DNA of 64,000 bases from Aurantiochytrium sp. KH105 (lineage: Eukaryota; Sar; Bigyra; Thraustochytrida; Thraustochytriidae), in the NCBI GenBank assembly GCA_003116975.1, contig BGKB01000017.1, positions 620,001 through 684,000 of the forward strand, read 5' to 3'. Shown piece after piece: positions 1-64,000 of the stretch. The notes beneath the pieces are model-generated. The model made no database searches, was not told the DNA's origin, and was given only the letters and a program-made list of their open reading frames with translations. The position numbers and the translations under genes were made by a program. How positions within the stretch are numbered: the stretch's first letter is position 1; each line of letters opens with the position of its first letter.

Positions 1-1706
1 GACTGTGCAAAGAGAAGGAGTTGTGTTTTCAAAGTGAGCATATGTTTCATCTTCCCCGTGTATCGCGTGCGCCAACGTACGAAAGTTTTTGCAGGGTCGA
101 GTTGCATGCCAGCGCGTCGGCCATGGCCTTGGATCCTGTGTCGCCGATCTTGTTGTATGCAAGCCTGTACCGGGAACGTGAGTTAGCACGCCATATGATT
201 CGAGCGGTTCGCTTTAAAAAAATTCGAACGTACCCGAGGCTCTGCAAGGTTGAATTGGCTTTCAAGCCGTTCGCCAGAGCCGCCGTGCCCTCGTCGCCAA
301 TCTCATTGACCCATAGACTAATTTACGATCAAACGCGAGAGAGAGAAAAGCCAAGCCACTAAATCTGTGAGTGTCCTTTCTGTCCAGTGGAGATAATCGT
401 CAATCGACCACATGGAAACGTACTCGAGAGCACATAGCCCCGTGTTCTGTGCAAGAGCCTCTCCAAGGGCTCTGCTGCCCTTGACGTGAATGTCGTTTCG
501 GCTGAGACTAGGCAGAGCATCACGTCAGCCCAAAATACGTTCCCTTTTCCTTTGCTCGCTCGTCGACTTACTTGAGTTTACGTAAATGTGAGTTGGACTC
601 GAGTCCTCGCGCAAGGGCGCATGCTCCGTCGTCAGAAACATGGTTGCCTCCGAGACTGCTCTGACAAGTTAGTCTTGTGACACGTTCTTGCTGCGCGATA
701 ATTCCAGCAAAAGAAAAACCAGAAAAACAAGAAGAACAAGGAAAACGTACTCGAGCTTTTCGAGTTGCGAGTCGTGGCCGAGAACCACAGCCAGAGCCTC
801 TGCGCCAGCACTTCCAACTCGGTTGTGCTGAAGACTGTAAAGGCAACAAACATGTGAGTCGGCAAGACCAAGAGCGCACGCAGGAAAAAAGTTTGACACG
901 TACTCGAGTTCTTTCAACGCGGTATTTTGTTGAAGGGCCGCGGCTAGCGCTGCAGCGCCTACATCTGAAATTAGATTATTTTGCAGACTGTAATGTTGCG
1001 GAATCAAGCTTGTCATGTCAGTCGTGCAGATTACACAACCATCAGCCGAGTCAAAAACGTACTAGAGCGTGCGAAGGTGGTTATTTGCAAGAAGCGCATG
1101 CGAAAGTGCCCGCGCTCCTTCGTCGCCAATGTTCGTGCTGCTAAGGCTTTGTTTGCGCAACAACCAACAACAACAAAAATTAAAAACGTCAGCGTTTCGG
1201 CTCACAATTCTTGCTGCTGCTGCCAGCAGTGGCAGGCACGTACTCTAAATAAGTTAGCGTAGCATTTTGCTTCAAGGCGAAGGCAAGAGCCTTTGCGCCC
1301 TCGTCTCCGACGCTGTTGGCTCGAAGACTACAACATTAACGTTGTACAAGCGGATGAATGAGTGGATGGATGCCAGTGGATGGATGGATCAACGAACCAG
1401 TTAGCTTCAAGCGAACGAGCAAAGATGATGAAAGTTGCAGTTCGTCAACGTACTCGAGAGTGAGCAGCATGGATTTTTCTGCCAGTGCCGCCGCAAGCTC
1501 CTTGGTTGCCTCTGGACCAACATTCCTGTCAAATAGGCTGGGAGCGCATAAACGAAGTTCAGACATCGTGAGTCGATAATGCTCTCGCGCCTCCATGTAC
1601 ACATGGCGCCAGAATGTTCCTGCAGAGCAACCTACCTAATCTTGGTCTCTCCGTTGGCCATGTCCTCGACCGCCGAGGCCACGTCGTCCGCCTTCACCCA
1701 CGCCAT
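1..1706 (-). CDS. Leucine-rich repeat (RNase-inhibitor type) protein, 5' part, multi-exon
   Basis: Ten exons are visible and the gene runs off the left edge. Exon 1 is 1636-1706 (start MAWVKADD); then come nine exons of exactly 84 nt each: 1454-1537, 1244-1327, 1063-1146, 904-987, 751-834, 572-655, 424-507, 234-317 and 81-164. Introns are 64-126 nt with GT-AG ends, mostly GTACGT donors. A further acceptor at 3-4 leads to an exon outside the window. Every exon is in the same phase (two bases of a split codon at the end) and encodes one 28-residue LRR of the form L-x-x-N-x-I-G-D-x-G-A-x-A-L-A-x-A-L-x-x-N-x-x-L-x-x-L, the cysteine-less ribonuclease-inhibitor/NLR class. Such repeats form a protein-binding horseshoe; no effector domain is visible here, so the partner is unknown. 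The first ATG in frame at 1706 was taken as start; the frame is open further upstream. Confidence 0.85.
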
Positions 1707-2645
1707 GAGCCTCGTTCGCGAGTCCGCGAAAGCGCGCGAAAGCGACTCTTGCGGTGCAGAGCCGCGCTGTCCCAGAGGCCCACCCGCAAACAAGCCCGGC
1801 CGCGGAGCCTGATCCCGCGCGCCGCGATGCCGCTCAGCGGCCCCTCGTGCCGCCCGGGCCCGCCGCCGCCGCGTCGGCCCCGGAGAGCGCGCGAATCGTC
1901 CCCTCCAGTGCCGTCCCGACTTGGTGAGTTGGTTTGCTCTTCGTACGTGCAGTCGGAGAGACCTCTCTGCGAAACCCCCGAAACCGTAACGGCCGCACGC
2001 ATGCATGCATCGCCCGCGAGTGATGAAGCACCATTCGCTCGCAGGAGCTAGCTAGCTAGCAATGGCTGGCTGGCTAGATTCCGCCTCGCGCGCGTCGCCC
2101 GAGGGGGGGAGGAGGGGCTGGCAGTGCAGCGCGAGCGAGCGGGCGAGCGAGCGGGCGAGCGACGGCGGAGGCGGCGGTGAGCGAGGCAGAGGCAGTGCCT
2201 GGGCCACGTGCTGGGCGGTGTGCGGCACGTGCAGCGCTTTCCTTTCGCGGCAGTAAGCCTAGTTAGGCCTGGTCTAGGCTACTTTTTTTTTCTCTTTCCT
2301 TTCTTTTCGCCTTTTTCCAAGCCTAGGCTAGTATAGTTATGCACGCCGCGGAGGAGAGCAAGAACAAGAGCGACAACAGCGACAAGAAGCAGGTGAATAC
2401 AGCCGCCCTTGCCGTGGCGGAAGGCGTGCTTGCAGAGTGTCGAGTACCTTCCCTGCGGTCCTCGACGGCGGTCGGCAATTGGCGATCGCCGAGCGCTGCC
2501 GCGCGGGGAGAACGGACGTGGGCGACGGCGACGTGGAGCGAGCAGGAAGGCGAGCGCGGAGGCCTCGAGGCCGCGAGGGCATTCGGCGCGCGTACGCAGG
2601 AGAAAGAGGGTGGCGGGGGGAGAGAGCACGAGAGCAAAAAGTAAG
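1707..2645. promoter_or_regulatory. Divergent intergenic/promoter region
   Basis: About 0.9 kb between the LRR gene (-) and the CRAL-TRIO gene (+). It is GC-rich, with an AGCT tetranucleotide tract near 2047-2061, GAGC-type repeats at 2133-2162, and a T/C-rich run at 2281-2320 flanked by TAGGCCT- and CCTAGG-like words. Open frames here are low-complexity Arg/Ala/Ser and look non-coding. No TATA box could be assigned. Confidence 0.4.
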
Positions 2646-4070
2646 ATGCCGCGACTTTCTGTGCGCAAGTCCAAGGACAAGCTCGAGGCGGGCGCCAACG
2701 CGGCCAAGGCGGTATGGGCCTCGGGCCTCGCGGTCTCGTCGACCACGGTGGCCGCCTTCGAAGAGGGCGACCAAGGCGGACTGAAGGACCTGCTCGACGC
2801 TCTGGACTACACGCGCGCAGAGGACCCCGAGGCCACCGTGCCCAAGCGATGGGTCGAGTACTGCGGTGGCGACGAGAACAAGGCGCGACGACGCTGGCGC
2901 GCCATGGCGACATACAGAGAGGCCCACGCCATGGACGATATGCTGCGGCGTGAGCAAAAGGAGTTTTTCCGCATCAAGAAGTTGTATCCTCAATTCTGGC
3001 TCGGTCAAGATGCTCAGGGCAATCTCGTCACGCTCGAGCTCCTGCGCGACACTCGCGAGATTGTCTCCTTGCTGCGGCGCTCCGGCATCTCTGCTGAACG
3101 CTTCGCGCGCCATCAAAGCTTTCTCACAGAGTACTGGATCCATCAGAACCTTTCACGCACTGGGCAAATGGTGCGCATTATCGACGTCCAGGACACGCCC
3201 ATTCTCGCCCAATCGCTCGGTAGCGTGCGCCAGTACTTTGGGGCGACAAGTATTGCCATGTACCACTACCCAGGTCTGACGGCCAAAATCTACTTTGTCA
3301 ACGTCTCGCGAGCCTTTCGCATCATCTGGTCTCTGATGGCCAACTTTCTCGACGAGCGCACACGCGAGTCCGTGCATTTGCTCAACTCGCCACTCGAACT
3401 GCCCGAGGACCTCATGCCCGACGTTTTCATGGGCGAGCTCTCGCGCGATCTTGAACACGTAGGTATCGAGTCAACCCTGAGTCGCTTTGTGCGACGCATC
3501 AATGCCCAACATGCTTCACCTCAGTCGGTCATGCCGGGCGGTAGCGCAGACGACCACGAGCCTGCCGTGCTCTACGACAAGGATAGTTTCCTTGCCGCCT
3601 TGCCGGGCTCATGGACCGAAATCAGCATTGAAAGTGAGTCTCTCGACCCGGTCATGCGCGCTGCCGGAGTCTCGTACTTGAGTCGGACAGCCTTTTCGAT
3701 GGTCAGCTTCTCCGAGACAATCACGGTGGACGGCGCGAAAGTGACGGTTAATGCATGGGCAGGTCCCATGTCCAGGATGCTTTCGGGTAATTATGATGGC
3801 ACCTTTGAGGAAAGTGATGATGAAGACGACAAAGTACCCGATCCAGAGGTGCGTCTCGATCTTGTCGAGCGTCCCGTTTTCCTCGTGGACTCTGCGTGCA
3901 CGCCTTGCCTGCGTTTCACTTGCAAGTTCTCCAATGGTGATGTCCTTACCATCCATCATGGCATTCACCGCTTCTCCAAGGACAAAAAGGTTACCAACAT
4001 CAAGTACAAGCCTCGGTTTGGAGATAGCGCACCAAGCTGCTTGCTTGTGATGCGCAAGACGTCCAAATAG
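2646..4070 (+). CDS. CRAL-TRIO (Sec14-like) protein with FABP-like C-terminal domain
   Basis: A 474-residue intronless protein. Residues about 55-290 read as a Sec14-type module: a basic helical N-terminal part (V-P-K-R-W-V-E-Y-C), then the lipid-exchange core with YPGLTAKIYFVNVSRAF and a following WSLMANFLDERT helix, matching the conserved 'P-x-x-x-x-x-x-x-N-x-P-x-x-F' zone of the family. Sec14 proteins exchange phosphatidylinositol or other hydrophobic ligands between membranes. Residues about 318-474 start with L-P-G-S-W, contain D-P-V-M-R-A-A-G-V and F-S-E-T-I-T-V-D-G, and end in a beta-rich stretch with N-G-D-V-L-T. This order resembles the ten-strand fatty-acid-binding-protein barrel. 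The acidic stretch at about 395-403 interrupts it. The frame is open upstream to 2409 without an ATG, so the first ATG was used. The Sec14 call is solid; the FABP-like call is inference. Confidence 0.8.
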   Translation: MPRLSVRKSKDKLEAGANAAKAVWASGLAVSSTTVAAFEEGDQGGLKDLLDALDYTRAEDPEATVPKRWVEYCGGDENKARRRWRAMATYREAHAMDDMLRREQKEFFRIKKLYPQFWLGQDAQGNLVTLELLRDTREIVSLLRRSGISAERFARHQSFLTEYWIHQNLSRTGQMVRIIDVQDTPILAQSLGSVRQYFGATSIAMYHYPGLTAKIYFVNVSRAFRIIWSLMANFLDERTRESVHLLNSPLELPEDLMPDVFMGELSRDLEHVGIESTLSRFVRRINAQHASPQSVMPGGSADDHEPAVLYDKDSFLAALPGSWTEISIESESLDPVMRAAGVSYLSRTAFSMVSFSETITVDGAKVTVNAWAGPMSRMLSGNYDGTFEESDDEDDKVPDPEVRLDLVERPVFLVDSACTPCLRFTCKFSNGDVLTIHHGIHRFSKDKKVTNIKYKPRFGDSAPSCLLVMRKTSK

Positions 4071-4611
4071 TCTTATCTCACCTCTTTTGAATAGTAGACA
4101 CGCTGGATAGATAATTGGTGAAAATCTTACGCGAACCCTGAATTCCTTGCTCGAAATGACTGTTCACTTTTCTGGACTTTCTGTAAGAAGAAAAAGTCCT
4201 TTTCTCCCTTGTAGGATGTTTGTTGTTGCTGGAGTTTCGGAGCTTGAGTGGCGCGTGCAGGATGCTCTCGCAAAGCTGTGCGTCTGAAAGTGAGTTTCGG
4301 CGGCCACAAATGACAAATGAATTGAAAGCCCAAAACAAAACGAAAACAAATACTCCAGCACGCGCTCGGGCGCGCGGAGTTGCTACAACGAGCTGCTGCG
4401 TTGAGCTCTGGCTGACTTTGGCCCCGTCGTCAAACGACCAGCTCGGTTTTCGGATAGAGATCTAAGCAGAGCCTTGGAACTTTTCGAAATCGAATTCGAT
4501 TTGGTCTGTATTATTATTCCTCCTCTGTTCGCCGTGGTCAAGACTTGGAGACATACCATCCATCGACTCAAAAACTAAATGTGAAAATGATTTAGCCTTC
4601 TAGTTCTTCTC
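4071..4611. other. Convergent intergenic region, no gene seen
   Basis: This stretch lies between the 3' ends of the CRAL-TRIO gene (+) and ATG4 (-). It is more A/T-rich than the flanking genes and has only short, unconvincing frames on both strands. It presumably holds the two 3' UTRs; no tRNA or other RNA gene was recognised. Confidence 0.5.
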
Positions 4612-6273
4612 TTACAACAAAACGAACTCGTCGCCGCCATCAGAGCCCTCAGACGCCGTCTCCATGCCTGCATCATCGTCGTCTTCGGCATCATCCTCAT
4701 TCGTAGTGATCGCGTCAGCTTGGGCATTGGCGCGCGCTGCTGCATTTGCATTCAGTCTGCTGGCTTGCCGCGGAGGCTTGGGCCGTGTGGCCTCGGCGCG
4801 ACATTTTGCCGACGCCGTGGCGAACATACCAGCGCTGCCATCATTGTCGTCGTCGTCGTCATCATCATCATCAAGGTCTCCATAGGAGGGCCGAGACTCT
4901 GCAAAGGAAACAAAAGGCAGCCCAAACGTGTGAAATTGACCAACGCGGGCCACCAGATCAGCGAGTTCTTCTGGCGAATTCACGTAAAACCCCACTGCCA
5001 AAGACGGATCGATGGCCCGCGCGGGAATCACCCGAGGTGACGCGCAGTGGTACGTGTTGACAGTGTCCTGATAAGGAAAGAATTCGTCGTCGCACTCTTG
5101 CTCGTTGGCGGCGACCTGGACAGTATGTGGGTCCAGATACAAGAGATCCTGCCCCTGAGAGCCAATAAAGTACAGGGAGTGCGCAGGACGGCCGCCAATC
5201 ATGCCCACGCATTGCGGCAGCTTGAGCGTCTCGATGAGGGGCGCAATGTAATCATGATTGATAGTGTGTAGTCCCAAACGAACCGGGACAATTAGAAAAA
5301 GCGCCGAAGTCCACTGCGGCGCCCGTCTCGGGTGGAGCATGGGGTCGTCCAACGACGGCACGCTCTTCCTTTGGCCTATGGGCGTGGCGCTTTGCTTTTG
5401 AGAATCCTCCTCACCGTCACTGGTAGCATCAGCATCCGCAGTAGCGGTCTGACCACTCGATGGATCATCGAGCTTTTTCTCACAGAGACCGCGAAGCTCT
5501 TCAAGGTAGATTGCCCCATCGTCGGAAATGTATACAGAAATGTCCTGGCGCGAGGACATGGAGCGAAGGGACTGAAAGTCGCGGTCCAGGATGCTTGTAG
5601 CAGGCGCGTTGCTCTTGGCAGAGGCTCGAAGGCTGTGCGAGCTGACAAGCTCACGCAGCACGAGGGCCACCGTATTGGGGCCGTACCATTCTCCCGGTTT
5701 TTTTCCAAATTGTCTACCGCATTCGGTCATACGATGAATCGAGTAAAACGCAAAGTACTTGGGAGCGTCGACGAACCAGCGCAACAGGTTACGATGAGCG
5801 TTTGAAGCGGGACAATGACGGCCGTATTCCTCGCGACCCAGATGCCGCACCAAGGTTTCAGCAAGCATCATTTGCGCACTGCGCAGCATGCATCCCCACC
5901 CACTATCCGAGGTGAAGGACGAGGGTGGCTTCATCGGGAGGAAGCCGCGTCTGTAAGTCATCCACACGACGGCCCGGAATGCAGCGAGAAACTGTGCCCA
6001 TTCGTCGCCGTTCTGGCCCGAGGTCGAACGCGTGCCCTCCTCGTTCTTCGCATGAATTCCAACTTCGAGTTCGTCCTCCTCGGTTTCCCCGCCTGCTCCG
6101 GTTTTGCTATCGTGGACGTGCGTCTGAGCGGTCTCTGTCTCTGTCTCTGCAGCAGCTGCGGCAGCTGCGGCGGCGGCGGCAGCAGCGGCGAGGTCGAAGC
6201 TGCGGCCGAAGAGGAAGACCGGGTCGGCGTCCTCGCCGGTCGCGGGCGCCCTGCCCAGCTGCGCGCCCAGCAT
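4612..6273 (-). CDS. ATG4: Cysteine protease ATG4 (autophagy)
   Basis: ATG4 is a C54 cysteine protease that trims the C-terminus of ATG8/LC3 to expose glycine and later removes ATG8 from phosphatidylethanolamine. Counting from the ATG at 6273 (553 residues), D-P-V-F-L-F-G-R matches the family N-terminus. It is followed by a poly-Ala tract, then MTYRRGFLPMKP and TSDSGWGCMLRSAQM with nucleophile Cys130. The catalytic Asp/His are D383 and H385 in Y-L-D-P-H-T-V-Q. The C-terminus is a long acidic tail ending E-F-V-L-L, which fits an ATG8-interacting (LIR) motif as at the end of human ATG4B. The same frame stays open upstream to 6567 without an ATG, so an unseen upstream exon or a longer N-terminus is possible. 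SYS1 starts divergently 570 bp away. Confidence 0.9.
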   Translation of the reverse strand: MLGAQLGRAPATGEDADPVFLFGRSFDLAAAAAAAAAAAAAAETETETAQTHVHDSKTGAGGETEEDELEVGIHAKNEEGTRSTSGQNGDEWAQFLAAFRAVVWMTYRRGFLPMKPPSSFTSDSGWGCMLRSAQMMLAETLVRHLGREEYGRHCPASNAHRNLLRWFVDAPKYFAFYSIHRMTECGRQFGKKPGEWYGPNTVALVLRELVSSHSLRASAKSNAPATSILDRDFQSLRSMSSRQDISVYISDDGAIYLEELRGLCEKKLDDPSSGQTATADADATSDGEEDSQKQSATPIGQRKSVPSLDDPMLHPRRAPQWTSALFLIVPVRLGLHTINHDYIAPLIETLKLPQCVGMIGGRPAHSLYFIGSQGQDLLYLDPHTVQVAANEQECDDEFFPYQDTVNTYHCASPRVIPARAIDPSLAVGFYVNSPEELADLVARVGQFHTFGLPFVSFAESRPSYGDLDDDDDDDDDNDGSAGMFATASAKCRAEATRPKPPRQASRLNANAAARANAQADAITTNEDDAEDDDDAGMETASEGSDGGDEFVLL

Positions 6274-6843
6274 GCTCGCGAGCCCTTCCACGGTCTGCCG
6301 GGCGCGGAGCAGGCCTTCGTACACCCACGCCTGGCCCAGCGACACGACCGGCGCCGCGCCGGCGCCGCGCTCCCGCGGCCAGATGGTGCCGGCTCCGCGC
6401 TGCGCGCGCGAGACCCCCAGCAAGGAAATTGCTTCTCCGTTTGATCTCCTTCTCCCTCCCTCTCTGCCGCGGCCGAAACCGCCCGGCGAGCGGTTTCGCG
6501 CCGCCGCGTAACCGACGCGGAGGCCGCGTCTCTCTTTCTCTGTCTCAGGCTGTCTCGATCGATAGAATCACCAAATCAAATCCGAGCCCGCGGACCTCGA
6601 GCTCTGCGTCGCGCGCGGCGGCAGAGCGGGCTGGCGGGGCGGGGCGTCGCGCGCGGCGCGTCGCGGCGGGCGGGAGCTGCCGCGAGCGGGCCTCAGGCGC
6701 GAGCCGGCCGGCGAGGGCTGCTCGCGGCCGCGACGGAGACGAGCGAGCCGAGCCGAGCCGAGCGGCGCCGCGCCTGCTTGCGCGCGGGACGTTGAGGAGC
6801 CCGCGCGGCGCGAGCGCGTGCAGCGCGTTCGCGCGCGCGCGCG
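6274..6843. promoter_or_regulatory. Bidirectional promoter between ATG4 and SYS1
   Basis: 570 bp, very GC-rich with CGAGC/GCGCG repeats in the SYS1-proximal half and a C/T-rich run at 6445-6465 and 6529-6545. It must contain both transcription starts; no discrete element could be assigned. The ATG4 frame remains open through most of it. Confidence 0.4.
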
Positions 6844-7677
6844 ATGCCGTTCTATGGCTCGCAGGAGTGGGACCCGAAGCTGATCGTGGCGCAAATTGTC
6901 GCGATCCAGGTGCGTTGCGCGGCGGGACAAGAGGGCGCGCCCTGAGAGTTGCACTTGCTGACGTGGTGCGAAACAAATGTGTAGTGCCTCTCGTACACAA
7001 CACTGGGGATGCTGCTTGGCATGTTCCACGCCATCTTTGGTACCGAGCTCACGCTCGAGCAGGTAAGTTTGTGCTGTCGCTCGTGGCCGAAGATCTGCTC
7101 TGGCTCACAAGCACTGGCATGAGCGCAGTTCTTTGGGTACCGCGCCGTTGATGCAGGTGCGCCGACAGGATGGGTCATTATCCTCTCGACGCTCTTCAAC
7201 GCAGTTGTCAGGTACGTTTGGCCAAAAGCACCAAGGACAACAAGTGGAAGAAATAAAGAGAGAGATAAATTCGTCATTTATGGAAATGGGGAAAGTCCTT
7301 GCTGACGCTCGACGCTCTCACGTTTGAGACTTGCTATGTGCAGCGCGGGTTTTCTCTCCATCATTGTCGAGAGGGCGAAGAAATGTCTCGACTTTGCCTT
7401 TACGAATCACCTGCTTCATCTCATATTCTGCACCATGTACGAGGGCTTTCCATCAAATTGGGAATGGTGGGTGCTCGATGTCGCGTCCATGATTGTTCTT
7501 GCTGTTGTCGGTACGTTGAAGAGAATTTCTCGATTCCAATGCCTTCTTTTCAAATAGGACTAACGAATTGGCGATGTGTCTTTACCCACAGGCGAGTATT
7601 TGTGCATGAGAAGAGAGCTTCGCGAGATTCGCATCAGCGACTTTCTCAGCGCGAGAAACCCATCATCGACCGTCTGA
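6844..7677 (+). CDS. SYS1: SYS1 homologue, Golgi integral membrane protein (five exons)
   Basis: Spliced from 6844-6909, 6985-7062, 7129-7211, 7344-7510 and 7592-7677, giving 159 residues; human SYS1 has 156. All introns are GT-AG (donors GTGCGT, GTAAGT, GTACGT, GTACGT). The protein begins MPFYGSQEWDPKLIVAQIV, matching the SYS1 start W-D-P-x-L-I-x-x-Q-I-V. It continues with L-S-Y-T-T-L-G in the first helix region, then E-R-A-K-K-C-L-D-F and W-E-W-W-V-L-D in the third exon block. It ends A-V-V-G-E-Y-L-C-M-R-R-E-L-R-E-I, the same ending as animal SYS1. Four membrane helices are expected. SYS1 recruits the Arf-like GTPase ARFRP1/Arl3 to trans-Golgi membranes. No single open frame covers it, so an ORF caller would miss it. 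Confidence 0.93.
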
Positions 7678-7934
7678 CGCCGCGTTCGTTGAATCGAACT
7701 GACTCCAAACGTAGTGAAATTTTATTCCTGAAGCGCTCCTGGAAGCCTGATGAAAACATTTATTTCATTTCACATCGGTTCGTATTTCCACACCACCTCG
7801 GCAGACTCTCAATAGTTTCCTGCGCGTGCTCTTGTGAATTTAAGCAACGCGTTTACATGGCTAGCTAGCAGATTCAGCCCTCCATGTTGACGTTTTGTCA
7901 GTCCAGCTTGGCGTGGTCGTCTTGGGCTTGTGCA

Positions 7935-8655
7935 TTATACTGGTTGACTCTTGGACGCAAATGAATACACATTGCGTCCTTGCCTGTGCATGGTGAGCGG
8001 TGCTGAAGCCCCGGCAAAGAGACTGGCTACACCGGTGACAATCATGATGATGCAAAGACCGAAAATTAGCATACGTGGCTTGTGGGTGGTGTCAACATTC
8101 TTTTTTTTTCGCGTTCCATAGCGTCGTCAGAAACACAAGACCTTTCGGCACCAAAACTTGCACCTCTGCAGAGCACGGAAACTCACCCTCTCGTCAAGGA
8201 TCTGTGAAGTATCGGTGACATACGTTGTCATCGAGAAAAATAGTGTTGGAATGATGATCAGGACCACCGCTCCGATTCTAAATTGATTTGGCGCTCGTTG
8301 CATGTGAGAAAATTTGAAAGATATGAAGCTCTGAGCTTGCTACGTACCTCATGCCGCGTCTCGGCCCTGGCTTATCAATAAAGCTGCAAGCGAGTGGTAT
8401 AAAAGGTTAGAGTGCGATTTTCTTGATCTCGTTGCAACAAAGCCCACGCTGACGTACCTCGAAAAGAAACATAATAAGATGACCGCTGCAAGCACGCAGA
8501 TGACAAAGAATGACGCTGGTCCGAGGTTCCCTATACGTGCATCCTCCGAGGTGATGCTGCGATCGGAAGGTGTACGTGTCAGTTCTCTCCTGCTTTCCCC
8601 TTCTTCGCAATGTCGAAGCAACTTACGCCTCGAGGCGCCGCAAACTCTGCGTCAT
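7935..8655 (-). CDS. Small three-helix membrane protein, possibly TMEM218-like (five exons)
   Basis: Spliced on the minus strand from 8627-8655, 8458-8556, 8348-8383 (36 nt), 8187-8277 and 7935-8078; donors are GTAAGT, GTACGT, GTACGT and GTGAGT. The 132-residue product starts MTQSLRRLEAITSEDARIG. It has three hydrophobic helices: FFVICVLAAVILLCFF, then GAVVLIIIPTLFFS, then MLIFGLCIIMIVTGVASLF, with a short basic link S-F-I-D-K-P-G-P-R-R between the first two. Frame continuity and helix spacing across four introns support the model. Length, three-helix layout and the L-L-C-x-x-S-R after helix 1 are reminiscent of TMEM218, a ciliary transition-zone protein, but similarity is weak and I recall the family only in outline. 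Otherwise it is a hypothetical membrane protein. Confidence 0.7.
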
Positions 8656-9983
8656 GGTGGTTGTTGTAGAGGTTTTCTGAGTTTTAGTTCGTGACGCGCG
8701 CGGGACGCGCACTCCCGCGAAGCTCCGCGTCTCGTTGTGAGTCCCACTTTGTATGGACAACGACCAATGCCTTTGGTGATCCTCACGCGAACGGCACTGC
8801 GCAGCCATCGAGGCCACTAGCCCGGTGGACTTGGACTTTTTTTTTTTTTTTTTCAACGGTCATTTTTTTGGTCTGTCTCTCTGAAAAGAACATGAAGAGC
8901 TGTTGTTGGGTATGCACAAAGAGGACAAATGCCATGTGACCAGCCCAAGCGCACAACGCAAAAGTGAAGTTCAAGTGTTGATTGAGAAGAGTTCGCAAAA
9001 TATCAGGACAATATTTGTATGGGAGGCACGGCCTACTACGAGCCGTGCTGACCATACGAGTAGGCCCTACGTGACATCAGAACCTTCAAATCCGTAATTC
9101 TTTTTGAAAGGAGGAAATGGGCACGGGAGCCAAGGTGGAAGGCGAGAGTTTGTATCTCTTAGGCTAAGGTCTGAAATAACTGTACACGTGTCTCCAGACA
9201 ACTTCGGGCAAGCACGATTCGAATTCACGCACAAAGCAAATCGAGCGAGCGTGTTCAGTAAGGCCGAGCGATTTGAGCAAGTACATGCACTTTCACTTTG
9301 CTTTGTTCGTATCGGCAACAAGTTTACATTACCGTATGCGCAACGTTTGAGTGACGTCAAGCAGAATCACTTCTCGTAAAATGGGGTAAAAGGAGCCTTA
9401 ACATCTGGATGCATCCTCACTGTCAATCGTCCAACTCGTTTCAAAAGTAAACAGATCCAAGCCAAGGAACTGTATTGCCGGCTACTGCGCCGCAAGAGAC
9501 TCTGCTCTGCGCAAACGTGAAGGAACTCACAGAGCAGATTGTGCAACCCTTCAGTTTTCGATATTTCCAAGGTCGGTCAGTTCTACGCTTGCGCCATGGC
9601 GCCCAGTGTCAATCAACAAGCTGCGAGGCACATGCATATCCCTTTCCATCGTCAATGAACCCATCCTCAAGATTAACTTTTGAGCGGACAACGCGTTGTC
9701 TCGCTATATTCATGTTGTCGGCTGCGAACGGCCGTGAGTAATAAAGAAGCTAGTTGACTACGAGAGGCTGCGCCTTGGGTTGGGCATCAAACCCGCCACT
9801 ACGCGAGAGAGCCGCGGCGGACGGAGCTCGAGGCGTTGCCGAGCGGAGGCCCGCTCGGCAGCTTTGCAGCGCGACCGCAACGCGGGACAAACGATCGGTC
9901 CCGCGCGCGACACAGACCTGTGCGCTTGGCGGTCTCGCGTGCGGAACGGCCGGGCGAAACGAACAGGAAGGAAAACAAGAGCC
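8656..9983. other. Intergenic region, no protein gene supported
   Basis: 1.3 kb upstream of the minus-strand membrane gene and of the plus-strand gene at 9984. It is A/T-richer than the genes, with a T(18) run at 8838-8855. Open frames on both strands are short and have no recognisable domain. The notable feature is the long hairpin at 9012-9062. The last 240 bp are GC-rich and probably the promoter/5' UTR of the next gene. Confidence 0.4.
9012..9062 (+). other. Strong two-part hairpin, possible structured RNA
   Basis: The arms 9012-9022 and 9052-9062 pair over 11 positions including two G-T wobbles. After a symmetric 3x3 internal loop (GAG against TGA), 9026-9032 (GCACGGC) pairs perfectly with 9042-9048 (GCCGTGC) around a 9-nt loop. 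That makes 18 stacked pairs in 51 nt in a region without a supported protein gene. No known RNA family is recognised. Confidence 0.45.
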
Positions 9984-11060
9984 ATGCGAGGGCAAGCAAG
10001 CCTGTCTGGCCTGAGGCCAGTCTGCGCGGTGCTGGCGCTTCTGAGTGTCGTCACCGTACTGGTCTGCCTGCGCCTTGAGGTGACCTTGCTCGCCGATCTG
10101 CGCCCGACTGTCTCGATCGAGCTCGACTTTCGGCATAACGATGAACCGCAAACCTTTCCACTGGCCGACTCGTACCAGCTCGACGTGCAACCAGAAACGG
10201 TGCAACCTGTGCCACTGGCAGATGCACTTGAGCAAGAGGTTTTTACTCGACAAGAGCCTCCCATTTTACGGGGAGTGTTTAACGAAGACGACCTCCCAGC
10301 GCGCGAGACGTGGACATCAGGAAGACACTTGATCATCTCATACTACGAGGGCCAGTACAGCTCGGCCCGGCATCAAGAGGTGCAAGGCGTGATCAAGGAG
10401 AATCTAAGCAACGAACATCTGAAAAAGGTTCACGTTTTGCTTCAAGATGTCACGCTTGAGGACCCCTTTGTGCTGGAATTGATGGCTCAATGGGCAGAAA
10501 GGTTGGTCCTGGTCCGTCTCCAGCAAGCAGATCACCAGCCCACGTATGAAGACCTCTTTGGTTATGCAAATTATGTGCTTGGACGCGGCACCGTTGCCAT
10601 CGTGAGCAATGTTGACGTGGTGCTGGGCAAGACCATATCGTGCGTGCGCGAAGTAACGCCTGAGAACAAGGCCATGTTCAACCAGACAATGAAGCGCATC
10701 ATCCTCTCGCCGAGTCGACATCCAGCTCCCTGTGGCGTGCGGCTCGGGGAGTGGAACGAGTGCTTCAAGTACAGAGGGAGTCATGATTCCTTCATCTTCG
10801 CGCCTCCACTTTCGTCGGCGGTAATCGGTCGAATGGACTTTGTGCAAAACTTATTAGGCGCGGAGAACCGTCTCCTCTCCGAACTGCGCACAGAGGGTTA
10901 TCGTCTTACAAACCCCTGCCGCGTCGTCCGCCTCACGCACCGGCACTGCGTCCGACACAGTCGCAAGGTGCAGACGAAGCGCTTTGCGCGTCGCGGCGAC
11001 GGTCGGTACGCTTCCGTCGATCCGATTTCGCTCTTCAAGTGCGGCGATGTAATTTACTAA
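9984..11060 (+). CDS. Type II membrane protein, putative Golgi glycosyltransferase-like
   Basis: A 358-residue intronless protein. Residues 11-33 form one signal-anchor helix (V-C-A-V-L-A-L-L-S-V-V-T-V-L-V), so the body should face the lumen. The body has a pattern I associate with a protist/bacterial glycosyltransferase-like family: S-Y-Y-E-G near residue 115, P-T-Y-E-D-L-F-G-Y-A-N about 70 residues later, then A-I-V-S-N-V-D-V-V-L, then G-S-H-D-S-F-I-F, N-L-L-G-A-E-N-R-L, and finally G-Y-x-L-T-N-P-C with H-R-H-C. The S-N-V-D-V stretch could be the nucleotide-sugar/metal site. Substrate is unknown. The ATG at 9984 is the first in frame. An AATAAA lies at 11089, 29 bp after the stop. Confidence 0.65.
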   Translation: MRGQASLSGLRPVCAVLALLSVVTVLVCLRLEVTLLADLRPTVSIELDFRHNDEPQTFPLADSYQLDVQPETVQPVPLADALEQEVFTRQEPPILRGVFNEDDLPARETWTSGRHLIISYYEGQYSSARHQEVQGVIKENLSNEHLKKVHVLLQDVTLEDPFVLELMAQWAERLVLVRLQQADHQPTYEDLFGYANYVLGRGTVAIVSNVDVVLGKTISCVREVTPENKAMFNQTMKRIILSPSRHPAPCGVRLGEWNECFKYRGSHDSFIFAPPLSSAVIGRMDFVQNLLGAENRLLSELRTEGYRLTNPCRVVRLTHRHCVRHSRKVQTKRFARRGDGRYASVDPISLFKCGDVIY

Positions 11061-12109
11061 ACTCAGCTCCATCCAGCACTCTGTGACCAATAAAAATTTG
11101 TCCAAGAAGAGACACCATGCCTCTCACTTCATCTGCCATGTCGGTGGGTCAATGGTGCCAGTGGTCAACTCGTTGGGGCCATAGACTATACCTATCGATA
11201 AAAAAAGGTTCTTCTTCCTTGTTCCCTCCCACGTTTACGGCCTGTGCTGCTCCTGCTGCTAGTCTGCGCGAAGTACTGCGTAGAACTTACTGCAAACGGT
11301 CGCAGCAGCGAGGCAGGCAGCCGCCACAGCTAGCGGCTACAGTTAGCAGCTGCAGCCGCAGCCGCTGCCGCAGCTGCAGCATGCAGCTAGCAGAAGGCGG
11401 GACGGCTATTCTCTCAGCTTCGACAAAGCCATCGAACAGCAGCTCATGGTCAGTGGTCATCCTCAGGTTTTCAGCCACCAGCCCGCCGATGTCACTGACT
11501 GCGACGTGAGTCAGCCCTCGTGGCGCGGCAGCGGAGCAGCTATCGCTGCTCAATCGCTCGGCAGCGGCAGCGGAGGGGCGCCGCGTCGCAGTCGAGCTCG
11601 AGCTCGAGCACGAGCACGAGCGCTTGCCTATCGAGAGTTCGTTCATCTCCATCGCGGGCGCTGCCGCTGCCGCTGCCGCTGCCGCTGCCGCCTCGCCTTC
11701 CTTCCCTTCGCGGTGAGCCGTCTTCGCTGCTGCCTGCCGTGCGTCCTCGCAGCTGGCCGCTGCCAGCCGCCGCGGGCGCCATCCGTGCCAGCCGCCTCGT
11801 CGCCGCGGCGCTCCGCTCCGAGCCCGCGTTGAGCCCGGTCTGGACGGCGCCCACAGTCGGGCGCGACTCAAGAGCTGCGGTGCGAGCATTCGCGACGCCT
11901 CCTCGGTGGCGCGTCGAGAGCGCAGCGCAAACTGCAACGCAACGCACCGCGCCTCGCAACGTACCGCGGCAGACCGCGATCGCAGCGACGGCGGCAGCAG
12001 CTACAAGCGCAGCAGCTCGAGGAGCAGCGGCGAGGAGCAGCGCAGCGGCAGCGGCACGGCGAGACGGACGAGCGAGCGGGTGCGCGGGCGGGCGGGGCCG
12101 CGGAGGGAG
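11061..12109. promoter_or_regulatory. Intergenic and 5' region of the lipase gene
   Basis: Holds the AATAAA of the previous gene (11089) and then a GC-rich stretch with CAG/CTG and GCTGCC repeats (11300-11380 and 11655-11692) and GAGCTC runs (11594-11620). Frames on both strands across 11290-12100 are Ser/Arg/Ala-rich low complexity with no domain, so they are treated as non-coding. The lipase frame itself is open from 11906 but has no ATG until 12110. Confidence 0.4.
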
Positions 12110-13618
12110 ATGGCGGCGAGCGCGAGCGAGGCGTGCCCCGTGGTGCTCGTGAGCGGCTTCCTGGGGCCGAACAATGAGGCGTGGTGCGAGAGGTACTGGG
12201 GCGAGGCGGCGACCCTGTCGACGCAGAAGTCGCCCGTGCTCGTCGTGCCCGTGTCGTGCGTGGGCAGCGCGCTCGATCGCGCCTGCGAGATGTTCGCGCG
12301 AATTCTGGGCACGAGAGTTGACTACGGCGAAGCTCACGCGGCGGAGGCGGGCCACGCGCGCTTTGGCAAGGACTACACCGGATCAGCAGCCTACGCCGCC
12401 TGGTCGGCAGAACATCCAATACACGTGGTGGGCCACAGCTTTGGCGGTAACACGGTGCGCGTCTTCAAATACCTCGTGGCGACGGACTATTTTGGCGTCG
12501 GAACCTCGGCGGCCTGGGTGCGAAGCACCACAACCTTGAGCTCGCCGCTCAAAGGATCTCTGCTGACGTACAAGCTGGGCGCATCTGAGGACCACAATGA
12601 GAGTAAACCCGTGCATCGCTTCAGTCCGGGCTACATGCTCGGGCTCTCGGTGCACTTTTACGAGCTCTTTTGCCACAAGACCGGCCTTGACGCTTTTTTC
12701 GACTTTGGGATGTCGCAATGGAACGTGGAGGAAAAGGGCCTCAAATTCTTTCTCTACAGCTTGCTCGGTGGCAGCAATGGCGGCGGCACGCCTGCTGTTT
12801 GCGCAAGAGACAATGCTGCACATGACATGACGATTCAGGCAGCCTTTGAATGGAATGAGCGCATCGCGCAAGCTGTCGCCAAGGACCCGCATCATACCGA
12901 GTTCAACTTTGTGGCCAACAAAAAGAACCTCTTGAACTATTCGCTCGTTGGTAATACCCGTGAGCTCTTTCGGCCTCGGTCCGTCACTTCGCTCTCCTCC
13001 GGATCTTCGACCACGGCGTCCCACAGCGGCAGTGAGTTTGACTCTGACGACGACGACTCAATTGCCGCCGTTGCCAACACCGATATTCCTCGGCAGGTGG
13101 GCGAGCCTGTTGCAAGACTTTCCGAGACCAAGGAAGTGGCGCTACTCCTGGCGAGCGACCACGTCACACCAATAGAGGGTGCAGCAGCTGCAGCAGCTAC
13201 TACAGCAGCAGCACCGGCAACAGAAGAGTCTTCGTTTCTTTGGCGTGGCACCCTTTTTCTCCGCGATTTTTGGGTCTATCATTTGGCCAAGCGCGTCTTT
13301 GCGTCCAAGTATGCTATTGAATTCGCTGAAAAGCATCATGAGGACGCCTTTTCCGTCAAAGAGTATATCGAGAGCGGCGGTGATGGCCTTTGTAACGCCT
13401 TCGCGCAGTTCGAGAGCAACTCTACGCTTCGCGAAGAAGACCTTGACGCGACCCATCGCAAGCTTGGCTTTGCACCAGGACAATATACCGTGCTCATGAA
13501 TGAGCGCCACGATCACTTTTCGGTTGTCCCATTTCCTGACAGCACTACGGACCAACGCGAATTTTTCCAGCGGCTTTTCCGCACGCTTCGCAATGTACAA
13601 TGTCCGCCCTCAATTTGA
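12110..13618 (+). CDS. Alpha/beta-hydrolase lipase (Staphylococcus/Geobacillus lipase-like)
   Basis: A 502-residue intronless triacylglycerol-lipase-type hydrolase. It begins P-V-V-L-V-S-G-F-L-G close to the N-terminus, the oxyanion-hole strand of large microbial lipases. It has Y-W-G-E and D-Y-G-E-A-H-A like lipase family I.5, the nucleophile elbow H-V-V-G-H-S-F-G-G with Ser110, and a late N-E-R-H-D-H-F-S-V-V where H467 or H469 would be the catalytic histidine. D-G-L-C-N near residue 426 sits where the I.5 lipases carry an N-D-G-x-V motif. Residues about 300-380 form a Ser/Asp-rich and Ala/Thr-rich insert that looks disordered. No signal peptide is evident, so it may act inside the cell on lipid droplets or membranes; that is inference. 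The first ATG in frame was used. Confidence 0.8.
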   Translation: MAASASEACPVVLVSGFLGPNNEAWCERYWGEAATLSTQKSPVLVVPVSCVGSALDRACEMFARILGTRVDYGEAHAAEAGHARFGKDYTGSAAYAAWSAEHPIHVVGHSFGGNTVRVFKYLVATDYFGVGTSAAWVRSTTTLSSPLKGSLLTYKLGASEDHNESKPVHRFSPGYMLGLSVHFYELFCHKTGLDAFFDFGMSQWNVEEKGLKFFLYSLLGGSNGGGTPAVCARDNAAHDMTIQAAFEWNERIAQAVAKDPHHTEFNFVANKKNLLNYSLVGNTRELFRPRSVTSLSSGSSTTASHSGSEFDSDDDDSIAAVANTDIPRQVGEPVARLSETKEVALLLASDHVTPIEGAAAAAATTAAAPATEESSFLWRGTLFLRDFWVYHLAKRVFASKYAIEFAEKHHEDAFSVKEYIESGGDGLCNAFAQFESNSTLREEDLDATHRKLGFAPGQYTVLMNERHDHFSVVPFPDSTTDQREFFQRLFRTLRNVQCPPSI

Positions 13619-13839
13619 CGCTGCATCGTTCTTGTTGTATAAAAGTTGATTTTTACGCGAAATTTATTCTTTCTTTCCTTTTTCTCTCGTATGTCCGTCC
13701 GTAATATCCATTGCTTGCTGTCTGCCGCTAGGGTTCGCACCAGCAAGATAGGTCCCACGTGAAGGCTTCAAGAGAGTCTTTTTTCGCGACGGCCGCGGTT
13801 TCTTCTTTCATCATTTATAATTTGGTAGTCATTTCCTTT

Positions 13840-15786
13840 TTAGGCTGCTGCACCCACATCCGTAGCGTCATTGTCGTCGTTGTCGTCCGTCACCTCCAAT
13901 GCTCGTGTGGACAGCGCGTTAGGAAGCAGTCCGAGCGCAGGACGATCCGTAGGGCTGAGCGAGTCCTTGCGCTGCGCCTCGAGCATCTTGGGACCGCGAC
14001 TTGCATGCTTGTGCACCGAGGATAGCGCAGCCGATATCGAGACAAGCTTGCGTTCGACATGGCGCGTCTTGCTGTGGTCGTCGCCGTAAACCTTGCGGTA
14101 AATCGCCAGCGCGCGTGTGAGGTTGTCAATAGCGCCCTGCAAATTTCCCGCAGCTTGCTCCTGCGAGGCAAGCTCACGCAAGGCCATGGCCACATCTGGG
14201 TGGTTCTCGCCGCGAAGCTTGAGACGAAACGTGAGAACGCGACGGCGAATGTCCGAGGCCTCCTCTGGGTACTCTTGGCGCTCGGGCGCCTTGGAGAGCA
14301 CGTAGGCGAGGAAGCCGAGGCATTCGGCGTGCTCGGAGCTTCCCGGATCACGTTCTTCAAAGATGCCAACGGCAGTTCGCAACGTGTCCGTCGCCTTTCC
14401 CCAATGTTGCAATTTCATATGAACTGGTCCCATGCGCGTCAGGACGCGAGCCACCTCGACGGGCTCGCCTTCATTGGCCTTGTCGTACTCGTGGTACACC
14501 TCGACGGCATTCTCGAGACGCTCAAGACAGTCGGAGAAGCGACCCTGGTCATACAAACAGAGTCCGAGCATGAATTCGTCACGCCCAACATTGGCCAACT
14601 GCTCTGAAATGTCGCCCTCTGGATCCAGACGGTGCAATGTGAGAATACTCTGATCGATGCTGAGCGCCTCGAGAAAGAGCTTTTCGGCCTCCTTTTGCTC
14701 CTTGGCGCTCTGCGCCTGGTCGCCAAGCAAGCGCCCAAAGTTGATCAGAATTTGCGAAAGCTTGGCCGTGTTCATGTGCGTCCGACGCCTGCGCTCCACA
14801 ATGGTTCGTCCGCTCTGGAGGAGCCACCTGCGCAGACTGAGCGCTACATTTTGATTGAGCGCTGCGGATCCGCCGGGCGAGCTTTCGATGGCGTCGAGAA
14901 TCATTTCCTTGTCTTCCATCTTGTACGCCTGAGCACGACGGACATCAATATCGGCCAGGGCCTGCAGCACGGAATCGAACTCGCTCGCGAGCGCCTCGCG
15001 TTCAAACTCCTCGCGAGCGTCAGGACTGAGGATGAAGCGGAGCTCGTGTTGCGGCTCGCGAGGCTGCGAACGCCGCAGCAGTGAAGTGATACTCTGCGAG
15101 CGCCCTGCTCCGGCCGTGAAAGATGATCCTCTGCGCGATTGCTCGGCGCGGACGAGGGCCTGATGGGCTTCGTAGAGACACCATGCCCGCGATATGTAAA
15201 CAGGTTCCTTCCATGGGTACAGACATGCGAGAGTAATGCGCGCAGCCTGCAATGCGCGGCTCAGCATCTCACCGATGTCGTCTTGCGTGTACTCGCGACG
15301 CTGCATCTTGTGTTGGTTGACGGCGAAAATGTCGATCCAGACATAGGCTGTTTCTCCGGTCGCGGCCTCCCACTCGGTGCAGGCCTCAATTACGGCCGAC
15401 ACCGTCAGCTTGAAGAGATTATCCCACGGATGCGAGATGAAGTGCGTGACGCGTCCACGCAGGTCGGCCCGAACCATATCGACCATGGGGCAGCCGCGCT
15501 CGCGCGTCACCTCGACGACCACGTCCTTGCACACCTTGCCGGTGGACCACGTTGTGCCGCGCTCCAGGTCATACTCTTGCATAAAATCGCGCAGGAACGC
15601 CAGGCTCAGGCCTTGGTCCTCGACCTGGACCTCGGGCAGCTCCACCTCGACGTTCACCTCGAAGAGCGGCTGCAGCGCGGCGTCGTCCGGCGCGACCACG
15701 TCGACGAATGGCCCCAGCCCGCGCGACTTGCGGTCGGGCCCCACGGGGCCCTCCGGCTCGCTCGGCGCGCTGCTGCACGCCCCCAT
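13840..15786 (-). CDS. N-myristoylation-motif protein with FISHxW-type domain and TPRs
   Basis: A 648-residue intronless protein. It begins MGACSSAPS, a good N-myristoylation signal (G2, S6) with C4 available for palmitoylation, so it is probably membrane-tethered. Residues about 75-240 hold a domain common in protist proteins: T-H-F-I-S-H-P-W-D (W121), then Y-V-W-I-D-I-F-A-V-N-Q-H, then Y-I-S-R-A-W-C-L-Y-E. It is reminiscent of TIR/HET-like sensor folds, but I cannot name a Pfam family. From residue 338 to about 600 there are kinesin-light-chain-like tetratricopeptide repeats (A-E-K-L-F-L-E-A-L, D-C-L-E-R-L-E-N-A-V-E, A-I-D-N-L-T-R-A-L-A-I-Y), expected to bind partner proteins. The architecture suggests a signalling adaptor. 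Function is unknown. Confidence 0.75.
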   Translation of the reverse strand: MGACSSAPSEPEGPVGPDRKSRGLGPFVDVVAPDDAALQPLFEVNVEVELPEVQVEDQGLSLAFLRDFMQEYDLERGTTWSTGKVCKDVVVEVTRERGCPMVDMVRADLRGRVTHFISHPWDNLFKLTVSAVIEACTEWEAATGETAYVWIDIFAVNQHKMQRREYTQDDIGEMLSRALQAARITLACLYPWKEPVYISRAWCLYEAHQALVRAEQSRRGSSFTAGAGRSQSITSLLRRSQPREPQHELRFILSPDAREEFEREALASEFDSVLQALADIDVRRAQAYKMEDKEMILDAIESSPGGSAALNQNVALSLRRWLLQSGRTIVERRRRTHMNTAKLSQILINFGRLLGDQAQSAKEQKEAEKLFLEALSIDQSILTLHRLDPEGDISEQLANVGRDEFMLGLCLYDQGRFSDCLERLENAVEVYHEYDKANEGEPVEVARVLTRMGPVHMKLQHWGKATDTLRTAVGIFEERDPGSSEHAECLGFLAYVLSKAPERQEYPEEASDIRRRVLTFRLKLRGENHPDVAMALRELASQEQAAGNLQGAIDNLTRALAIYRKVYGDDHSKTRHVERKLVSISAALSSVHKHASRGPKMLEAQRKDSLSPTDRPALGLLPNALSTRALEVTDDNDDNDATDVGAAA

Positions 15787-17787
15787 CCTCCTGCCCCGCG
15801 CCCCTGCCCCGCGCCCCTGCCCCGCTCCGCGCCTTGCTGCTCTGCTCGTCCGCGCCCGCTGCTGCTGCTGGTTTCCAGCGCGAGGCTTTTAGGCGTGTCC
15901 AGCGCGTGCACGCGCGGAGGGAGCAGCAGAAGAGAGCGCGGCACGCGCCAACCGGCCTTTCTGGGAGCAGCCACGCCAGCCGCAGCGCGGCCCTAGGGGC
16001 CTCGACGCCGCGAGCCAAGCTCGGCAGCCTGGCTCGGCTGAGCGGGCCCCGCCGGCGCGCGCGCGGAGACGCTCGAGGTCTGGCGAGCGACAGCGGAAGA
16101 CGTGGTCGCGCGAAGTTGGGACGTTGACTCGACCGAGCTTGGCTCAGGGGGTGGCTACTTTGGACGCCCGGGCCATAGAGGCTGGCTAATAGGCAGCGAA
16201 AAAACCTGGCTGGAGTCGAACTGCATGCCTGTTATACACGCTTTGGAGAAAATTTCTTCAAGGCACTTCGTCTCCTTTGAAAACAGGTTTCGAAGTCTAA
16301 CGCGAAATGCTCAGCATGGCGATCGCGTTCGATGAAATTTTTTGGCTCACAAGCTGACGACGAGCTTTTCAAAGGCAGTGAGTTGCTTTGGCCCAAAATG
16401 CTGTGGGCTTTCGAGAGAACCGGAGGAGACAGCAATCGTCGATAGCCTGCGTCCTCGTGATCAACCATGGAGTGGGATCTGGGCTTCGTTTGCTCAAGTA
16501 TACACTGAGAACGATGTAAAGAGGACCAGGCCGTACAGGCAGCAAGATGATCAGGAAGAAATAGCGGACTGATGATGTATTGGCCTACTGCACAACTTCG
16601 TCATCAAAGATGACACCTAAACGTTGACTTTCGTCGCACTCGGGAGAAGTACATCCCGCGACATGGTTTTACATGAGGAAAAGAGAAGTTGCAGATGCCA
16701 ACAAAGGCCTAATCTCGTAAATGCTGGTCGTCTTTGCGATGTTGATATTCAGCAGACAAACACGTTGAGTCGGACGAACGAAGTGAAGACCAATTTTATT
16801 CAGGGCTGAGGTCGAGAACAGATGTGACAATCTCAACGCCGAGCGCTTGCAACGCAATCGCTTTCCCTTTTTTTTTATGGAAAATGAACGCCAATGAAAT
16901 GCCGGGTGAGCTTGTACTGATCATGCACGTGGATTGGGGCCAAATTCATTCACAGACGCATCACCGAGTGCTTTTGTTTCTTTTGCCTTTGCTAAATGTA
17001 TTGCTAGAGGCATAAGCGTGTGCCATAGCTCCCATGCAGTCGCTCGATCTATTCGGTTCATTCTCAGGCCTCCTCCGGAAGCACACGCTAAAAGTTGCAT
17101 CCCTGTATTGTGTTGCTCAATAGGCCCACTACTAGCAAGGAATGGCTGCCCGGCGCGTTCTGCAGTCAGTTCACAGTCAATTCTGCAAGTGAGCAAGAAG
17201 GGTTGCAGAACTCCTTGTGCCGCATCCGCAATCGCGTTCGCACCCGCATAGGCGTACGCTAGCTTCGCGCCGCGCCCTGACTCGCGTTGTGCCGCGCCGC
17301 GCCGCGCCGCGCCGCGCCGCGTCTGCCTCGGTTGAGCTGCGTCTGTCATAGTCGCGCGCGCGCCGCAAGAGTTCGATCCATTCGGCCACCCAGATCAACT
17401 CTGCTTTGCTCTCCTCTGCTCGTTCTTCGCGTCCGCAGCGTTGTAGCCCGGGCCGCCTGCGTCGGAGAGAGCGCGCTCTCCAGTCTAGTCTGCGCGGCGG
17501 TGCGCCCTCGTGCGGGCAGACGTACTACGACCAGACTCTCCCTCTCGCAGACGCGCCGCAACTCGAACGTGGCCCTGAACGCGGGGCCACTGGACGCGGA
17601 GCTAGCTAGCTAGCTAGCTAGCTACTGGACTTGCCTCGACGAGGCCAAGGACGTGGACGTGGACGTGGTCAAAGAGGTCGTTCATCTTGCGCACGTTGAC
17701 GAACGACGGCAGAGACTCGGCGATTTTTTACTCCCTTTGTTGCCGACAGGGCATTCGTCTTGCATCTCATCGCAAAAGTGGGCGAGG
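15787..17787. other. Intergenic region between the TPR gene and the RING gene
   Basis: Two kilobases with GC-rich ends (15790-16100, 17250-17600) and an A/T-richer middle. The right end has (GCCGC)n at 17292-17320 and an AGCT tract at 17600-17625 upstream of the RING gene. One possible minus-strand gene at 16921-17349 is listed separately. Several hydrophobic short frames at 16250-16600 (minus) could be exons but I could not connect them. Confidence 0.35.
16921..17349 (-). CDS. Hypothetical short protein, doubtful
   Basis: A 142-residue frame with an ATG at 17349 and a TGA at 16921-16923. An AATAAA on the same strand follows about 120 nt after the stop (16795-16800), as expected for a transcript end. 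The N-terminal part is Arg/Ala-rich because it crosses a GCCGC repeat. An in-frame 75-nt intron (17183-17257, GTACGC...TTGCAG) is possible. The rest (A-W-E-L-W-H-T-L-M-P-L-A and neighbours) matches nothing I know. It may be non-coding. Confidence 0.22.
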   Translation of the reverse strand: MTDAAQPRQTRRGAARRGAAQRESGRGAKLAYAYAGANAIADAAQGVLQPFLLTCRIDCELTAERAGQPFLASSGPIEQHNTGMQLLACASGGGLRMNRIDRATAWELWHTLMPLAIHLAKAKETKALGDASVNEFGPNPRA

Positions 17788-18435
17788 ATGGCGGCGACGC
17801 TAGACCTCGACTGCGCCATTTGCCTGGAGGTGCGCGAAGATCCTGTACGTCTGCGGCCCTGCGGACACGGCTTCTGCCGTACATGTCTCGAAAGCGCTGC
17901 ATCGTCAATGACTGCGACGCCAAAATGCCCTTTGTGTCGCCAGATGTCAACGGCCGTTGATGCAGACACGGAGACCGCACAGGCGCTCGTTTCACGCAAG
18001 CTGCGCTGCCCCTCTTGCAATGAAGAAGTGCAGGCCTCGGCACTACGTAAACACAAGGCAGGATGCGCTGCTGAGATGAAAGCCGCCCAAGAATCTGTCG
18101 AACAAGCACGTGCTCGCGTGAAACCCGATGCATCCCGAAACCCAAACCGGAGCACCTTCAAATGTCCCTTCCCCGATTGCCCTGCAGATCATATGGATGG
18201 CAAAGACCTTTGCGCGCACTTTGACACGGTTCATCCAGGCGCCTCGTGCGCGGCCATCTGCCCCGTTTGCGTCACCATGCCCTGGGGCGACCCAAATTAC
18301 ATTTCGCGCGATGTCGTTGGCCACATCCGCTTGAGACACAAATTCACCTACGATGAATATGTTGATTATCAGGAGGCTGGCGACGAAGACGCCATTCTCC
18401 AGGCTGTGCTGCGTCAGTCTCTGGAGCAGCGATGA
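17788..18435 (+). CDS. RING E3 ubiquitin ligase, RNF114/RNF125/RNF138/RNF166 type
   Basis: 215 residues, intronless. A C3HC4 RING sits at the N-terminus (C-A-I-C-L-E ... C-G-H-G-F-C-R-T-C-L ... C-P-L-C-R-Q). It is followed by a C2HC-type finger (C-P-S-C-N-E-E-V ... H-K-A-G-C), two further C2H2-like fingers (C-P-F-P-D-C ... H-F-D-T-V-H and C-P-V-C ... H-I-R-L-R-H) and a C-terminal ubiquitin-interacting motif (E-D-A-I-L-Q-A-V-L-R-Q-S-L). Order and length match the small RNF114-family ligases, which ubiquitinate substrates with E2 enzymes and read ubiquitin through the UIM. The start at 17788 places the RING ten residues in; the frame is open upstream to 17653 but lacks an ATG. Confidence 0.88.
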   Translation: MAATLDLDCAICLEVREDPVRLRPCGHGFCRTCLESAASSMTATPKCPLCRQMSTAVDADTETAQALVSRKLRCPSCNEEVQASALRKHKAGCAAEMKAAQESVEQARARVKPDASRNPNRSTFKCPFPDCPADHMDGKDLCAHFDTVHPGASCAAICPVCVTMPWGDPNYISRDVVGHIRLRHKFTYDEYVDYQEAGDEDAILQAVLRQSLEQR

Positions 18436-18777
18436 AGTTACACGATGGCATGCAAAACGTTCATTCTGCCACGGGCACCGTGCCATCCGACATTCCTCTT
18501 CACACCGCCTGCCTCAAAGTTTCCCCGGTCAAGCACCTACTTACGGACGACGGACTTTTTCGTGAATATATACAAGGAAAATCAATCAGTAAATCAATGT
18601 ACAAAGCGTAAGCACGTATTCTTCGTCTTGATATCAAGATTGGTGACTTCGCCGCGATGCAGGCCCTGTCTGCATAAATACATGCATACGTTCCAGACAG
18701 TGAGTGGAAGATTTGGCCAAGCCGGAAATATCCATGGAAACAGAAACAAAAAATGACAAAATGTACATATAGGTATG
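18436..18777. other. Convergent intergenic spacer
   Basis: 342 bp between the stops of the RING gene (+) and NVL (-). It holds no frame with a recognisable product and presumably contains both 3' UTRs. Confidence 0.5.
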
Positions 18778-21528
18778 TTACTTGCTTGTGGCGTCCAGCG
18801 TGTTGGACAAAGGAGCGCTCTCCATGGAACGATACAGGAGCTGATCCTTTTCGGAAATGGACGGCCGGATCGAGTTCATGGCCTTTTCGAAATCATCCGC
18901 GTTCACGCGCGTCTGGCGCGACGCTTGCACAGCATCTCCAGCATCGACCATCATTGCTTCACCGGCATCTGCGTCCTCGCTCGCCTTCTTTTGAGATTCC
19001 TCAATACGAATGCGGCGCAAGGCGTTCATTGCGGCCTCCTTGACGAGCGCATTAAGATCCGCGCCCGAAAATCGCTCAAGACGAGGGGAGCAACCGACGC
19101 TTTCGAGGTCCACTGACCCATCCATGGGTGTTTTGCGAGCACACGTCTTGAGAATCGAAACACGATCCTTCGAGGTCGGCAGCGGCACGTACAAGAGCTT
19201 GTCGAGACGTCCTGGACGTAGAATGGCCGGATCGATAATGTCAGGGCGATTGGTGGCCGCAATCACAAAGACTTCGCGCCGCTCCTCGAGGCCGTCCATT
19301 TCAGTGAGCAGCTGATTCACCACGCGCTCGCTGACGCCATTGCTGCCATCTGATCCGCGGCGCGGGCACAGCGCATCCAATTCATCGAAAAAGACAACGC
19401 AAGGCGCCGACGTACGCGCCCGCGCAAAGACTTGACGGACTGCGCGCTCAGACTCACCAACGTACTTGTTGAGAAGCTCGGGACCTTTGACGGAGATGAA
19501 ATTGGAGCCGCTGCTATTTGCAATTGCTTTGGCGGTCAGGGTTTTACCACATCCAGGTGGGCCATAGAGAAGGACACCCATTGGTGCGGTCAAACCCATA
19601 GCACGGAAACGCTCGGGATGCCGAATAGGCTCGGTAATGGCCATGCTGAGCTCCTCTCGAATCTGTATCATTGCATGCATGAATTTCCGTCAGTTTTCTC
19701 GATTTCTTTCTTGCGCACTGTCTCAAAGGAGACAGCAACAACGATCACGCCCGTTTTTTTTTAAGATTGTTCACACGGGCCTTGCGCACGAAGAGGGTCT
19801 CTCGTGCTCAGAATGAGTAGGAGGTAATTTTAGTTTCACGGCATGTCAAACGACTGTTTATAGTCATCATCACAGCACGCGACCTCTCTTCGTGACGCAT
19901 GGCATCGCACACAATCTCCCTCCCTCTCTCCCTTTCTTTCCATCTCCTGTAAATGGACAGATTAAACTTACATCACCCAGGGATCCAATATCATCCCAAG
20001 TAACCGATGGAACGGTGGCAAATCCTTCGCGCTTTGCGCTCGGCTGAACCTTCCCGACGGCTTCAAGAAAGTCTGACATTTGTACAAACACAGGCTCCAG
20101 TTGGTCCGGAGAAAACGGCTCGCGCATCTGGTCCACGGAGCCAATCTCAGTCTTGTCAGATCCGAGCGAGTGAAAGACACGATTAACTGCAAGCACAGCT
20201 GCCTCTTTACACAGGGCGTCGAGATCGGCACCCACAAATCCCGGTGTGAGACGAGCCACCTCCTCGAAATCAAAGTCGCCCGCAAGTCGCATTCGCGACG
20301 ACAAGCACTGCAAAATCTTTGCACGGGCAGGTGTATCAGGGATGCCCATTGCAATCTCTCGGTCAAACCTCCCCGCGCGTCGCAATGCTGGGTCCAGCGC
20401 GTCAGGTCGATTTGTTGCTCCAATCACTAGTACAGCCCCGCTGCTCGTTCTATCAGCCGCACGGCCCTCTTTCGTCTCGCTGGCGACTGCGTTGGGGTCG
20501 AGATCCTCGTCATCGGCCTCAACCTCCCGTCGGAGCGAGTCCATGCAAGTCAGCAGCTGGGCAACGATGCGTCGCTCCATGCCGCGGCTGCTCGACTCGC
20601 GCTTGCCAGTGATTGCATCAATCTCATCAATAAAAATGATCGCGGGCGCGTTGACGCGCGCAGCATCGAAAAGGCCACGCAACTTTTGCTCGCTCTCTCC
20701 GCTCATACCGCTCACAATCTCTGGTGCCGAAATGGAGTAAAAGGCAACATCCAGCTCACCGGCAATGGCGCGCGCAAGCATCGTCTTTCCCGAACCCGGG
20801 GGTCCGTGCAGCAACACGCCTCGCGGAGGGTCAACGCCGAGGTGCTCGTATAGCTCTGGGTGCACGAGCGGGTATGCGCAGAGCTCGCGAATGTCTTTGA
20901 TACACGAGTCAATTCCGCCCATATCCTTGAAACGCACTCCCGGCCGCTGCGCCTGGACCCCAAAGCCATCGCCAGCAGGCGGGACCGGCAATTGGCCAGG
21001 CTTGGGCATAGCTCGCTTGCGCGACTTGGCCTTAACTGGCTGTCGATCTTGCTCCTGAGCTTGCTGTCGCTGCTGAGCCTGTTCGAGGCGGGTCTTCTTA
21101 CGTTGCGCCGCGTACAAGCCGCCATTGAGCATGTTATGCTTGTCCTCGGTGTCGCCGTCGGCGTCGTTGTCGCTGTCGTCAGACTCGCTATCTCCGCCGG
21201 CGGGCGATGCCGGCCGGCTCGAGGCCTGCCTTCGCTCGATGATGAGCGCGCTGAGCAGCTGGCGCACGCCCTTTTCCGACTTGCGCGCATACTCGCGGTG
21301 CTTTTGCAGCAGCAGCTCGTAGGCGCGCTCCGAGGTGAGCTTGGGCGCGCCGTCTTCTTCAGCGCCGACCTCGGCGCCGTCCAGGAGCGCGTGCACGCGG
21401 TTCACCAGCAGCGTGTCGCCGCGCAAGGGGCCCGCGCCCGTGCCCGCGGGCCGCCTCCGCTTCTTGCCCATCGTGCCGCGCGGATGGTTGGCCGTCGCGA
21501 GCTTGGGTGTTTGCTCAGATTTGATCAT
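18778..21528 (-). CDS. NVL: NVL / Rix7-type AAA ATPase, 60S ribosome biogenesis (two exons)
   Basis: Exon 1 is 19972-21528, the intron is 19663-19971 (309 nt, GTAAGT...ACAG, phase 0) and exon 2 is 18778-19662; 813 residues (human NVL 856). The N-terminus has a basic nuclear-type stretch (M-G-K-K-R-R-R-P from residue 20, an alternative start). There are two AAA modules. D1 has [16 protein letters not shown] and the [10 protein letters not shown] sensor region. D2 has [23 protein letters not shown] and [10 protein letters not shown]. Splicing joins W-D-D-I-G-S-L-G-D to I-R-E-E-L-S-M-A-I, exactly the NVL/CDC48 D2 entry. NVL/Rix7 strips assembly factors from pre-60S particles in the nucleolus. 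A GATT microsatellite lies in its upstream region. Confidence 0.93.
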
Positions 21529-21708
21529 CGATTGTCATTTTTGATAAGAGGTCAGGCAGGCAATGAATGGGTGGCTTTGCGTAGTTTGGCTGCAATTCTG
21601 TCCCTTCTACTACCACTGGCAGTCTGGTTTAGCTCGACGCCACGATGGGTGGACGCGAGGGCGGTATCATCATGGCAACGGAGGTCCGGGCCAGTTGATC
21701 AATTGCCA

Positions 21709-21902
<194 letters not shown>

Positions 21903-21997
21903 GGACGTTGCCGTGAATGATGGAGAGAACAAACTCCGTGGAAAATTATGTGCAGAATTGGTCAGTGTTCAGCAAGCCGAGCCAATCTATAATCAAG

Positions 21998-24649
21998 TCA
22001 TTCAATGTAAAAGGACCAGAAGCGACGAGTTGAGGAGCGCGAGTTTTTCGGGCGCGATAGGCCTGAAATGAGATCGTCCTCGGAAATAGGAACGTTGTTG
22101 AAATCGACACCATGTGCGACCCAATGACGGAGAAGATCCGGGAGACTCCATTGACGGCCACGAAAAATAACGGGTTCGTCGACTTTCTGACCAAAGAGGT
22201 CGCGCAAACTCCGGCGCAGCGAAACGCCACGAGCCTCTGGGATCTCTTCCCAGCGAATTTCGGCCGCAACAGACTCGCGGCGAAAACGCTGCCACTCTGG
22301 CCACGTTTCTAAGAACGCATCGACTTGCTCCTCACTAATGGCAAGCGCCTGCTGACGAGCAGCGTCGATTTCGCGATCCTTGATTTCCATGAACTTGGGA
22401 AAGTGCATGGCCAGCGCAGACACGGGCAGGTCGAGGTCCTCGAGCAAAGCAATCTCGAAACGTAAATACACGCATACGTCGTCGACAAAGCCGAGCGAAT
22501 TGCACTTGGCCATGGCATGCTCGTGCACGACCTGGAGATTCATCACTCGGCGCGCAAGAGCCCGGAGCCTCGATTCGCTTCCGCGCGCGCGCGCAGTCTC
22601 TACGAGCAACTGCATTTGGTTCAAAGCCCAAATTGGTTTGTCATCGCAAGCATCAGTGCTATCGACCATGCGGAGAATGACCTCCTCGCGCGCCACCTCG
22701 TCACTGACGAGGATCCCAAGGACCTCGAGAACTCGCATGGCGAGTCGGGGGCGCATCTCGGCCAAGAGAAATTCCTTTGCACCTCGCAGGCGCGAGAGAA
22801 AGACGAGCACGCCACGTTTGCTTGCATCGTCTACCACATCGTTGACATCTTCGGCTGTAAAGTCGGGAGACACCGGGTCGCCGTGCTCGTCCGCCGCATA
22901 CGTGCTCCAGAACGCGACGGCCTGTGCAAAACTCTCAAATGGCGGCACGTCCACCGTCTCTTCGTTCTGGCGATTGGCGCGCAACGAGACGTGGAACCGC
23001 AAAAACGGGGCCTCCACGTTGCGCAGCCACTCGAGGGCCGAAACTCCGAGCCCAGAGCTGCCAAGGTAGACTTCGTGGGGCTCGCCATCCTCGCGGGCTT
23101 GCCAACCGAGCATTTCTGTAGGAAGCGAATCGAGGGCCTCACACCTCTCAAGGTACACGTCGCCTCCCACGACAAGATCGGCCGGAAGGCTCGTCAGATT
23201 GACGCACGAATTGCAATTGAGATCACGCTCAACCACCAGCGTCTGCGGGAGCTCCTCGATGGAGCGTAGCGCGCTGCAATCCAAATTCCCATGGACGATG
23301 AGACGGCGTCCGAGAGTGCGGAGGCCCCGCAAACCGCCGCACTTGAGGTCTCCGCCGACCTCGAGAACTTCGGGCAAGGCGTGCACGCCGGTCGACTGCC
23401 GGAGTGTCAAGTCTCCAGCGACTGCAATCTTGTCCGGGAGACCCTGGAGTGACTTGCAGCTTGAGAGGTCCAGATTGCCGCCAACCTCCACCGTGTCAGG
23501 CAAGTGGGCCAGAGAGGAGCACCATTGAAAGTTGCAGTCGCCCTGCACTCGCAGCGCCACGGGAATTTCGACAAGGGCCGGGCACTTGCGGCAGTCCACC
23601 TCGGCAAAGCCTTCCGAAGCATACGGTAGCTTACGAAGCGCACACGCGGGAGTGACAATGTCGGGAAGCGTCCGCTGAAAGGAGGGCTCGGCACCGAATG
23701 GTCGAGCTGCTCGCACAGCGGCTTCGAGACCGACTTGTGCAATGCTGGAGCCTCGCGTTCTCGCGGCGATATCGTCCTGCTCTGCTTCAAGATCCTCGGC
23801 GACGGCAGCGCTGGCAGCGGCGGCGGCGGACCCGGGCGCCGCGTGCGGGATTTCGCTCAGCGTGCTGCGACGCCGGGCGGTGATTTGGTACCAGCGTCTG
23901 TCCGAAAGGGCCTGTGCTCGCTTGACGGTGTCGACGCCGGCCCAGAGGAGATTCTCCCACGACGCGCGAGGCCGCGCATGGCGCAGCTCGTTGCGCAGAT
24001 GGAGGAGCGCGTCCGTGGACCATTTCCCAGGCTGGAGCTCGAAGCCTTCGCCAAGAGAATTGAGTCGCGGGCAAAGATCGACGATGAGGCTGCCCTCGAT
24101 GCGCGTGTTGTCGGGAAGCTTGATGAGCATCGGGCAATCACGCAGGAAGAGCGCCACATCGCGCAGAAGGAGCGGCGGGAGGTTCGTATCCGTGACCTTT
24201 GTGAGCCGCAGCACCCTGGCGCGGGGCTCCTGGTTGGCGGCCGCGGCCCGCACCTCGCTGCGCAGGTTCGGCTCGACGACGAGCCGGCCGTCCTCGTCGA
24301 CGCTGAGCGCGAAGCGGCTCAGCTCCTTGACGATCTCGCTGTTGTCGATCCCGCGCACGACCTCCTGGGTGCGCTCGTCCCAGTCGTCGGAGGCGCGGTG
24401 CGCGACGATCTCCTCGTCCCCGTCCTCCGCGTTCTCCCCGATCGCCCTCGCCAGCTCCTCGCGCAGCTCCTCGCGCTCGCGCCGGACCCGCTGCGCGCGC
24501 AGCACGGGCGTCAGCATGTTGAGCAGCGACCTCGACCGCTCCGCGACGTGCCGCCGCCTCGACGCGCGCGCCGCCGCGGGGGGCGCCTCCGGGGCCTCCT
24601 CGCCCTCGCCCCGCGCGGCCGCGCCGCCCTCGGCCCCGCCGCGCGCCAT
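21998..24649 (-). CDS. LRR protein with NEL (IpaH/SspH-type) E3 ubiquitin ligase domain
   Basis: 883 residues, intronless. Residues 1-330 are a charged helical region with an Arg-rich start. About 340-515 is a run of 20-23-residue LRRs of the bacterial 'L-P-x-x-L-x-V-G-G-D-L-x-L-x-x-C' type. About 560-800 matches the novel E3 ligase domain of Shigella IpaH, Salmonella SspH/SlrP and Pseudomonas relatives. It has a helical lead-in (A-V-A-F-W-S-T-Y), the catalytic C-x-D as C668-D-D670 in D-A-C-D-D-K-P followed by A-L-N-Q-M-Q-L-L-V, then F-V-D-D-V-C-V-Y-L, L-D-L-P-V-S-A-L-A-M-H-F and F-L-E-T-W-P-E-W-Q. NEL enzymes take ubiquitin on the Cys and are held inactive by their LRR. Residues 800-883 are an extra tail. 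There is no signal peptide; flanking genes are eukaryotic. Activity and substrate are inference. Confidence 0.85.
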   Translation of the reverse strand: MARGGAEGGAAARGEGEEAPEAPPAAARASRRRHVAERSRSLLNMLTPVLRAQRVRREREELREELARAIGENAEDGDEEIVAHRASDDWDERTQEVVRGIDNSEIVKELSRFALSVDEDGRLVVEPNLRSEVRAAAANQEPRARVLRLTKVTDTNLPPLLLRDVALFLRDCPMLIKLPDNTRIEGSLIVDLCPRLNSLGEGFELQPGKWSTDALLHLRNELRHARPRASWENLLWAGVDTVKRAQALSDRRWYQITARRRSTLSEIPHAAPGSAAAAASAAVAEDLEAEQDDIAARTRGSSIAQVGLEAAVRAARPFGAEPSFQRTLPDIVTPACALRKLPYASEGFAEVDCRKCPALVEIPVALRVQGDCNFQWCSSLAHLPDTVEVGGNLDLSSCKSLQGLPDKIAVAGDLTLRQSTGVHALPEVLEVGGDLKCGGLRGLRTLGRRLIVHGNLDCSALRSIEELPQTLVVERDLNCNSCVNLTSLPADLVVGGDVYLERCEALDSLPTEMLGWQAREDGEPHEVYLGSSGLGVSALEWLRNVEAPFLRFHVSLRANRQNEETVDVPPFESFAQAVAFWSTYAADEHGDPVSPDFTAEDVNDVVDDASKRGVLVFLSRLRGAKEFLLAEMRPRLAMRVLEVLGILVSDEVAREEVILRMVDSTDACDDKPIWALNQMQLLVETARARGSESRLRALARRVMNLQVVHEHAMAKCNSLGFVDDVCVYLRFEIALLEDLDLPVSALAMHFPKFMEIKDREIDAARQQALAISEEQVDAFLETWPEWQRFRRESVAAEIRWEEIPEARGVSLRRSLRDLFGQKVDEPVIFRGRQWSLPDLLRHWVAHGVDFNNVPISEDDLISGLSRPKNSRSSTRRFWSFYIE

Positions 24650-25580
24650 GCTATGCTATCCTCCGCCGCGCAGCTGCTCCTCGCGAGCGAGCGCCGGGGC
24701 GCGACGGGTCTGCCGCACGTGCCGCTCGCGGCGCTGCGCTGCGGCGCACACCCTAGCCTCGACGCGGCGACGCCTCGGCGGGGCTCGTCGCGCTCGACTC
24801 TGCTCTGCTCTGCTCTGCTCTGCTCCGCTCTGCTCGGCTCGGCTCGGCTCGGCTCGGCTCTGCGCGCCGGGCGCGGCCGCGCGGTGCGCGCGAGAGAGAG
24901 GGCTGGAGCGAGGTGTCCTGGCTGGGACCCGGGACGATCGAGCGCAGCAGTTGGATGATGATGGCTTGGAAATATCTTCTCCTCGCTTGCCGCTCCGCCC
25001 GCCGGCACGCGCCGCGAGAACGGCCCCGCGCGCCACGCCGCGGAGCGCCGCGCCGCGCCGCGCCGCGCCTCGCCACGCCGCACGCGTCTGCCTCTCCGCC
25101 CGCCCGAGGCTTGGCTCTCTCGCCGAGGTCCGCCGTTGGGTCTTTGCACGCGCTGCTGCTGCATTCACAGTGTCACTCACTCATTCACTCACTTCATTCA
25201 CTCACAGTCATTCCCCGCCTCAGGCTGGCTGCGTCGCGCGGGAGTCCAGTAGTATGCCTCGTACCCACCTCTATCTACCCCGTCTCGCCGCGCGATCACG
25301 CGGAGAACTGCCGCACCGGCTCCGGCCAGCGCGTCGGGCCGGCTCCGGGAACGATCGTGACATCGATCGATCCTCCGCAGCGGCAGGCGGCAAGCACAGC
25401 GTGGGAGAATGAAGACAAGATGGAGAGCGCGATCGATGGCAGATGCAGAGGTCGCGGGGAGGTGAAAGGAAGCGGAGTCGAATCGAGGTAGGCCTATATA
25501 GTTTGTGCGTGGGATCCGGAGCAAGAGACTCCTTCGACATGATGGCGATCATCGTGAACAGGAGAGGAAAGAAATAAAAA
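24650..25580. promoter_or_regulatory. Upstream region of the NEL gene / 3' side of the ABC gene
   Basis: About 0.9 kb, GC-rich. It contains a pentanucleotide run of GCTCT/GCTCG units at 24798-24862 just upstream of the NEL start, GCCGC repeats at 25045-25075, a TCAC/TTCA run at 25172-25206, and one TAGGCCTA palindrome at 25489-25496. No coding frame with a recognisable product lies here. Confidence 0.4.
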
Positions 25581-27611
25581 TTACTTGGCGATGCGCGAGA
25601 TGTCCCATCGGCCCGCCCCGTGGAGGGTGAGCTTGTGAGAGTGGAAAGACTCGATCGTGACGCGATGCCCCACGCTGACATAGGCCTGACAAGACGTTGC
25701 GAGAAGCTGGTGCATGCGTGCCTCGGCGGCCATATCCAGCGCAGAGGTAGCCTCGTCCAGAAAGACGAAGCGAGGCTTGCGCAGGGAAATGCGGCAGAAA
25801 GCGATGCGCTGTTGCTCGCCCACCGAAAGTTCGTCGGACCAACGCAAAACAGTGTCGAGCCCTTCGGGGCAGCGCTCCTCAAGGTGGCTCAGCCCAACGA
25901 CGTGCAACACACGCATCGCTTCAGCATCTCGATGCTGTGGGACCTCGTCCCGTGGCGTCGGGTAAAAGAGCTGCTCGCGCAGGCTCCCGAGCGTCATGTA
26001 CGGCTGTTGCGGAATGAACATGATATCGTCCTTGAACGGCCGGGTAATTGTGCCAGCGGCACCATTCATTGCCAGTCCCTGGATGCAGCGCAACAAGCTC
26101 GTCTTTCCAAATCCGCTGCCTCCGGTGATGAGAAGGCGGTCGGTGCCTTCGAGGACAATATTGAGCCGCGACACGAGCACACGACCTCGATACTGCAAAG
26201 TCACCTCATTGAGCTCAAGCCAGGCATCCGAGGAAGACTGCGGCGTGCGCTCAATGAGCGCGGCGCCACCCTCATAGTCCCCAGCTTCCGCCTTTTCAAG
26301 TTTGTCGAGATGCGAATCCTTCGAGGAGCGCAGCATGCCATGCAGCTGGTCCGTGACGGCTTTGAGGCGCGAAAAGTCGTTAATGTTCTCTGCGAGAATC
26401 ATAAGATGGAAGAGTACCTCGTCAAAGGCCTCCGAGGCCTGAAGCACGGCGGCCAATTGCGAAGATACAGACGTTGGGCTGTCCGTGCTGCCGTTGTCAT
26501 CGCCGTGACTGCACGCGTGGCTGTGGTCATGCGCATGTGCATGCGCATGTGCCGACGCATGGCTATGGCCATGAGAGCTGGCGTGGCTGTGGCCGTGCGC
26601 AGGCAAAAGCGCCTCTGCAGCAGCTTCTGCTGAAGTCGAGCCAGAGACCGAGGAACCAGCCTGCGCGAGCACTAAATAAAAAGGCAAGAGACCTGCCACC
26701 TTGCGAAACGTTGACGAAAACATTTGCACCAGATCGCGCTGTTGACTGCGCTCCCAACCACGACTGAGCTTGGTCAGATGGCGATCTCGCAGCGTTTCAA
26801 CCTCTTGCGCCGCGCCATCGTAAAAAGCAATCGACTCAGCGTTGTCAAGAACCCTCGTGAGAGCGTAACGAAAGTCGTTGGTGGCCTCGCGCTCAAGACG
26901 ATACAGTGAGGGCAGGCTCTTGCCGACAAAGAGTGTCGAGGCGGTCCCGAGAAGTGCAAGACGCTGCGAAGTTGTGGCAAGGCTTCGCGAGGGTCCCGCG
27001 AGCATGCGCGTGAAAAAGTACAAGTGAATCGCCGCTTGCACGGACTCCAAAAGGAGATCGAGACTCAGATTAACGAACTTGTCCACGCCTTCCGCCACGT
27101 GCTGGTCGATGCTCAGTTCGTCATGTCCGTTCTCGGCGAGGTTATGATCCGTGCTGTCCCTGAGGTCCTCGGGCGGGCGCAGTCGGGCGCACGCGAGGTT
27201 TACATAATCGCGAAGGAGACGATTTGTGAGGCAGGTTGACCACGCGGCGCGCAGGCCGCGCAGCACGTGCTCGTAAAAGGCGTCGAGTGGCGAGAGCAAA
27301 AGTAGGAGCCCGAGCTTTCGCGCCAGAGTTGCGCTGAAGCGGTCCGTGCCGGCCGCTGTCAGGACATCTCTTGTCGCGGCCGCTAGAACCGTAGCGGCTT
27401 TGCCTCGTACAATCTGCAGCGCCAGCACAGCTGCGAGACGCAGCCACGCCTCCTTCCTCGGTCGCACGAGGCGATGAGAGGGTTTGCCAGAAAGGCTGCG
27501 ACTCTTGTCTCCGCGCGCTTTCTGCTCCTTGTCCTGGCCTTGTCCTTGGCCTTGCTCCTCCTGCAACCAGAAGAGCCGCGCCACTGCGACCCACCTTGCA
27601 GCCGTCTCCAT
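25581..27611 (-). CDS. ABCD-family half ABC transporter with histidine-rich insert
   Basis: 676 residues from the first ATG (27611). The membrane half (about residues 50-425) carries the ABCD/SbmA-type EAA motif as N-A-E-S-I-A-F-Y-D-G. The nucleotide-binding half has Walker A G-G-S-G-F-G-K-T (497-504), the signature L-S-V-G-E-Q-Q (595-601), Walker B F-V-F-L-D-E with the S-A-L-D D-loop, and the switch His in S-V-G-H-R. ABCD proteins dimerise and move acyl-CoAs into peroxisomes, or cobalamin out of lysosomes (ABCD4); the substrate here is unknown. Residues 339-370 form a striking loop of alternating His (H-G-H-S-H, H-A-H-A-H-A-H-D-H), normally seen in zinc transporters. The frame continues upstream to 27854 without an ATG, so an upstream exon is possible. 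Confidence 0.85.
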   Translation of the reverse strand: METAARWVAVARLFWLQEEQGQGQGQDKEQKARGDKSRSLSGKPSHRLVRPRKEAWLRLAAVLALQIVRGKAATVLAAATRDVLTAAGTDRFSATLARKLGLLLLLSPLDAFYEHVLRGLRAAWSTCLTNRLLRDYVNLACARLRPPEDLRDSTDHNLAENGHDELSIDQHVAEGVDKFVNLSLDLLLESVQAAIHLYFFTRMLAGPSRSLATTSQRLALLGTASTLFVGKSLPSLYRLEREATNDFRYALTRVLDNAESIAFYDGAAQEVETLRDRHLTKLSRGWERSQQRDLVQMFSSTFRKVAGLLPFYLVLAQAGSSVSGSTSAEAAAEALLPAHGHSHASSHGHSHASAHAHAHAHDHSHACSHGDDNGSTDSPTSVSSQLAAVLQASEAFDEVLFHLMILAENINDFSRLKAVTDQLHGMLRSSKDSHLDKLEKAEAGDYEGGAALIERTPQSSSDAWLELNEVTLQYRGRVLVSRLNIVLEGTDRLLITGGSGFGKTSLLRCIQGLAMNGAAGTITRPFKDDIMFIPQQPYMTLGSLREQLFYPTPRDEVPQHRDAEAMRVLHVVGLSHLEERCPEGLDTVLRWSDELSVGEQQRIAFCRISLRKPRFVFLDEATSALDMAAEARMHQLLATSCQAYVSVGHRVTIESFHSHKLTLHGAGRWDISRIAK

Positions 27612-28711
27612 GGTCTCTCGCTGTGCCCGCACGCCGTGCAAAAGGCCGCAGATCGGCGATTGGGATTCTGCAAGTTCTTTCCATTTCCTTTCTCGAGAGA
27701 GGATCGAAGCAAAAAGCGCATCAAAAATCGCAAGAGGCCTGTCCGAGTGAGAGCATGCAATACTCGCCAGCGTCGCGCTTGCATCGTGTGTAATTGCGGC
27801 TTGCCACAGCCGGCAAGGATCGTCCGTGCGAAAGAGTGGCTGCTGCCATAACAATCATAGTAATCGCGATGAGTTTGTAAATCTTTTCCCCATGGCCAAA
27901 GACAAGGTTCCCTCGCTGCGGACGTAGACCTTCTAGGCCTACGTCAAGAGAATGTTCTCACAGACATTGGCGGAAGAGAGCCTGGTCTGCTTCATTTCAT
28001 CGTAATCTTAGCCACGTATGGAGGGCTCCAAGAGAGTTTTCGCCTCAAAATCTTCGGCTACTGCTATACATAGCGAATCGTTGAATGCTGTAGAATTTTT
28101 GGCATTTCGCGCTGACGAAAAAAGGATCGCCCCCCTTCTCTCATGCGCGTTTCGTCTCTCTCTCTCGTGCAGCATCTTCGCGCGTCTTGGGCTACAACGA
28201 CGTCTGGGACACGCGAGTCATTCGCAGCCGCTTGTGCCTCTTCACTCTTACGTCGCCTTGGGTCAGCACGCCCGTAGGTCGCCGTAGGTGTGGACGAGTG
28301 TAGAAGAAAGTAAAGCGGCAAGCAGGCGTGGCCGGGACCGCGTGCGCGCGGCGTGCGCGCGGCCAGGGCGGCGAGGGTGGGGTGGGGCGGAGGCGAAAGG
28401 GAGAGAGGGGGAGGGGCTTGAGGTGAGAGCGACGGGAACGTCGGCACAGAAGGTCGGCGTCGTTTCGCTCAGATCAGAGGCAGAGGCTACATTGTGGCGT
28501 CGCGTGCTCCAACCTTAAGTGAGCAAGCGTGCGTCCGTGCGTGCGTCCGTGCGTACGTGTGCGTGCATGCGAGAAAGCTATCACTTGCTTGCTTAGTTGC
28601 TTGTCTACCTGCCTAGCTGCCTACCTGTCTGCCTGCTTGCGATCACTTTTGCTTGCTTGAGCGCAGCAAGAATAACAAGAAAAACAAGAATAAGAAGTGA
28701 CTACAGTCGCG
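27612..28711. promoter_or_regulatory. Divergent promoter region between the ABC gene and the first monooxygenase
   Basis: The ABC frame is open to 27854 but lacks a start. Beyond it lies a GACGTAG...CTACGTC inverted repeat (27921-27945) with TAGGCCTA inside it (27934-27941). Further right are a purine-rich stretch (28371-28425), GCGT/CCGT repeats (28525-28570) and CTGCCTAC-type repeats (28585-28640). No other gene is supported. Confidence 0.4.
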
Positions 28712-29881
28712 ATGCAAAAGCCCCTGCGCGTGGTCATCGCGGGCGCAGGTGTCGGTGGCCTCGTCGCGGCGCACGAACTTTTACACAGACTGGGCGACCG
28801 TGTGCACGTGCGAATTCTCGAGGCAGCACCTGCGCTGCGACCAAAGCTCGGTGCAGGATTTTCTCTATCAGGCGGCCTGCAATGTCTTCGCCAGATCCCA
28901 GCCATCAAAGATAGACTCGATGACATTAGCGTCAAGCCAACAACCTTTCGTACGGTTTGGGAAGACGGCACGACGCTAGCGTCGTTTTCCGCCCATGATC
29001 TCGTTGGCGATCCACCCGCCTTTGCCCAATTCATGCGCGATGAGCTGCAAATCCTGCTGTACAAGTCGCTCCCTAAAGGCATGGTCGAATGTGGACAGCG
29101 CGTCGTTTCTGTAAACCAAGAGCATCGCATGGTCCTAACGCGCAAAGAAGAGATTCCTTACGACCTGCTCATTGGAGCAGATGGCATTAAGAGCCAGATT
29201 CGAAGTGAGCTCTTTGACAAGTCCTGGGACCGCCTGTATTCGGGGCTTTCGATTTATTACTGTGTGATCCCGGACTCTTTGGTTCAACAATATGGGGACT
29301 TTCGGTTCCAAGAGGGCGCCATCACAGAGACAGTGGGCAAGGGAAGCTCGCAAATCTCCTTTGCGTGTGGCAGTAAGCGCGAGTGGACGTTCTCGTACAG
29401 CTATCGATCTCCTCAACCGCCAAACGCAAGGGAGTGGGCCGCAACTGACGAGGCCATTTTTGAAAAGACAAACGAAGTCACAAAGTACGCGTCGCGTGCG
29501 ATGAATTTTGGTCTTTATCACACCCCTCCACGGTCCGTGTCATGGGTCAAAGACCGCGTCGTCCTCATGGGTGACGCCGCACACGCCACGACGCCATTCA
29601 TGGGCCAGGGTGCAAATCAAGCAATTCAAGATGCCACATGCTTGGCGCGTCTGCTGGCCGAAAACCCGAGCGAAGTTGATGCGGCGCTTGCGCAGTTTTA
29701 CAAGATACGTGAACCTGTGACTTCGCGCATTATTGCTGCGTCCAAGGTTGCCGGCAAGCTCCGCACCGCTGACAACATTTTTGAGCGAGCTGTGCGTCAT
29801 CTTGCATATCGCGCCATGTTCGCCAACGAAGGCGCCATCTTCAAGTACCGTTTTCCTGCTGAGACCAGCCCGGTCGTGTGA
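28712..29881 (+). CDS. FAD-dependent monooxygenase (class A flavoprotein), copy 1
   Basis: 389 residues, intronless. An N-terminal Rossmann dinucleotide site is G-A-G-V-G-G-L followed by an acidic strand end (I-L-E-A-A). The D-G motif is Y-D-L-L-I-G-A-D-G-I-K-S-Q-I-R. The second FAD/ribityl motif is V-V-L-M-G-D-A-A-H-A-T-T-P-F-M-G-Q-G-A-N-Q. This set defines salicylate-hydroxylase/urate-hydroxylase-like monooxygenases, which use NAD(P)H and O2 to hydroxylate or epoxidise small molecules. The substrate cannot be read from sequence. There is no transit peptide or membrane helix. A close paralogue follows in the same orientation 576 bp downstream. The ATG was chosen by the matching paralogue start M-Q-K-P-L-R-V-V. 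Confidence 0.88.
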   Translation: MQKPLRVVIAGAGVGGLVAAHELLHRLGDRVHVRILEAAPALRPKLGAGFSLSGGLQCLRQIPAIKDRLDDISVKPTTFRTVWEDGTTLASFSAHDLVGDPPAFAQFMRDELQILLYKSLPKGMVECGQRVVSVNQEHRMVLTRKEEIPYDLLIGADGIKSQIRSELFDKSWDRLYSGLSIYYCVIPDSLVQQYGDFRFQEGAITETVGKGSSQISFACGSKREWTFSYSYRSPQPPNAREWAATDEAIFEKTNEVTKYASRAMNFGLYHTPPRSVSWVKDRVVLMGDAAHATTPFMGQGANQAIQDATCLARLLAENPSEVDAALAQFYKIREPVTSRIIAASKVAGKLRTADNIFERAVRHLAYRAMFANEGAIFKYRFPAETSPVV

Positions 29882-30456
29882 GCCTCCGTCTGCTTGACTG
29901 CTGTTGTTTTCTCCCCTTCTTTTCGATCCCAAAGCAGTCGACTTTCAGGCCGCCGGTAGAATGTCTTTATATATGTATGTTGCGAGCATCCTGCGCCAGG
30001 CGGGGCCGCATATTTTCCCTAAAAGTCAGTATTTCGTGATCTTCGTGTTTCACGTGGTGATCCTTGTGACTTGAGTTGACAGTCTACGAGCTGATGTGCT
30101 GTCTCGAGTGGCTCGCCGCCTTTGCATCTCGGCATGACTCCTCAATCGATTTGCAAGGCTTTCATCAAGCCATACCTTTCCGCCATCGATCGTCAGCAGT
30201 AGCAGCAGCAGCAGCAATAACAGCAGCAGCCTGCCCTGCCTGGTCCCCGTGATCCTCTTCTCTCTTCCTCTTCACAGCCTCGCGTGCCGCGTCACTGACG
30301 CGCTGCGCCTGACAGTGGATACAACCATACCGTGCCTGCCTGGAAGAAACACACAAACAAACAATTCCCACCTTGCGTCGCCTTGCGCCTTAAGGTGGCT
30401 GCAAGCAAAAGCTTGTGAACGAGCGCCGCCCGACAGAGAGGAAACACCGAGCGCAT
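29882..30456. promoter_or_regulatory. Spacer and promoter between the tandem monooxygenases
   Basis: 575 bp. It holds the 3' region of copy 1 and the promoter of copy 2, with an AGCAGC(N)AGCAGC-type trinucleotide run at 30197-30231. No gene is seen. It is not obviously a copy of the upstream region of copy 1, apart from A/C-rich purine runs before both starts. Confidence 0.4.
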
Positions 30457-31632
30457 ATGATGCAAAAACCCCTTCGCGTGGTCATCGCCGGCGCCGGCGT
30501 GGGCGGCCTGGCTGCGGCGCACGAACTCGTGCACAGATTGGGAGACCGCGTCCATGTTCGACTCCTGGAGGCAGCCCATGAGCTGCGGCCGCAGCTGGGC
30601 GCAGGCTTCTCGCTCTCCGGGGGGCTGCAGTGTCTTCGGCAGATCCCTGCGCTCAGCGACGAGCTATCCAAAATCAGCTCAACGCCAAAGCTGTTCAGGA
30701 CCGTGCAAGAGGATGGCACGTTGCTCGCGAGCTTTCCAGCAAAGGAACTCGTGGGGGACCCGCCGGCTCTGGCGCAGTTTATGCGAGATGAGCTCCAATT
30801 AACACTGGCCAAAACTTTGCCAGACGGTCTGGTAGAGTGCGGCCAGCGCGTCGTCTCGGTCGACAAGGAGAACCGTATGGTCCACACGGAAAAGGAATCT
30901 GACATTCCCTTCGACTTGCTGATTGGAGCTGACGGCATCAAGAGCCATATTCGCGGCGAACATTTTGACAAAGAGTGGGATCGCGAGTATTCGGGCCTTT
31001 CAATGTACTACGGAGTCATTTCGAATGAGGAAGTCAAGAAACACGGAGACTTTCGCTTTCAGGAGGGCGCTATTACCGAGACTGTGGGCAAGGGCAACTT
31101 GCAAATATCTTTTCAGTGCGGCCCAAGCCGGGACTGGACATTTGCCTACGCTTACAGGTGCGCAGAACCTCCTGCCGACGACGAGTGGGCGACAACGGAT
31201 GAAGCCCTTCGTGAAAAGATGAGCGAAATCACCAAATTTGCCTCGCGCGCAATGCATTTTGGTATCTATCACACACCGCCTCGCTCCGTTTCATGGGTAA
31301 ATGACCGCATCGTGCTGCTGGGAGATGCTGCGCATGCGACCACGCCCTTCATGGGTCAGGGTGCGAATCAAGCCATTCAGGACGCAGCCTGTCTGGGCCG
31401 CCTTTTGTCCGAGGACTTGACCCAAATTGACGCGGCCTTGCAAGAGTTTTATAAAATTCGCGAGCCCGTGACATCGCGCATCATCAAGAATTCCAAGTTC
31501 GCAGGCCAGCTCCGTACAGCAGATTCCTTCATGGAGCGAACCTTGCGAAGTATGGCGTACCGCATCATGTTCGCTCGCGATGGGGCCCTCTTTAAACGCA
31601 TATACCAAGCGGAGACGAAGCCGGTCATTTGA
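30457..31632 (+). CDS. FAD-dependent monooxygenase (class A flavoprotein), copy 2
   Basis: 391 residues from the first of two adjacent ATGs (30457 and 30460; the second matches the start of copy 1). It carries the same three FAD motifs as its neighbour: G-A-G-V-G-G-L near the N-terminus, F-D-L-L-I-G-A-D-G-I-K-S-H-I-R in the middle, and V-L-L-G-D-A-A-H-A-T-T-P-F-M-G-Q-G. The two proteins align end to end without large gaps, and long blocks are nearly identical (for example the G-A-G-F-S-L-S-G-G-L-Q-C-L-R-Q-I-P segment). This shows a tandem duplication. Differences cluster in the mid-region likely to shape the substrate pocket, so the copies may have different substrates; that is inference. Confidence 0.88.
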   Translation: MMQKPLRVVIAGAGVGGLAAAHELVHRLGDRVHVRLLEAAHELRPQLGAGFSLSGGLQCLRQIPALSDELSKISSTPKLFRTVQEDGTLLASFPAKELVGDPPALAQFMRDELQLTLAKTLPDGLVECGQRVVSVDKENRMVHTEKESDIPFDLLIGADGIKSHIRGEHFDKEWDREYSGLSMYYGVISNEEVKKHGDFRFQEGAITETVGKGNLQISFQCGPSRDWTFAYAYRCAEPPADDEWATTDEALREKMSEITKFASRAMHFGIYHTPPRSVSWVNDRIVLLGDAAHATTPFMGQGANQAIQDAACLGRLLSEDLTQIDAALQEFYKIREPVTSRIIKNSKFAGQLRTADSFMERTLRSMAYRIMFARDGALFKRIYQAETKPVI

Positions 31633-32756
31633 TTTCGTGGGGACGACGAATACTTAGAAGAAAGCTTTTCGGTTGCCAGCGATCAGGCGAACCAATTTTT
31701 AATCATTAAATGACTGGCATCCAAGCCTTGCTTGACAGCTACCATCAGCATCATTCCCCAACATCGTCATAGGTCTTAGGCCTCATGCAACTCCCTTCAC
31801 TCATCGTCAACTTTTGAGCCCGAGCGCGAGTCCAAGCCTAACTGTGAGACAGTCAGCACTATCGCAAAAATAGGCCCTTTAGCAAATCCGTTAAACCTTT
31901 TAAGCGGCTCTGCCGGTGATCAAAACCTATTTTTCTGCCTATCATGCATGCATGTATGTGTTATATTCAATCGATTCATCCGTTCAAACTTTGATGCACG
32001 CCTGCCCGTCCGCCCGCACCTCACTGCCCTGTGCTGTTTCTCCATTAACAGAAGTAGGCATTTCTGTCGGAATCGAAAAATCTAGCGACTTTTGCCCTTG
32101 AATAAAAAGTATGTGTTGGTGCGTTTGCTTTCGCACGTGTGGAAAAGAGTACAGAGCGAAGTGCGTCGCAATGCTTGAATGGGTGTAGATAGATAGAGAG
32201 AGAGTAGAGTGCACACCACGCTCTGCGAGCTCCGTGCTGTGCGGTGCTGCTGCAGTCAGGTCCTTTTATATCCGTCGAAAGCCGAGCGGTCGTCTCCTTC
32301 CCGGTTTGGACGTAGTGTCGCAGCAGAACCGCCGGCGCGCTACCTCATAGTCAGGAGGTGGCGACGACGACGAGGAGGAGGACGACGACGACGAGGACGA
32401 GGACGACGACGAGGACGAGGAGGAGGACGTCTGCGGAGACTGCGCTGCTGCCGAGGTGCGGTATTGTGCAGCAGCATTGTTGGTGTTGCGTTACTCGGAA
32501 AGCTCCTGGTGTGACAGCGATAACGCGGACGAAGTAGCGCAATCGCAAGGCCAACCTCAAGAGAAAAAAAGCAAAAAGCGGCAAGAGGCCTCGCATACGG
32601 TCGTCGAAGCCAATCGAAAAGGTCTGCGAGAACTTACTTGCACGTTGGAGCGTGCTCGCGAGTGTTTGCACTCGTATCGTCGATCCACACTAACTTGCCC
32701 TGCGACCATCGCATAACCTCCGTCCGATTGCGCCGTAGGGCGAGCGAAGTAGCAAG
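31633..32756. other. Intergenic region with acidic-codon-like GAC/GAG repeat
   Basis: 1.1 kb between copy 2 and the CFAP97-like gene. The left half is A/T-richer and featureless. 32361-32428 is a GAC/GAG trinucleotide run. A plus-strand frame through the run (32351-32716) has no ATG. A minus-strand ATG at 32714 followed by a GTAAGT donor at 32637 hints at a small spliced gene, but I could not complete it. Confidence 0.3.
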
Positions 32757-33494
32757 ATGTTTCGCGGTCGAGCGGCAAACCCATGCTCGAACAAGTTCTT
32801 GTACGCGAAGCAGATCGAGCAGCGGCAAAAGGCGCATCGCGAGCGACTCAAGACAATGCGACCTGCTATTGACAACACGCCACCCAAGAAACCCTCACAC
32901 TTGACAAACAATAAGAAGAAGGAGGCGCAGATGGAGGAGCACTTTCTCAAGATTGAGCGGGAAAACAGGCTCTTACTGGAGAAAATGTCGTACATTATGT
33001 CGCAAAAGGCCCTCGACAACAAAAACGAGGCCGCCGCCAGGCAGGGCACCAAGAGCCTCAACAAATCGTACAGGAAGAAGGAGCTGCAGCGCATTACAGA
33101 GGAAAACCAAAAGATTTTGCGTCGCATCCAGGAGCGCCAGCCATACTACAACCACGCGCAATGGGAGGAAGAACGTCGATTGCAGGAGCGCTATGTGCGG
33201 AACATTTGCGAATACCCTGTAAATGGCGACAAAAAGCGTCGGCGCAGGAGGCGGCGCGCGCCTGGTGCCGGGGAGCCCGGGGCATCAGGCAAAAAGGGAG
33301 TCTCTCGCTCTCGCTCCGGCCTTATTCCCTCGCTTGACTCCGAGTACCAGCGTCACTCGCGGGAAAAGCTTGACCGATCTCTGCACGGCGAAAGCGCTTC
33401 GACTTCGCACCTTAATGGCTCTTCATCTGGCTACGCCGACTTTCGCGCCCTTGGCGCTCCACCCGACGCAAAGTCCCTCGAACCTCTCCCATGA
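32757..33494 (+). CDS. CFAP97/hemingway-domain ciliary protein
   Basis: 245 residues, intronless. Residues about 35-160 match the KIAA1430/CFAP97 (Hmw) domain. After a short lead with P-A-I-D-N-T-P-P come L-T-N-N-K-K-K-E-A-Q, the helical I-E-R-E-N-R-L-L-L-E-K-M, S-L-N-K-S-Y-R-K-K-E-L-Q-R-I-T-E-E-N-Q, I-L-R-R-I-Q, then a tyrosine-rich Y-Y-N-H and Y-V-R-N-I-C-E-Y-P at the end. The tail is Arg/Lys- then Ser-rich. Members of this family act in building or maintaining motile flagella. Its presence implies the organism makes flagellate cells. The start ATG is 43 bp from a minus-strand ATG (32714) of uncertain status. Confidence 0.82.
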   Translation: MFRGRAANPCSNKFLYAKQIEQRQKAHRERLKTMRPAIDNTPPKKPSHLTNNKKKEAQMEEHFLKIERENRLLLEKMSYIMSQKALDNKNEAAARQGTKSLNKSYRKKELQRITEENQKILRRIQERQPYYNHAQWEEERRLQERYVRNICEYPVNGDKKRRRRRRRAPGAGEPGASGKKGVSRSRSGLIPSLDSEYQRHSREKLDRSLHGESASTSHLNGSSSGYADFRALGAPPDAKSLEPLP

Positions 33495-33925
33495 GTTTAT
33501 ATAACAAAGGAAAATTATCGTTTCGTTTCTTGTCCAGACCTTTCGAACATCAGCTTTACTTATCGCCAGCAGCCAGCCAGACACCCGCTGCCGCTTGCTC
33601 GCGCAAGTCAAAATTAAAATCAGCGTCACCTTGCTTGCACGCCTTTAGCGAAACGCGTGTGTACCGTGTGCGCGCACCCCTTGCGCACCCCTCCACATCT
33701 ACACCCTTTCTCCCCGGCCTCTCGGAGGCCTCTGCTTTGGACCAGTCGTCGCAGTCTCGCATTCGTTTGGCGTGGGCCAAGGCGGCGCAGCGGCACGGCG
33801 AAGCGCGGCAAGGCGCGGTGCGCCGACGCGGCGAGGCACGGCACATCGTAGACCACCATCCTCGCGCGACGCGTCCGCTCGAGCTCGGTTCGAGAAGGGA
33901 AACCGCAGCTCCAAGTCTCGCTGTC
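33495..33925. other. Spacer between CFAP97-like and hypothetical gene
   Basis: 431 bp. The downstream frame is open back to an ATG at 33491 that overlaps the CFAP97 stop, but the extra 145 residues lack any domain and look like translated leader. It is interpreted as 3' UTR plus promoter/5' UTR. Confidence 0.4.
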
Positions 33926-34543
33926 ATGGAGGCGGCGGTGGAGGAGCTGAGTCGCGGACTCTCGCTGGCCTCGGCGCGCGAGGGGGCCAGTAAAGATGGC
34001 GAAGACGCCAGCGCAACCAGTGGAAATGCTGGCGGCATGATGAAATCGGCCGCCGCGCAACGTGTCGAGGAGTTGGAGCGCCGCAAAGATGCCAAAAAGT
34101 TCGACGGCATGGCGTCCTCGCTCTTTGACGCCCTCGACGCGGTCCCTGTGCGACCCAAGAGTCTGCTAGAAGACAGCAAGGATAGCACTGGGGCGACGTC
34201 GTCGATTTCGCGCAAGGACTTTGGCCGTGGACTCTCCGTTATTGACCAGTTTGCTCTGCGTGTTCATTCGTCGCATGCATCGTCCGAAGCAACCTTCAAC
34301 CTCGATGGGACTGCGCGCACAAAGGCAACGTCGGGATCTCTGGCATTCACTGCTGGGGACACAGGCCTTGGTTCTGGTCTTGCGTTGAGTAGCAAAAAGA
34401 AAAAGCAACCGAACCTGTCGCGAAAAGCGCGGCAGCGCAAAGAAAAATCTCGACAGCGCGGCCAAGCATATTCGGAGCGTGCCTCCGGTCCAAGTAAGCG
34501 AGGACGTGCACGCGGCAAGTCCAGTCGCTTGCAACTACTATGA
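33926..34543 (+). CDS. Hypothetical basic protein, possibly nucleolar
   Basis: 205 residues from the ATG at 33926. The middle has a plausible conserved block, V-E-E-L-E-R-R-K-D-A-K-K-F-D-G-M-A-S-S-L-F-D-A-L-D, and a second, V-I-D-Q-F-A-L-R-V-H. The C-terminal 45 residues are strongly basic (K-K-K-K-Q-P-N-L-S-R-K-A-R-Q-R-K-E-K-S-R-Q-R), like nucleolar or RNA-binding tails. I do not recognise the family. The strand, codon use and lack of internal stops fit a real gene. A longer form starting at 33491 is formally possible. Confidence 0.6.
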   Translation: MEAAVEELSRGLSLASAREGASKDGEDASATSGNAGGMMKSAAAQRVEELERRKDAKKFDGMASSLFDALDAVPVRPKSLLEDSKDSTGATSSISRKDFGRGLSVIDQFALRVHSSHASSEATFNLDGTARTKATSGSLAFTAGDTGLGSGLALSSKKKKQPNLSRKARQRKEKSRQRGQAYSERASGPSKRGRARGKSSRLQLL

Positions 34544-35130
34544 TTTCATCCACCAGGAAAGACTTTATTGTGAAGAAGGAAAAGAAGAACCAGAAAAGAC
34601 GACGAAGAAGATGAAGAAGAAACATATAACACTGTATCATTTTTTGCTTTCAACACGTTTCATCATCAACTTGACGGCACCTGCGCTTCTGGTCTCTTTC
34701 GCTCGCGATAGACGCTTTGACGAAGAATTCAACTCTTACATACTTGCTGCTCCACGTGCTTTATTTGTCTCCTGAGATTCCACTCTGTGCAGATGTGTTT
34801 GCACCGAAACGCATCAGCACATGTTCCGAAATACAACAAGCAGAAATGGGGCCGCACAACGTTTTGCAACAAGTATATATGGACTTCAGGCAGTGCAGTT
34901 TGGGTGCAATCTTGCATATCTCTCACCACACTGTTATCGTAGTCACGTGCCAGTTTTATAAAGTTCGTATCCTTGCGTACTCGGAAGGTATTGCGATGGA
35001 ACGAGACCAAGTACCCGCTTGCGACCCTACTCCTTTGTACGTCCCACCGCGAAATCACCGATGATGAGCCATTGTTTTTGTTTGTCAACAGAAAAGACAC
35101 AGCAACGCCTTATCTCAACAATAAAGCGTC
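34544..35130. other. Convergent intergenic region, nothing recognised
   Basis: 587 bp between the stops of the hypothetical gene (+) and polymerase kappa (-). It is A/T-rich with GAA/AAG repeats at 34567-34625. Frames of 98-123 codons on both strands lack domains. Confidence 0.45.
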
Positions 35131-37263
35131 TTACTTCATCAAACAGGAGTCAAGATGACGATTCATTTCAGCGTTCGACGCACCATCCATGGTTTGACCG
35201 CATGCAGGACACCGCTGCTGACGATCTTTACCTGGAGAGTCGAGATTGATGAGGCACACTGTATCTGTCTTTGAGTGACCGCTCACTTTTGCAGGACTCT
35301 GATGCTTTGTATTCTCCGCCTCGTCTGTCCAAAAAGCCCGCAGACCGACACTTGAGCGCGCCCGCTTCTTGTGCGTCGCTTTCTCGCTGGAAGCGAGCGA
35401 AGATGTTGAGCGTTTGTTCGAGTCTCTTGGTGGTGGAGATTGCTGCGTATTGTTCAGACATGCATCAACATGGCGTGTAGCCTCAGTGGTGGAAAATGCA
35501 TTTAATGGCTGCGCGCAGACCGGGCATTCGCCTTTTGCCTTTTCCCCAGAATCTTGGGGCTCCACTTCTCTTGGAGGATGTGCGAAAATGGCCTTGATGC
35601 TAGCTTGGGCCGATCGGCTTGTTGTTGGTCTCGCAATCGGGGCATGCGAGGGATCAATAAGCTTGGACACCTTGATACCCATCAGACGGAGTCTACAGGG
35701 CATCTCCCTGGCGAGGAGCTCTCGCGCGTGTTCAAAGAGGTCGGTCCCGTCGGTACAGCGTGGCACGGCATTGGTGACGATTGTTTGGCGCGTAAAGACC
35801 TCAAAGGACGACTTTTTAATTTTGAGCGTTACGCAATGGCCGATGAGCTGTTTCTCCACACATCGACGGGAAAGGCGAGCGCAAATGTCCAAGCAGGTAT
35901 CGAAAAGCTCCTGAACGCTGCTCGCACCCTGGCTGAATGTGCGCTCCATTCCGATGGACTTGCGTCCCCGCTGATTGTCTTCGCCCTGTCCGAATGCAGA
36001 AGGAAGAGCAGAAACAGCAGCAGAAGAAGAAGAAGAAGAAGAAGAAGAAGAAGCTGACGATGACGACGCCTGCGAGCTCGAGGCAGAGGGATTGGTACAG
36101 CACAAGGTGACACGCAGGAGATAATCTGCCTGAACGGCGGAAAGAAGGTGCGCGCACAAATATCGCTTGTCCCATAGGTCCCTGACGGTGGCCACACCGA
36201 GAGCGTCCTTGAGCTTTTTCTCTGCGACCTTACCAATCCCAGGCACCTTGCGAATCGCAAGTTCGCGAGTGAATCGGAGCATCTTTTCGGGCTGCCAGGG
36301 CACCACGCATTGGCCATTGGGCTTGTTGCGATCGGAAGCAATCTTGGCGAGCATGCGCGTGCGGGCAATACCCGCGGAGCACGTAAGTCTCGTGTGTGCT
36401 GACACCTCGTCGCGCATGGCCTGAACCACACGTTCCGCGACATGGAAACGCCGTGCCGTTTGCGCATCCGCGTCGAGGTTAGCGCCGGCCTGCTCCTTGG
36501 CAATTTCAGCATCCACAAAGTCGGTGATGTCCATGTAGGCTTCGTCAAGACTGCCTGCATGGAGCTTGGGATCGTACTTTTTCAAGATATCGCGAACCTC
36601 TTGCGAAGCTTTACGGTACTTGTCAAAGTTCGACTTGACAAAGACGAGTTCAGGGCACAATTTGCGCGCAATGAAACCAGGCATTGCGGATCTCACACCG
36701 TATTCGCGCGCGAGATAGTTGGTGGTGGAGATCATGGACAGTCCGCCGACAGCCATGGGTTTTCCCGCGAGACTGGGGTCGTCGCGCATTTCGACGGCTG
36801 CAAAGAAGCAGTCCATGTCGACGACGCAGTAAATGCGGCTCAGATCGCGTTCGCGCAAGAGCTTGGTGACCTTGGCGTCGACACGGTGGCGTACGGGCGC
36901 GAGATCGCTCTCGAGGGTTGTTGCAAGCTTGGAACGCAGCTTGCGCACTTCGGCTTGGGTGCGCTCGTCGCGGCGCTGGGCTTCTTTGAAATGCTCAGAC
37001 CCTTTGCTCATTTCAAAGACGATCTGGTTGACGTGTTCCTTGTCAACCTTTTTCATGCCCGCCTTCTCGTTCGCGAACACGAAGAGGTGCGCGAAGTCGG
37101 ACCCGTTCCGTGGCGCCTCGACTGCATCCTCGTCCTTGGTGGACGCCGAGGTCGCGCGAGACGATGCACTCTCACCTCCATGGCGACCGCCAGTGCGCAC
37201 CGTTTCCCGCTCGCGCAGCCCATCGCCACAGGGTTCGCCCGCCCCGTGCGCTGCCTTGGACAT
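35131..37263 (-). CDS. POLK: DNA polymerase kappa (Y family, DinB type)
   Basis: 710 residues, intronless. A helical N-clasp (about 55-140, with F-A-N-E-K-A-G-M and V-N-Q-I-V-F-E-M-S-K-G-S) precedes the palm, as in eukaryotic Pol kappa but not DinB. Catalytic acidic residues are D149 and D151 in V-V-D-M-D-C-F-F-A-A-V-E, and D240/E241 in S-L-D-E-A-Y-M-D. Helix-hairpin-helix residues V-P-G-I-G-K-V and a little-finger region follow, separated by a poly-Ser insert. The C-terminal region has a PIP-like box (Q-A-S-I-K-A-I-F) and two Rad18-type UBZ fingers (C-P-V-C ... H-V-D-A-C and C-P-A-C ... H-L-D-S-C), the last at the very end. It inserts bases opposite minor-groove lesions, recruited by PCNA and ubiquitin. 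The first ATG in frame was used. Confidence 0.95.
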   Translation of the reverse strand: MSKAAHGAGEPCGDGLRERETVRTGGRHGGESASSRATSASTKDEDAVEAPRNGSDFAHLFVFANEKAGMKKVDKEHVNQIVFEMSKGSEHFKEAQRRDERTQAEVRKLRSKLATTLESDLAPVRHRVDAKVTKLLRERDLSRIYCVVDMDCFFAAVEMRDDPSLAGKPMAVGGLSMISTTNYLAREYGVRSAMPGFIARKLCPELVFVKSNFDKYRKASQEVRDILKKYDPKLHAGSLDEAYMDITDFVDAEIAKEQAGANLDADAQTARRFHVAERVVQAMRDEVSAHTRLTCSAGIARTRMLAKIASDRNKPNGQCVVPWQPEKMLRFTRELAIRKVPGIGKVAEKKLKDALGVATVRDLWDKRYLCAHLLSAVQADYLLRVTLCCTNPSASSSQASSSSASSSSSSSSSSAAVSALPSAFGQGEDNQRGRKSIGMERTFSQGASSVQELFDTCLDICARLSRRCVEKQLIGHCVTLKIKKSSFEVFTRQTIVTNAVPRCTDGTDLFEHARELLAREMPCRLRLMGIKVSKLIDPSHAPIARPTTSRSAQASIKAIFAHPPREVEPQDSGEKAKGECPVCAQPLNAFSTTEATRHVDACLNNTQQSPPPRDSNKRSTSSLASSEKATHKKRARSSVGLRAFWTDEAENTKHQSPAKVSGHSKTDTVCLINLDSPGKDRQQRCPACGQTMDGASNAEMNRHLDSCLMK

Positions 37264-37694
37264 GCCGCCATGCACGGGTGGGTCTGCGTCCGCCTCGCGG
37301 GTCTGTCGGGAGAGTTTACGGCGCTAGGCCTAACTAACGATCGATCGACCGCCAGCTCGCCGCCAACTTTTTCACGAACAGTAAAAACTTGAGAGCGCTT
37401 GACAGTGACCAGTCCAAGTCAGAGAAATGCGGAGCGAATGATAGACAAACGAAGGAACGACAGGGAAGGAACAGAGAGATGTGCTTGATCAGCCGCAAGT
37501 GTCCAACAAGAGAGACAGTCCTTTCCCTTTTTCTCTCCCTATGTATGCGTCGATTTTGCCCACGAGGATTTTCATAATGCGGTGATCGATCCCAGGTCCG
37601 TGGAGAAACATCGATTATTTATAGAGAAAGAAGAACACACATCAACAATGACAACAAGATACAAAAAAGGAAAATGAGGGCGAAAAGGAAACAT
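37264..37694. other. Spacer upstream of polymerase kappa, no gene seen
   Basis: 431 bp holding the polymerase kappa promoter and the 3' side of the PAH gene. A TAGGCCTA palindrome at 37325-37332 lies about 60 bp upstream of the polymerase start. Confidence 0.4.
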
Positions 37695-39461
37695 TCAGCC
37701 TGCAGCATCGACGGCGTCAAGAAGATCTGTGAGGTCGTCGAGAAGATCCTCGTGGGTGACTTCCAAGCGCTCTTCTAACGCCTGTGAACACAGGGCGCGT
37801 GTGATTCGGCCTTGGTGAAGGTCCTCGAGGATGTCAAGCATGTCCTGGTAAGCGCTTTCGTCATCACCTAAACCGTCGCGAAAGTGCTCAAGCAAAGTCT
37901 GCAAGTCGGACGCCTCATCAGTGCGCAGATCGGCGACATCGAGTGCTTCATCTACCTTTGCTCCTGAATCGTCCAAATCAGCATCATCAAGGTCGTTGAC
38001 TGCATCCGCAATTGCATCGGCATCGCTGACAACGAGATTATCATCATGGTCGTCGCCGTCGTCGTCGTCCTCGGTATTGTCGTTCATCGCATTGTCATGA
38101 GCCAAGCGGTCGCTATCAACGTTTTCCTCCTCATTCGAGCCGCTATCGCTGTCGTCATCGTCATCGCTGACCTCTTGACCGTCAATGGAGAGCGAGCTCT
38201 CCAAGGAATTGATTCGACGTGCAAGCTGGCGTGAACGTTGGCGTGAACGTTGGCGTAGCGTGGGCGAAGTTGACTCATCAGCGCTGTCGTAGAGCCGAGG
38301 GAGCAGAAGGCCTTCGCTGAAAGTCGTTTTGAGACCCGCGGCGACTCCGATTTGTCGCAAGCCCTCGATTGCGGACCCGCCTCGAGTTCGCCAGTCGTCA
38401 TCGACTCCGGCGCTGAGCTGTCTTTGTCGCTGCATCGAGACAGAAGCATCTTTTTCTTGTTCAAGACTCTCTGCTGCTTCATCTGCAGAATTAGTCTTCC
38501 CATTGTCGGGCCCCACGCCTGGGGGCGGATTGCCAAGGCAGGCTTCAAATTCGCCCACGAGGTCATTGTGGCCAGCGAGAAGCTTGTATACCTCGCGTCG
38601 AAGCTCGCCCTGCGTCTTTGCGCGGGAAAGTAAGTCGAGGTACTCATCAAAGATGTCTTCTCCGGCTGCTGCGGCAATGTTGTCGTGAAAGGCGATGAGC
38701 TGCAAGAGCCCTGCCGTTTGGAAAAGCGAGGGCGACTGGGCGTCCGATGGCAAGGGAACGCATGTGGGGCCGGTCCTTTTGCTGCCGGGGAGCGCCTTTT
38801 TCAGAGAGTTTCTTACGCGCTGGGCCAGGCTTTTGCGCGGTCCGCTGTTTCTTTGTTTTGCCGCTTTCGTCGGAGCGTCTTGCATCGGCAGACTTGTCAC
38901 CACGACTGCTTCCTCTCTTTCCTCTGCCTCTACCTCTGTCTCTTCAAATTCGTCTTCCATTTCGCCGTTGTCGTTATCAACGTCGTCTTCGTCGTTGTGG
39001 ACATCGTCGTCGTCGTCGTCGTTGATCTCGTCGTTGTCATCAATGTCGCCGTTGTCGTCGAAGAAGGTCATCGCTTGCTCGGATTCCTCCGCAGGTCCTT
39101 GGCAGGCCTTGCTCCTCGCGCTGTTCCTGTTCGACCCGCGCGACCTCCTCGCGGATCGGCGCTCGACCCTGGGCGCGGCGCTCGCCGTCAGCGTGGCGCT
39201 GGCGGCGCTGCTCCGCGTTGCGGGGGGCTCGGCGGTGCCGCGCTCGGTCCTCCTCTCCTCGCGCAGCGGCGGCCGTGCCGGCGTCTTGCCGGCGGGGTCC
39301 TCGCGCGGGTCCTCGCCGCTGGCGCCGCTCTTGCGACGGGCGCTCGAGCGCCGCCTGCGGGACGGCCTGCGCTCGCGGTCTGCCGCCGCGCCGGCCTCGC
39401 CCGCGCGCGAGGCCTGCCCGCCCGCCGCGCGCTGCCGCGGGCTCGCGAAGAGGCGCCACAT
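37695..39461 (-). CDS. Acidic protein with two PAH (Sin3-type) domains
   Basis: 588 residues from the ATG at 39461 (M-W-R-L-F-A-S-P). Residues 1-130 are Arg/Ser/Ala-rich. Around 131-185 is an Asp/Glu/Asn run. PAH-like four-helix bundle 1 is about 247-310 (L-L-Q-L-I-A-F-H-D-N-I ... I-F-D-E-Y-L-D-L-L ... V-Y-K-L-L-A-G-H-N-D-L-V-G-E-F). A second, more divergent one is at the C-terminus, about 519-588 (A-Y-Q-D-M-L-D-I-L-E-D-L ... V-T-H-E-D-L-L-D-D-L-T-D-L-L). Between them is another acidic Ser/Asp-rich stretch. PAH domains of Sin3 bind amphipathic helices of transcription factors. The Sin3 HDAC-interaction and C-terminal domains are absent, so it is a PAH-only protein. A second possible start is M131. 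Confidence 0.6.
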   Translation of the reverse strand: MWRLFASPRQRAAGGQASRAGEAGAAADRERRPSRRRRSSARRKSGASGEDPREDPAGKTPARPPLREERRTERGTAEPPATRSSAASATLTASAAPRVERRSARRSRGSNRNSARSKACQGPAEESEQAMTFFDDNGDIDDNDEINDDDDDDVHNDEDDVDNDNGEMEDEFEETEVEAEEREEAVVVTSLPMQDAPTKAAKQRNSGPRKSLAQRVRNSLKKALPGSKRTGPTCVPLPSDAQSPSLFQTAGLLQLIAFHDNIAAAAGEDIFDEYLDLLSRAKTQGELRREVYKLLAGHNDLVGEFEACLGNPPPGVGPDNGKTNSADEAAESLEQEKDASVSMQRQRQLSAGVDDDWRTRGGSAIEGLRQIGVAAGLKTTFSEGLLLPRLYDSADESTSPTLRQRSRQRSRQLARRINSLESSLSIDGQEVSDDDDDSDSGSNEEENVDSDRLAHDNAMNDNTEDDDDGDDHDDNLVVSDADAIADAVNDLDDADLDDSGAKVDEALDVADLRTDEASDLQTLLEHFRDGLGDDESAYQDMLDILEDLHQGRITRALCSQALEERLEVTHEDLLDDLTDLLDAVDAAG

Positions 39462-42400
39462 CGCGCGGCACGTGCGAGCGAGCGAGCGAGCGAGCGAGCG
39501 TCCGTGCGCTCTCGCCCTCCCGAGTTCGCTCTTTCTGCGCGCCTCGCGACGCCGCGCCTCGATCCCAGGCAGGCGGGGCAGCTCCGGCCCCTCGAGCCTC
39601 GGTCTCGCTTCGCCCCGCGCCCGCGCCGCGCGCCGGGTGAGGTATGCGCGGGCGGGAGAAAGGGAGCCGGGCGGGGCGGAAGGGAGGGAGGGACGAGCGG
39701 CACAGCAGCCAATGGCAGCAGTGCGGACTTGATAGATTGATCGATCGGCTGCAGCGCGTGCAGCAAAACAGCACGTGCAGCCAAGCAGCACGTGCAGCGC
39801 GCGAACAAGGCCTGCGCGCCTGCCGGCCCGCCTGCCTGCCTTGGAGGCTACCCGGAGGGTCGCGCGAGGGTCTGGCGGCTGCCGCGGAGCTGCTGCTGCT
39901 ACTCGCGGCGGCTGGGGGTCGCCGACAGTCTTGACCCGGTGCTCGGGATCTGTCTGTGCCTTCGTCTGCTGCCGCTTCCTGGCAGCTTGGAGCTGGCAGG
40001 GAGATGAGACAGACAATGCCCAAGACAGACAGACAGACAGACAGACAATGACAGACAATGCCCAAGACAGACGCCCGAGCGAGCAGACAGACACGAACAC
40101 GCGCGCTGCGCCCGTCGGAGACGGGACCTGCGGAGGCCCGCACGGCGCTCGAGAAAGCAGCTGCGGCCAGAAGGTAGAGCGCGGGCAGGACGCACGGACG
40201 ATCGATCTTCTACGGGCAGCAAGCTCAGGGCGGCGGCACGCGCCAGGAGTGGAGGTGAGCAAGGTGTGTGCGCGTAGAAGTTGATGTGCGTGGGTATGTT
40301 TGCTCGTATGCATGTGCCAGCGAGCCGGACTTTCTCCTCGCGGCTGCGCTGGGCCTTGGGCTGCGCGGCAAGCGGCAAGCGGGTTGGGTGTGGCGGCTGG
40401 TGATGTTTGCGGTTTGGATGTGTTGGCGACAGCGACTGCGAGCAGGATCAGCCTCTACCGGCCTGTGGGTGGCAGACAGCTCAGCAGGCAGCTGCGGCCA
40501 GAGTGCCAGTGGTGGGTCCGTAGTAGGATCTTTAACAATACCACCATCATCATCACCGTCATTACCACCATCTGGCAGCGCCTTTTACGTAAATTCCGTC
40601 TTGTACCCGATCGCTTGATAGGCTGGCTGGTCGGCGCCGCCGGTTGACTGCCAGCGCGAGGATGGTTTCCCAGAAAGCTAGCCCCGCGCCGCCCACTCGA
40701 AGCGCGATCACGGCACCAACGCCCAACGTCCGTCCGAACGACTCGAGAGATCGACTGTGAGTTCGGGCTACTCGCTTCGCCTCGGACCGTTGATCATGCT
40801 GTAGACTCATGGCAGAGCTTGCTTGGTCATCTCATCAGGGCCAGGGGAGGAGATGGCTTTGAGCCGTGCTCATCAGCCAGCTTGGCTCGGCATGCTCATC
40901 AGGTTGGCTTGGAATGCTGGCGAGCGAAGGGAGTGAGCGCCCGACCTCGATTCGGGCAGGCGGCGCAGAGGGCCTGGACCAGCGCGAGAAACGCAGACTT
41001 TGCGAATCCGGCCTCTGCAATAATGGTAACGTCGCTCACTGCGCCAACGCGTCTTTACTCGAGTCGGATCGAGTTGAGTCGAGAGTCGAGTCGAGTCGCT
41101 GGCCGGCCTGGCCGAGGAGCCCACGTAAGGGGTTAACGTGGTGCCAAAGCAGCCGGCAAGGAGAAAGCACGTTGAAGTTAGTGGCGGTGGCGAATCCGAT
41201 TCCAAGCAAGCCACGCCACTCCACTGGCAGGCCAAGCCAGTCGCTCCGGCCGGCTGGACTGGGCGGAAAGAGCATCCAGAGCGAGGCGAGGTGAGGTGAG
41301 GCGAGAGGGCCGACCCCGAGAGATCACAGACGATTGTTTATGCGAGCTTGAAAGTGAAATGGTTTGAAGTGAATTGGATAAAATGAAGTGAAGTGAAGTG
41401 AAGTGAAATAAAACGAGGTGCAGAGAAATGAAGTGAGAAGGCGCGCCGGACGGAACCTCACGTTCGAGTGCGGATTCGTGATCGTCTACTTGAGGGACGC
41501 CCGCCGCTCGAAAGTGGTTCAACTGGCTGGGCGGAACAAGTGCACGAGATGAATTAGGCAGGCAGGCAGGCAGGCAGACAGACAGACAGACAGACAGACA
41601 GGCAGGCCTGGGATGCGACGATCTAACGGAGCATTGGCGAGCGAGTTCGAGGCGAAGTGCGTCGGTTCGAGCCAGAAAGCAAAGGAAGTTGCGAGTACGC
41701 GCCTTGGGTTTTGCTGCTCCACTTGAGGGGGATTGAAAATGAGTCCCCGTTACTCGCTATGCTCGTTGTCAACAATTTGGATCGAAAGGGGAGCACCAGG
41801 CTCCATGCTCACCATGCCGGGGATCCATGCATGCATTCATGCATGGATGCATACATGTAGACCCAACCAGGTAAAAACGAGTGCCGGATCTCTGGTCACC
41901 AGTCAGTCAGACGGGGACGAGAAGTTGAAGACGCAGCGAGCCTGGTGCAGCTGACTGCCACTCCTGGCCGCCGAGGAAGATCGCAGTGAACTCGAAATCA
42001 AACGCGAACTTGGAATGTCAGTTGCTGACGGCGACTTGGGGGGGGGGGGGAAGCATGAACAAGAAGGACTTCTTTGTTCGCACGTGTCTCAAGGGACGGC
42101 GTGTTCGCCTCGCTTTTTGCCAGAGAACTTTCAACCGTCTATGTAACCGGACAATAGATTCTGGGTTGCTCATTCCATTCCATGTTCGCAGCGCCATGCT
42201 CTGATCGTCGTTCGCATCCAGTTTTACACAAAGAGTCCGGCTTGCTCAGGCCGCATGCTGCATTTGCGCTGGCAGGCCGCGCGCTGTATTCTCTCCACGT
42301 ATACGCTGCGTACGCGCTGCTCGTTGGTCACATCCAGTCCAACATACTAACTGTCAAAAGAAGTCTGCTTGCCGAGGCGGCGCACCGCCTTCTCTCCATC

Positions 42401-43378
42401 TCTGTCACTCCATGTAGTATAAACATAGTATACTCTTCACACTCGCAGCGCTGGCCGCTGCCGCCGCTGCCCCTGCTCAGAAGAAGCCCCGCTTGCTCCT
42501 CCGCGCGGCGGCCTCTGCACGCAAGCTGCAGCTGCAGCAGCCGCTCGCCCGGGGCCACTCCGCCGGTCACAGGCGCCTGGTTCCACCTGCGCGGGCTCCT
42601 GGCGCTGGCCCTACTGTTGCAGCTAGCCGCGGCTAGCTGGGACCGCGTCCCACCGCCCCGGCGGCGCCGAGTCCCGCCGTGCCCCGGCCGGGCGCGGGCC
42701 CAGCGCGGCGCGCGGCGGCGGGCGGGGGGCAGGCGGGGAGCGGCGGCGCAGGCGCAGCGCCGCAGACGCAGCCGGCAGAGGCAGGCAAACGCAGGCGCGC
42801 GCGGCGCAGACGCAGGCGGCAGGCGAGGCGCTGCAGCTGCCTGCGGCGCAGCAGAGGGCCGCCGCGCCGGCCTGGTGATGGCCCGCCCGCCCGCCTGCCT
42901 GCCTGCCCGCTCGACGACGCCGCGCTGCGGCGGAGGAGGATGCCGCGAGGACATGATGCCGTGCATGATGACGCAGAGATGCCGGGTCGCGGCCCCGGCG
43001 AGCAGATCGCGCGCGCAGGCGGAGCCGCGGCGCCGCTGGGCACGTGCGTGCGTACCTTCCGCGCGGCCGGCAGCCGCAGCGAGCGCGGCGGCGGGCTGCG
43101 GCAGACCCGACGGGGCGCGCCCGGGCGAGGCGAGGCGAGGCGAGGCGAGCGAGGCGAGCCGGGCGAGGCGAGGCGAGGCGAGGCGAGGCGACCCGCGAAC
43201 TTGAACCAGGCAGGATACGACGCGAGGATTTCCTCGCGCGTGGCGGCTGCGGCGGCTGGGATAGCGAGCTAGATAGGGACTAGAGCGGGGCAGAGCAGGG
43301 CAGACCTGCAGCAGGAGCACAGCAGGAGCACAGCAGGAGCAGGGGCAGGAGGAGGAGGAGGCACGGCGGGCGCGCAGG
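39462..43378. other. Long repeat-rich region without a supported gene
   Basis: 3.9 kb, the largest gap in the window. It contains GAGC repeats (39478-39500), (CAGA)n runs at 40020-40096, GTCGA repeats (41065-41100), GAAGT/AAGTG repeats (41335-41415), a GGCA/GACA run (41565-41602), palindromic ATGCATGC words (41824-41856), a G(10) run (42040-42050) and GAGGC repeats (43128-43190). Frames up to 400 codons are Arg/Ala/Pro-rich low complexity on both strands. The right 0.9 kb is probably the promoter/5' UTR of the dehydrogenase gene. Confidence 0.45.
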
Positions 43379-43577
43379 ATGGGCGACGACGGCGCCAAGA
43401 ACGTGCTGCTGGCGATGGCGTTCCTGACGGCGGGGGCCTCGCTCGGCGCGCTCGCGAGCATCGTCATGACCCAGAAGGCGCGCCGCGAAAAACGCCGCGC
43501 AGGACGCGCGTTCACGCCCGAAGACACGACGGCCATCGCCTTCCACATCGCAAAGCTCTCGCAGCAGCTCGCGCTCG

Positions 43578-43614
<37 letters not shown>

Positions 43615-45259
43615 ACATCATCAAAAACAACAACATCACCAAGAGCCGTCCATGGCCTATCCACTGCAGGACGGCGGCAGCAGTACCGCCAGCGAAGCCG
43701 TCAGCAGCGGCGAACCGCCCCTCGCTTCCGCCGAGACCGCCGACGGGTCGCAGGCTCAAGTGGCTTCTCTTGTCGAGCAAGAGGGATCCAAAGATGAGCT
43801 CCCCAGCAATGGCAAGGGCGCCGCCCAAAAGGCGTCCGCGTCAACGCAAAAGGTCGCCGAGAGCCCCTCCGAGGTAGCCCGCAAACGGCGCGGCTTTGTG
43901 GAAACCGCCAAGGCCGTTCTGGAACGCGAGACGGAAATCGACCAGTACCGACGCAACGACGACGTCGACGCATTTGCCGACGTTCTCAGCGTCTACAGAA
44001 CCCAATACCAGAACTGGCGCAAGGGCAAACACAGAGGCGCCACCACGACCCACGAACGCATGCTTACCAAGGGTCTCACTCGACACCTCTCCCACGTTGA
44101 CCCTGCCGATATCGACACGCCCGAGCTGTCCCGCTCCTCCTCCAAGGACAGCCTCACCACCCATCTCTGGCAGCAGCTCAACCTCGGACCCTCAAACGCC
44201 TCACAAAAGCCTGTCAAAATTACCGTCGTTGGCGGCGGCGCCTACGGAACAGCCATGGCCGCCGCAGCAGCCCGCAACGGCCACAACGTCATCATCTATG
44301 TTCGGCGCCGCGAGCTTGCGCGCGAGATCAAACTCACGCGCCGCAACGACCAATACCTTCCGGGCCACGAGCTTCCCGGAAACGTGTCTGCAACCGTCGA
44401 CCTCAAGGAGGCGCTCCTCAACACGGAACTCATCATCCACGCCCTTCCCGCACAGCGCTCACCGGACTGGATCCGCGAGCACCGCGACCTCATCCCTCCC
44501 AATGTTCTCTACTGCTCCACGGCCAAGGGCCTTCACCTCGCCACGCAGAGTCTGCTGTCCACGGCCATGCTCGAGGCGTTTGGCCGCCCGCAGCCCTTTG
44601 CTGTCTTATCTGGGCCCTCGTTTGCCAAGGAAATCGTCGCCAAGCAGCCCACCTCGGTCGTTGTTGCCTCCAAGCAGCTCGCCGACGCCGTCAAGATCCA
44701 GCGTCTCATGTCCTCCACCACTTTTCGCATCTACGCCTCCCAGGACACCGTTGGCGTCGAGCTCGGAGGCGCGCTCAAGAACCCTCTCGCCATCGGCGCT
44801 GGCCTCATTGAGGGTCTGGGATTCGGCATCAATACAATGTCGGCGTATGTGACGCGCTCCAGTGCCGAGCTCACATCGCTCGCCATCGCCATGGGTGGCA
44901 AGCCTGAAACCATTGCCGGTCTCTCGGGCATTGGCGATCTCATGCTCACCGCCTTTGGCGACCTCAGTCGTAACCGTTCGTGCGGCGTCCGCCTCGTCAA
45001 GGGCGAGTCTCTCGAGGAAATCCTTGCGTCGACCACTGTTGAAGGTGTTCCCACCGCAAAGGTTGCCGTTGCTTTCACAGAGAGCTGCAACCTCCACCTT
45101 CCCATCTTCCGCACTGTCAACAACATCCTTTCGGGCAAACTTAAACCCGAGGACTTTGTTGTCACCGCCATGATGACGCGTCCCCTCTCCACTGAGACTC
45201 ACGTTTCTCCTCTCAGTGAAGTCGAGAGCTCTCATCTTGGCAAGCAGTGCATTCTTTAA
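43379..45259 (+). CDS. NAD-dependent glycerol-3-phosphate dehydrogenase with membrane-anchor N-terminus
   Basis: 626 residues, intronless. It interconverts dihydroxyacetone phosphate and glycerol-3-phosphate, the backbone of glycerolipids. The catalytic part starts near residue 278 with K-I-T-V-V-G-G-G-A-Y-G-T-A-M-A (NAD site). It is followed by H-A-L-P-A-Q, S-G-P-S-F-A-K-E-I, the catalytic lysine in E-L-G-G-A-L-K-N-P-L-A-I-G-A-G, and G-L-S-G-I-G-D-L-M-L-T, all GpsA/GPD hallmarks. The first 275 residues are extra: a hydrophobic helix at 8-30 followed by basic residues, a run of 13 Gln with His-rich flank, and a Ser-rich linker. The helix could anchor the enzyme in ER or outer membranes or act as an organelle signal. 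The ATG at 43379 is the first in frame. Confidence 0.93.
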
Positions 45260-45792
45260 GTTCTCGCATCTCCTCTGCTCGAGCTTCATCTCAGATGAAG
45301 TCATTTCTGCAACTGTCGCCCACCACACTCACGACGTAGAGGGGATTTCGAAAAAGTAAAAATTAGAAACTGAAGCAATATCTACATCGGTCTGCGTCGA
45401 GCACTCGTCGTCATCGCCTCTGAGTGAAGCATTGTCAAAACGAGCGCGCTTACTGTTCAACGTGATTTCTTCCACCTTTCATTCTTGATTTCTCTTTTCT
45501 CTTCCTGAGTGCCATCTTCAAAGCGACTTGTTTCGGGGAAAGGGGGACGAGTAGCGCTCCTCTATGCTCTTCTTTGGCAATATCGGAAGCTCAGCTTGCG
45601 TGTGCTCATCATAAGCGACCCTTTGCAGTACTTACACGCACGTGATTGATCCACTCCTGTTCCGAAAAGTGCTTCGGGAAATCACCAAGTGTACAAAGTA
45701 GCTCTTTGGAAAAAGTAAAAAAAAAATATCGTGCTTGCCTATGCTTGTCTATGCTTGCCTATGCTTGCCAATGCTTGCCAGGTCAAGCGTGG
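45260..45792. other. Convergent intergenic region with TGCTTGCC(T/A)A repeat
   Basis: 533 bp between the stops of the dehydrogenase (+) and HIS6 (-). Five near-perfect 10-bp units of the form TGCTTGCCTA lie at 45734-45781, next to the HIS6 stop. Otherwise nothing is recognised. Confidence 0.55.
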
Positions 45793-46725
45793 TCAGTGAT
45801 CAGAGGCAGAAGCTAGCTTGAGCGCTGTACGAAAGGCAGCATTCGCGGTGACGGCAGCCCGATCTGCCTCCAGCGCCGTGCGCGCCGTCATACAGCGAAG
45901 GCGCTCCTTGGGGTTCGAAATGCTAGACAGCTCGACGTCATCACCGTGCAGATTGGCATAGTGCCACTTCACAACCGTGTCATACGAGAGCGAGCCGCCA
46001 AAGATATCCAGCGCGCTGCCAATCGTAAGATCCACGCGGCCACGGCCCAAAAGTTTCACCAGCTCCAGATCCTCGACACTCCGGGCTCCGCCCGCATAAG
46101 TGACCGGGATCGGCGACCATCGCCCGAGCATCTCCACGAGCTCGCCAATGATGCCCACTCGCAGTCCCTCTACGTCAACGCCATGCACAAGAAACTCAGA
46201 GCAGTGCTGTGCAAGGGTCTCGAGGTTCTCCTGGGTGATCTCGTAGTCGGTAAACTTTTGCCAGCGGTCCGTCACAACAAAGTAACGCGGCGACTCCCCT
46301 TCGTTGCTGCGACGCCTGCAGCTCAAGTCGAGCACGAGACGCTCCTTGCCGACAGCATTTTCCAGCTCATGCAGCTTATCAAAGTCAATCGTGCCATCAC
46401 GGAACACGTACGAGGTCACAATCACATGCGAGGCCCCTGCATCGAGGTACTTTTGGGCATTCTCGGGCGTCACGCCGCCGCCCACGTGCATCCCATCTGG
46501 AAAGGCGCCGAGCGCCTCGAGGGCGGCCTCCTCGTTGCCCTTGCCGAGCATGATCACATGACCGCCTTGAAGGCCATCCTCTTGATACAGCGCCGCAAAG
46601 TTCCCTGCGGATTTATCCGACGTAAAGTTTGTCTCCGGCGTCTTGCCCGCGTCGTCGGTCAGGGTCCCGCCCACGATCTGCTTCACGCAGCCCTCGTGCA
46701 AGTCGATGCAGGGTCGAAACTTCAT
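45793..46725 (-). CDS. HIS6: ProFAR isomerase, histidine biosynthesis (HIS6/HisA, eukaryotic type)
   Basis: 310 residues, intronless. It is a TIM-barrel isomerase for the fourth step of histidine synthesis (ProFAR to PRFAR). M-K-F-R-P-C-I-D-L-H-E-G-C-V-K-Q-I-V-G-G is the fungal/plant HIS6 start, with the first catalytic Asp in C-I-D-L. Phosphate-binding loops are H-V-G-G-G-V near residue 80 and Y-A-G-G-A-R-S in the second half. L-V-L-D-L-S-C-R-R and V-T-D-R-W-Q-K-F-T-D are typical eukaryotic insert segments. The length is slightly above yeast HIS6. It indicates the organism can make histidine. The start is fixed by the conserved N-terminus. Confidence 0.95.
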   Translation of the reverse strand: MKFRPCIDLHEGCVKQIVGGTLTDDAGKTPETNFTSDKSAGNFAALYQEDGLQGGHVIMLGKGNEEAALEALGAFPDGMHVGGGVTPENAQKYLDAGASHVIVTSYVFRDGTIDFDKLHELENAVGKERLVLDLSCRRRSNEGESPRYFVVTDRWQKFTDYEITQENLETLAQHCSEFLVHGVDVEGLRVGIIGELVEMLGRWSPIPVTYAGGARSVEDLELVKLLGRGRVDLTIGSALDIFGGSLSYDTVVKWHYANLHGDDVELSSISNPKERLRCMTARTALEADRAAVTANAAFRTALKLASASDH

Positions 46726-46924
46726 CTTTCTCTGCTGCCTTTGCGTCTGCTCGCGACGCGCGGTCTTCAGGGCGCCACGAGTCTCACGCTACTTTGGCGC
46801 CTCTCCCGTTCGCCTCGCTCCTGTCTCTCTCTCTCTCTTTCTCGTGCGCGTCCGCACGCTCGCGCAAGTTATTCTTGTCCTGCTGAATGGCCGTCGAGGC
46901 TTCTTTTCAAGTGCTCGTAATCCT

Positions 46925-46970
<46 letters not shown>

Positions 46971-47099
46971 GCAGAAACAAGAAAAATCAGCCATCCATCA
47001 TCGAGAGCGTCGGATCAGATCAGCAAAAAAGGACATGGAGCCACAGGAACATCACACAAGTCTACGACGTGGTATCACACATCTGATTACAAGACATTA
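46726..47099. repeat. HIS6 upstream spacer with (GA)n tract
   Basis: 374 bp between the HIS6 start and the stop of the next minus-strand gene. A perfect (AG)n run of about 38 bp lies at 46929-46966, and a CT-rich run at 46817-46842. No gene is seen. Confidence 0.7.
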
Positions 47100-50000
47100 T
47101 CAAATTGCCATGGCAAAGAACTCTTCGCCATCGTCTTCATCGTCGTCATCATCGTCGTTGGGACCGTCATCCTCGGAGGTCTCTGAGAAATGCTGGCGAT
47201 TGGCAATGGCGCTCGATTGCGCAGCACTCTGCTTTACGCCGGCAGCCGGTTGCTTTGCTGTTTGACCGCGTCTAGAACGCAAAGAGCCCGGCGCGCCATC
47301 GCGATGACCACGCTCGGCCTTGGCGAGAGACACGTATGGCTCTAAATGGCCAAGGAGCTCGTCGGGAAGCGAGAGCAAAATCTCTTCCACAGGAAGCTTC
47401 TTGCGCGGTGGTTGGCGCGAGTAGCGGTCGTACAAATGCATCTTGACGTCGAGGACATACACTTCGGGACACTTTTGCTCGTCCAGAAAAATGGCCACGT
47501 CATTGATCATACTCTTGAGTGAGCGAGGGGAGAGATTTTCTCTCACGCTCATGCTGTCCTCCTCGTCAACTGCCCCTGACGATGAGAGACCCGGCGTCAG
47601 TGTATCTGGCTGCGCCATCGACGACGAGGCGAGTGCAGAGGAGGAAGAGGAGGCGGATGATGATGATGCACCGGCGCCGCTCTCCGACAAAACGGTGAGG
47701 AGATCGCGCAGCGAATTTACAGCGCGATTTGCCTTGTACAACGCAGTGTCTGGACTGTAAAGAGGAAAAGGACCAAGACCTTCTGCCACAGACGTCTCGG
47801 TAAACACCTTGTCGCCCTTCTCCAAAAAGGTTTCTCGCGCAATCCAGCGCGACTGGAACTCGTGCTGCAAGGCCAACATGCTGCCACCTTGCCATGCAGT
47901 GAACAGAGGATTTGCAAGCACGTCATCAAGATCCTCGTCCGAGGTGAGCATAACACGGGGCGGCTTCCGGGATTGCACAGCGTACAATTCATTGAGCTCC
48001 TTCTGCAATCGACCCGCCAGACCCGGAAGGTTCGCCATCCCGCCGCAAATGAGCACCGTCTCTGATGACGTCGCCGCCACCGACTCGGTGCATCTCTCCA
48101 GGGCCGCCTTGATAATGTGTTGCAAACTTCCGCCATTATAGAACTGGTCGCGGCGCACAAGATCTGGTGAGAAAAGCGCCTCGGGGACATGCGCACGTGC
48201 CTCGCCCACATTCAAAAAGGGAGCGCCACGGCTAACCCTGGGCAAGTAGTCTCCCAAATAGGCTGGCAGACTCTCGGGCGAAACGCAAAACTCCTCGTAC
48301 GAGTTCGCAATTACGCATACGCGATCCTTGACCTCGCGAGCCATCTCCTGTTCGAGAAAGTGTCGCGTCGACGAGAACTGCGCCGGATTCTGAGCCTCAA
48401 ATACAGACTTGAAGTCGTATCCGTCTTGCGTCAGCGATTGCATCATCAGTTCCGTCAGCTGCAAGCCTCCAATGGGCGAGTTGACCACGGCATCCTTGAC
48501 GAGTCTGTTGTTGTAGACGACGCTTGCCGTCGAGCGCGACTCGCCCAAATCCAAAACGACGCAGCTCTTCAGACCCGCCTTGTAAGCAACGAGTGGGGCT
48601 GCCGGCGAAAAGTAAATGGCTGGAGCATTGAATTTCGTCGTCAACATTTGCGCCATGCGCTGGCGCTCGGGGCCACTCCATCGCCGACAGGGTTCGATGA
48701 CCAACACGGGGTGCTGCTCTGACTTGGCTTGCAATACATCCCGGTACATGTGTTCCAAGAGCATTTCCATGTCGTCCCACTCGACGACCTGGGGGTCGAC
48801 AATCGAGTCGATCCCGCGGTGGATCGCCCGTCGGACCATAAAGGTCCCTTCCTCCGTACCTAGACCTGACATCTGGCGCGCACGGTCCCCTGCTCCAGGA
48901 CCGTACGTTGCTTGGCACTGATCGAAAACGTTCCGCCCCGAACACACGGCACGCGGCGCCCGGGAACGGGACTTTGACGCGGCCCCTCCCGGCGCGGGGA
49001 ACGAGTACTTGCCCACGACGCACGGGAGCATCACGGGCGCCTTGCTAAACACATAGCCGCACTTGAGCGAGTCCCAACCGATATCAATCACGATCGGCGC
49101 CTCGAATGGCATCAGCGACCGGACAAGATCCTCAGTGAGACCAACAAGGTGCTGCACCGCGCGTCTCGTCTCCACGGGCCGCGAAGCAGAAAGCTCGCTT
49201 CGACTCACTTGAGAACGTACCTCGTGCAGCAATGCCCAGATCGCCCTCGCGTCCTCCAAGTCCATTGTCACGTTGGCGCGTGCACGACATTGTGCCCATG
49301 CCATCTCTTTGTTGAAGAGCTCGCGGCGATCCATCGCATGCAAGCCTCGCGTTCCCAAGGCGCCCATGTTCGGTGCCGCTGCGACACCGCCCCGCGGTGA
49401 ACCTGCCATACGGCGAAGAATGTTGCGTTCCGGCGAACCGGGAGGAGACGCGCCCTGCGTCCTACCATGACCACCTGCCGAGCTCGGCGAGTTGGTCTCG
49501 GATACGGCGGCAGGGCCTCGAGCCTTGAGCTGCCGAATGGCGCTTGCGAGTTTTCGCAGATGACCCTTTTTCCGGATTCCAACGTCACGGAGATCCGTCT
49601 CTGACATGAGTGTGAGCGTTGCCAGCTCGTCCCAGCCTTCCTCGATGAATGCGTCATAGTACATGGACATGCCCTGCATCGCGAGCCAGGCTTCGACCGT
49701 TTCTGGGGGCGGGGCGACACTGTTGTTGCTACTGCTGTTGGCACTGCTGCTGGCAGTGTTACTGCCGCTGACATTGTTGCTGCCGCTCGTAGCATACGTT
49801 CCCGCAGTCGATGGAGCTGGATTAAAACTGGCTGTCTCGTGACCGAATGTTCCGGACGGTGATGATGTAGGCTCGGATCCGTGCCCGCTTGCGCTGCCGC
49901 CTGCGCCTCGAAATTGTTGTTGTTGCTGCTGCTTTTGGTGCTGTTGTTGAAGGAGAGAGTTAAGAACGAGGTTGTTTTTGATGCTGCGCTTGCGGTTCTC

Positions 50001-51521
50001 GAAATTAGCCTTTTCTGGCGCGCCATCGGCGTCCGCCGCAGAGCCCGCCGACTCATTTGCGGCAGACTCTGCGGCATACATGTGATAGACGGTCGCACTA
50101 TCAAGTTTTGACATCTCAGCCGAAGCCATGAGCACTGCGTCCTCGTCCTCTGTCAAGGCCACATTTTCCAGCTTGCGCCAGTGGACCTCTGGAGGCGACT
50201 TGAGGAATTTACGCGCGTACTCTGCCACAGCGCGTAATGACAGTACCACCTTGGGGATATTTTGCTGATTGTGCAGATCTCCGACCTCAAAGAGGAGCGA
50301 ATCAGGAATGCTCATGGCATCGTGGCACGCGCGAATGAACTTTTTGATATTCTCACGTTCGCTCAGCGGCACCTTGTACGAGGCTTCACTCGAGAAATCA
50401 GAGGTAAAGCTTGGAATGCATCCCGGTAAAATGGCGTTGGCAACACGACAGAGAATGACGCCTGACTTGAGCGCTTCAAACAGGGTCGAGGTGTCGGTGG
50501 CGTCGACGTGGCCGCCCTCTGAAAAGATTGACGCACGTAGCACGCGATCGAGCCAGGCGCCCGTCTCTGCCTTGATGCGGAGGAACGTCTTGCCAAGATT
50601 CTCCAAGTCCTCTCGCGTCTGTGCGCCGGGAGGGGTCAGGTCTGCGTCATGGTCGGTCTGCGGAGAGGGCGCCTGCGCGTTCGCGGGCAAAGCGTGTGCG
50701 CTCGAGTATCGTACATTAAAGTCGTTGTCCTCCCCGAACTCGTCGTCGTAGTAATCATCGTCTCCAAAGTCATTGCTGCCAATTCGATTCCGACGTTTGG
50801 GTTTAGGTTGCTTGTGGCCGAACGAAGACTCGATTTGACGCGACCACGCATCCAGGACGGAGGCGTGGCTCACTTCGACATCGTCATCATCGCCGTCGCC
50901 GCTCATCGAGGTTTCTCCCCCGGCAATCTTCCTCTCGTGCGTTTGACTTGATGGACTCGCAGCAAGCGCGTCCTCCTCGTGTCCGTCCGCGTGTTTCGTA
51001 GCAGAAGCGTTCGTGCTCTCTGCGTCGTCGTCTTCTTCGCTCACGCGAGAGAACTGCCCACTTGCGCTTTCTTCATTGCCATCGTCATCATGACCGTCAT
51101 CATCATCGTTGTCGTCGTCGTCGTCGTCGTCGTTGTCGTTTTCATGGTCACTGAGGTTGAATTTCGGTGGAGGGCTCTGCTGATCGACGCGGAGACCGGA
51201 GGGTCCCGCCTGGGCCTTCTTTGCTGTTCGCGCGCGAATTTGGTCTCCAAGAGAATCAGAGCTTTCCTTGGGCGCGAGTTTGGCGAGACTTACGGGCGTA
51301 CGCGCGTCCCCGTCCTCTTCGTCGTCGTCGTCGTCGTCGTCGTCGTCATCGTCGTCCTCCTCTACGTCCTCGTCTTCTTCCTCGCTGCTCGACGCGGAGG
51401 CGGCCTCGTCGACGTTGCTGTTGCTCTTGTCGTCGTCCTCGTCCTCGTCGTCCTCGAGCTTGAACCCTCTCGTGGACCCTAGCGTCTTGCGCAGCTGCGT
51501 GCGCAGAATATCCGCGTCCAT
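47100..51521 (-). CDS. CH-SAM-actin-like fusion protein
   Basis: 1473 residues from the ATG at 51521 (M-D-A-D-I-L-R-T-Q-L), intronless. The order is: acidic Asp/Glu/Ser-rich region (20-300); calponin-homology domain (303-440: L-F-E-A-L-K-S-G-V-I-L-C-R, F-I-R-A-C-H, D-L-H-N-Q-Q-N-I-P-K-V-V); polyQ and Ser/Asn linker; SAM domain (605-668: V-E-A-W-L-A-M-Q-G-M, Y-Y-D-A-F, T-D-L-R-D-V-G-I-R-K-K-G-H). Then comes a divergent actin/ARP fold (806-1232) with I-V-I-D-I-G-W-D-S-L-K-C-G, V-V-L-D-L-G-E-S-R-S-T-A-S and I-C-G-G-M-A-N-L-P-G-L as the phosphate and adenosine motifs. A Ser-rich and acidic tail follows. CH domains bind actin or microtubules and SAM domains oligomerise; a cytoskeletal scaffold is the natural inference. 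The frame is open upstream to 51794 but Arg-rich and unlikely coding. Confidence 0.85.
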   Translation of the reverse strand: MDADILRTQLRKTLGSTRGFKLEDDEDEDDDKSNSNVDEAASASSSEEEDEDVEEDDDDDDDDDDDDEEDGDARTPVSLAKLAPKESSDSLGDQIRARTAKKAQAGPSGLRVDQQSPPPKFNLSDHENDNDDDDDDDNDDDDGHDDDGNEESASGQFSRVSEEDDDAESTNASATKHADGHEEDALAASPSSQTHERKIAGGETSMSGDGDDDDVEVSHASVLDAWSRQIESSFGHKQPKPKRRNRIGSNDFGDDDYYDDEFGEDNDFNVRYSSAHALPANAQAPSPQTDHDADLTPPGAQTREDLENLGKTFLRIKAETGAWLDRVLRASIFSEGGHVDATDTSTLFEALKSGVILCRVANAILPGCIPSFTSDFSSEASYKVPLSERENIKKFIRACHDAMSIPDSLLFEVGDLHNQQNIPKVVLSLRAVAEYARKFLKSPPEVHWRKLENVALTEDEDAVLMASAEMSKLDSATVYHMYAAESAANESAGSAADADGAPEKANFENRKRSIKNNLVLNSLLQQQHQKQQQQQQFRGAGGSASGHGSEPTSSPSGTFGHETASFNPAPSTAGTYATSGSNNVSGSNTASSSANSSSNNSVAPPPETVEAWLAMQGMSMYYDAFIEEGWDELATLTLMSETDLRDVGIRKKGHLRKLASAIRQLKARGPAAVSETNSPSSAGGHGRTQGASPPGSPERNILRRMAGSPRGGVAAAPNMGALGTRGLHAMDRRELFNKEMAWAQCRARANVTMDLEDARAIWALLHEVRSQVSRSELSASRPVETRRAVQHLVGLTEDLVRSLMPFEAPIVIDIGWDSLKCGYVFSKAPVMLPCVVGKYSFPAPGGAASKSRSRAPRAVCSGRNVFDQCQATYGPGAGDRARQMSGLGTEEGTFMVRRAIHRGIDSIVDPQVVEWDDMEMLLEHMYRDVLQAKSEQHPVLVIEPCRRWSGPERQRMAQMLTTKFNAPAIYFSPAAPLVAYKAGLKSCVVLDLGESRSTASVVYNNRLVKDAVVNSPIGGLQLTELMMQSLTQDGYDFKSVFEAQNPAQFSSTRHFLEQEMAREVKDRVCVIANSYEEFCVSPESLPAYLGDYLPRVSRGAPFLNVGEARAHVPEALFSPDLVRRDQFYNGGSLQHIIKAALERCTESVAATSSETVLICGGMANLPGLAGRLQKELNELYAVQSRKPPRVMLTSDEDLDDVLANPLFTAWQGGSMLALQHEFQSRWIARETFLEKGDKVFTETSVAEGLGPFPLYSPDTALYKANRAVNSLRDLLTVLSESGAGASSSSASSSSSALASSSMAQPDTLTPGLSSSGAVDEEDSMSVRENLSPRSLKSMINDVAIFLDEQKCPEVYVLDVKMHLYDRYSRQPPRKKLPVEEILLSLPDELLGHLEPYVSLAKAERGHRDGAPGSLRSRRGQTAKQPAAGVKQSAAQSSAIANRQHFSETSEDDGPNDDDDDDEDDGEEFFAMAI

Positions 51522-52478
51522 CTCCGCGCGCCGCCGCCGCCTCCGCCGCCGCCGCCGCCGCCGCCCGCGCCTGCGCGCCGCGCGCCGCCTGCCCAGGAAA
51601 CCGTCGCGCCCCGGCGCCGCCCGCTCGGCCGCGAGAGGCTCTCTCCTCTGCCCGCCGCCGCCGCCTCGACGCCGCCGCCGCCTCGACGCCGCTCTGCGTC
51701 GCGAGGCCGCGCGCCCTGCCCCGCGCCCTGCGCCCTGCGCCCTCGCTCTCGCCGCCCGCGCCTGCGCCGGGTGCGCCGTGCTTGCTTGCTGCACCAGCGC
51801 CAGCTAGCTGCCTCTCGAGCCGGCAGGCCAGAGCACAGCAGACCAGAGCAGAGCAGCAGCAGAGCAGAGAGCAGCAGCAGAGCGGAGCAGAGCAGAGCAG
51901 GGCGAGCGGCCGCCGAATGCTGCCGCAGCGAGCGGCCGTGGCCAGCGGCTAGCTAGCTAGCGAGCTAGCGAGCTTGCTCCGGGTCGATGCTGCTGGCTGG
52001 TGCTGCTGGTGCTGGTGCTGGTGCTGGTGCTGCTGCGGCGGCGGAAAGGAGGAGGAGGAGGAGGAGGAGGAGGAGGAGCCAGGCTCGCGCCGCGCTGTCC
52101 ACAGCGAGCACACACAGTGGAGAAGGGCAAACGAACAAGGTGCCGGGCAGAGGAGGAGGAGGAGGAGGAAGAGGAGGAGAGGAGGGCGTCGGGAACGGAG
52201 ACGAGGGGCGAAAAGAGGCATGAGGTGAGATGGAAAGAAAGGTCTGGATTGAATTGGATTGAATCGACTAATGGTTTCTCTTTGATGTAGTAAGTAAGTA
52301 AGTAGGCTGATGGGCAGGAGTCAGTGAGAGACTGACCGTCAGTACCTGGCTGCCCGACTGTGAGCACGTGAGCGAGACCCACCCCGCGATCGAACGAAGG
52401 CATCGTCGCCAGCGACATCTACAATCACGTCGCGATCCGGGCCCACGCAAATCAAAAACGAGAACCTAGAACGCAGAC
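51522..52478. promoter_or_regulatory. Upstream region of the CH-SAM-actin-like gene
   Basis: 957 bp between the CH-SAM-actin-like start and the NUP98 stop. It is GCC-rich at 51530-51720, with a CAGAGCAG-type run (51830-51900), an AGCT tract (51945-51975), a TGCTGG/GGTGCT run (51997-52034) and GGA repeats (52051-52078, 52151-52185). No coding frame with a domain is seen. Confidence 0.4.
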
Positions 52479-55400
52479 TTAGACAAAAGACTCGATGAAG
52501 GAGACCGTGTAGCGAGCCACGGCCGTCCGGAGACTCTTCTCGTGCGAAGGAACGCTCAAGGCCGTCTCGTAGTGGTCAAAGACGGTAGAGCGGCCTTCGC
52601 TCTGGATGCGGAGCAGCTCCGTGGCGCGAAGTTGCAGCCAGGTGCCAATCTCCGCAGCGAGCGCAGGCGCGAGCGCAGTCGCTGGCTCGCTCTGCAGTTC
52701 TTTAAGGCTGGACTGCAGCTGACTGCAAAGATCTGCAATCTCCTTCAGACGCTGCGGTGCCGCCTCCCGGTCGTCTGCAGCCGTAGACATGAGATGGCGC
52801 AGCACAGCGTACTGCAAGTAGACGTTGCTACGTTGTGCCCATGTTTTACTGTTCTTCGCCTCTTTCTCGATCGTCTCGGCATGCTCCTCCATCATGCCGC
52901 GCAAATCCTCGGTGTCTCCATTGAGAATATCGCGCGCGGCCATGTGCTCATTGATGATCTTGCAACGCGAAGCAACGTCCTGCGCAAGCGCATAGTTGTC
53001 GGCCTCTGCCCGGCGGCTCTCGAGCACGTTGATGCCGCAGCAAGCGTCGAAGCCACGTCGCTGCGCCGTGCTCTGCGCCAACCAGGCCTGGGGAACGCCC
53101 AGAGCCTGGACGAAATCCAACCGGTCCTGCGCCTGCGGCGCAGTCGACTCCGCGTCCATGTACCGGTCGAGCAATACTCGGGCAGCGCGCTCGCGCAAAG
53201 CCTTGCAAGGAAGAAACTGGGCGACAGCAACTGCTAGGTGCCACTCGCCCTTGGCCTCGAGCTCGGAAATGTAGTCCATTCCAAGCTGGTGCTCCTCGAG
53301 CTCATTGAGCGCATTTCCGCCAATCACGCCAAAGCTCCGCATCACCTGCCACAGCGTCCACGCAAGACCTGCGCTAAGAACGTTGCCACAGTAGCCGCGA
53401 GGGTTTAGCAAGGCTTTGACAGAATGCTCCCCGGGCCTGCACATGAGCTGCATCACATGGTAGACTGTATCGTAGCACTCCTCGCAATCGAACTCGTTAA
53501 ACCATGCTGGTCGCGGCGTAGGCGCCTCTTTTTTCGCAAAGGCGGCTGTGTATGAATCGACACTGTTAGAAAGCTTGTCCAGAGGGTCGTGCACGAACCA
53601 GGCGTTGAGTGCAAGCGCACGCAGCCACGGCTGTGCCAAGTCCCTTTGCTCCTTTTGAATGTTTCCCGCGAGCAGACGATACACGTTGAGGACCTCCTCG
53701 CTGATATGTTCGGTCGTGCGCCCTTGCTCCCACACCTCGAGCTGGGTCGCAATGAGATCCCGCACCCGTCGATCGCCGGCAGCCTGACTTATGAGTGTAG
53801 CCAGACGCAGGTCACCCTGGGCCATGGCAAGCGCAGACGCCTTCTCGATGTCCTTGAGGCTCAAGGCCCCGGCAACGCTCTCAAGGTACTCTGGGATTTC
53901 TGCAGACAGCCACTCCTTGAGCCACGTGTCGTGACTGTCGAGCCAATTCTGCGATATAACCGACTGATTGTTTTTCGCAACATCGCACTCGCGCGGTAGA
54001 GCTTTGCGCCATTCGCTCCAATCGAGAGGACCATCGCTGGCCTCCACCAGATCATCAGACACGCGCGCGCCACCTACAAACCAGGATGCCCGCAAGAGGG
54101 ACCAAATTTTCCTTTCCGTTGCTCCCGCGTCGTCACCGGAAAAGGTGGCATCGAGAAGGGTGTCAATCGTGCTTGCGAGCACCGCACTTGCTTCGTTCTC
54201 ACGTCCTACACGTTTGGCGTGCGCATGTGCACGGCAAGCGTCCAACACCACAGAGATTCGCTTGCCATCGGCCGGAGTCGGATCGTCAACATTGAGCTTC
54301 ATGGTGCGCACAGTTGCGCCTTGAGGAAAGACGAGCCTCCCGCCTGGACCCCAGCTCGCGCGGAAGCCTCGGTGCAGGCGTCGAACGGGTGCTTTAGTGC
54401 GGTCTGCAACCTTGGCACCGGCTTCGGCAAAGATACGAAAGGTGGGGCCATCCTCGATGGCAAGCTCGTCAAGCTCAGGGAAGTGCGGCTCGCGCGCAGG
54501 CGGCAACGCAGGTGCCGACGCGCTTTCCGCCGCTCCACTAGCACCATCACTGCCCTGCAGACTCGATCGTGCATGCGTAGGCGGTCGAAAGGGGGTCAGG
54601 CTCGGACCTTGTCGAGGCGGTGAGCCGCCGGACAGCAGACGTGGCATGTAGCCTCGGCCCAGGTCCTGATGCGAGCCGGCGACCACCATACGATCCTCGA
54701 AAGTTTGCGTTGCGAGATCGCTCGGCGTACCGCCAACCGGTCCGCCGGATCCGAGAGCAGACATGGCCGGGTTGCCCTCTTGGTCATAATGGTCCTGGTC
54801 GCCCATTGCAACGTCCCCAGACGAGACGAGAGGCTCTTCTTCCTCCTCGTCGTCGACGTTGCCATTATTGTGGTGCTGCTGGCCATCCCTACGGCCTCCG
54901 CGGCGCTTTCCCGAGCGCGGGTAAGGGGTCGAACCAGGCGTAAAACCGTAGCGCGTGAAATGCTTGACCTTGAAGGTCCATACACAGTCGTCGAGGTCGT
55001 AGTCAATGAAGACAGCGTCGAGCTGAGGTGTGTACTCGCGAAGCCACTCGCTAAAGTCCTCATTGGAACCTTCAAAGTCAGCAGGAATCTCCATGTGCTC
55101 AATGGTACAAATTGCCGGACGGTTGAGCTTGGTGCCACGAGGTGGCGTCTCGTCTTCGCTCTTGTACACTTCGATAGACATGGGTTCGATGGAAACGGAG
55201 GTGTCAATGTCCAGGTCCCGCACGTCAACCTTGCCAAGCCACTCTACGGACCCAAAGCCTTCGCGCTGGATGCGGAACTTGGGCACGGCCTCGAGCTCCT
55301 CGTCAGTCATTTGCTCGAGATCCCACATGGCCGGAAACGTGCTGTAGCCCTCGTCGGCCATGGCCTTGCTCATGCGTGGGCAGTGCTTCGAGACAGGATC

Positions 55401-58400
55401 CTTGCGTCTCGCGCTGCGCGAGGATGTGGCGGTTCGCGAACGCCGATCGTCATCTGGCGAGCGGATCGTAGCGCGAGCAGGCGTGCCCAGCAGACTTTCA
55501 CCCTCTTCGCCATCGTTGGCGCCGCCCATGTCTTCGCGAATTGCTCGTGCCGTTTCTCCAAGCCGATGACTCGACTTGCTGATGCGCAAGCGCGAACGGC
55601 CCGAACGGGAGGGCGTTTCATGGGTGACGTCACCCAAGTTGTCGTCTTGACTGTCGCTATTTTCGCGTCTGACGCTGGCTTCGCCATCATCGATGGCCTT
55701 GCCTTCTTGCGACTCCCTATCCTGGCCATCGGCGCCTTCGAGCAGCGTAGCAACGTCTTCGCTGGCGCCTGATGGGACCGACGCGGGACCAGAGGTGATG
55801 GCTTGCGTTTGCGCAAAGCGCAGAGGGGTGTTCTTGCGGTTCGCCTTTTTAATGGAAAGACGCTTGTTGAGATCAAAAACACCGGGGCTGAGGACGCCGT
55901 TGCCCGGTTTATCTTTGAGGAGCTTGTCCGCGGCCTTTCCGGATGGGGCTCCCGGATTGGGCGTGCTCGGGTTGGGCGTGGAGCCTGTGCGCGCCAGGCG
56001 TAAACTCGACTCTGGGGTGGTGCCACTGTCGGCCTCAACCATTGAAGCAACAGCGCCATAGGTGCGGCCGTAGCCTCGTGGGCGGATCTGAACCTTGCCA
56101 ATTGGAGTCGCGCCAGCGCCGCGGCGCGGCGTCTTGGAGACATCAGACTTGGAAACAGAACCGGTCCGCTTGCGCAGGCTGTCACCTTCGCCGTCGCCCC
56201 GAACCTTGGACTCGTCATTCGCCACGGGCTGCCAGGCCTCCTTGGCCAGCGCAATGTGACGCGCCATCTGGCTCGAAGGACCGGTGGCGTACGGCTCGCC
56301 GTTTGTGAGGGCAAGCGCTTGCTGCTGCGCGAGAAGCTGATTGTTTTGCATCTGCATAGGGTTTTGCAGCTGCTGTTGCGGTTGCTGCATAAAGGACGAA
56401 GTTTGCGTCGAGCCAAAAAGCGACGACGACCCAAAGGCGCCCGTCTGTTGCTGTTGCTGCGGCTGTTGCTGCTGCATGCCTCCGCCGCCGAAGAGGCCCC
56501 CGCCCCCCGTGTTGGAGGTTGAGCTGCCAAAGAGGCCCCCGCCACCGCCCGTATTGGTGTTCGAGCTGCCAAAGAGACCGCCGCCACCGCCCGTGTTGGT
56601 ATTCGAACTTCCAAAGAGTCCACCACCACCACCGCCGGTGTTGGTGTTCGAGCTTCCAAAGAGGCCGCCACCGCCGCCTGTGTTGGTGTTCGAGCTCCCA
56701 AAGAGGCCACCGCCACCCGAATTATTGGTCGTAGTAGTGTTCCCAAAGAGGCCGCCACCGCCGGTGTTGGTGTTGGTGTTCGAACTACCAAAGAGACCTC
56801 CTCCGCCTCCTGCTGCGTTATTGTTGGTACCGCCAAAGGACGATGTTCCTGAGCTACCAAAGAGGCCACCGCCGGATGCGCCGGTGTTCGTGTTTGTGGT
56901 ACCACCAAAGAGGCCGCCTCCGCCGTTCGATGCGCCAAACTGGTTGCTCTGCGTGTTAGTGTTGCTGCTGCCAAAGAGGCCGCCACCTCCGCTCGTGTTG
57001 GTGTTCGAGCTACCAAAGAGGCCTCCTCCGCCGCCAGCACCTGCGGTATTGTTCGAGGCTCCGAAGCCAAAGCCTCCGCCGCTGCTGCTGGCATTGTTGC
57101 TTGCTCCAAAGCCACCAAAGCTGCTGCCGCCAGCATTGTTTTGTTGTGCATTGTTCGAGGATCCGAAAAGACCGCCACCGCCCGTGTTGGAGGCTCCAAA
57201 GGCGTTGTTGTTGTTGTTGTTGGAGCTGCCAAAGAGGCCTCCGCCCGCAGCGTTGTTGTTGTTGTTGGAGCTGCCAAAGAGTCCGCCTCCAGAGCTATTG
57301 TTGTTGGTGTTGGTGCTTCCAAAGAGTCCGCCTCCCGTGTTTTGCGGCTGCGAAGATGAGCCGAATCCGCCAAGAGATCCAAACCCTCCAGAGCTGTTGT
57401 TGTTGTTGTTGTTTCCAGAGCCGAACATACCCCCACTGTTGGCGTTGTTGTTGGTTGCCCCAAAGCCGGTATTCGAAGAGCTGCCGAAAAGACCACCGCC
57501 GCTGGCAGTTGTGTTGTTCGAGGATCCAAAGAGACCACCGCCCGAATTTCCGGCGGCCGCGTTGTTGTTGCTCCCAAACATACCACCACCGGTATTTGTG
57601 GCGCCAAAGCCGCCGCCGCCGGCGGCAGCTGCATTGCCGGCTGCGCCCGGTCGACGCCCCGCAGCATAGTCTTCGAATCGAAGCTGCTCCACGGACTTGT
57701 TGGCGTACTGATTCATGGCGGTAATTGTCATGAAGGTCTCGTTGCTGTTGCTCGCCGAATCGGGCGTGGGTGTAAAGGGGGTCATGGCGGTTCCAGGTGC
57801 ACCGCCATTATTGGCCGCGCCAGCATTGCCAAAGCCTCCGCCCGTGTTGGACGCGCCAAACCCAGTGTTGGATGAGCTGCCAAAACCGCCCCCGCCACCA
57901 AAGGAGCTTGTATTGTTATTGCCACTGCTGCCAAAGAGGCCACCCGAATTGTTTGCAGTGGACCCGAAGCCGCCCGTGTTGGTGGATCCAAAGCCTCCGG
58001 AAGACCCAAAACCGCCTCCAGACGGTTGGCTCGGCGATCCAAAGCCACCGCCAGTGTTGGTCGTCGATCCAAAGCCTCCAGAGGAGGACCCGAAGCCACC
58101 GCCCGTGTTGGATGATCCAAATCCGCCGGAGGTGGATCCAAAGCCGCCGCTCGTGTTCGTGGACCCAAAGCCGCCACCTGTGCTGGAAGACCCAAAGCCG
58201 CCGCCCGTGTTGGAGGATCCAAAACCTCCGCCCGTGTTGGAGGAACCAAAGCCACCACCAGTGTTGGATGAGGATCCAAAGCCGCCCGAATTGGGTGCGC
58301 TCGAGGCACCAAAGGAAAATCCGCCGCCACCTCCGCCGCCGCTCGCACCGAAGCCGCCTCCCGTGTTGCTCGAGGACCCAAAGCCACCACTCGAGGACCC

Positions 58401-58577
58401 AAAGCCGCCTCCAGTCGACGAGGCGCCAAAGCCTCCGCCGGTGTTGCCTCCACCGCCTCCAAATAGCGAGCCGCCAGTGTTATTGCTGCTGCCGAAGCCG
58501 CCGCCACCCGAGCTGCCAAAGCCGCCTCCGCCCGAGCTGCCAAAGCCGCCCGAGCTGCCAAAGGTGCCAAAGGACAT
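52479..58577 (-). CDS. NUP98: NUP98-NUP96 nucleoporin precursor
   Basis: 2032 residues, intronless. Residues 1-760 are FG repeats, first G-F-G-S-S then G-L-F-G-S-S-N units. They are interrupted at about 277-315 by a GLEBS motif ([11 protein letters not shown] ... [11 protein letters not shown]), the RAE1/Gle2-binding site. The autoproteolytic domain lies about 1085-1215 and ends [13 protein letters not shown]. Self-cleavage would be between F1207 and T1208 (nt 54957/54956), releasing NUP98 and NUP96. The usual residue after H-F is Ser. The remaining 825 residues are NUP96, with the helical ACE1 fold (for example [17 protein letters not shown]). NUP98 forms the pore's permeability barrier; NUP96 belongs to the Y complex. 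Both products come from one gene, as in animals and fungi. Confidence 0.97.
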
Positions 58578-59710
58578 GGTGAGCTCGAACAGCGAGCGTG
58601 CTAGCTAGCTAAGCTCGTCGCGTGAGGCCCCCGAGGCTTTCCGCTTCTGCTCGTGCTATTGCGCGAGAGTTTTTGCAGTTTAGCTCCTGATGATCCTGCT
58701 GCTGCTGCTTTAGCTGCCCTAGCCGGTGCTGCTTTATCTGCTGCTACTCCTGCTTCTGGACGTGCTCGGCCTGCTCGAGGCGCACGCGCAGCCCGAAGCG
58801 CTCGCGGACAGGCAAGCTGCTCGGGCGCCGGGCGTCGCGGCTGCCGCTCACTCGTTGAGCCAGTCCCTCCTCGCCCGCGCAGACGCGGCGCGACGGGCGG
58901 GCGCGGTGCCAGGCGGGCACGCACGCGCGATCGAGCGGCGCCGCCCGAACGGCCGCGGCGACGCGCGCCGAGCGGAGTCCGTCCGCGAGGGGAAAAAAGC
59001 GCCGCGGGCTCGCGGTTGCGAAGCTGCTCTGTGCGGTTGGCAAGCCTGGCCAGAAGATCATTCGTCCGGGCGAGGTGCCTTACTCCACTTGGCGCCGTCC
59101 GTATTCCACTGTGAGCAGCAGGGCGGAAAGTGCAAAATGACCGCGCGCAAGTGGAGCAACGGAGCGCCACGGTTGATCGTCGAAACGGGTGAAACGGGAG
59201 TCGGTTGCGCGAAACGTCAATTTTTTTCCTTTCCTTTCCTTTCCTTTCCTTTCCTTTCCCGAGTCATTGACAGTAGGCCTAAAGTAAACCAGCAAGCAAT
59301 GCGCACGAGAGGAAAAGAAAGAACGATAAGGTTTGCCATGTTGGAAGAGGATCAAAAGAAGCTGTTTAAAGGCTTCAGGTAGGTATTTGATAATTTCTTT
59401 GACGTTGGAGAAGATAGGCCTACGTAGATGGTCGATTGGTTATACGTGTACATGCACTAAGGAGAAGAAGACGAGAACGGCGAGAACAAGCAGACAAAAC
59501 CCATGTCACTGTCAAACACATAAAAGTCTCGAGTTGTGGTCCTTACTTGAGGAGGGAAGGCTTCTGTTTCTTCTTTCTTGTGCTCGAGCATCATTGAGCG
59601 GGAATAGAGGAGCTCCGCAAACGCTCTCTGACCCCAGACGATCCGATTGTAATACGTGAAAGTGCAGACTTGACTTGCTCTTTCTACAAACAAACCATAG
59701 AGAAGAATTA
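58578..59710. promoter_or_regulatory. Upstream region of NUP98 / 3' side of HGH1
   Basis: 1.1 kb. An AGCT tract lies just before the NUP98 start (58600-58612), with GCTGCTG repeats at 58696-58745. A (TTTCC)n run is at 59221-59259. Two TAGGCCTA palindromes lie at 59274-59281 and 59415-59422. Frames here (up to 218 codons) are low complexity in the GC-rich left part and show no domain. Confidence 0.4.
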
Positions 59711-60928
59711 TCAGTCGACCTCGAGCAAAATGCTTTCGTCATCTTCGGTGTCCCCCTTTGCCTGGGCGATTTCCTCCATTTCCTTGGGGTCCGAAGAAGA
59801 GATGACTTCGACGGCCGGCTCGGAGACAGGCTCTGGCTCGAGCTCGGTCACGGTTGCTCCCGTGACCTCGTTGTCGTCGTCTTCATCCTCTTCGTCGCCC
59901 AAAAGCATGTCAACGAGCTTAAAGACGACCTCGGAAGTGTCCTCGTTGGACTCTGTAGGGTGGTAAACCTTGACGACACCATAAGCGTTATGATCCCGGA
60001 GAAAAACACGACCCTGACGCGTGGAGCAGAACATGACGAGAGTTTCGACAATGCCGCGACGCACGTCCCCTTCTGGCTCGCGGCGCAGCGGCTGGGCGCC
60101 GGGTTCGCGCGCGGCATTGAGGGCGTCTTGGAGAGCGGTGGAGAGATCAGCAAAGTCTTCAGGACTCTCGATGCCTTCGGGCCCGATAAGGCGCAACAAA
60201 AAGGTGTCAACCAAGGCCGTGGTCGTGAGGAGGGCCCCATGACGCGCCTGGTCAAAGCAGCAGTTGCGCAGCGTGAGCACAGCGCCCCGGCGCAAAACGG
60301 GATCGTGCGCAGTGACTAGCTTGATGAGGCGCTTGACCGAAGCGAGACCGTCTTCGGCAAGGAAGATGTCGCGGCCCTCGTCCAGACGCGATACGTTTGT
60401 GAGCACGAGGCCGGCCTCTGGAATCTCTGCAGGTGCGCGCAGAAAAGCGCGCAAGAGCAGCTTGACGTCAAGCCCGGCGTAGTCGCGTCCGAGGCGTCCC
60501 TCAATGAGGCGGTTCGCGCCGGCCACCGAGGTGGTGAGGTTGCTAAGAAGCTTGACGCAAGTCTTGAGCTGAGCCGGGACGGGCTTTTCTGTTTTCATGC
60601 CGTCGCCCGATGCGGTAGCATCCTGGAGACCCTTGAGGGTCTCGAGCAAGGACGACCACAGCGCCTTTTTCTCGACCAGCGCGGCGTTGGCGCGGTCATT
60701 GGTGGACATATTCACGAGCGCCGCGGCTGCAGGGCTCGCGATTTGCTCCTGGTCGCCAACGAGGCGCGCGAGCAGCGTGAGGACGTCCTTGTCATCGCCG
60801 TGTGTCGACAGCAGCAGTACCACGCCTGCGTCTGTGCCGGTGAGCTGCAGCACGGTCTCTGCGGCCTGCTTGCGCACGTCTGGCCTCGGCGCGCGCAAAA
60901 AGCCCACGAGTTCCTCGACCTGGTCCAT
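59711..60928 (-). CDS. HGH1: HGH1, eEF2 folding cofactor (armadillo-type)
   Basis: 405 residues, intronless. Helical armadillo/HEAT-like repeats fill residues 1-350. Typical HGH1 (DUF383/DUF384) landmarks are L-V-N-M-S-T-N, K-L-L-S-N-L-T, G-L-V-L-T-N-V-S-R-L-D-E-G-R, G-A-V-L-T-L-R-N-C-C-F-D and the late E-T-L-V-M-F-C-S-T-R-Q-G-R-V-F-L-R-D ... V-Y-H-P-T-E-S-N-E-D-T. The tail is acidic. In yeast and animals HGH1 helps the chaperonin TRiC and Hsp90 fold elongation factor 2. The start is the only ATG near the conserved N-terminus. It shares a 510-bp divergent promoter with the rhodanese gene on the plus strand. Confidence 0.93.
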   Translation of the reverse strand: MDQVEELVGFLRAPRPDVRKQAAETVLQLTGTDAGVVLLLSTHGDDKDVLTLLARLVGDQEQIASPAAAALVNMSTNDRANAALVEKKALWSSLLETLKGLQDATASGDGMKTEKPVPAQLKTCVKLLSNLTTSVAGANRLIEGRLGRDYAGLDVKLLLRAFLRAPAEIPEAGLVLTNVSRLDEGRDIFLAEDGLASVKRLIKLVTAHDPVLRRGAVLTLRNCCFDQARHGALLTTTALVDTFLLRLIGPEGIESPEDFADLSTALQDALNAAREPGAQPLRREPEGDVRRGIVETLVMFCSTRQGRVFLRDHNAYGVVKVYHPTESNEDTSEVVFKLVDMLLGDEEDEDDDNEVTGATVTELEPEPVSEPAVEVISSSDPKEMEEIAQAKGDTEDDESILLEVD

Positions 60929-61438
60929 CTTGCTTTCCTCGAGCGCTCCGCTCCGAGCTCCGCCAACGCGCGCACACGTCTACGCCTGCGCCTTCGCCTG
61001 CGCCGTCCCCCTGCTCTGCTACCGTTCGTCTCTTCCCGGGCAGGCCGCGCTGATCGGGTCTGCCGTCGTTCTGCGGCTGGCTGGTGGGCGTTCTCTCCGG
61101 CGTCGCTCACCCTCTCCTCCGCTCCCTCTTTATCCTTTCTTCCTGCCTGTGTCTGTCTGTCATAATGTCTGTCTGTCATAATGTCTGTCTGTGTGCGTGT
61201 CTGTGGCAGCCACTCACTCATGGTCACTCACATCACTGGTCGCTCGCTCACCGAGCAGACGGATCGTCGGGCCGCGGTCGTGGCAGGCACAGAGCCTTTG
61301 CGAGAGAGCGCAAGAAGCCCAGCGTCGCGGACCCCGCCATCGCGACCTCGCGTCCTCTTTTTGCGGAGATTCGGGCGGTGGCGTCGGGACGAGGACCCCC
61401 TTGGCGAGGGAGTGAGTGAGTGAGTGGCGGCGACGACG
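60929..61438. promoter_or_regulatory. Bidirectional promoter HGH1 / rhodanese gene
   Basis: 510 bp, C/T-rich on the plus strand, with imperfect TGTCTGTCTGTCATAA repeats at 61145-61203 and a GAGT run at 61411-61425. The mirrored CAGA/GACA run occurs upstream of the PAH gene. No coding sequence is seen. Confidence 0.4.
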
Positions 61439-63016
61439 ATGAGCGAAAAGATGGAGCAGACGGCGGCGACCCGGCCGGTGGCCAAACGTCCGCGACGCGA
61501 GGACGTGCAGCAAGAGCAGCAAGAGCAAGAGAAGCAAGAGGAGCAAGAGGAGCACAACGAAGCGGACACGGACAAGCGTGCCGTGGTTCTCTTTTACAAG
61601 TACGTAAACCTCGGAGACGGCGTTGCGGCGGAAATCTCGAGGCAACAATCCAAATGCGCAGAGCTTGGGCTCAGCGGACGCATGCGCGTGGCCCCAGAGG
61701 GTATCAATGGAACCCTGTTCGGAAGCATGTCGGCGCTGGCCGCGTACGAGGCCTTTATGGAAAACACAAAAGAGTTTCCAGGAATTCAATACAAGTACAG
61801 CGGGGCTGGCGCCGAGGGCAAAGATCCCTTTGAAGGTGCCCTTGTGGTGCAAAAGACTTCAGAAGTGACGTCCACGGGCCCAATGCGCGATGCCAAGCCA
61901 ACTGCTCTGGGCGGTCGCGGCGGTACGCACCTAAGTCCGGACGATTTCCATGAGTTGCTGCGACGAGCCGAAAAGGACAAGGACATTGTTGTGCTCGATA
62001 CGCGTAACCATTACGAGACGGCCGTGGGCACCTTTCGGCAGGCCGTGGACCCCAAGCTGCGGTGTTTTGCTCAGTTTCCGTCATGGATTGAGGCCAATCA
62101 GGATCTTCTCAAGGGCAAGCATGTGGCGATGTTCTGCACAGGCGGGGTTCGCTGCGAAAAGGCAAGCGCTTGGGTGCGGAACTTGGGTGTGGCTTCCGAA
62201 GTGAGCCAGCTCGCGGGCGGTATTCATTCATATCTGGAGCGCTTTAGTCCAGCCGCCAAGGCAAGTGGCGTAGCAACGCGGGTTCCAGCGGCAAAAGCCA
62301 ATGGAGAGGATGCACCATTGCGAGACCCGACAGCAGAGTCTACAACCGCGACTGAAATTGTGGCCTCTGGAGCGGCTGAAGAGGCCCCTGTTGGTGGTGA
62401 CGAAGAAAAGGGAGCGGACGTTGCAAAGGATAGCGAATGCTTCTTCGAGGGTATCAATTTTCAGTTCGACAAGCGTTTCAGCCAGAGTGTTGTGGGCGAG
62501 GGCAGTGGCATCAGTAGCATTCCTCGCGCGGTCTGTCTTTCGTGCGCCACGCCTTGGAGCGAGACGCGAGAGGGTGTTCAGTGTTTTGTGTGCAAGGACT
62601 TTGTTCTTTTGTGCGACGACTGTGTGTCGAAGATGTCCCTCACGCCTCTTGATGGTTTTAGTGGAGAGCGACCGGAGAATGCCATTTTGTGCGCGGAGCA
62701 CCAGTTCCTAGCGGACGATTGGCGATCGCGCGTGGCGCGTCTGGACTTGAGCGACGAGACAATCGCTCAACACATTGTAGCGCTGGAGCGACTTCTTCGT
62801 GCAAGTTCTCGCAAGCGGCAACAGCGTGGTCAGGCCAAGCGCAAGGCGCGTCTTCGTCTACAGATTGAACGCTTGGAGACTTTGGCAAAGGAGCGTGGCT
62901 CAGCGTGCGAGGCGCTTTTGACGACCTTGAGGGCTCGGGATCAGCGTGGTGAGGCCGGCTTTGCGCCTTTTGTTCCCATGTTTGCGTGGCGACCTCGGGT
63001 TGCGACTTTGGAGTAG
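61439..63016 (+). CDS. Rhodanese-domain protein, TSTD2 / TrhO (YceA) type
   Basis: 525 residues, intronless. After a Gln/Glu-rich leader comes the TrhO N-terminal domain (V-V-L-F-Y-K-Y-V-N-L ... G-R-M-R-V-A-P-E-G-I-N-G-T-L-F-G). A rhodanese domain follows with I-V-V-L-D-T-R-N-H-Y-E and the active-site loop M-F-C-T-G-G-V-R-C-E-K-A (Cys233, and a second Cys six residues on). After a linker rich in Ala/Glu there is a Cys-rich zinc-binding region (C-L-S-C-A-T-P-W, C-F-V-C-K-D-F-V-L-L-C-D-D-C) and a basic coiled C-terminus. Bacterial TrhO hydroxylates wobble uridine of tRNA; animal TSTD2 is its long homologue. A tRNA role here is inferred from the family. The first ATG in frame is used; the frame is open to 61424. 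Confidence 0.9.
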   Translation: MSEKMEQTAATRPVAKRPRREDVQQEQQEQEKQEEQEEHNEADTDKRAVVLFYKYVNLGDGVAAEISRQQSKCAELGLSGRMRVAPEGINGTLFGSMSALAAYEAFMENTKEFPGIQYKYSGAGAEGKDPFEGALVVQKTSEVTSTGPMRDAKPTALGGRGGTHLSPDDFHELLRRAEKDKDIVVLDTRNHYETAVGTFRQAVDPKLRCFAQFPSWIEANQDLLKGKHVAMFCTGGVRCEKASAWVRNLGVASEVSQLAGGIHSYLERFSPAAKASGVATRVPAAKANGEDAPLRDPTAESTTATEIVASGAAEEAPVGGDEEKGADVAKDSECFFEGINFQFDKRFSQSVVGEGSGISSIPRAVCLSCATPWSETREGVQCFVCKDFVLLCDDCVSKMSLTPLDGFSGERPENAILCAEHQFLADDWRSRVARLDLSDETIAQHIVALERLLRASSRKRQQRGQAKRKARLRLQIERLETLAKERGSACEALLTTLRARDQRGEAGFAPFVPMFAWRPRVATLE

Positions 63017-63119
63017 ATCTTGGCGCCCGCCATGCCGCGCAGGATTTGGCTTGGTTTGGCGTGACTTTGTTCTGTTTGTTCCACTTTGTAAAGATTTTTT
63101 TTTTTCGGAAGAGTGCCTC

Positions 63120-63300
63120 GGGCGCAAGACTCCTATGCAGGTCGTGCCTGGGTCAGCAAGACCTCCTTTGTAAAGAAAGTATCTCTGAAGAGTAGTATAG
63201 TGGGCGCGAGAACCCTATGAAGGGCGCGCCTGGGTCAGCAAGACCTGCTTTGTGAAAAAAAGTATCTCTGAAGAGTCGTATAGTGGGTGCGAGAACCTGG
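63120..63300. repeat. Tandem repeat, about 82-bp period, 2.2 copies
   Basis: Copies begin at 63120, 63202 and 63285 (the last partial) with GGGCGCAAGA-like starts. Each full copy contains GCCTGGGTCAGCAAGACCT and AGTATCTCTGAAGAGT. It lies between the convergent stops of the rhodanese gene and the membrane-protein gene. Nothing else is recognised in 63017-63474. Confidence 0.85.
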
Positions 63301-63474
63301 GCTAGCACGACCTGTAATGTACATTTTCGGTAAATGGGTGACGGATGAAGAGCATAGTGCCGAGAAGAGACTCTTTGTCGAGGCCTCATTAAGGTTTCAC
63401 ACTCATCATTGCTTGCAAAAATCCCGTGGTTTATGGTCTGCGTTTGAGTTTGTCTTGTAAAAAGCCTTGGTATA

Positions 63475-64000
63475 CTACGAAGAAGAGGACGCCCATGTCT
63501 CTTTTGCAAGCTTTGCAGCAGCAATGATGAGCGGAAGGATAAGGGCGGCCCAAAGGAAGAGGGCCTCGCTCGCGCCGAGCGAGAGTGAAATGACGAGCGC
63601 GAGACTGAGAACCGGGACGACGGAGAAGCGCAAAACTTCCCCTTTGGCAGGCCAGCGAGATGTGCCTGTGGGGCAGAGCCAGGTGGCCCGAAAGAGCAAG
63701 CCAAGCAGACACAACGATGCGAGAAGCAGTATGACCCCTGCAAACGCGCAAGCCGTTTTTGCAGCGGCCTCGTCGGGCGTGATTTTGTGTTTGGCGTGCC
63801 AGGGCTTGATGCGATTTTCCGAGATGGGTTCGATGGCAAATTCGGTGACGAGGGAAAAGGCAAAGGGGAGCATGCCGACAAAAACGCCGAAATGTGCATT
63901 GAGCAGCTGTATCCCAAGGTCAGTCACGCCCGAGGTGAGCGTCTCGAAACAGGCCGTGTGCTGGGAATGAAAGACGTGAAGCACAAAGAATGAGATGAGG
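63475..64000 (-). CDS. Multi-pass membrane protein, C-terminal part (5' end outside window)
   Basis: The frame is open from the right window edge to a TAG at 63475-63477 and contains no ATG at its left-most annotated start, so the gene begins beyond 64000. About 175 residues are visible. Hydrophobic segments include F-G-V-F-V-G-M-L-P-F-A-F-S-L-V, A-G-V-I-L-L-L-A-S-L-C-L-L-G-L-L-F and a long final pair beginning V-V-P-V-L-S-L-A-L-V, ending A-S-S-S-S. A polar loop K-P-W-H-A-K-H-K-I-T-P-D-E lies between the first two. At least three membrane helices are likely. The family is not recognised; the missing N-terminal part would be needed. Confidence 0.6.
   Translation of the reverse strand, partial: LISFFVLHVFHSQHTACFETLTSGVTDLGIQLLNAHFGVFVGMLPFAFSLVTEFAIEPISENRIKPWHAKHKITPDEAAAKTACAFAGVILLLASLCLLGLLFRATWLCPTGTSRWPAKGEVLRFSVVPVLSLALVISLSLGASEALFLWAALILPLIIAAAKLAKETWASSSS

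Follow-up and report, generated by a model that had tools for sequence, protein, structure and literature searches.

The window analysed here, a 64,000-nucleotide stretch of DNA (C17:620001-684000 of the Aurantiochytrium sp. KH105 assembly, 76.0 Mb in 367 contigs), carries on its reverse strand a gene for a predicted LRR-NEL-U-box-like E3 of 883 aa (21998..24649), read in a single frame that includes the stop and has no internal stop. On the same strand, the gene is flanked by an AAA ATPase gene in two ORFs (18781..21528, comprising 18781-19680 and 19873-21528; Pfam AAA) and by a gene for an ABC_membrane_2-type ABC transporter (25584..27611; Pfam ABC_membrane_2 and ABC_tran). An initial annotation of this DNA had called the neighbours NVL and ABCD; the AAA ATPase, ABC_membrane_2 and ABC_tran domains were recovered, and the name NVL is that annotation's only. 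A long run of GATT-type tetranucleotide repeats (21700-21905, forward strand) separates the AAA ATPase gene from the 3' end of the NEL gene, and the upstream segment at 24760-25070 is GC-rich and of low complexity (CTCTG and GGCTC repeats), with long antisense frames around it (for example, 23742-25409, forward strand) that probably reflect composition rather than genes. Other ORFs in the window have Pfam domains of eukaryotic kinds, namely a peptidase C54 (which we take to be ATG4), CRAL/TRIO, an impB/mucB/samB polymerase and a CH-SAM-actin protein, the last a 1473-aa open frame (47103-51521, reverse strand) that joins CH, SAM and actin-like domains in an unusual combination.

The N-terminal 44 residues (24518..24649, reverse strand) are missing from the deposited model of a protein from Hondaea fermentalgiana, a thraustochytrid of the Labyrinthulomycetes (P0001, 'Disease resistance protein RPP5', 839 aa); that model starts at M45 and is 100% identical to the window protein over the searched C-terminal 344 residues. 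A further protein (P0002), 82% identical over the same searched C-terminal region (344 residues), has sequence that is recognisable by eye upstream of the M45 position (HVAEASRTLLQVLGPVLRAQ versus HVAERSRSLLNMLTPVLRAQ), so the longer start is likelier than M45, and the first 44 residues are probably real coding sequence. Leucine-rich repeats (LRRs) extend over approximately residues 340-540 (23030..23632, reverse strand). LRR chains in the PDB align with residues 339-501 and 362-459 (PDB sequence search) and repeats are also visible by eye, in agreement with the LRRs initially annotated ahead of NEL; these repeats are divergent, with none of the Pfam LRR models reporting the window protein even at E 10. 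This region would be the substrate-binding part.

The NEL core and its U-box-like tail

The Pfam NEL profile (PF14496) matches residues 609-795 (E 6.1e-21; bit score 75.2, cut-off 24; profile positions 24-221 of 223), and the family HMM places the domain at residues 602-801 (22247..22846, reverse strand), where the AlphaFold2 (AF2) model also has the NEL fold, confirming the NEL assignment of the initial annotation. The best PDB sequence matches of the window protein are IpaH and SlrP chains, and the AF2 model of residues 540-883 resembles SspH2, SspH1, SlrP and IpaH3 in structure searches, with a NEL core that is all-helical, as in the family; past rank 9, Foldseek returned unrelated folds at E >1 for these residues, apart from a weak IpaH chain at rank 15. 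HECT and RBR folds were absent from the structure matches of this region (an absence that excludes nothing), the HECT profile found no match, and Pfam gave only NEL and DUF7162 (E 0.0017, below cut-off) for the window protein. NCBIfam matches to SlrP, IpaH and SspH2 were weak and far under their cut-offs, and we therefore consider the NEL domain to be shared with these effectors, but not the IpaH/SspH/SlrP subfamily.

Cys668 (C-D-D670), whose codon lies at 22646..22648 (reverse strand) as first annotated, aligns with the C-x-D cysteine of two IpaH chains and one SlrP chain (phmmer), and the landmarks VYLRF, LDLPV and WPEWQ occur in the order originally given. The C-x-D motif was kept throughout: in 38 of 38 rows of the family (16 database matches plus 22 own ORFs, with alleles counted), in 32 of 32 rows of a set with bacterial members, and in 67 of 67 rows when the set was widened to hold each of the 16 own loci once. 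Most protist-type rows have the catalytic loop C-x-D-K-P-I-W-A-L-N-Q, and bacterial-type rows have C-x-D-R (bacterial-type being a label for 32 rows of the Endozoicomonas, chlamydial and sister groups, of which 10 bear a bacterial organism name, namely P0035, P0040, P0044, P0047, P0051 and L040-L044, and among which P0027, P0029 and P0045 do not).

The core is followed by a conserved module that the initial annotation missed (residues 802-875; 22025..22246, reverse strand), the edge at 802 being an alignment cut and the structural match to U-boxes covering residues 812-875. This module takes the position of the SspH1 helical 'thumb', which PMC12506513 describes as two long antiparallel helices (residues 623-697) that bind E2-ubiquitin. 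In the AF2 model, the module is predicted to consist of strands and helices, not the two-helix thumb of IpaH/SspH/SlrP, and U-box chains lead the results when this model is searched by Foldseek/VIA. Alignment to U-boxes of the same genome (hhalign) gave a weak but specific match, with none of 200 shuffles scoring as high; the Pfam U-box profile (PF04564) had no match at E 10 in the window protein, 15 members of the family alignment (A2) or 10 further proteins. The module was found at all 16 own loci (13 by a protist-only HMM and 3 by a joint HMM), one of which (L017/L018) has a much altered version missed by the joint HMM. It also occurs in relatives including Endozoicomonas and a Rhabdochlamydiaceae symbiont, but in 0 of 77 other NEL rows. 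The initial reading as a NEL ligase is supported, with the refinement that a U-box-like module is predicted where IpaH/SspH have the helical thumb.

In U-boxes, E2-contact residues lie in loops 1 and 2. As judged by a crude pattern, a loop-2 proline is present in 25 of the 32 bacterial-type rows, and 35 of 49 protist-type rows have F or L at that position, and the loop-1 hydrophobic position varies in the protist module (F, L, S, Y, A, K and others). The mostly missing proline and variable loop 1, together with the lack of a PF04564 match and the much altered module of L017/L018, would fit an active NEL ligase with a tail that is U-box-like in fold only, E2 being bound elsewhere and the module serving in autoinhibition, dimerisation or localisation. 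We regard this as possible but doubtful, given that the module is retained at every own locus, occupies the slot of a known E2-ubiquitin thumb, and lies in a part of the window gene that shows 17 synonymous versus 0 nonsynonymous changes between haplotypes.

A native gene family and its constraint

The flanks of the NEL gene recur on a second contig: window 19900-21400 on the AAA side (1,501 bases searched) matches C36:323276-324776 at 96%, and window 26000-27500 on the ABC side matches C36:317133-318636 at 97%. The haplotype partner of the NEL gene is on C36, flanked by the AAA ATPase and the ABC transporter in the same order. This shared order on both haplotype contigs and the 100% identity of the Hondaea C-terminal 344 residues argue that the gene is native, as the initial annotation had held in judging contamination unlikely. 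The NEL family is known mainly from bacteria, a point in favour of bacterial contamination or misassembly; we nevertheless reject that explanation as having a negligible chance of being right, considering the two haplotype contigs with the same neighbours, the separately deposited Hondaea record (P0001, on a 265.7 kb contig), the many stop-free NEL matches spread over many contigs of the genome, and a GC content within the range of other ORFs in the window (GC3 of 0.735 for the NEL gene; 0.56-0.79 for window ORFs of >=250 aa, real or not). The NEL profile, NEL fold, position of Cys668, phylogeny (below) and presence of the locus on two haplotype contigs all agree with what had been annotated from the sequence.

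Genome-wide, there are 32 NEL matches including alleles, 31 of them beyond the gene initially annotated, all 32 over the cut-off and none with stops, and NEL is absent from 14 of 14 control genomes. We read the 32 matches as approximately 16 loci, each present in two haplotypes (the pairing was verified by alignment for ten and read from scores and frame lengths for the other six), with C-x-D kept in 16 of 16 loci, one copy per locus examined. Horizontal transfer or an unnoticed eukaryotic branch had been proposed initially: a eukaryotic family is indeed present, and the picture of a lone transferred gene falls away, the window gene being one of approximately 16 loci of an old family. N-terminal partners vary between loci (LRR; an ARM match that stays below cut-off; SPRY and LRR), and at one locus (L016 and L020, on C94 and C82) NEL ends open frames of 3,539 and 3,546 aa, the longest among the NEL matches. 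Family members are transcribed (Thraustochytrium sp. LLF1b record P0007; four further MMETSP records, P0012, P0070, P0083 and P0085), the window gene not being among these records. Elsewhere in the genome, two adjacent NEL genes are divergently oriented in both haplotypes (C31 and C93; L010 3616-6486, reverse strand, and 7214-9856, forward strand; the same in L009). An apparent NEL-tubulin fusion in Hondaea (P0015, 'Tubulin beta chain') was rejected as a likely merged gene model, because the corresponding 957-aa frame of the own genome (L010) carries only NEL in Pfam.

The window gene has a dN/dS of 0.04 between haplotypes (48 synonymous changes, 6 nonsynonymous) and is constrained along its whole length (29 to 6 and, in the NEL/U-box part, 17 to 0), a pattern more suggestive of a fixed cellular substrate than of an arms race. 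For the ten haplotype pairs pooled, we counted 371 nonsynonymous and 503 synonymous codon differences upstream of NEL versus 32 and 135 in the NEL/U-box part (Fisher P 6.8e-9 pooled; singly <0.05 in 2 of 10 pairs), a contrast that may be inflated because frames were taken stop to stop and some upstream codons may be non-coding. The catalytic end is constrained, and the recognition end seems freer in several paralogues. Fast change upstream of NEL is also what receptors show, and could be accommodated by a catalytically dead receptor or scaffold, that is, an LRR sensor with a NEL fold and without ligase activity; with the C-x-D motif intact in every row of the wider set and the catalytic part the more constrained, we consider such a protein very unlikely.

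Proposed mechanism and known relatives

We think it likely that the window gene is functional and chromosomal and belongs to a family of cysteine-based ubiquitin ligases in thraustochytrids that entered from bacteria. Its parts, predicted fold, catalytic site and selection were computed; activity and E2 docking we infer. In such a ligase, the LRRs (or another N-terminal part in other members) would select a substrate within the protist itself, the U-box-like module would take the role of the IpaH/SspH helical thumb in docking E2~ubiquitin, and transthiolation would move ubiquitin to Cys668 and then on to a substrate lysine, so that the first half of the reaction would resemble that of a U-box or RBR ligase and the second half that of IpaH/SspH. 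RBR ligases combine a RING-type E2 dock and a catalytic cysteine in one chain; the likeness would be one of logic only, the catalytic domain being unrelated. The enzyme may be restrained when without substrate, as bacterial NELs are according to PMC4133400 and PMC12506513.

More tentatively, these proteins may form a distinct ligase branch, with ubiquitin delivered to a NEL cysteine from a U-box-type E2 dock, represented by a large family in thraustochytrids and by presumed effectors in Endozoicomonas and a chlamydial symbiont, and possibly ancestral to the helical-thumb effectors of bacteria that live with animals and plants. If so, the branch would be another way, beside HECT and RBR, of pairing an E2 dock with a catalytic cysteine, and thraustochytrid recognition parts would be interchangeable on one endogenous family.

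In contrast to the NEL family known from bacteria (IpaH, SspH1/2, SlrP, NopM and RipAW), whose IpaH/SspH/SlrP subfamily comprises type III-secreted products of bacterial genes, the window protein is encoded by a eukaryote, in a genome with approximately 16 such loci and ARM-like or SPRY partners in some, and has a predicted U-box-like tail instead of the long antiparallel helix pair given for SspH1 in PMC12506513. Closer in architecture are the LRR-NELs of Endozoicomonas sp. SCSIO W0465 and the Rhabdochlamydiaceae symbiont, which share NEL, repeats of the LRR_EndoS type (in some cases below cut-off) and a C-terminal module of this kind; they differ in being bacterial and presumed effectors, in having C-x-D-R versus the protist C-x-D-K-P-I-W, and in module loops that, by eye, are nearer the classical U-box pattern than the protist ones. 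The predicted tail fold resembles that of U-box ligases (UBE4B, Prp19 and CHIP) and bacterial U-box effectors (LubX and NleG), whereas the window tail has no PF04564 match, is joined to a cysteine-based core and has an altered loop 2.

The NEL catalytic domain is described as bacterial and without structural homology to eukaryotic E3s in the available parts of PMC12506513 and PMC9320238, the latter treating the whole family as bacterial, and a 2014 review raised the idea of NEL-related enzymes encoded by eukaryotes (PMC4133400). Algal and plant NLR genes have been reported with 'bacteria-like' NEL-type domains (PMC7145615), a claim of NEL-like sequence in a eukaryote; in the parts of that text examined, the domain is assigned by superfamily (ODAL, SSF52075, accompanied by LRR motifs) and called homologous to NEL, and a catalytic-cysteine test is absent from those parts. 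Among the matches listed from open-licence PubMed Central, no paper connects thraustochytrids to NEL or reports a eukaryotic NEL that is encoded by the host and has its catalytic cysteine, PMC7145615 being the nearest. Hondaea proteins in databases already carry the Pfam NEL label, under unrelated names, so the domain call itself exists already. The new element is the unusual tail of this endogenous eukaryotic LRR-NEL ligase family, predicted to be U-box-like. The occurrence in marine protists of a NEL family that is under selection and retains its catalytic sites opens testable questions about the role of NEL in its own cell, its restraint, the receipt of ubiquitin via the U-box-like tail, and the direction in which effector and host genes move between marine symbionts and protists. 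Thraustochytrids are marine protists used in industry and are transformable.

Phylogeny and direction of transfer

In the tree (IQ-TREE, 90 rows, 197 columns), the 34 thraustochytrid-type rows (13 own; named as thraustochytrids only for the Hondaea proteins and P0007) form one clade (100/100) on a stem of 1.35. Within this clade, the own paralogues intermingle with those from other sources, so the family had multiplied before these lineages split. Closest to it are P0027, P0029 and P0045 (99/92); Endozoicomonas, the Rhabdochlamydiaceae symbiont and relatives are a separate group (100/98), and other bacterial NELs (Pseudomonas, Bradyrhizobium, Klebsiella and more) are placed further out. Most likely, the family would have entered a thraustochytrid ancestor from bacteria of the same architecture (Endozoicomonas/chlamydial type) and then multiplied to approximately 16 loci, its N-terminal parts having changed in the process (LRR, ARM-like, SPRY and LRR).

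AU tests on the direction of transfer gave P values of 0.075 and 0.153 and did not discriminate between the two directions. For the reverse direction, the LRR-NEL-U-box architecture would have arisen in protists and been captured as an effector by intracellular or symbiotic bacteria, with IpaH/SspH later losing or replacing the tail. A protist origin would suit the eukaryotic nature of the U-box as a ubiquitin domain, the presence of Endozoicomonas and a chlamydial symbiont among the named bacterial relatives, and the placement of all 66 rows of the U-box-bearing groups on one side of a branch, itself weak (90/52). NEL is, however, broad in bacteria, the eukaryote names among the matches listed are Hondaea, Thraustochytrium sp. 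LLF1b and one Durusdinium label, and the thraustochytrid-type clade has a long stem; we therefore find the reverse direction unlikely and favour entry from bacteria. Viral contigs scanned with A2 (two patterns) yielded 52 pattern matches, none confirmed as a relative, and a viral route, of which nothing was seen with the two patterns scanned, was set aside.

Several database labels sit oddly with the tree. Five NCBI NEL proteins come from contigs of 5.9-11.3 kb; P0063 is labelled Durusdinium trenchii, and the other four bear the names SspH1, PRP6, IpaH7.8 and SspH1 (P0060, P0067, P0072 and P0078, respectively). They are scattered among the thraustochytrid-type paralogues of the family tree and need five label changes for five rows, from which we suspect thraustochytrid contamination of a dinoflagellate assembly. 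The NELs labelled Salinisphaera sp. G21_0 (L042) and Endozoicomonas acroporae (L041) are closely similar and joined at 100/100 with short end branches, and one of the two labels may be wrong, since similar NELs here bear two different family names. A NEL labelled Mycobacterium sp. KBS0706 (L046) is nested among rhizobial NELs, indicating either a mislabelled contig or a transfer.
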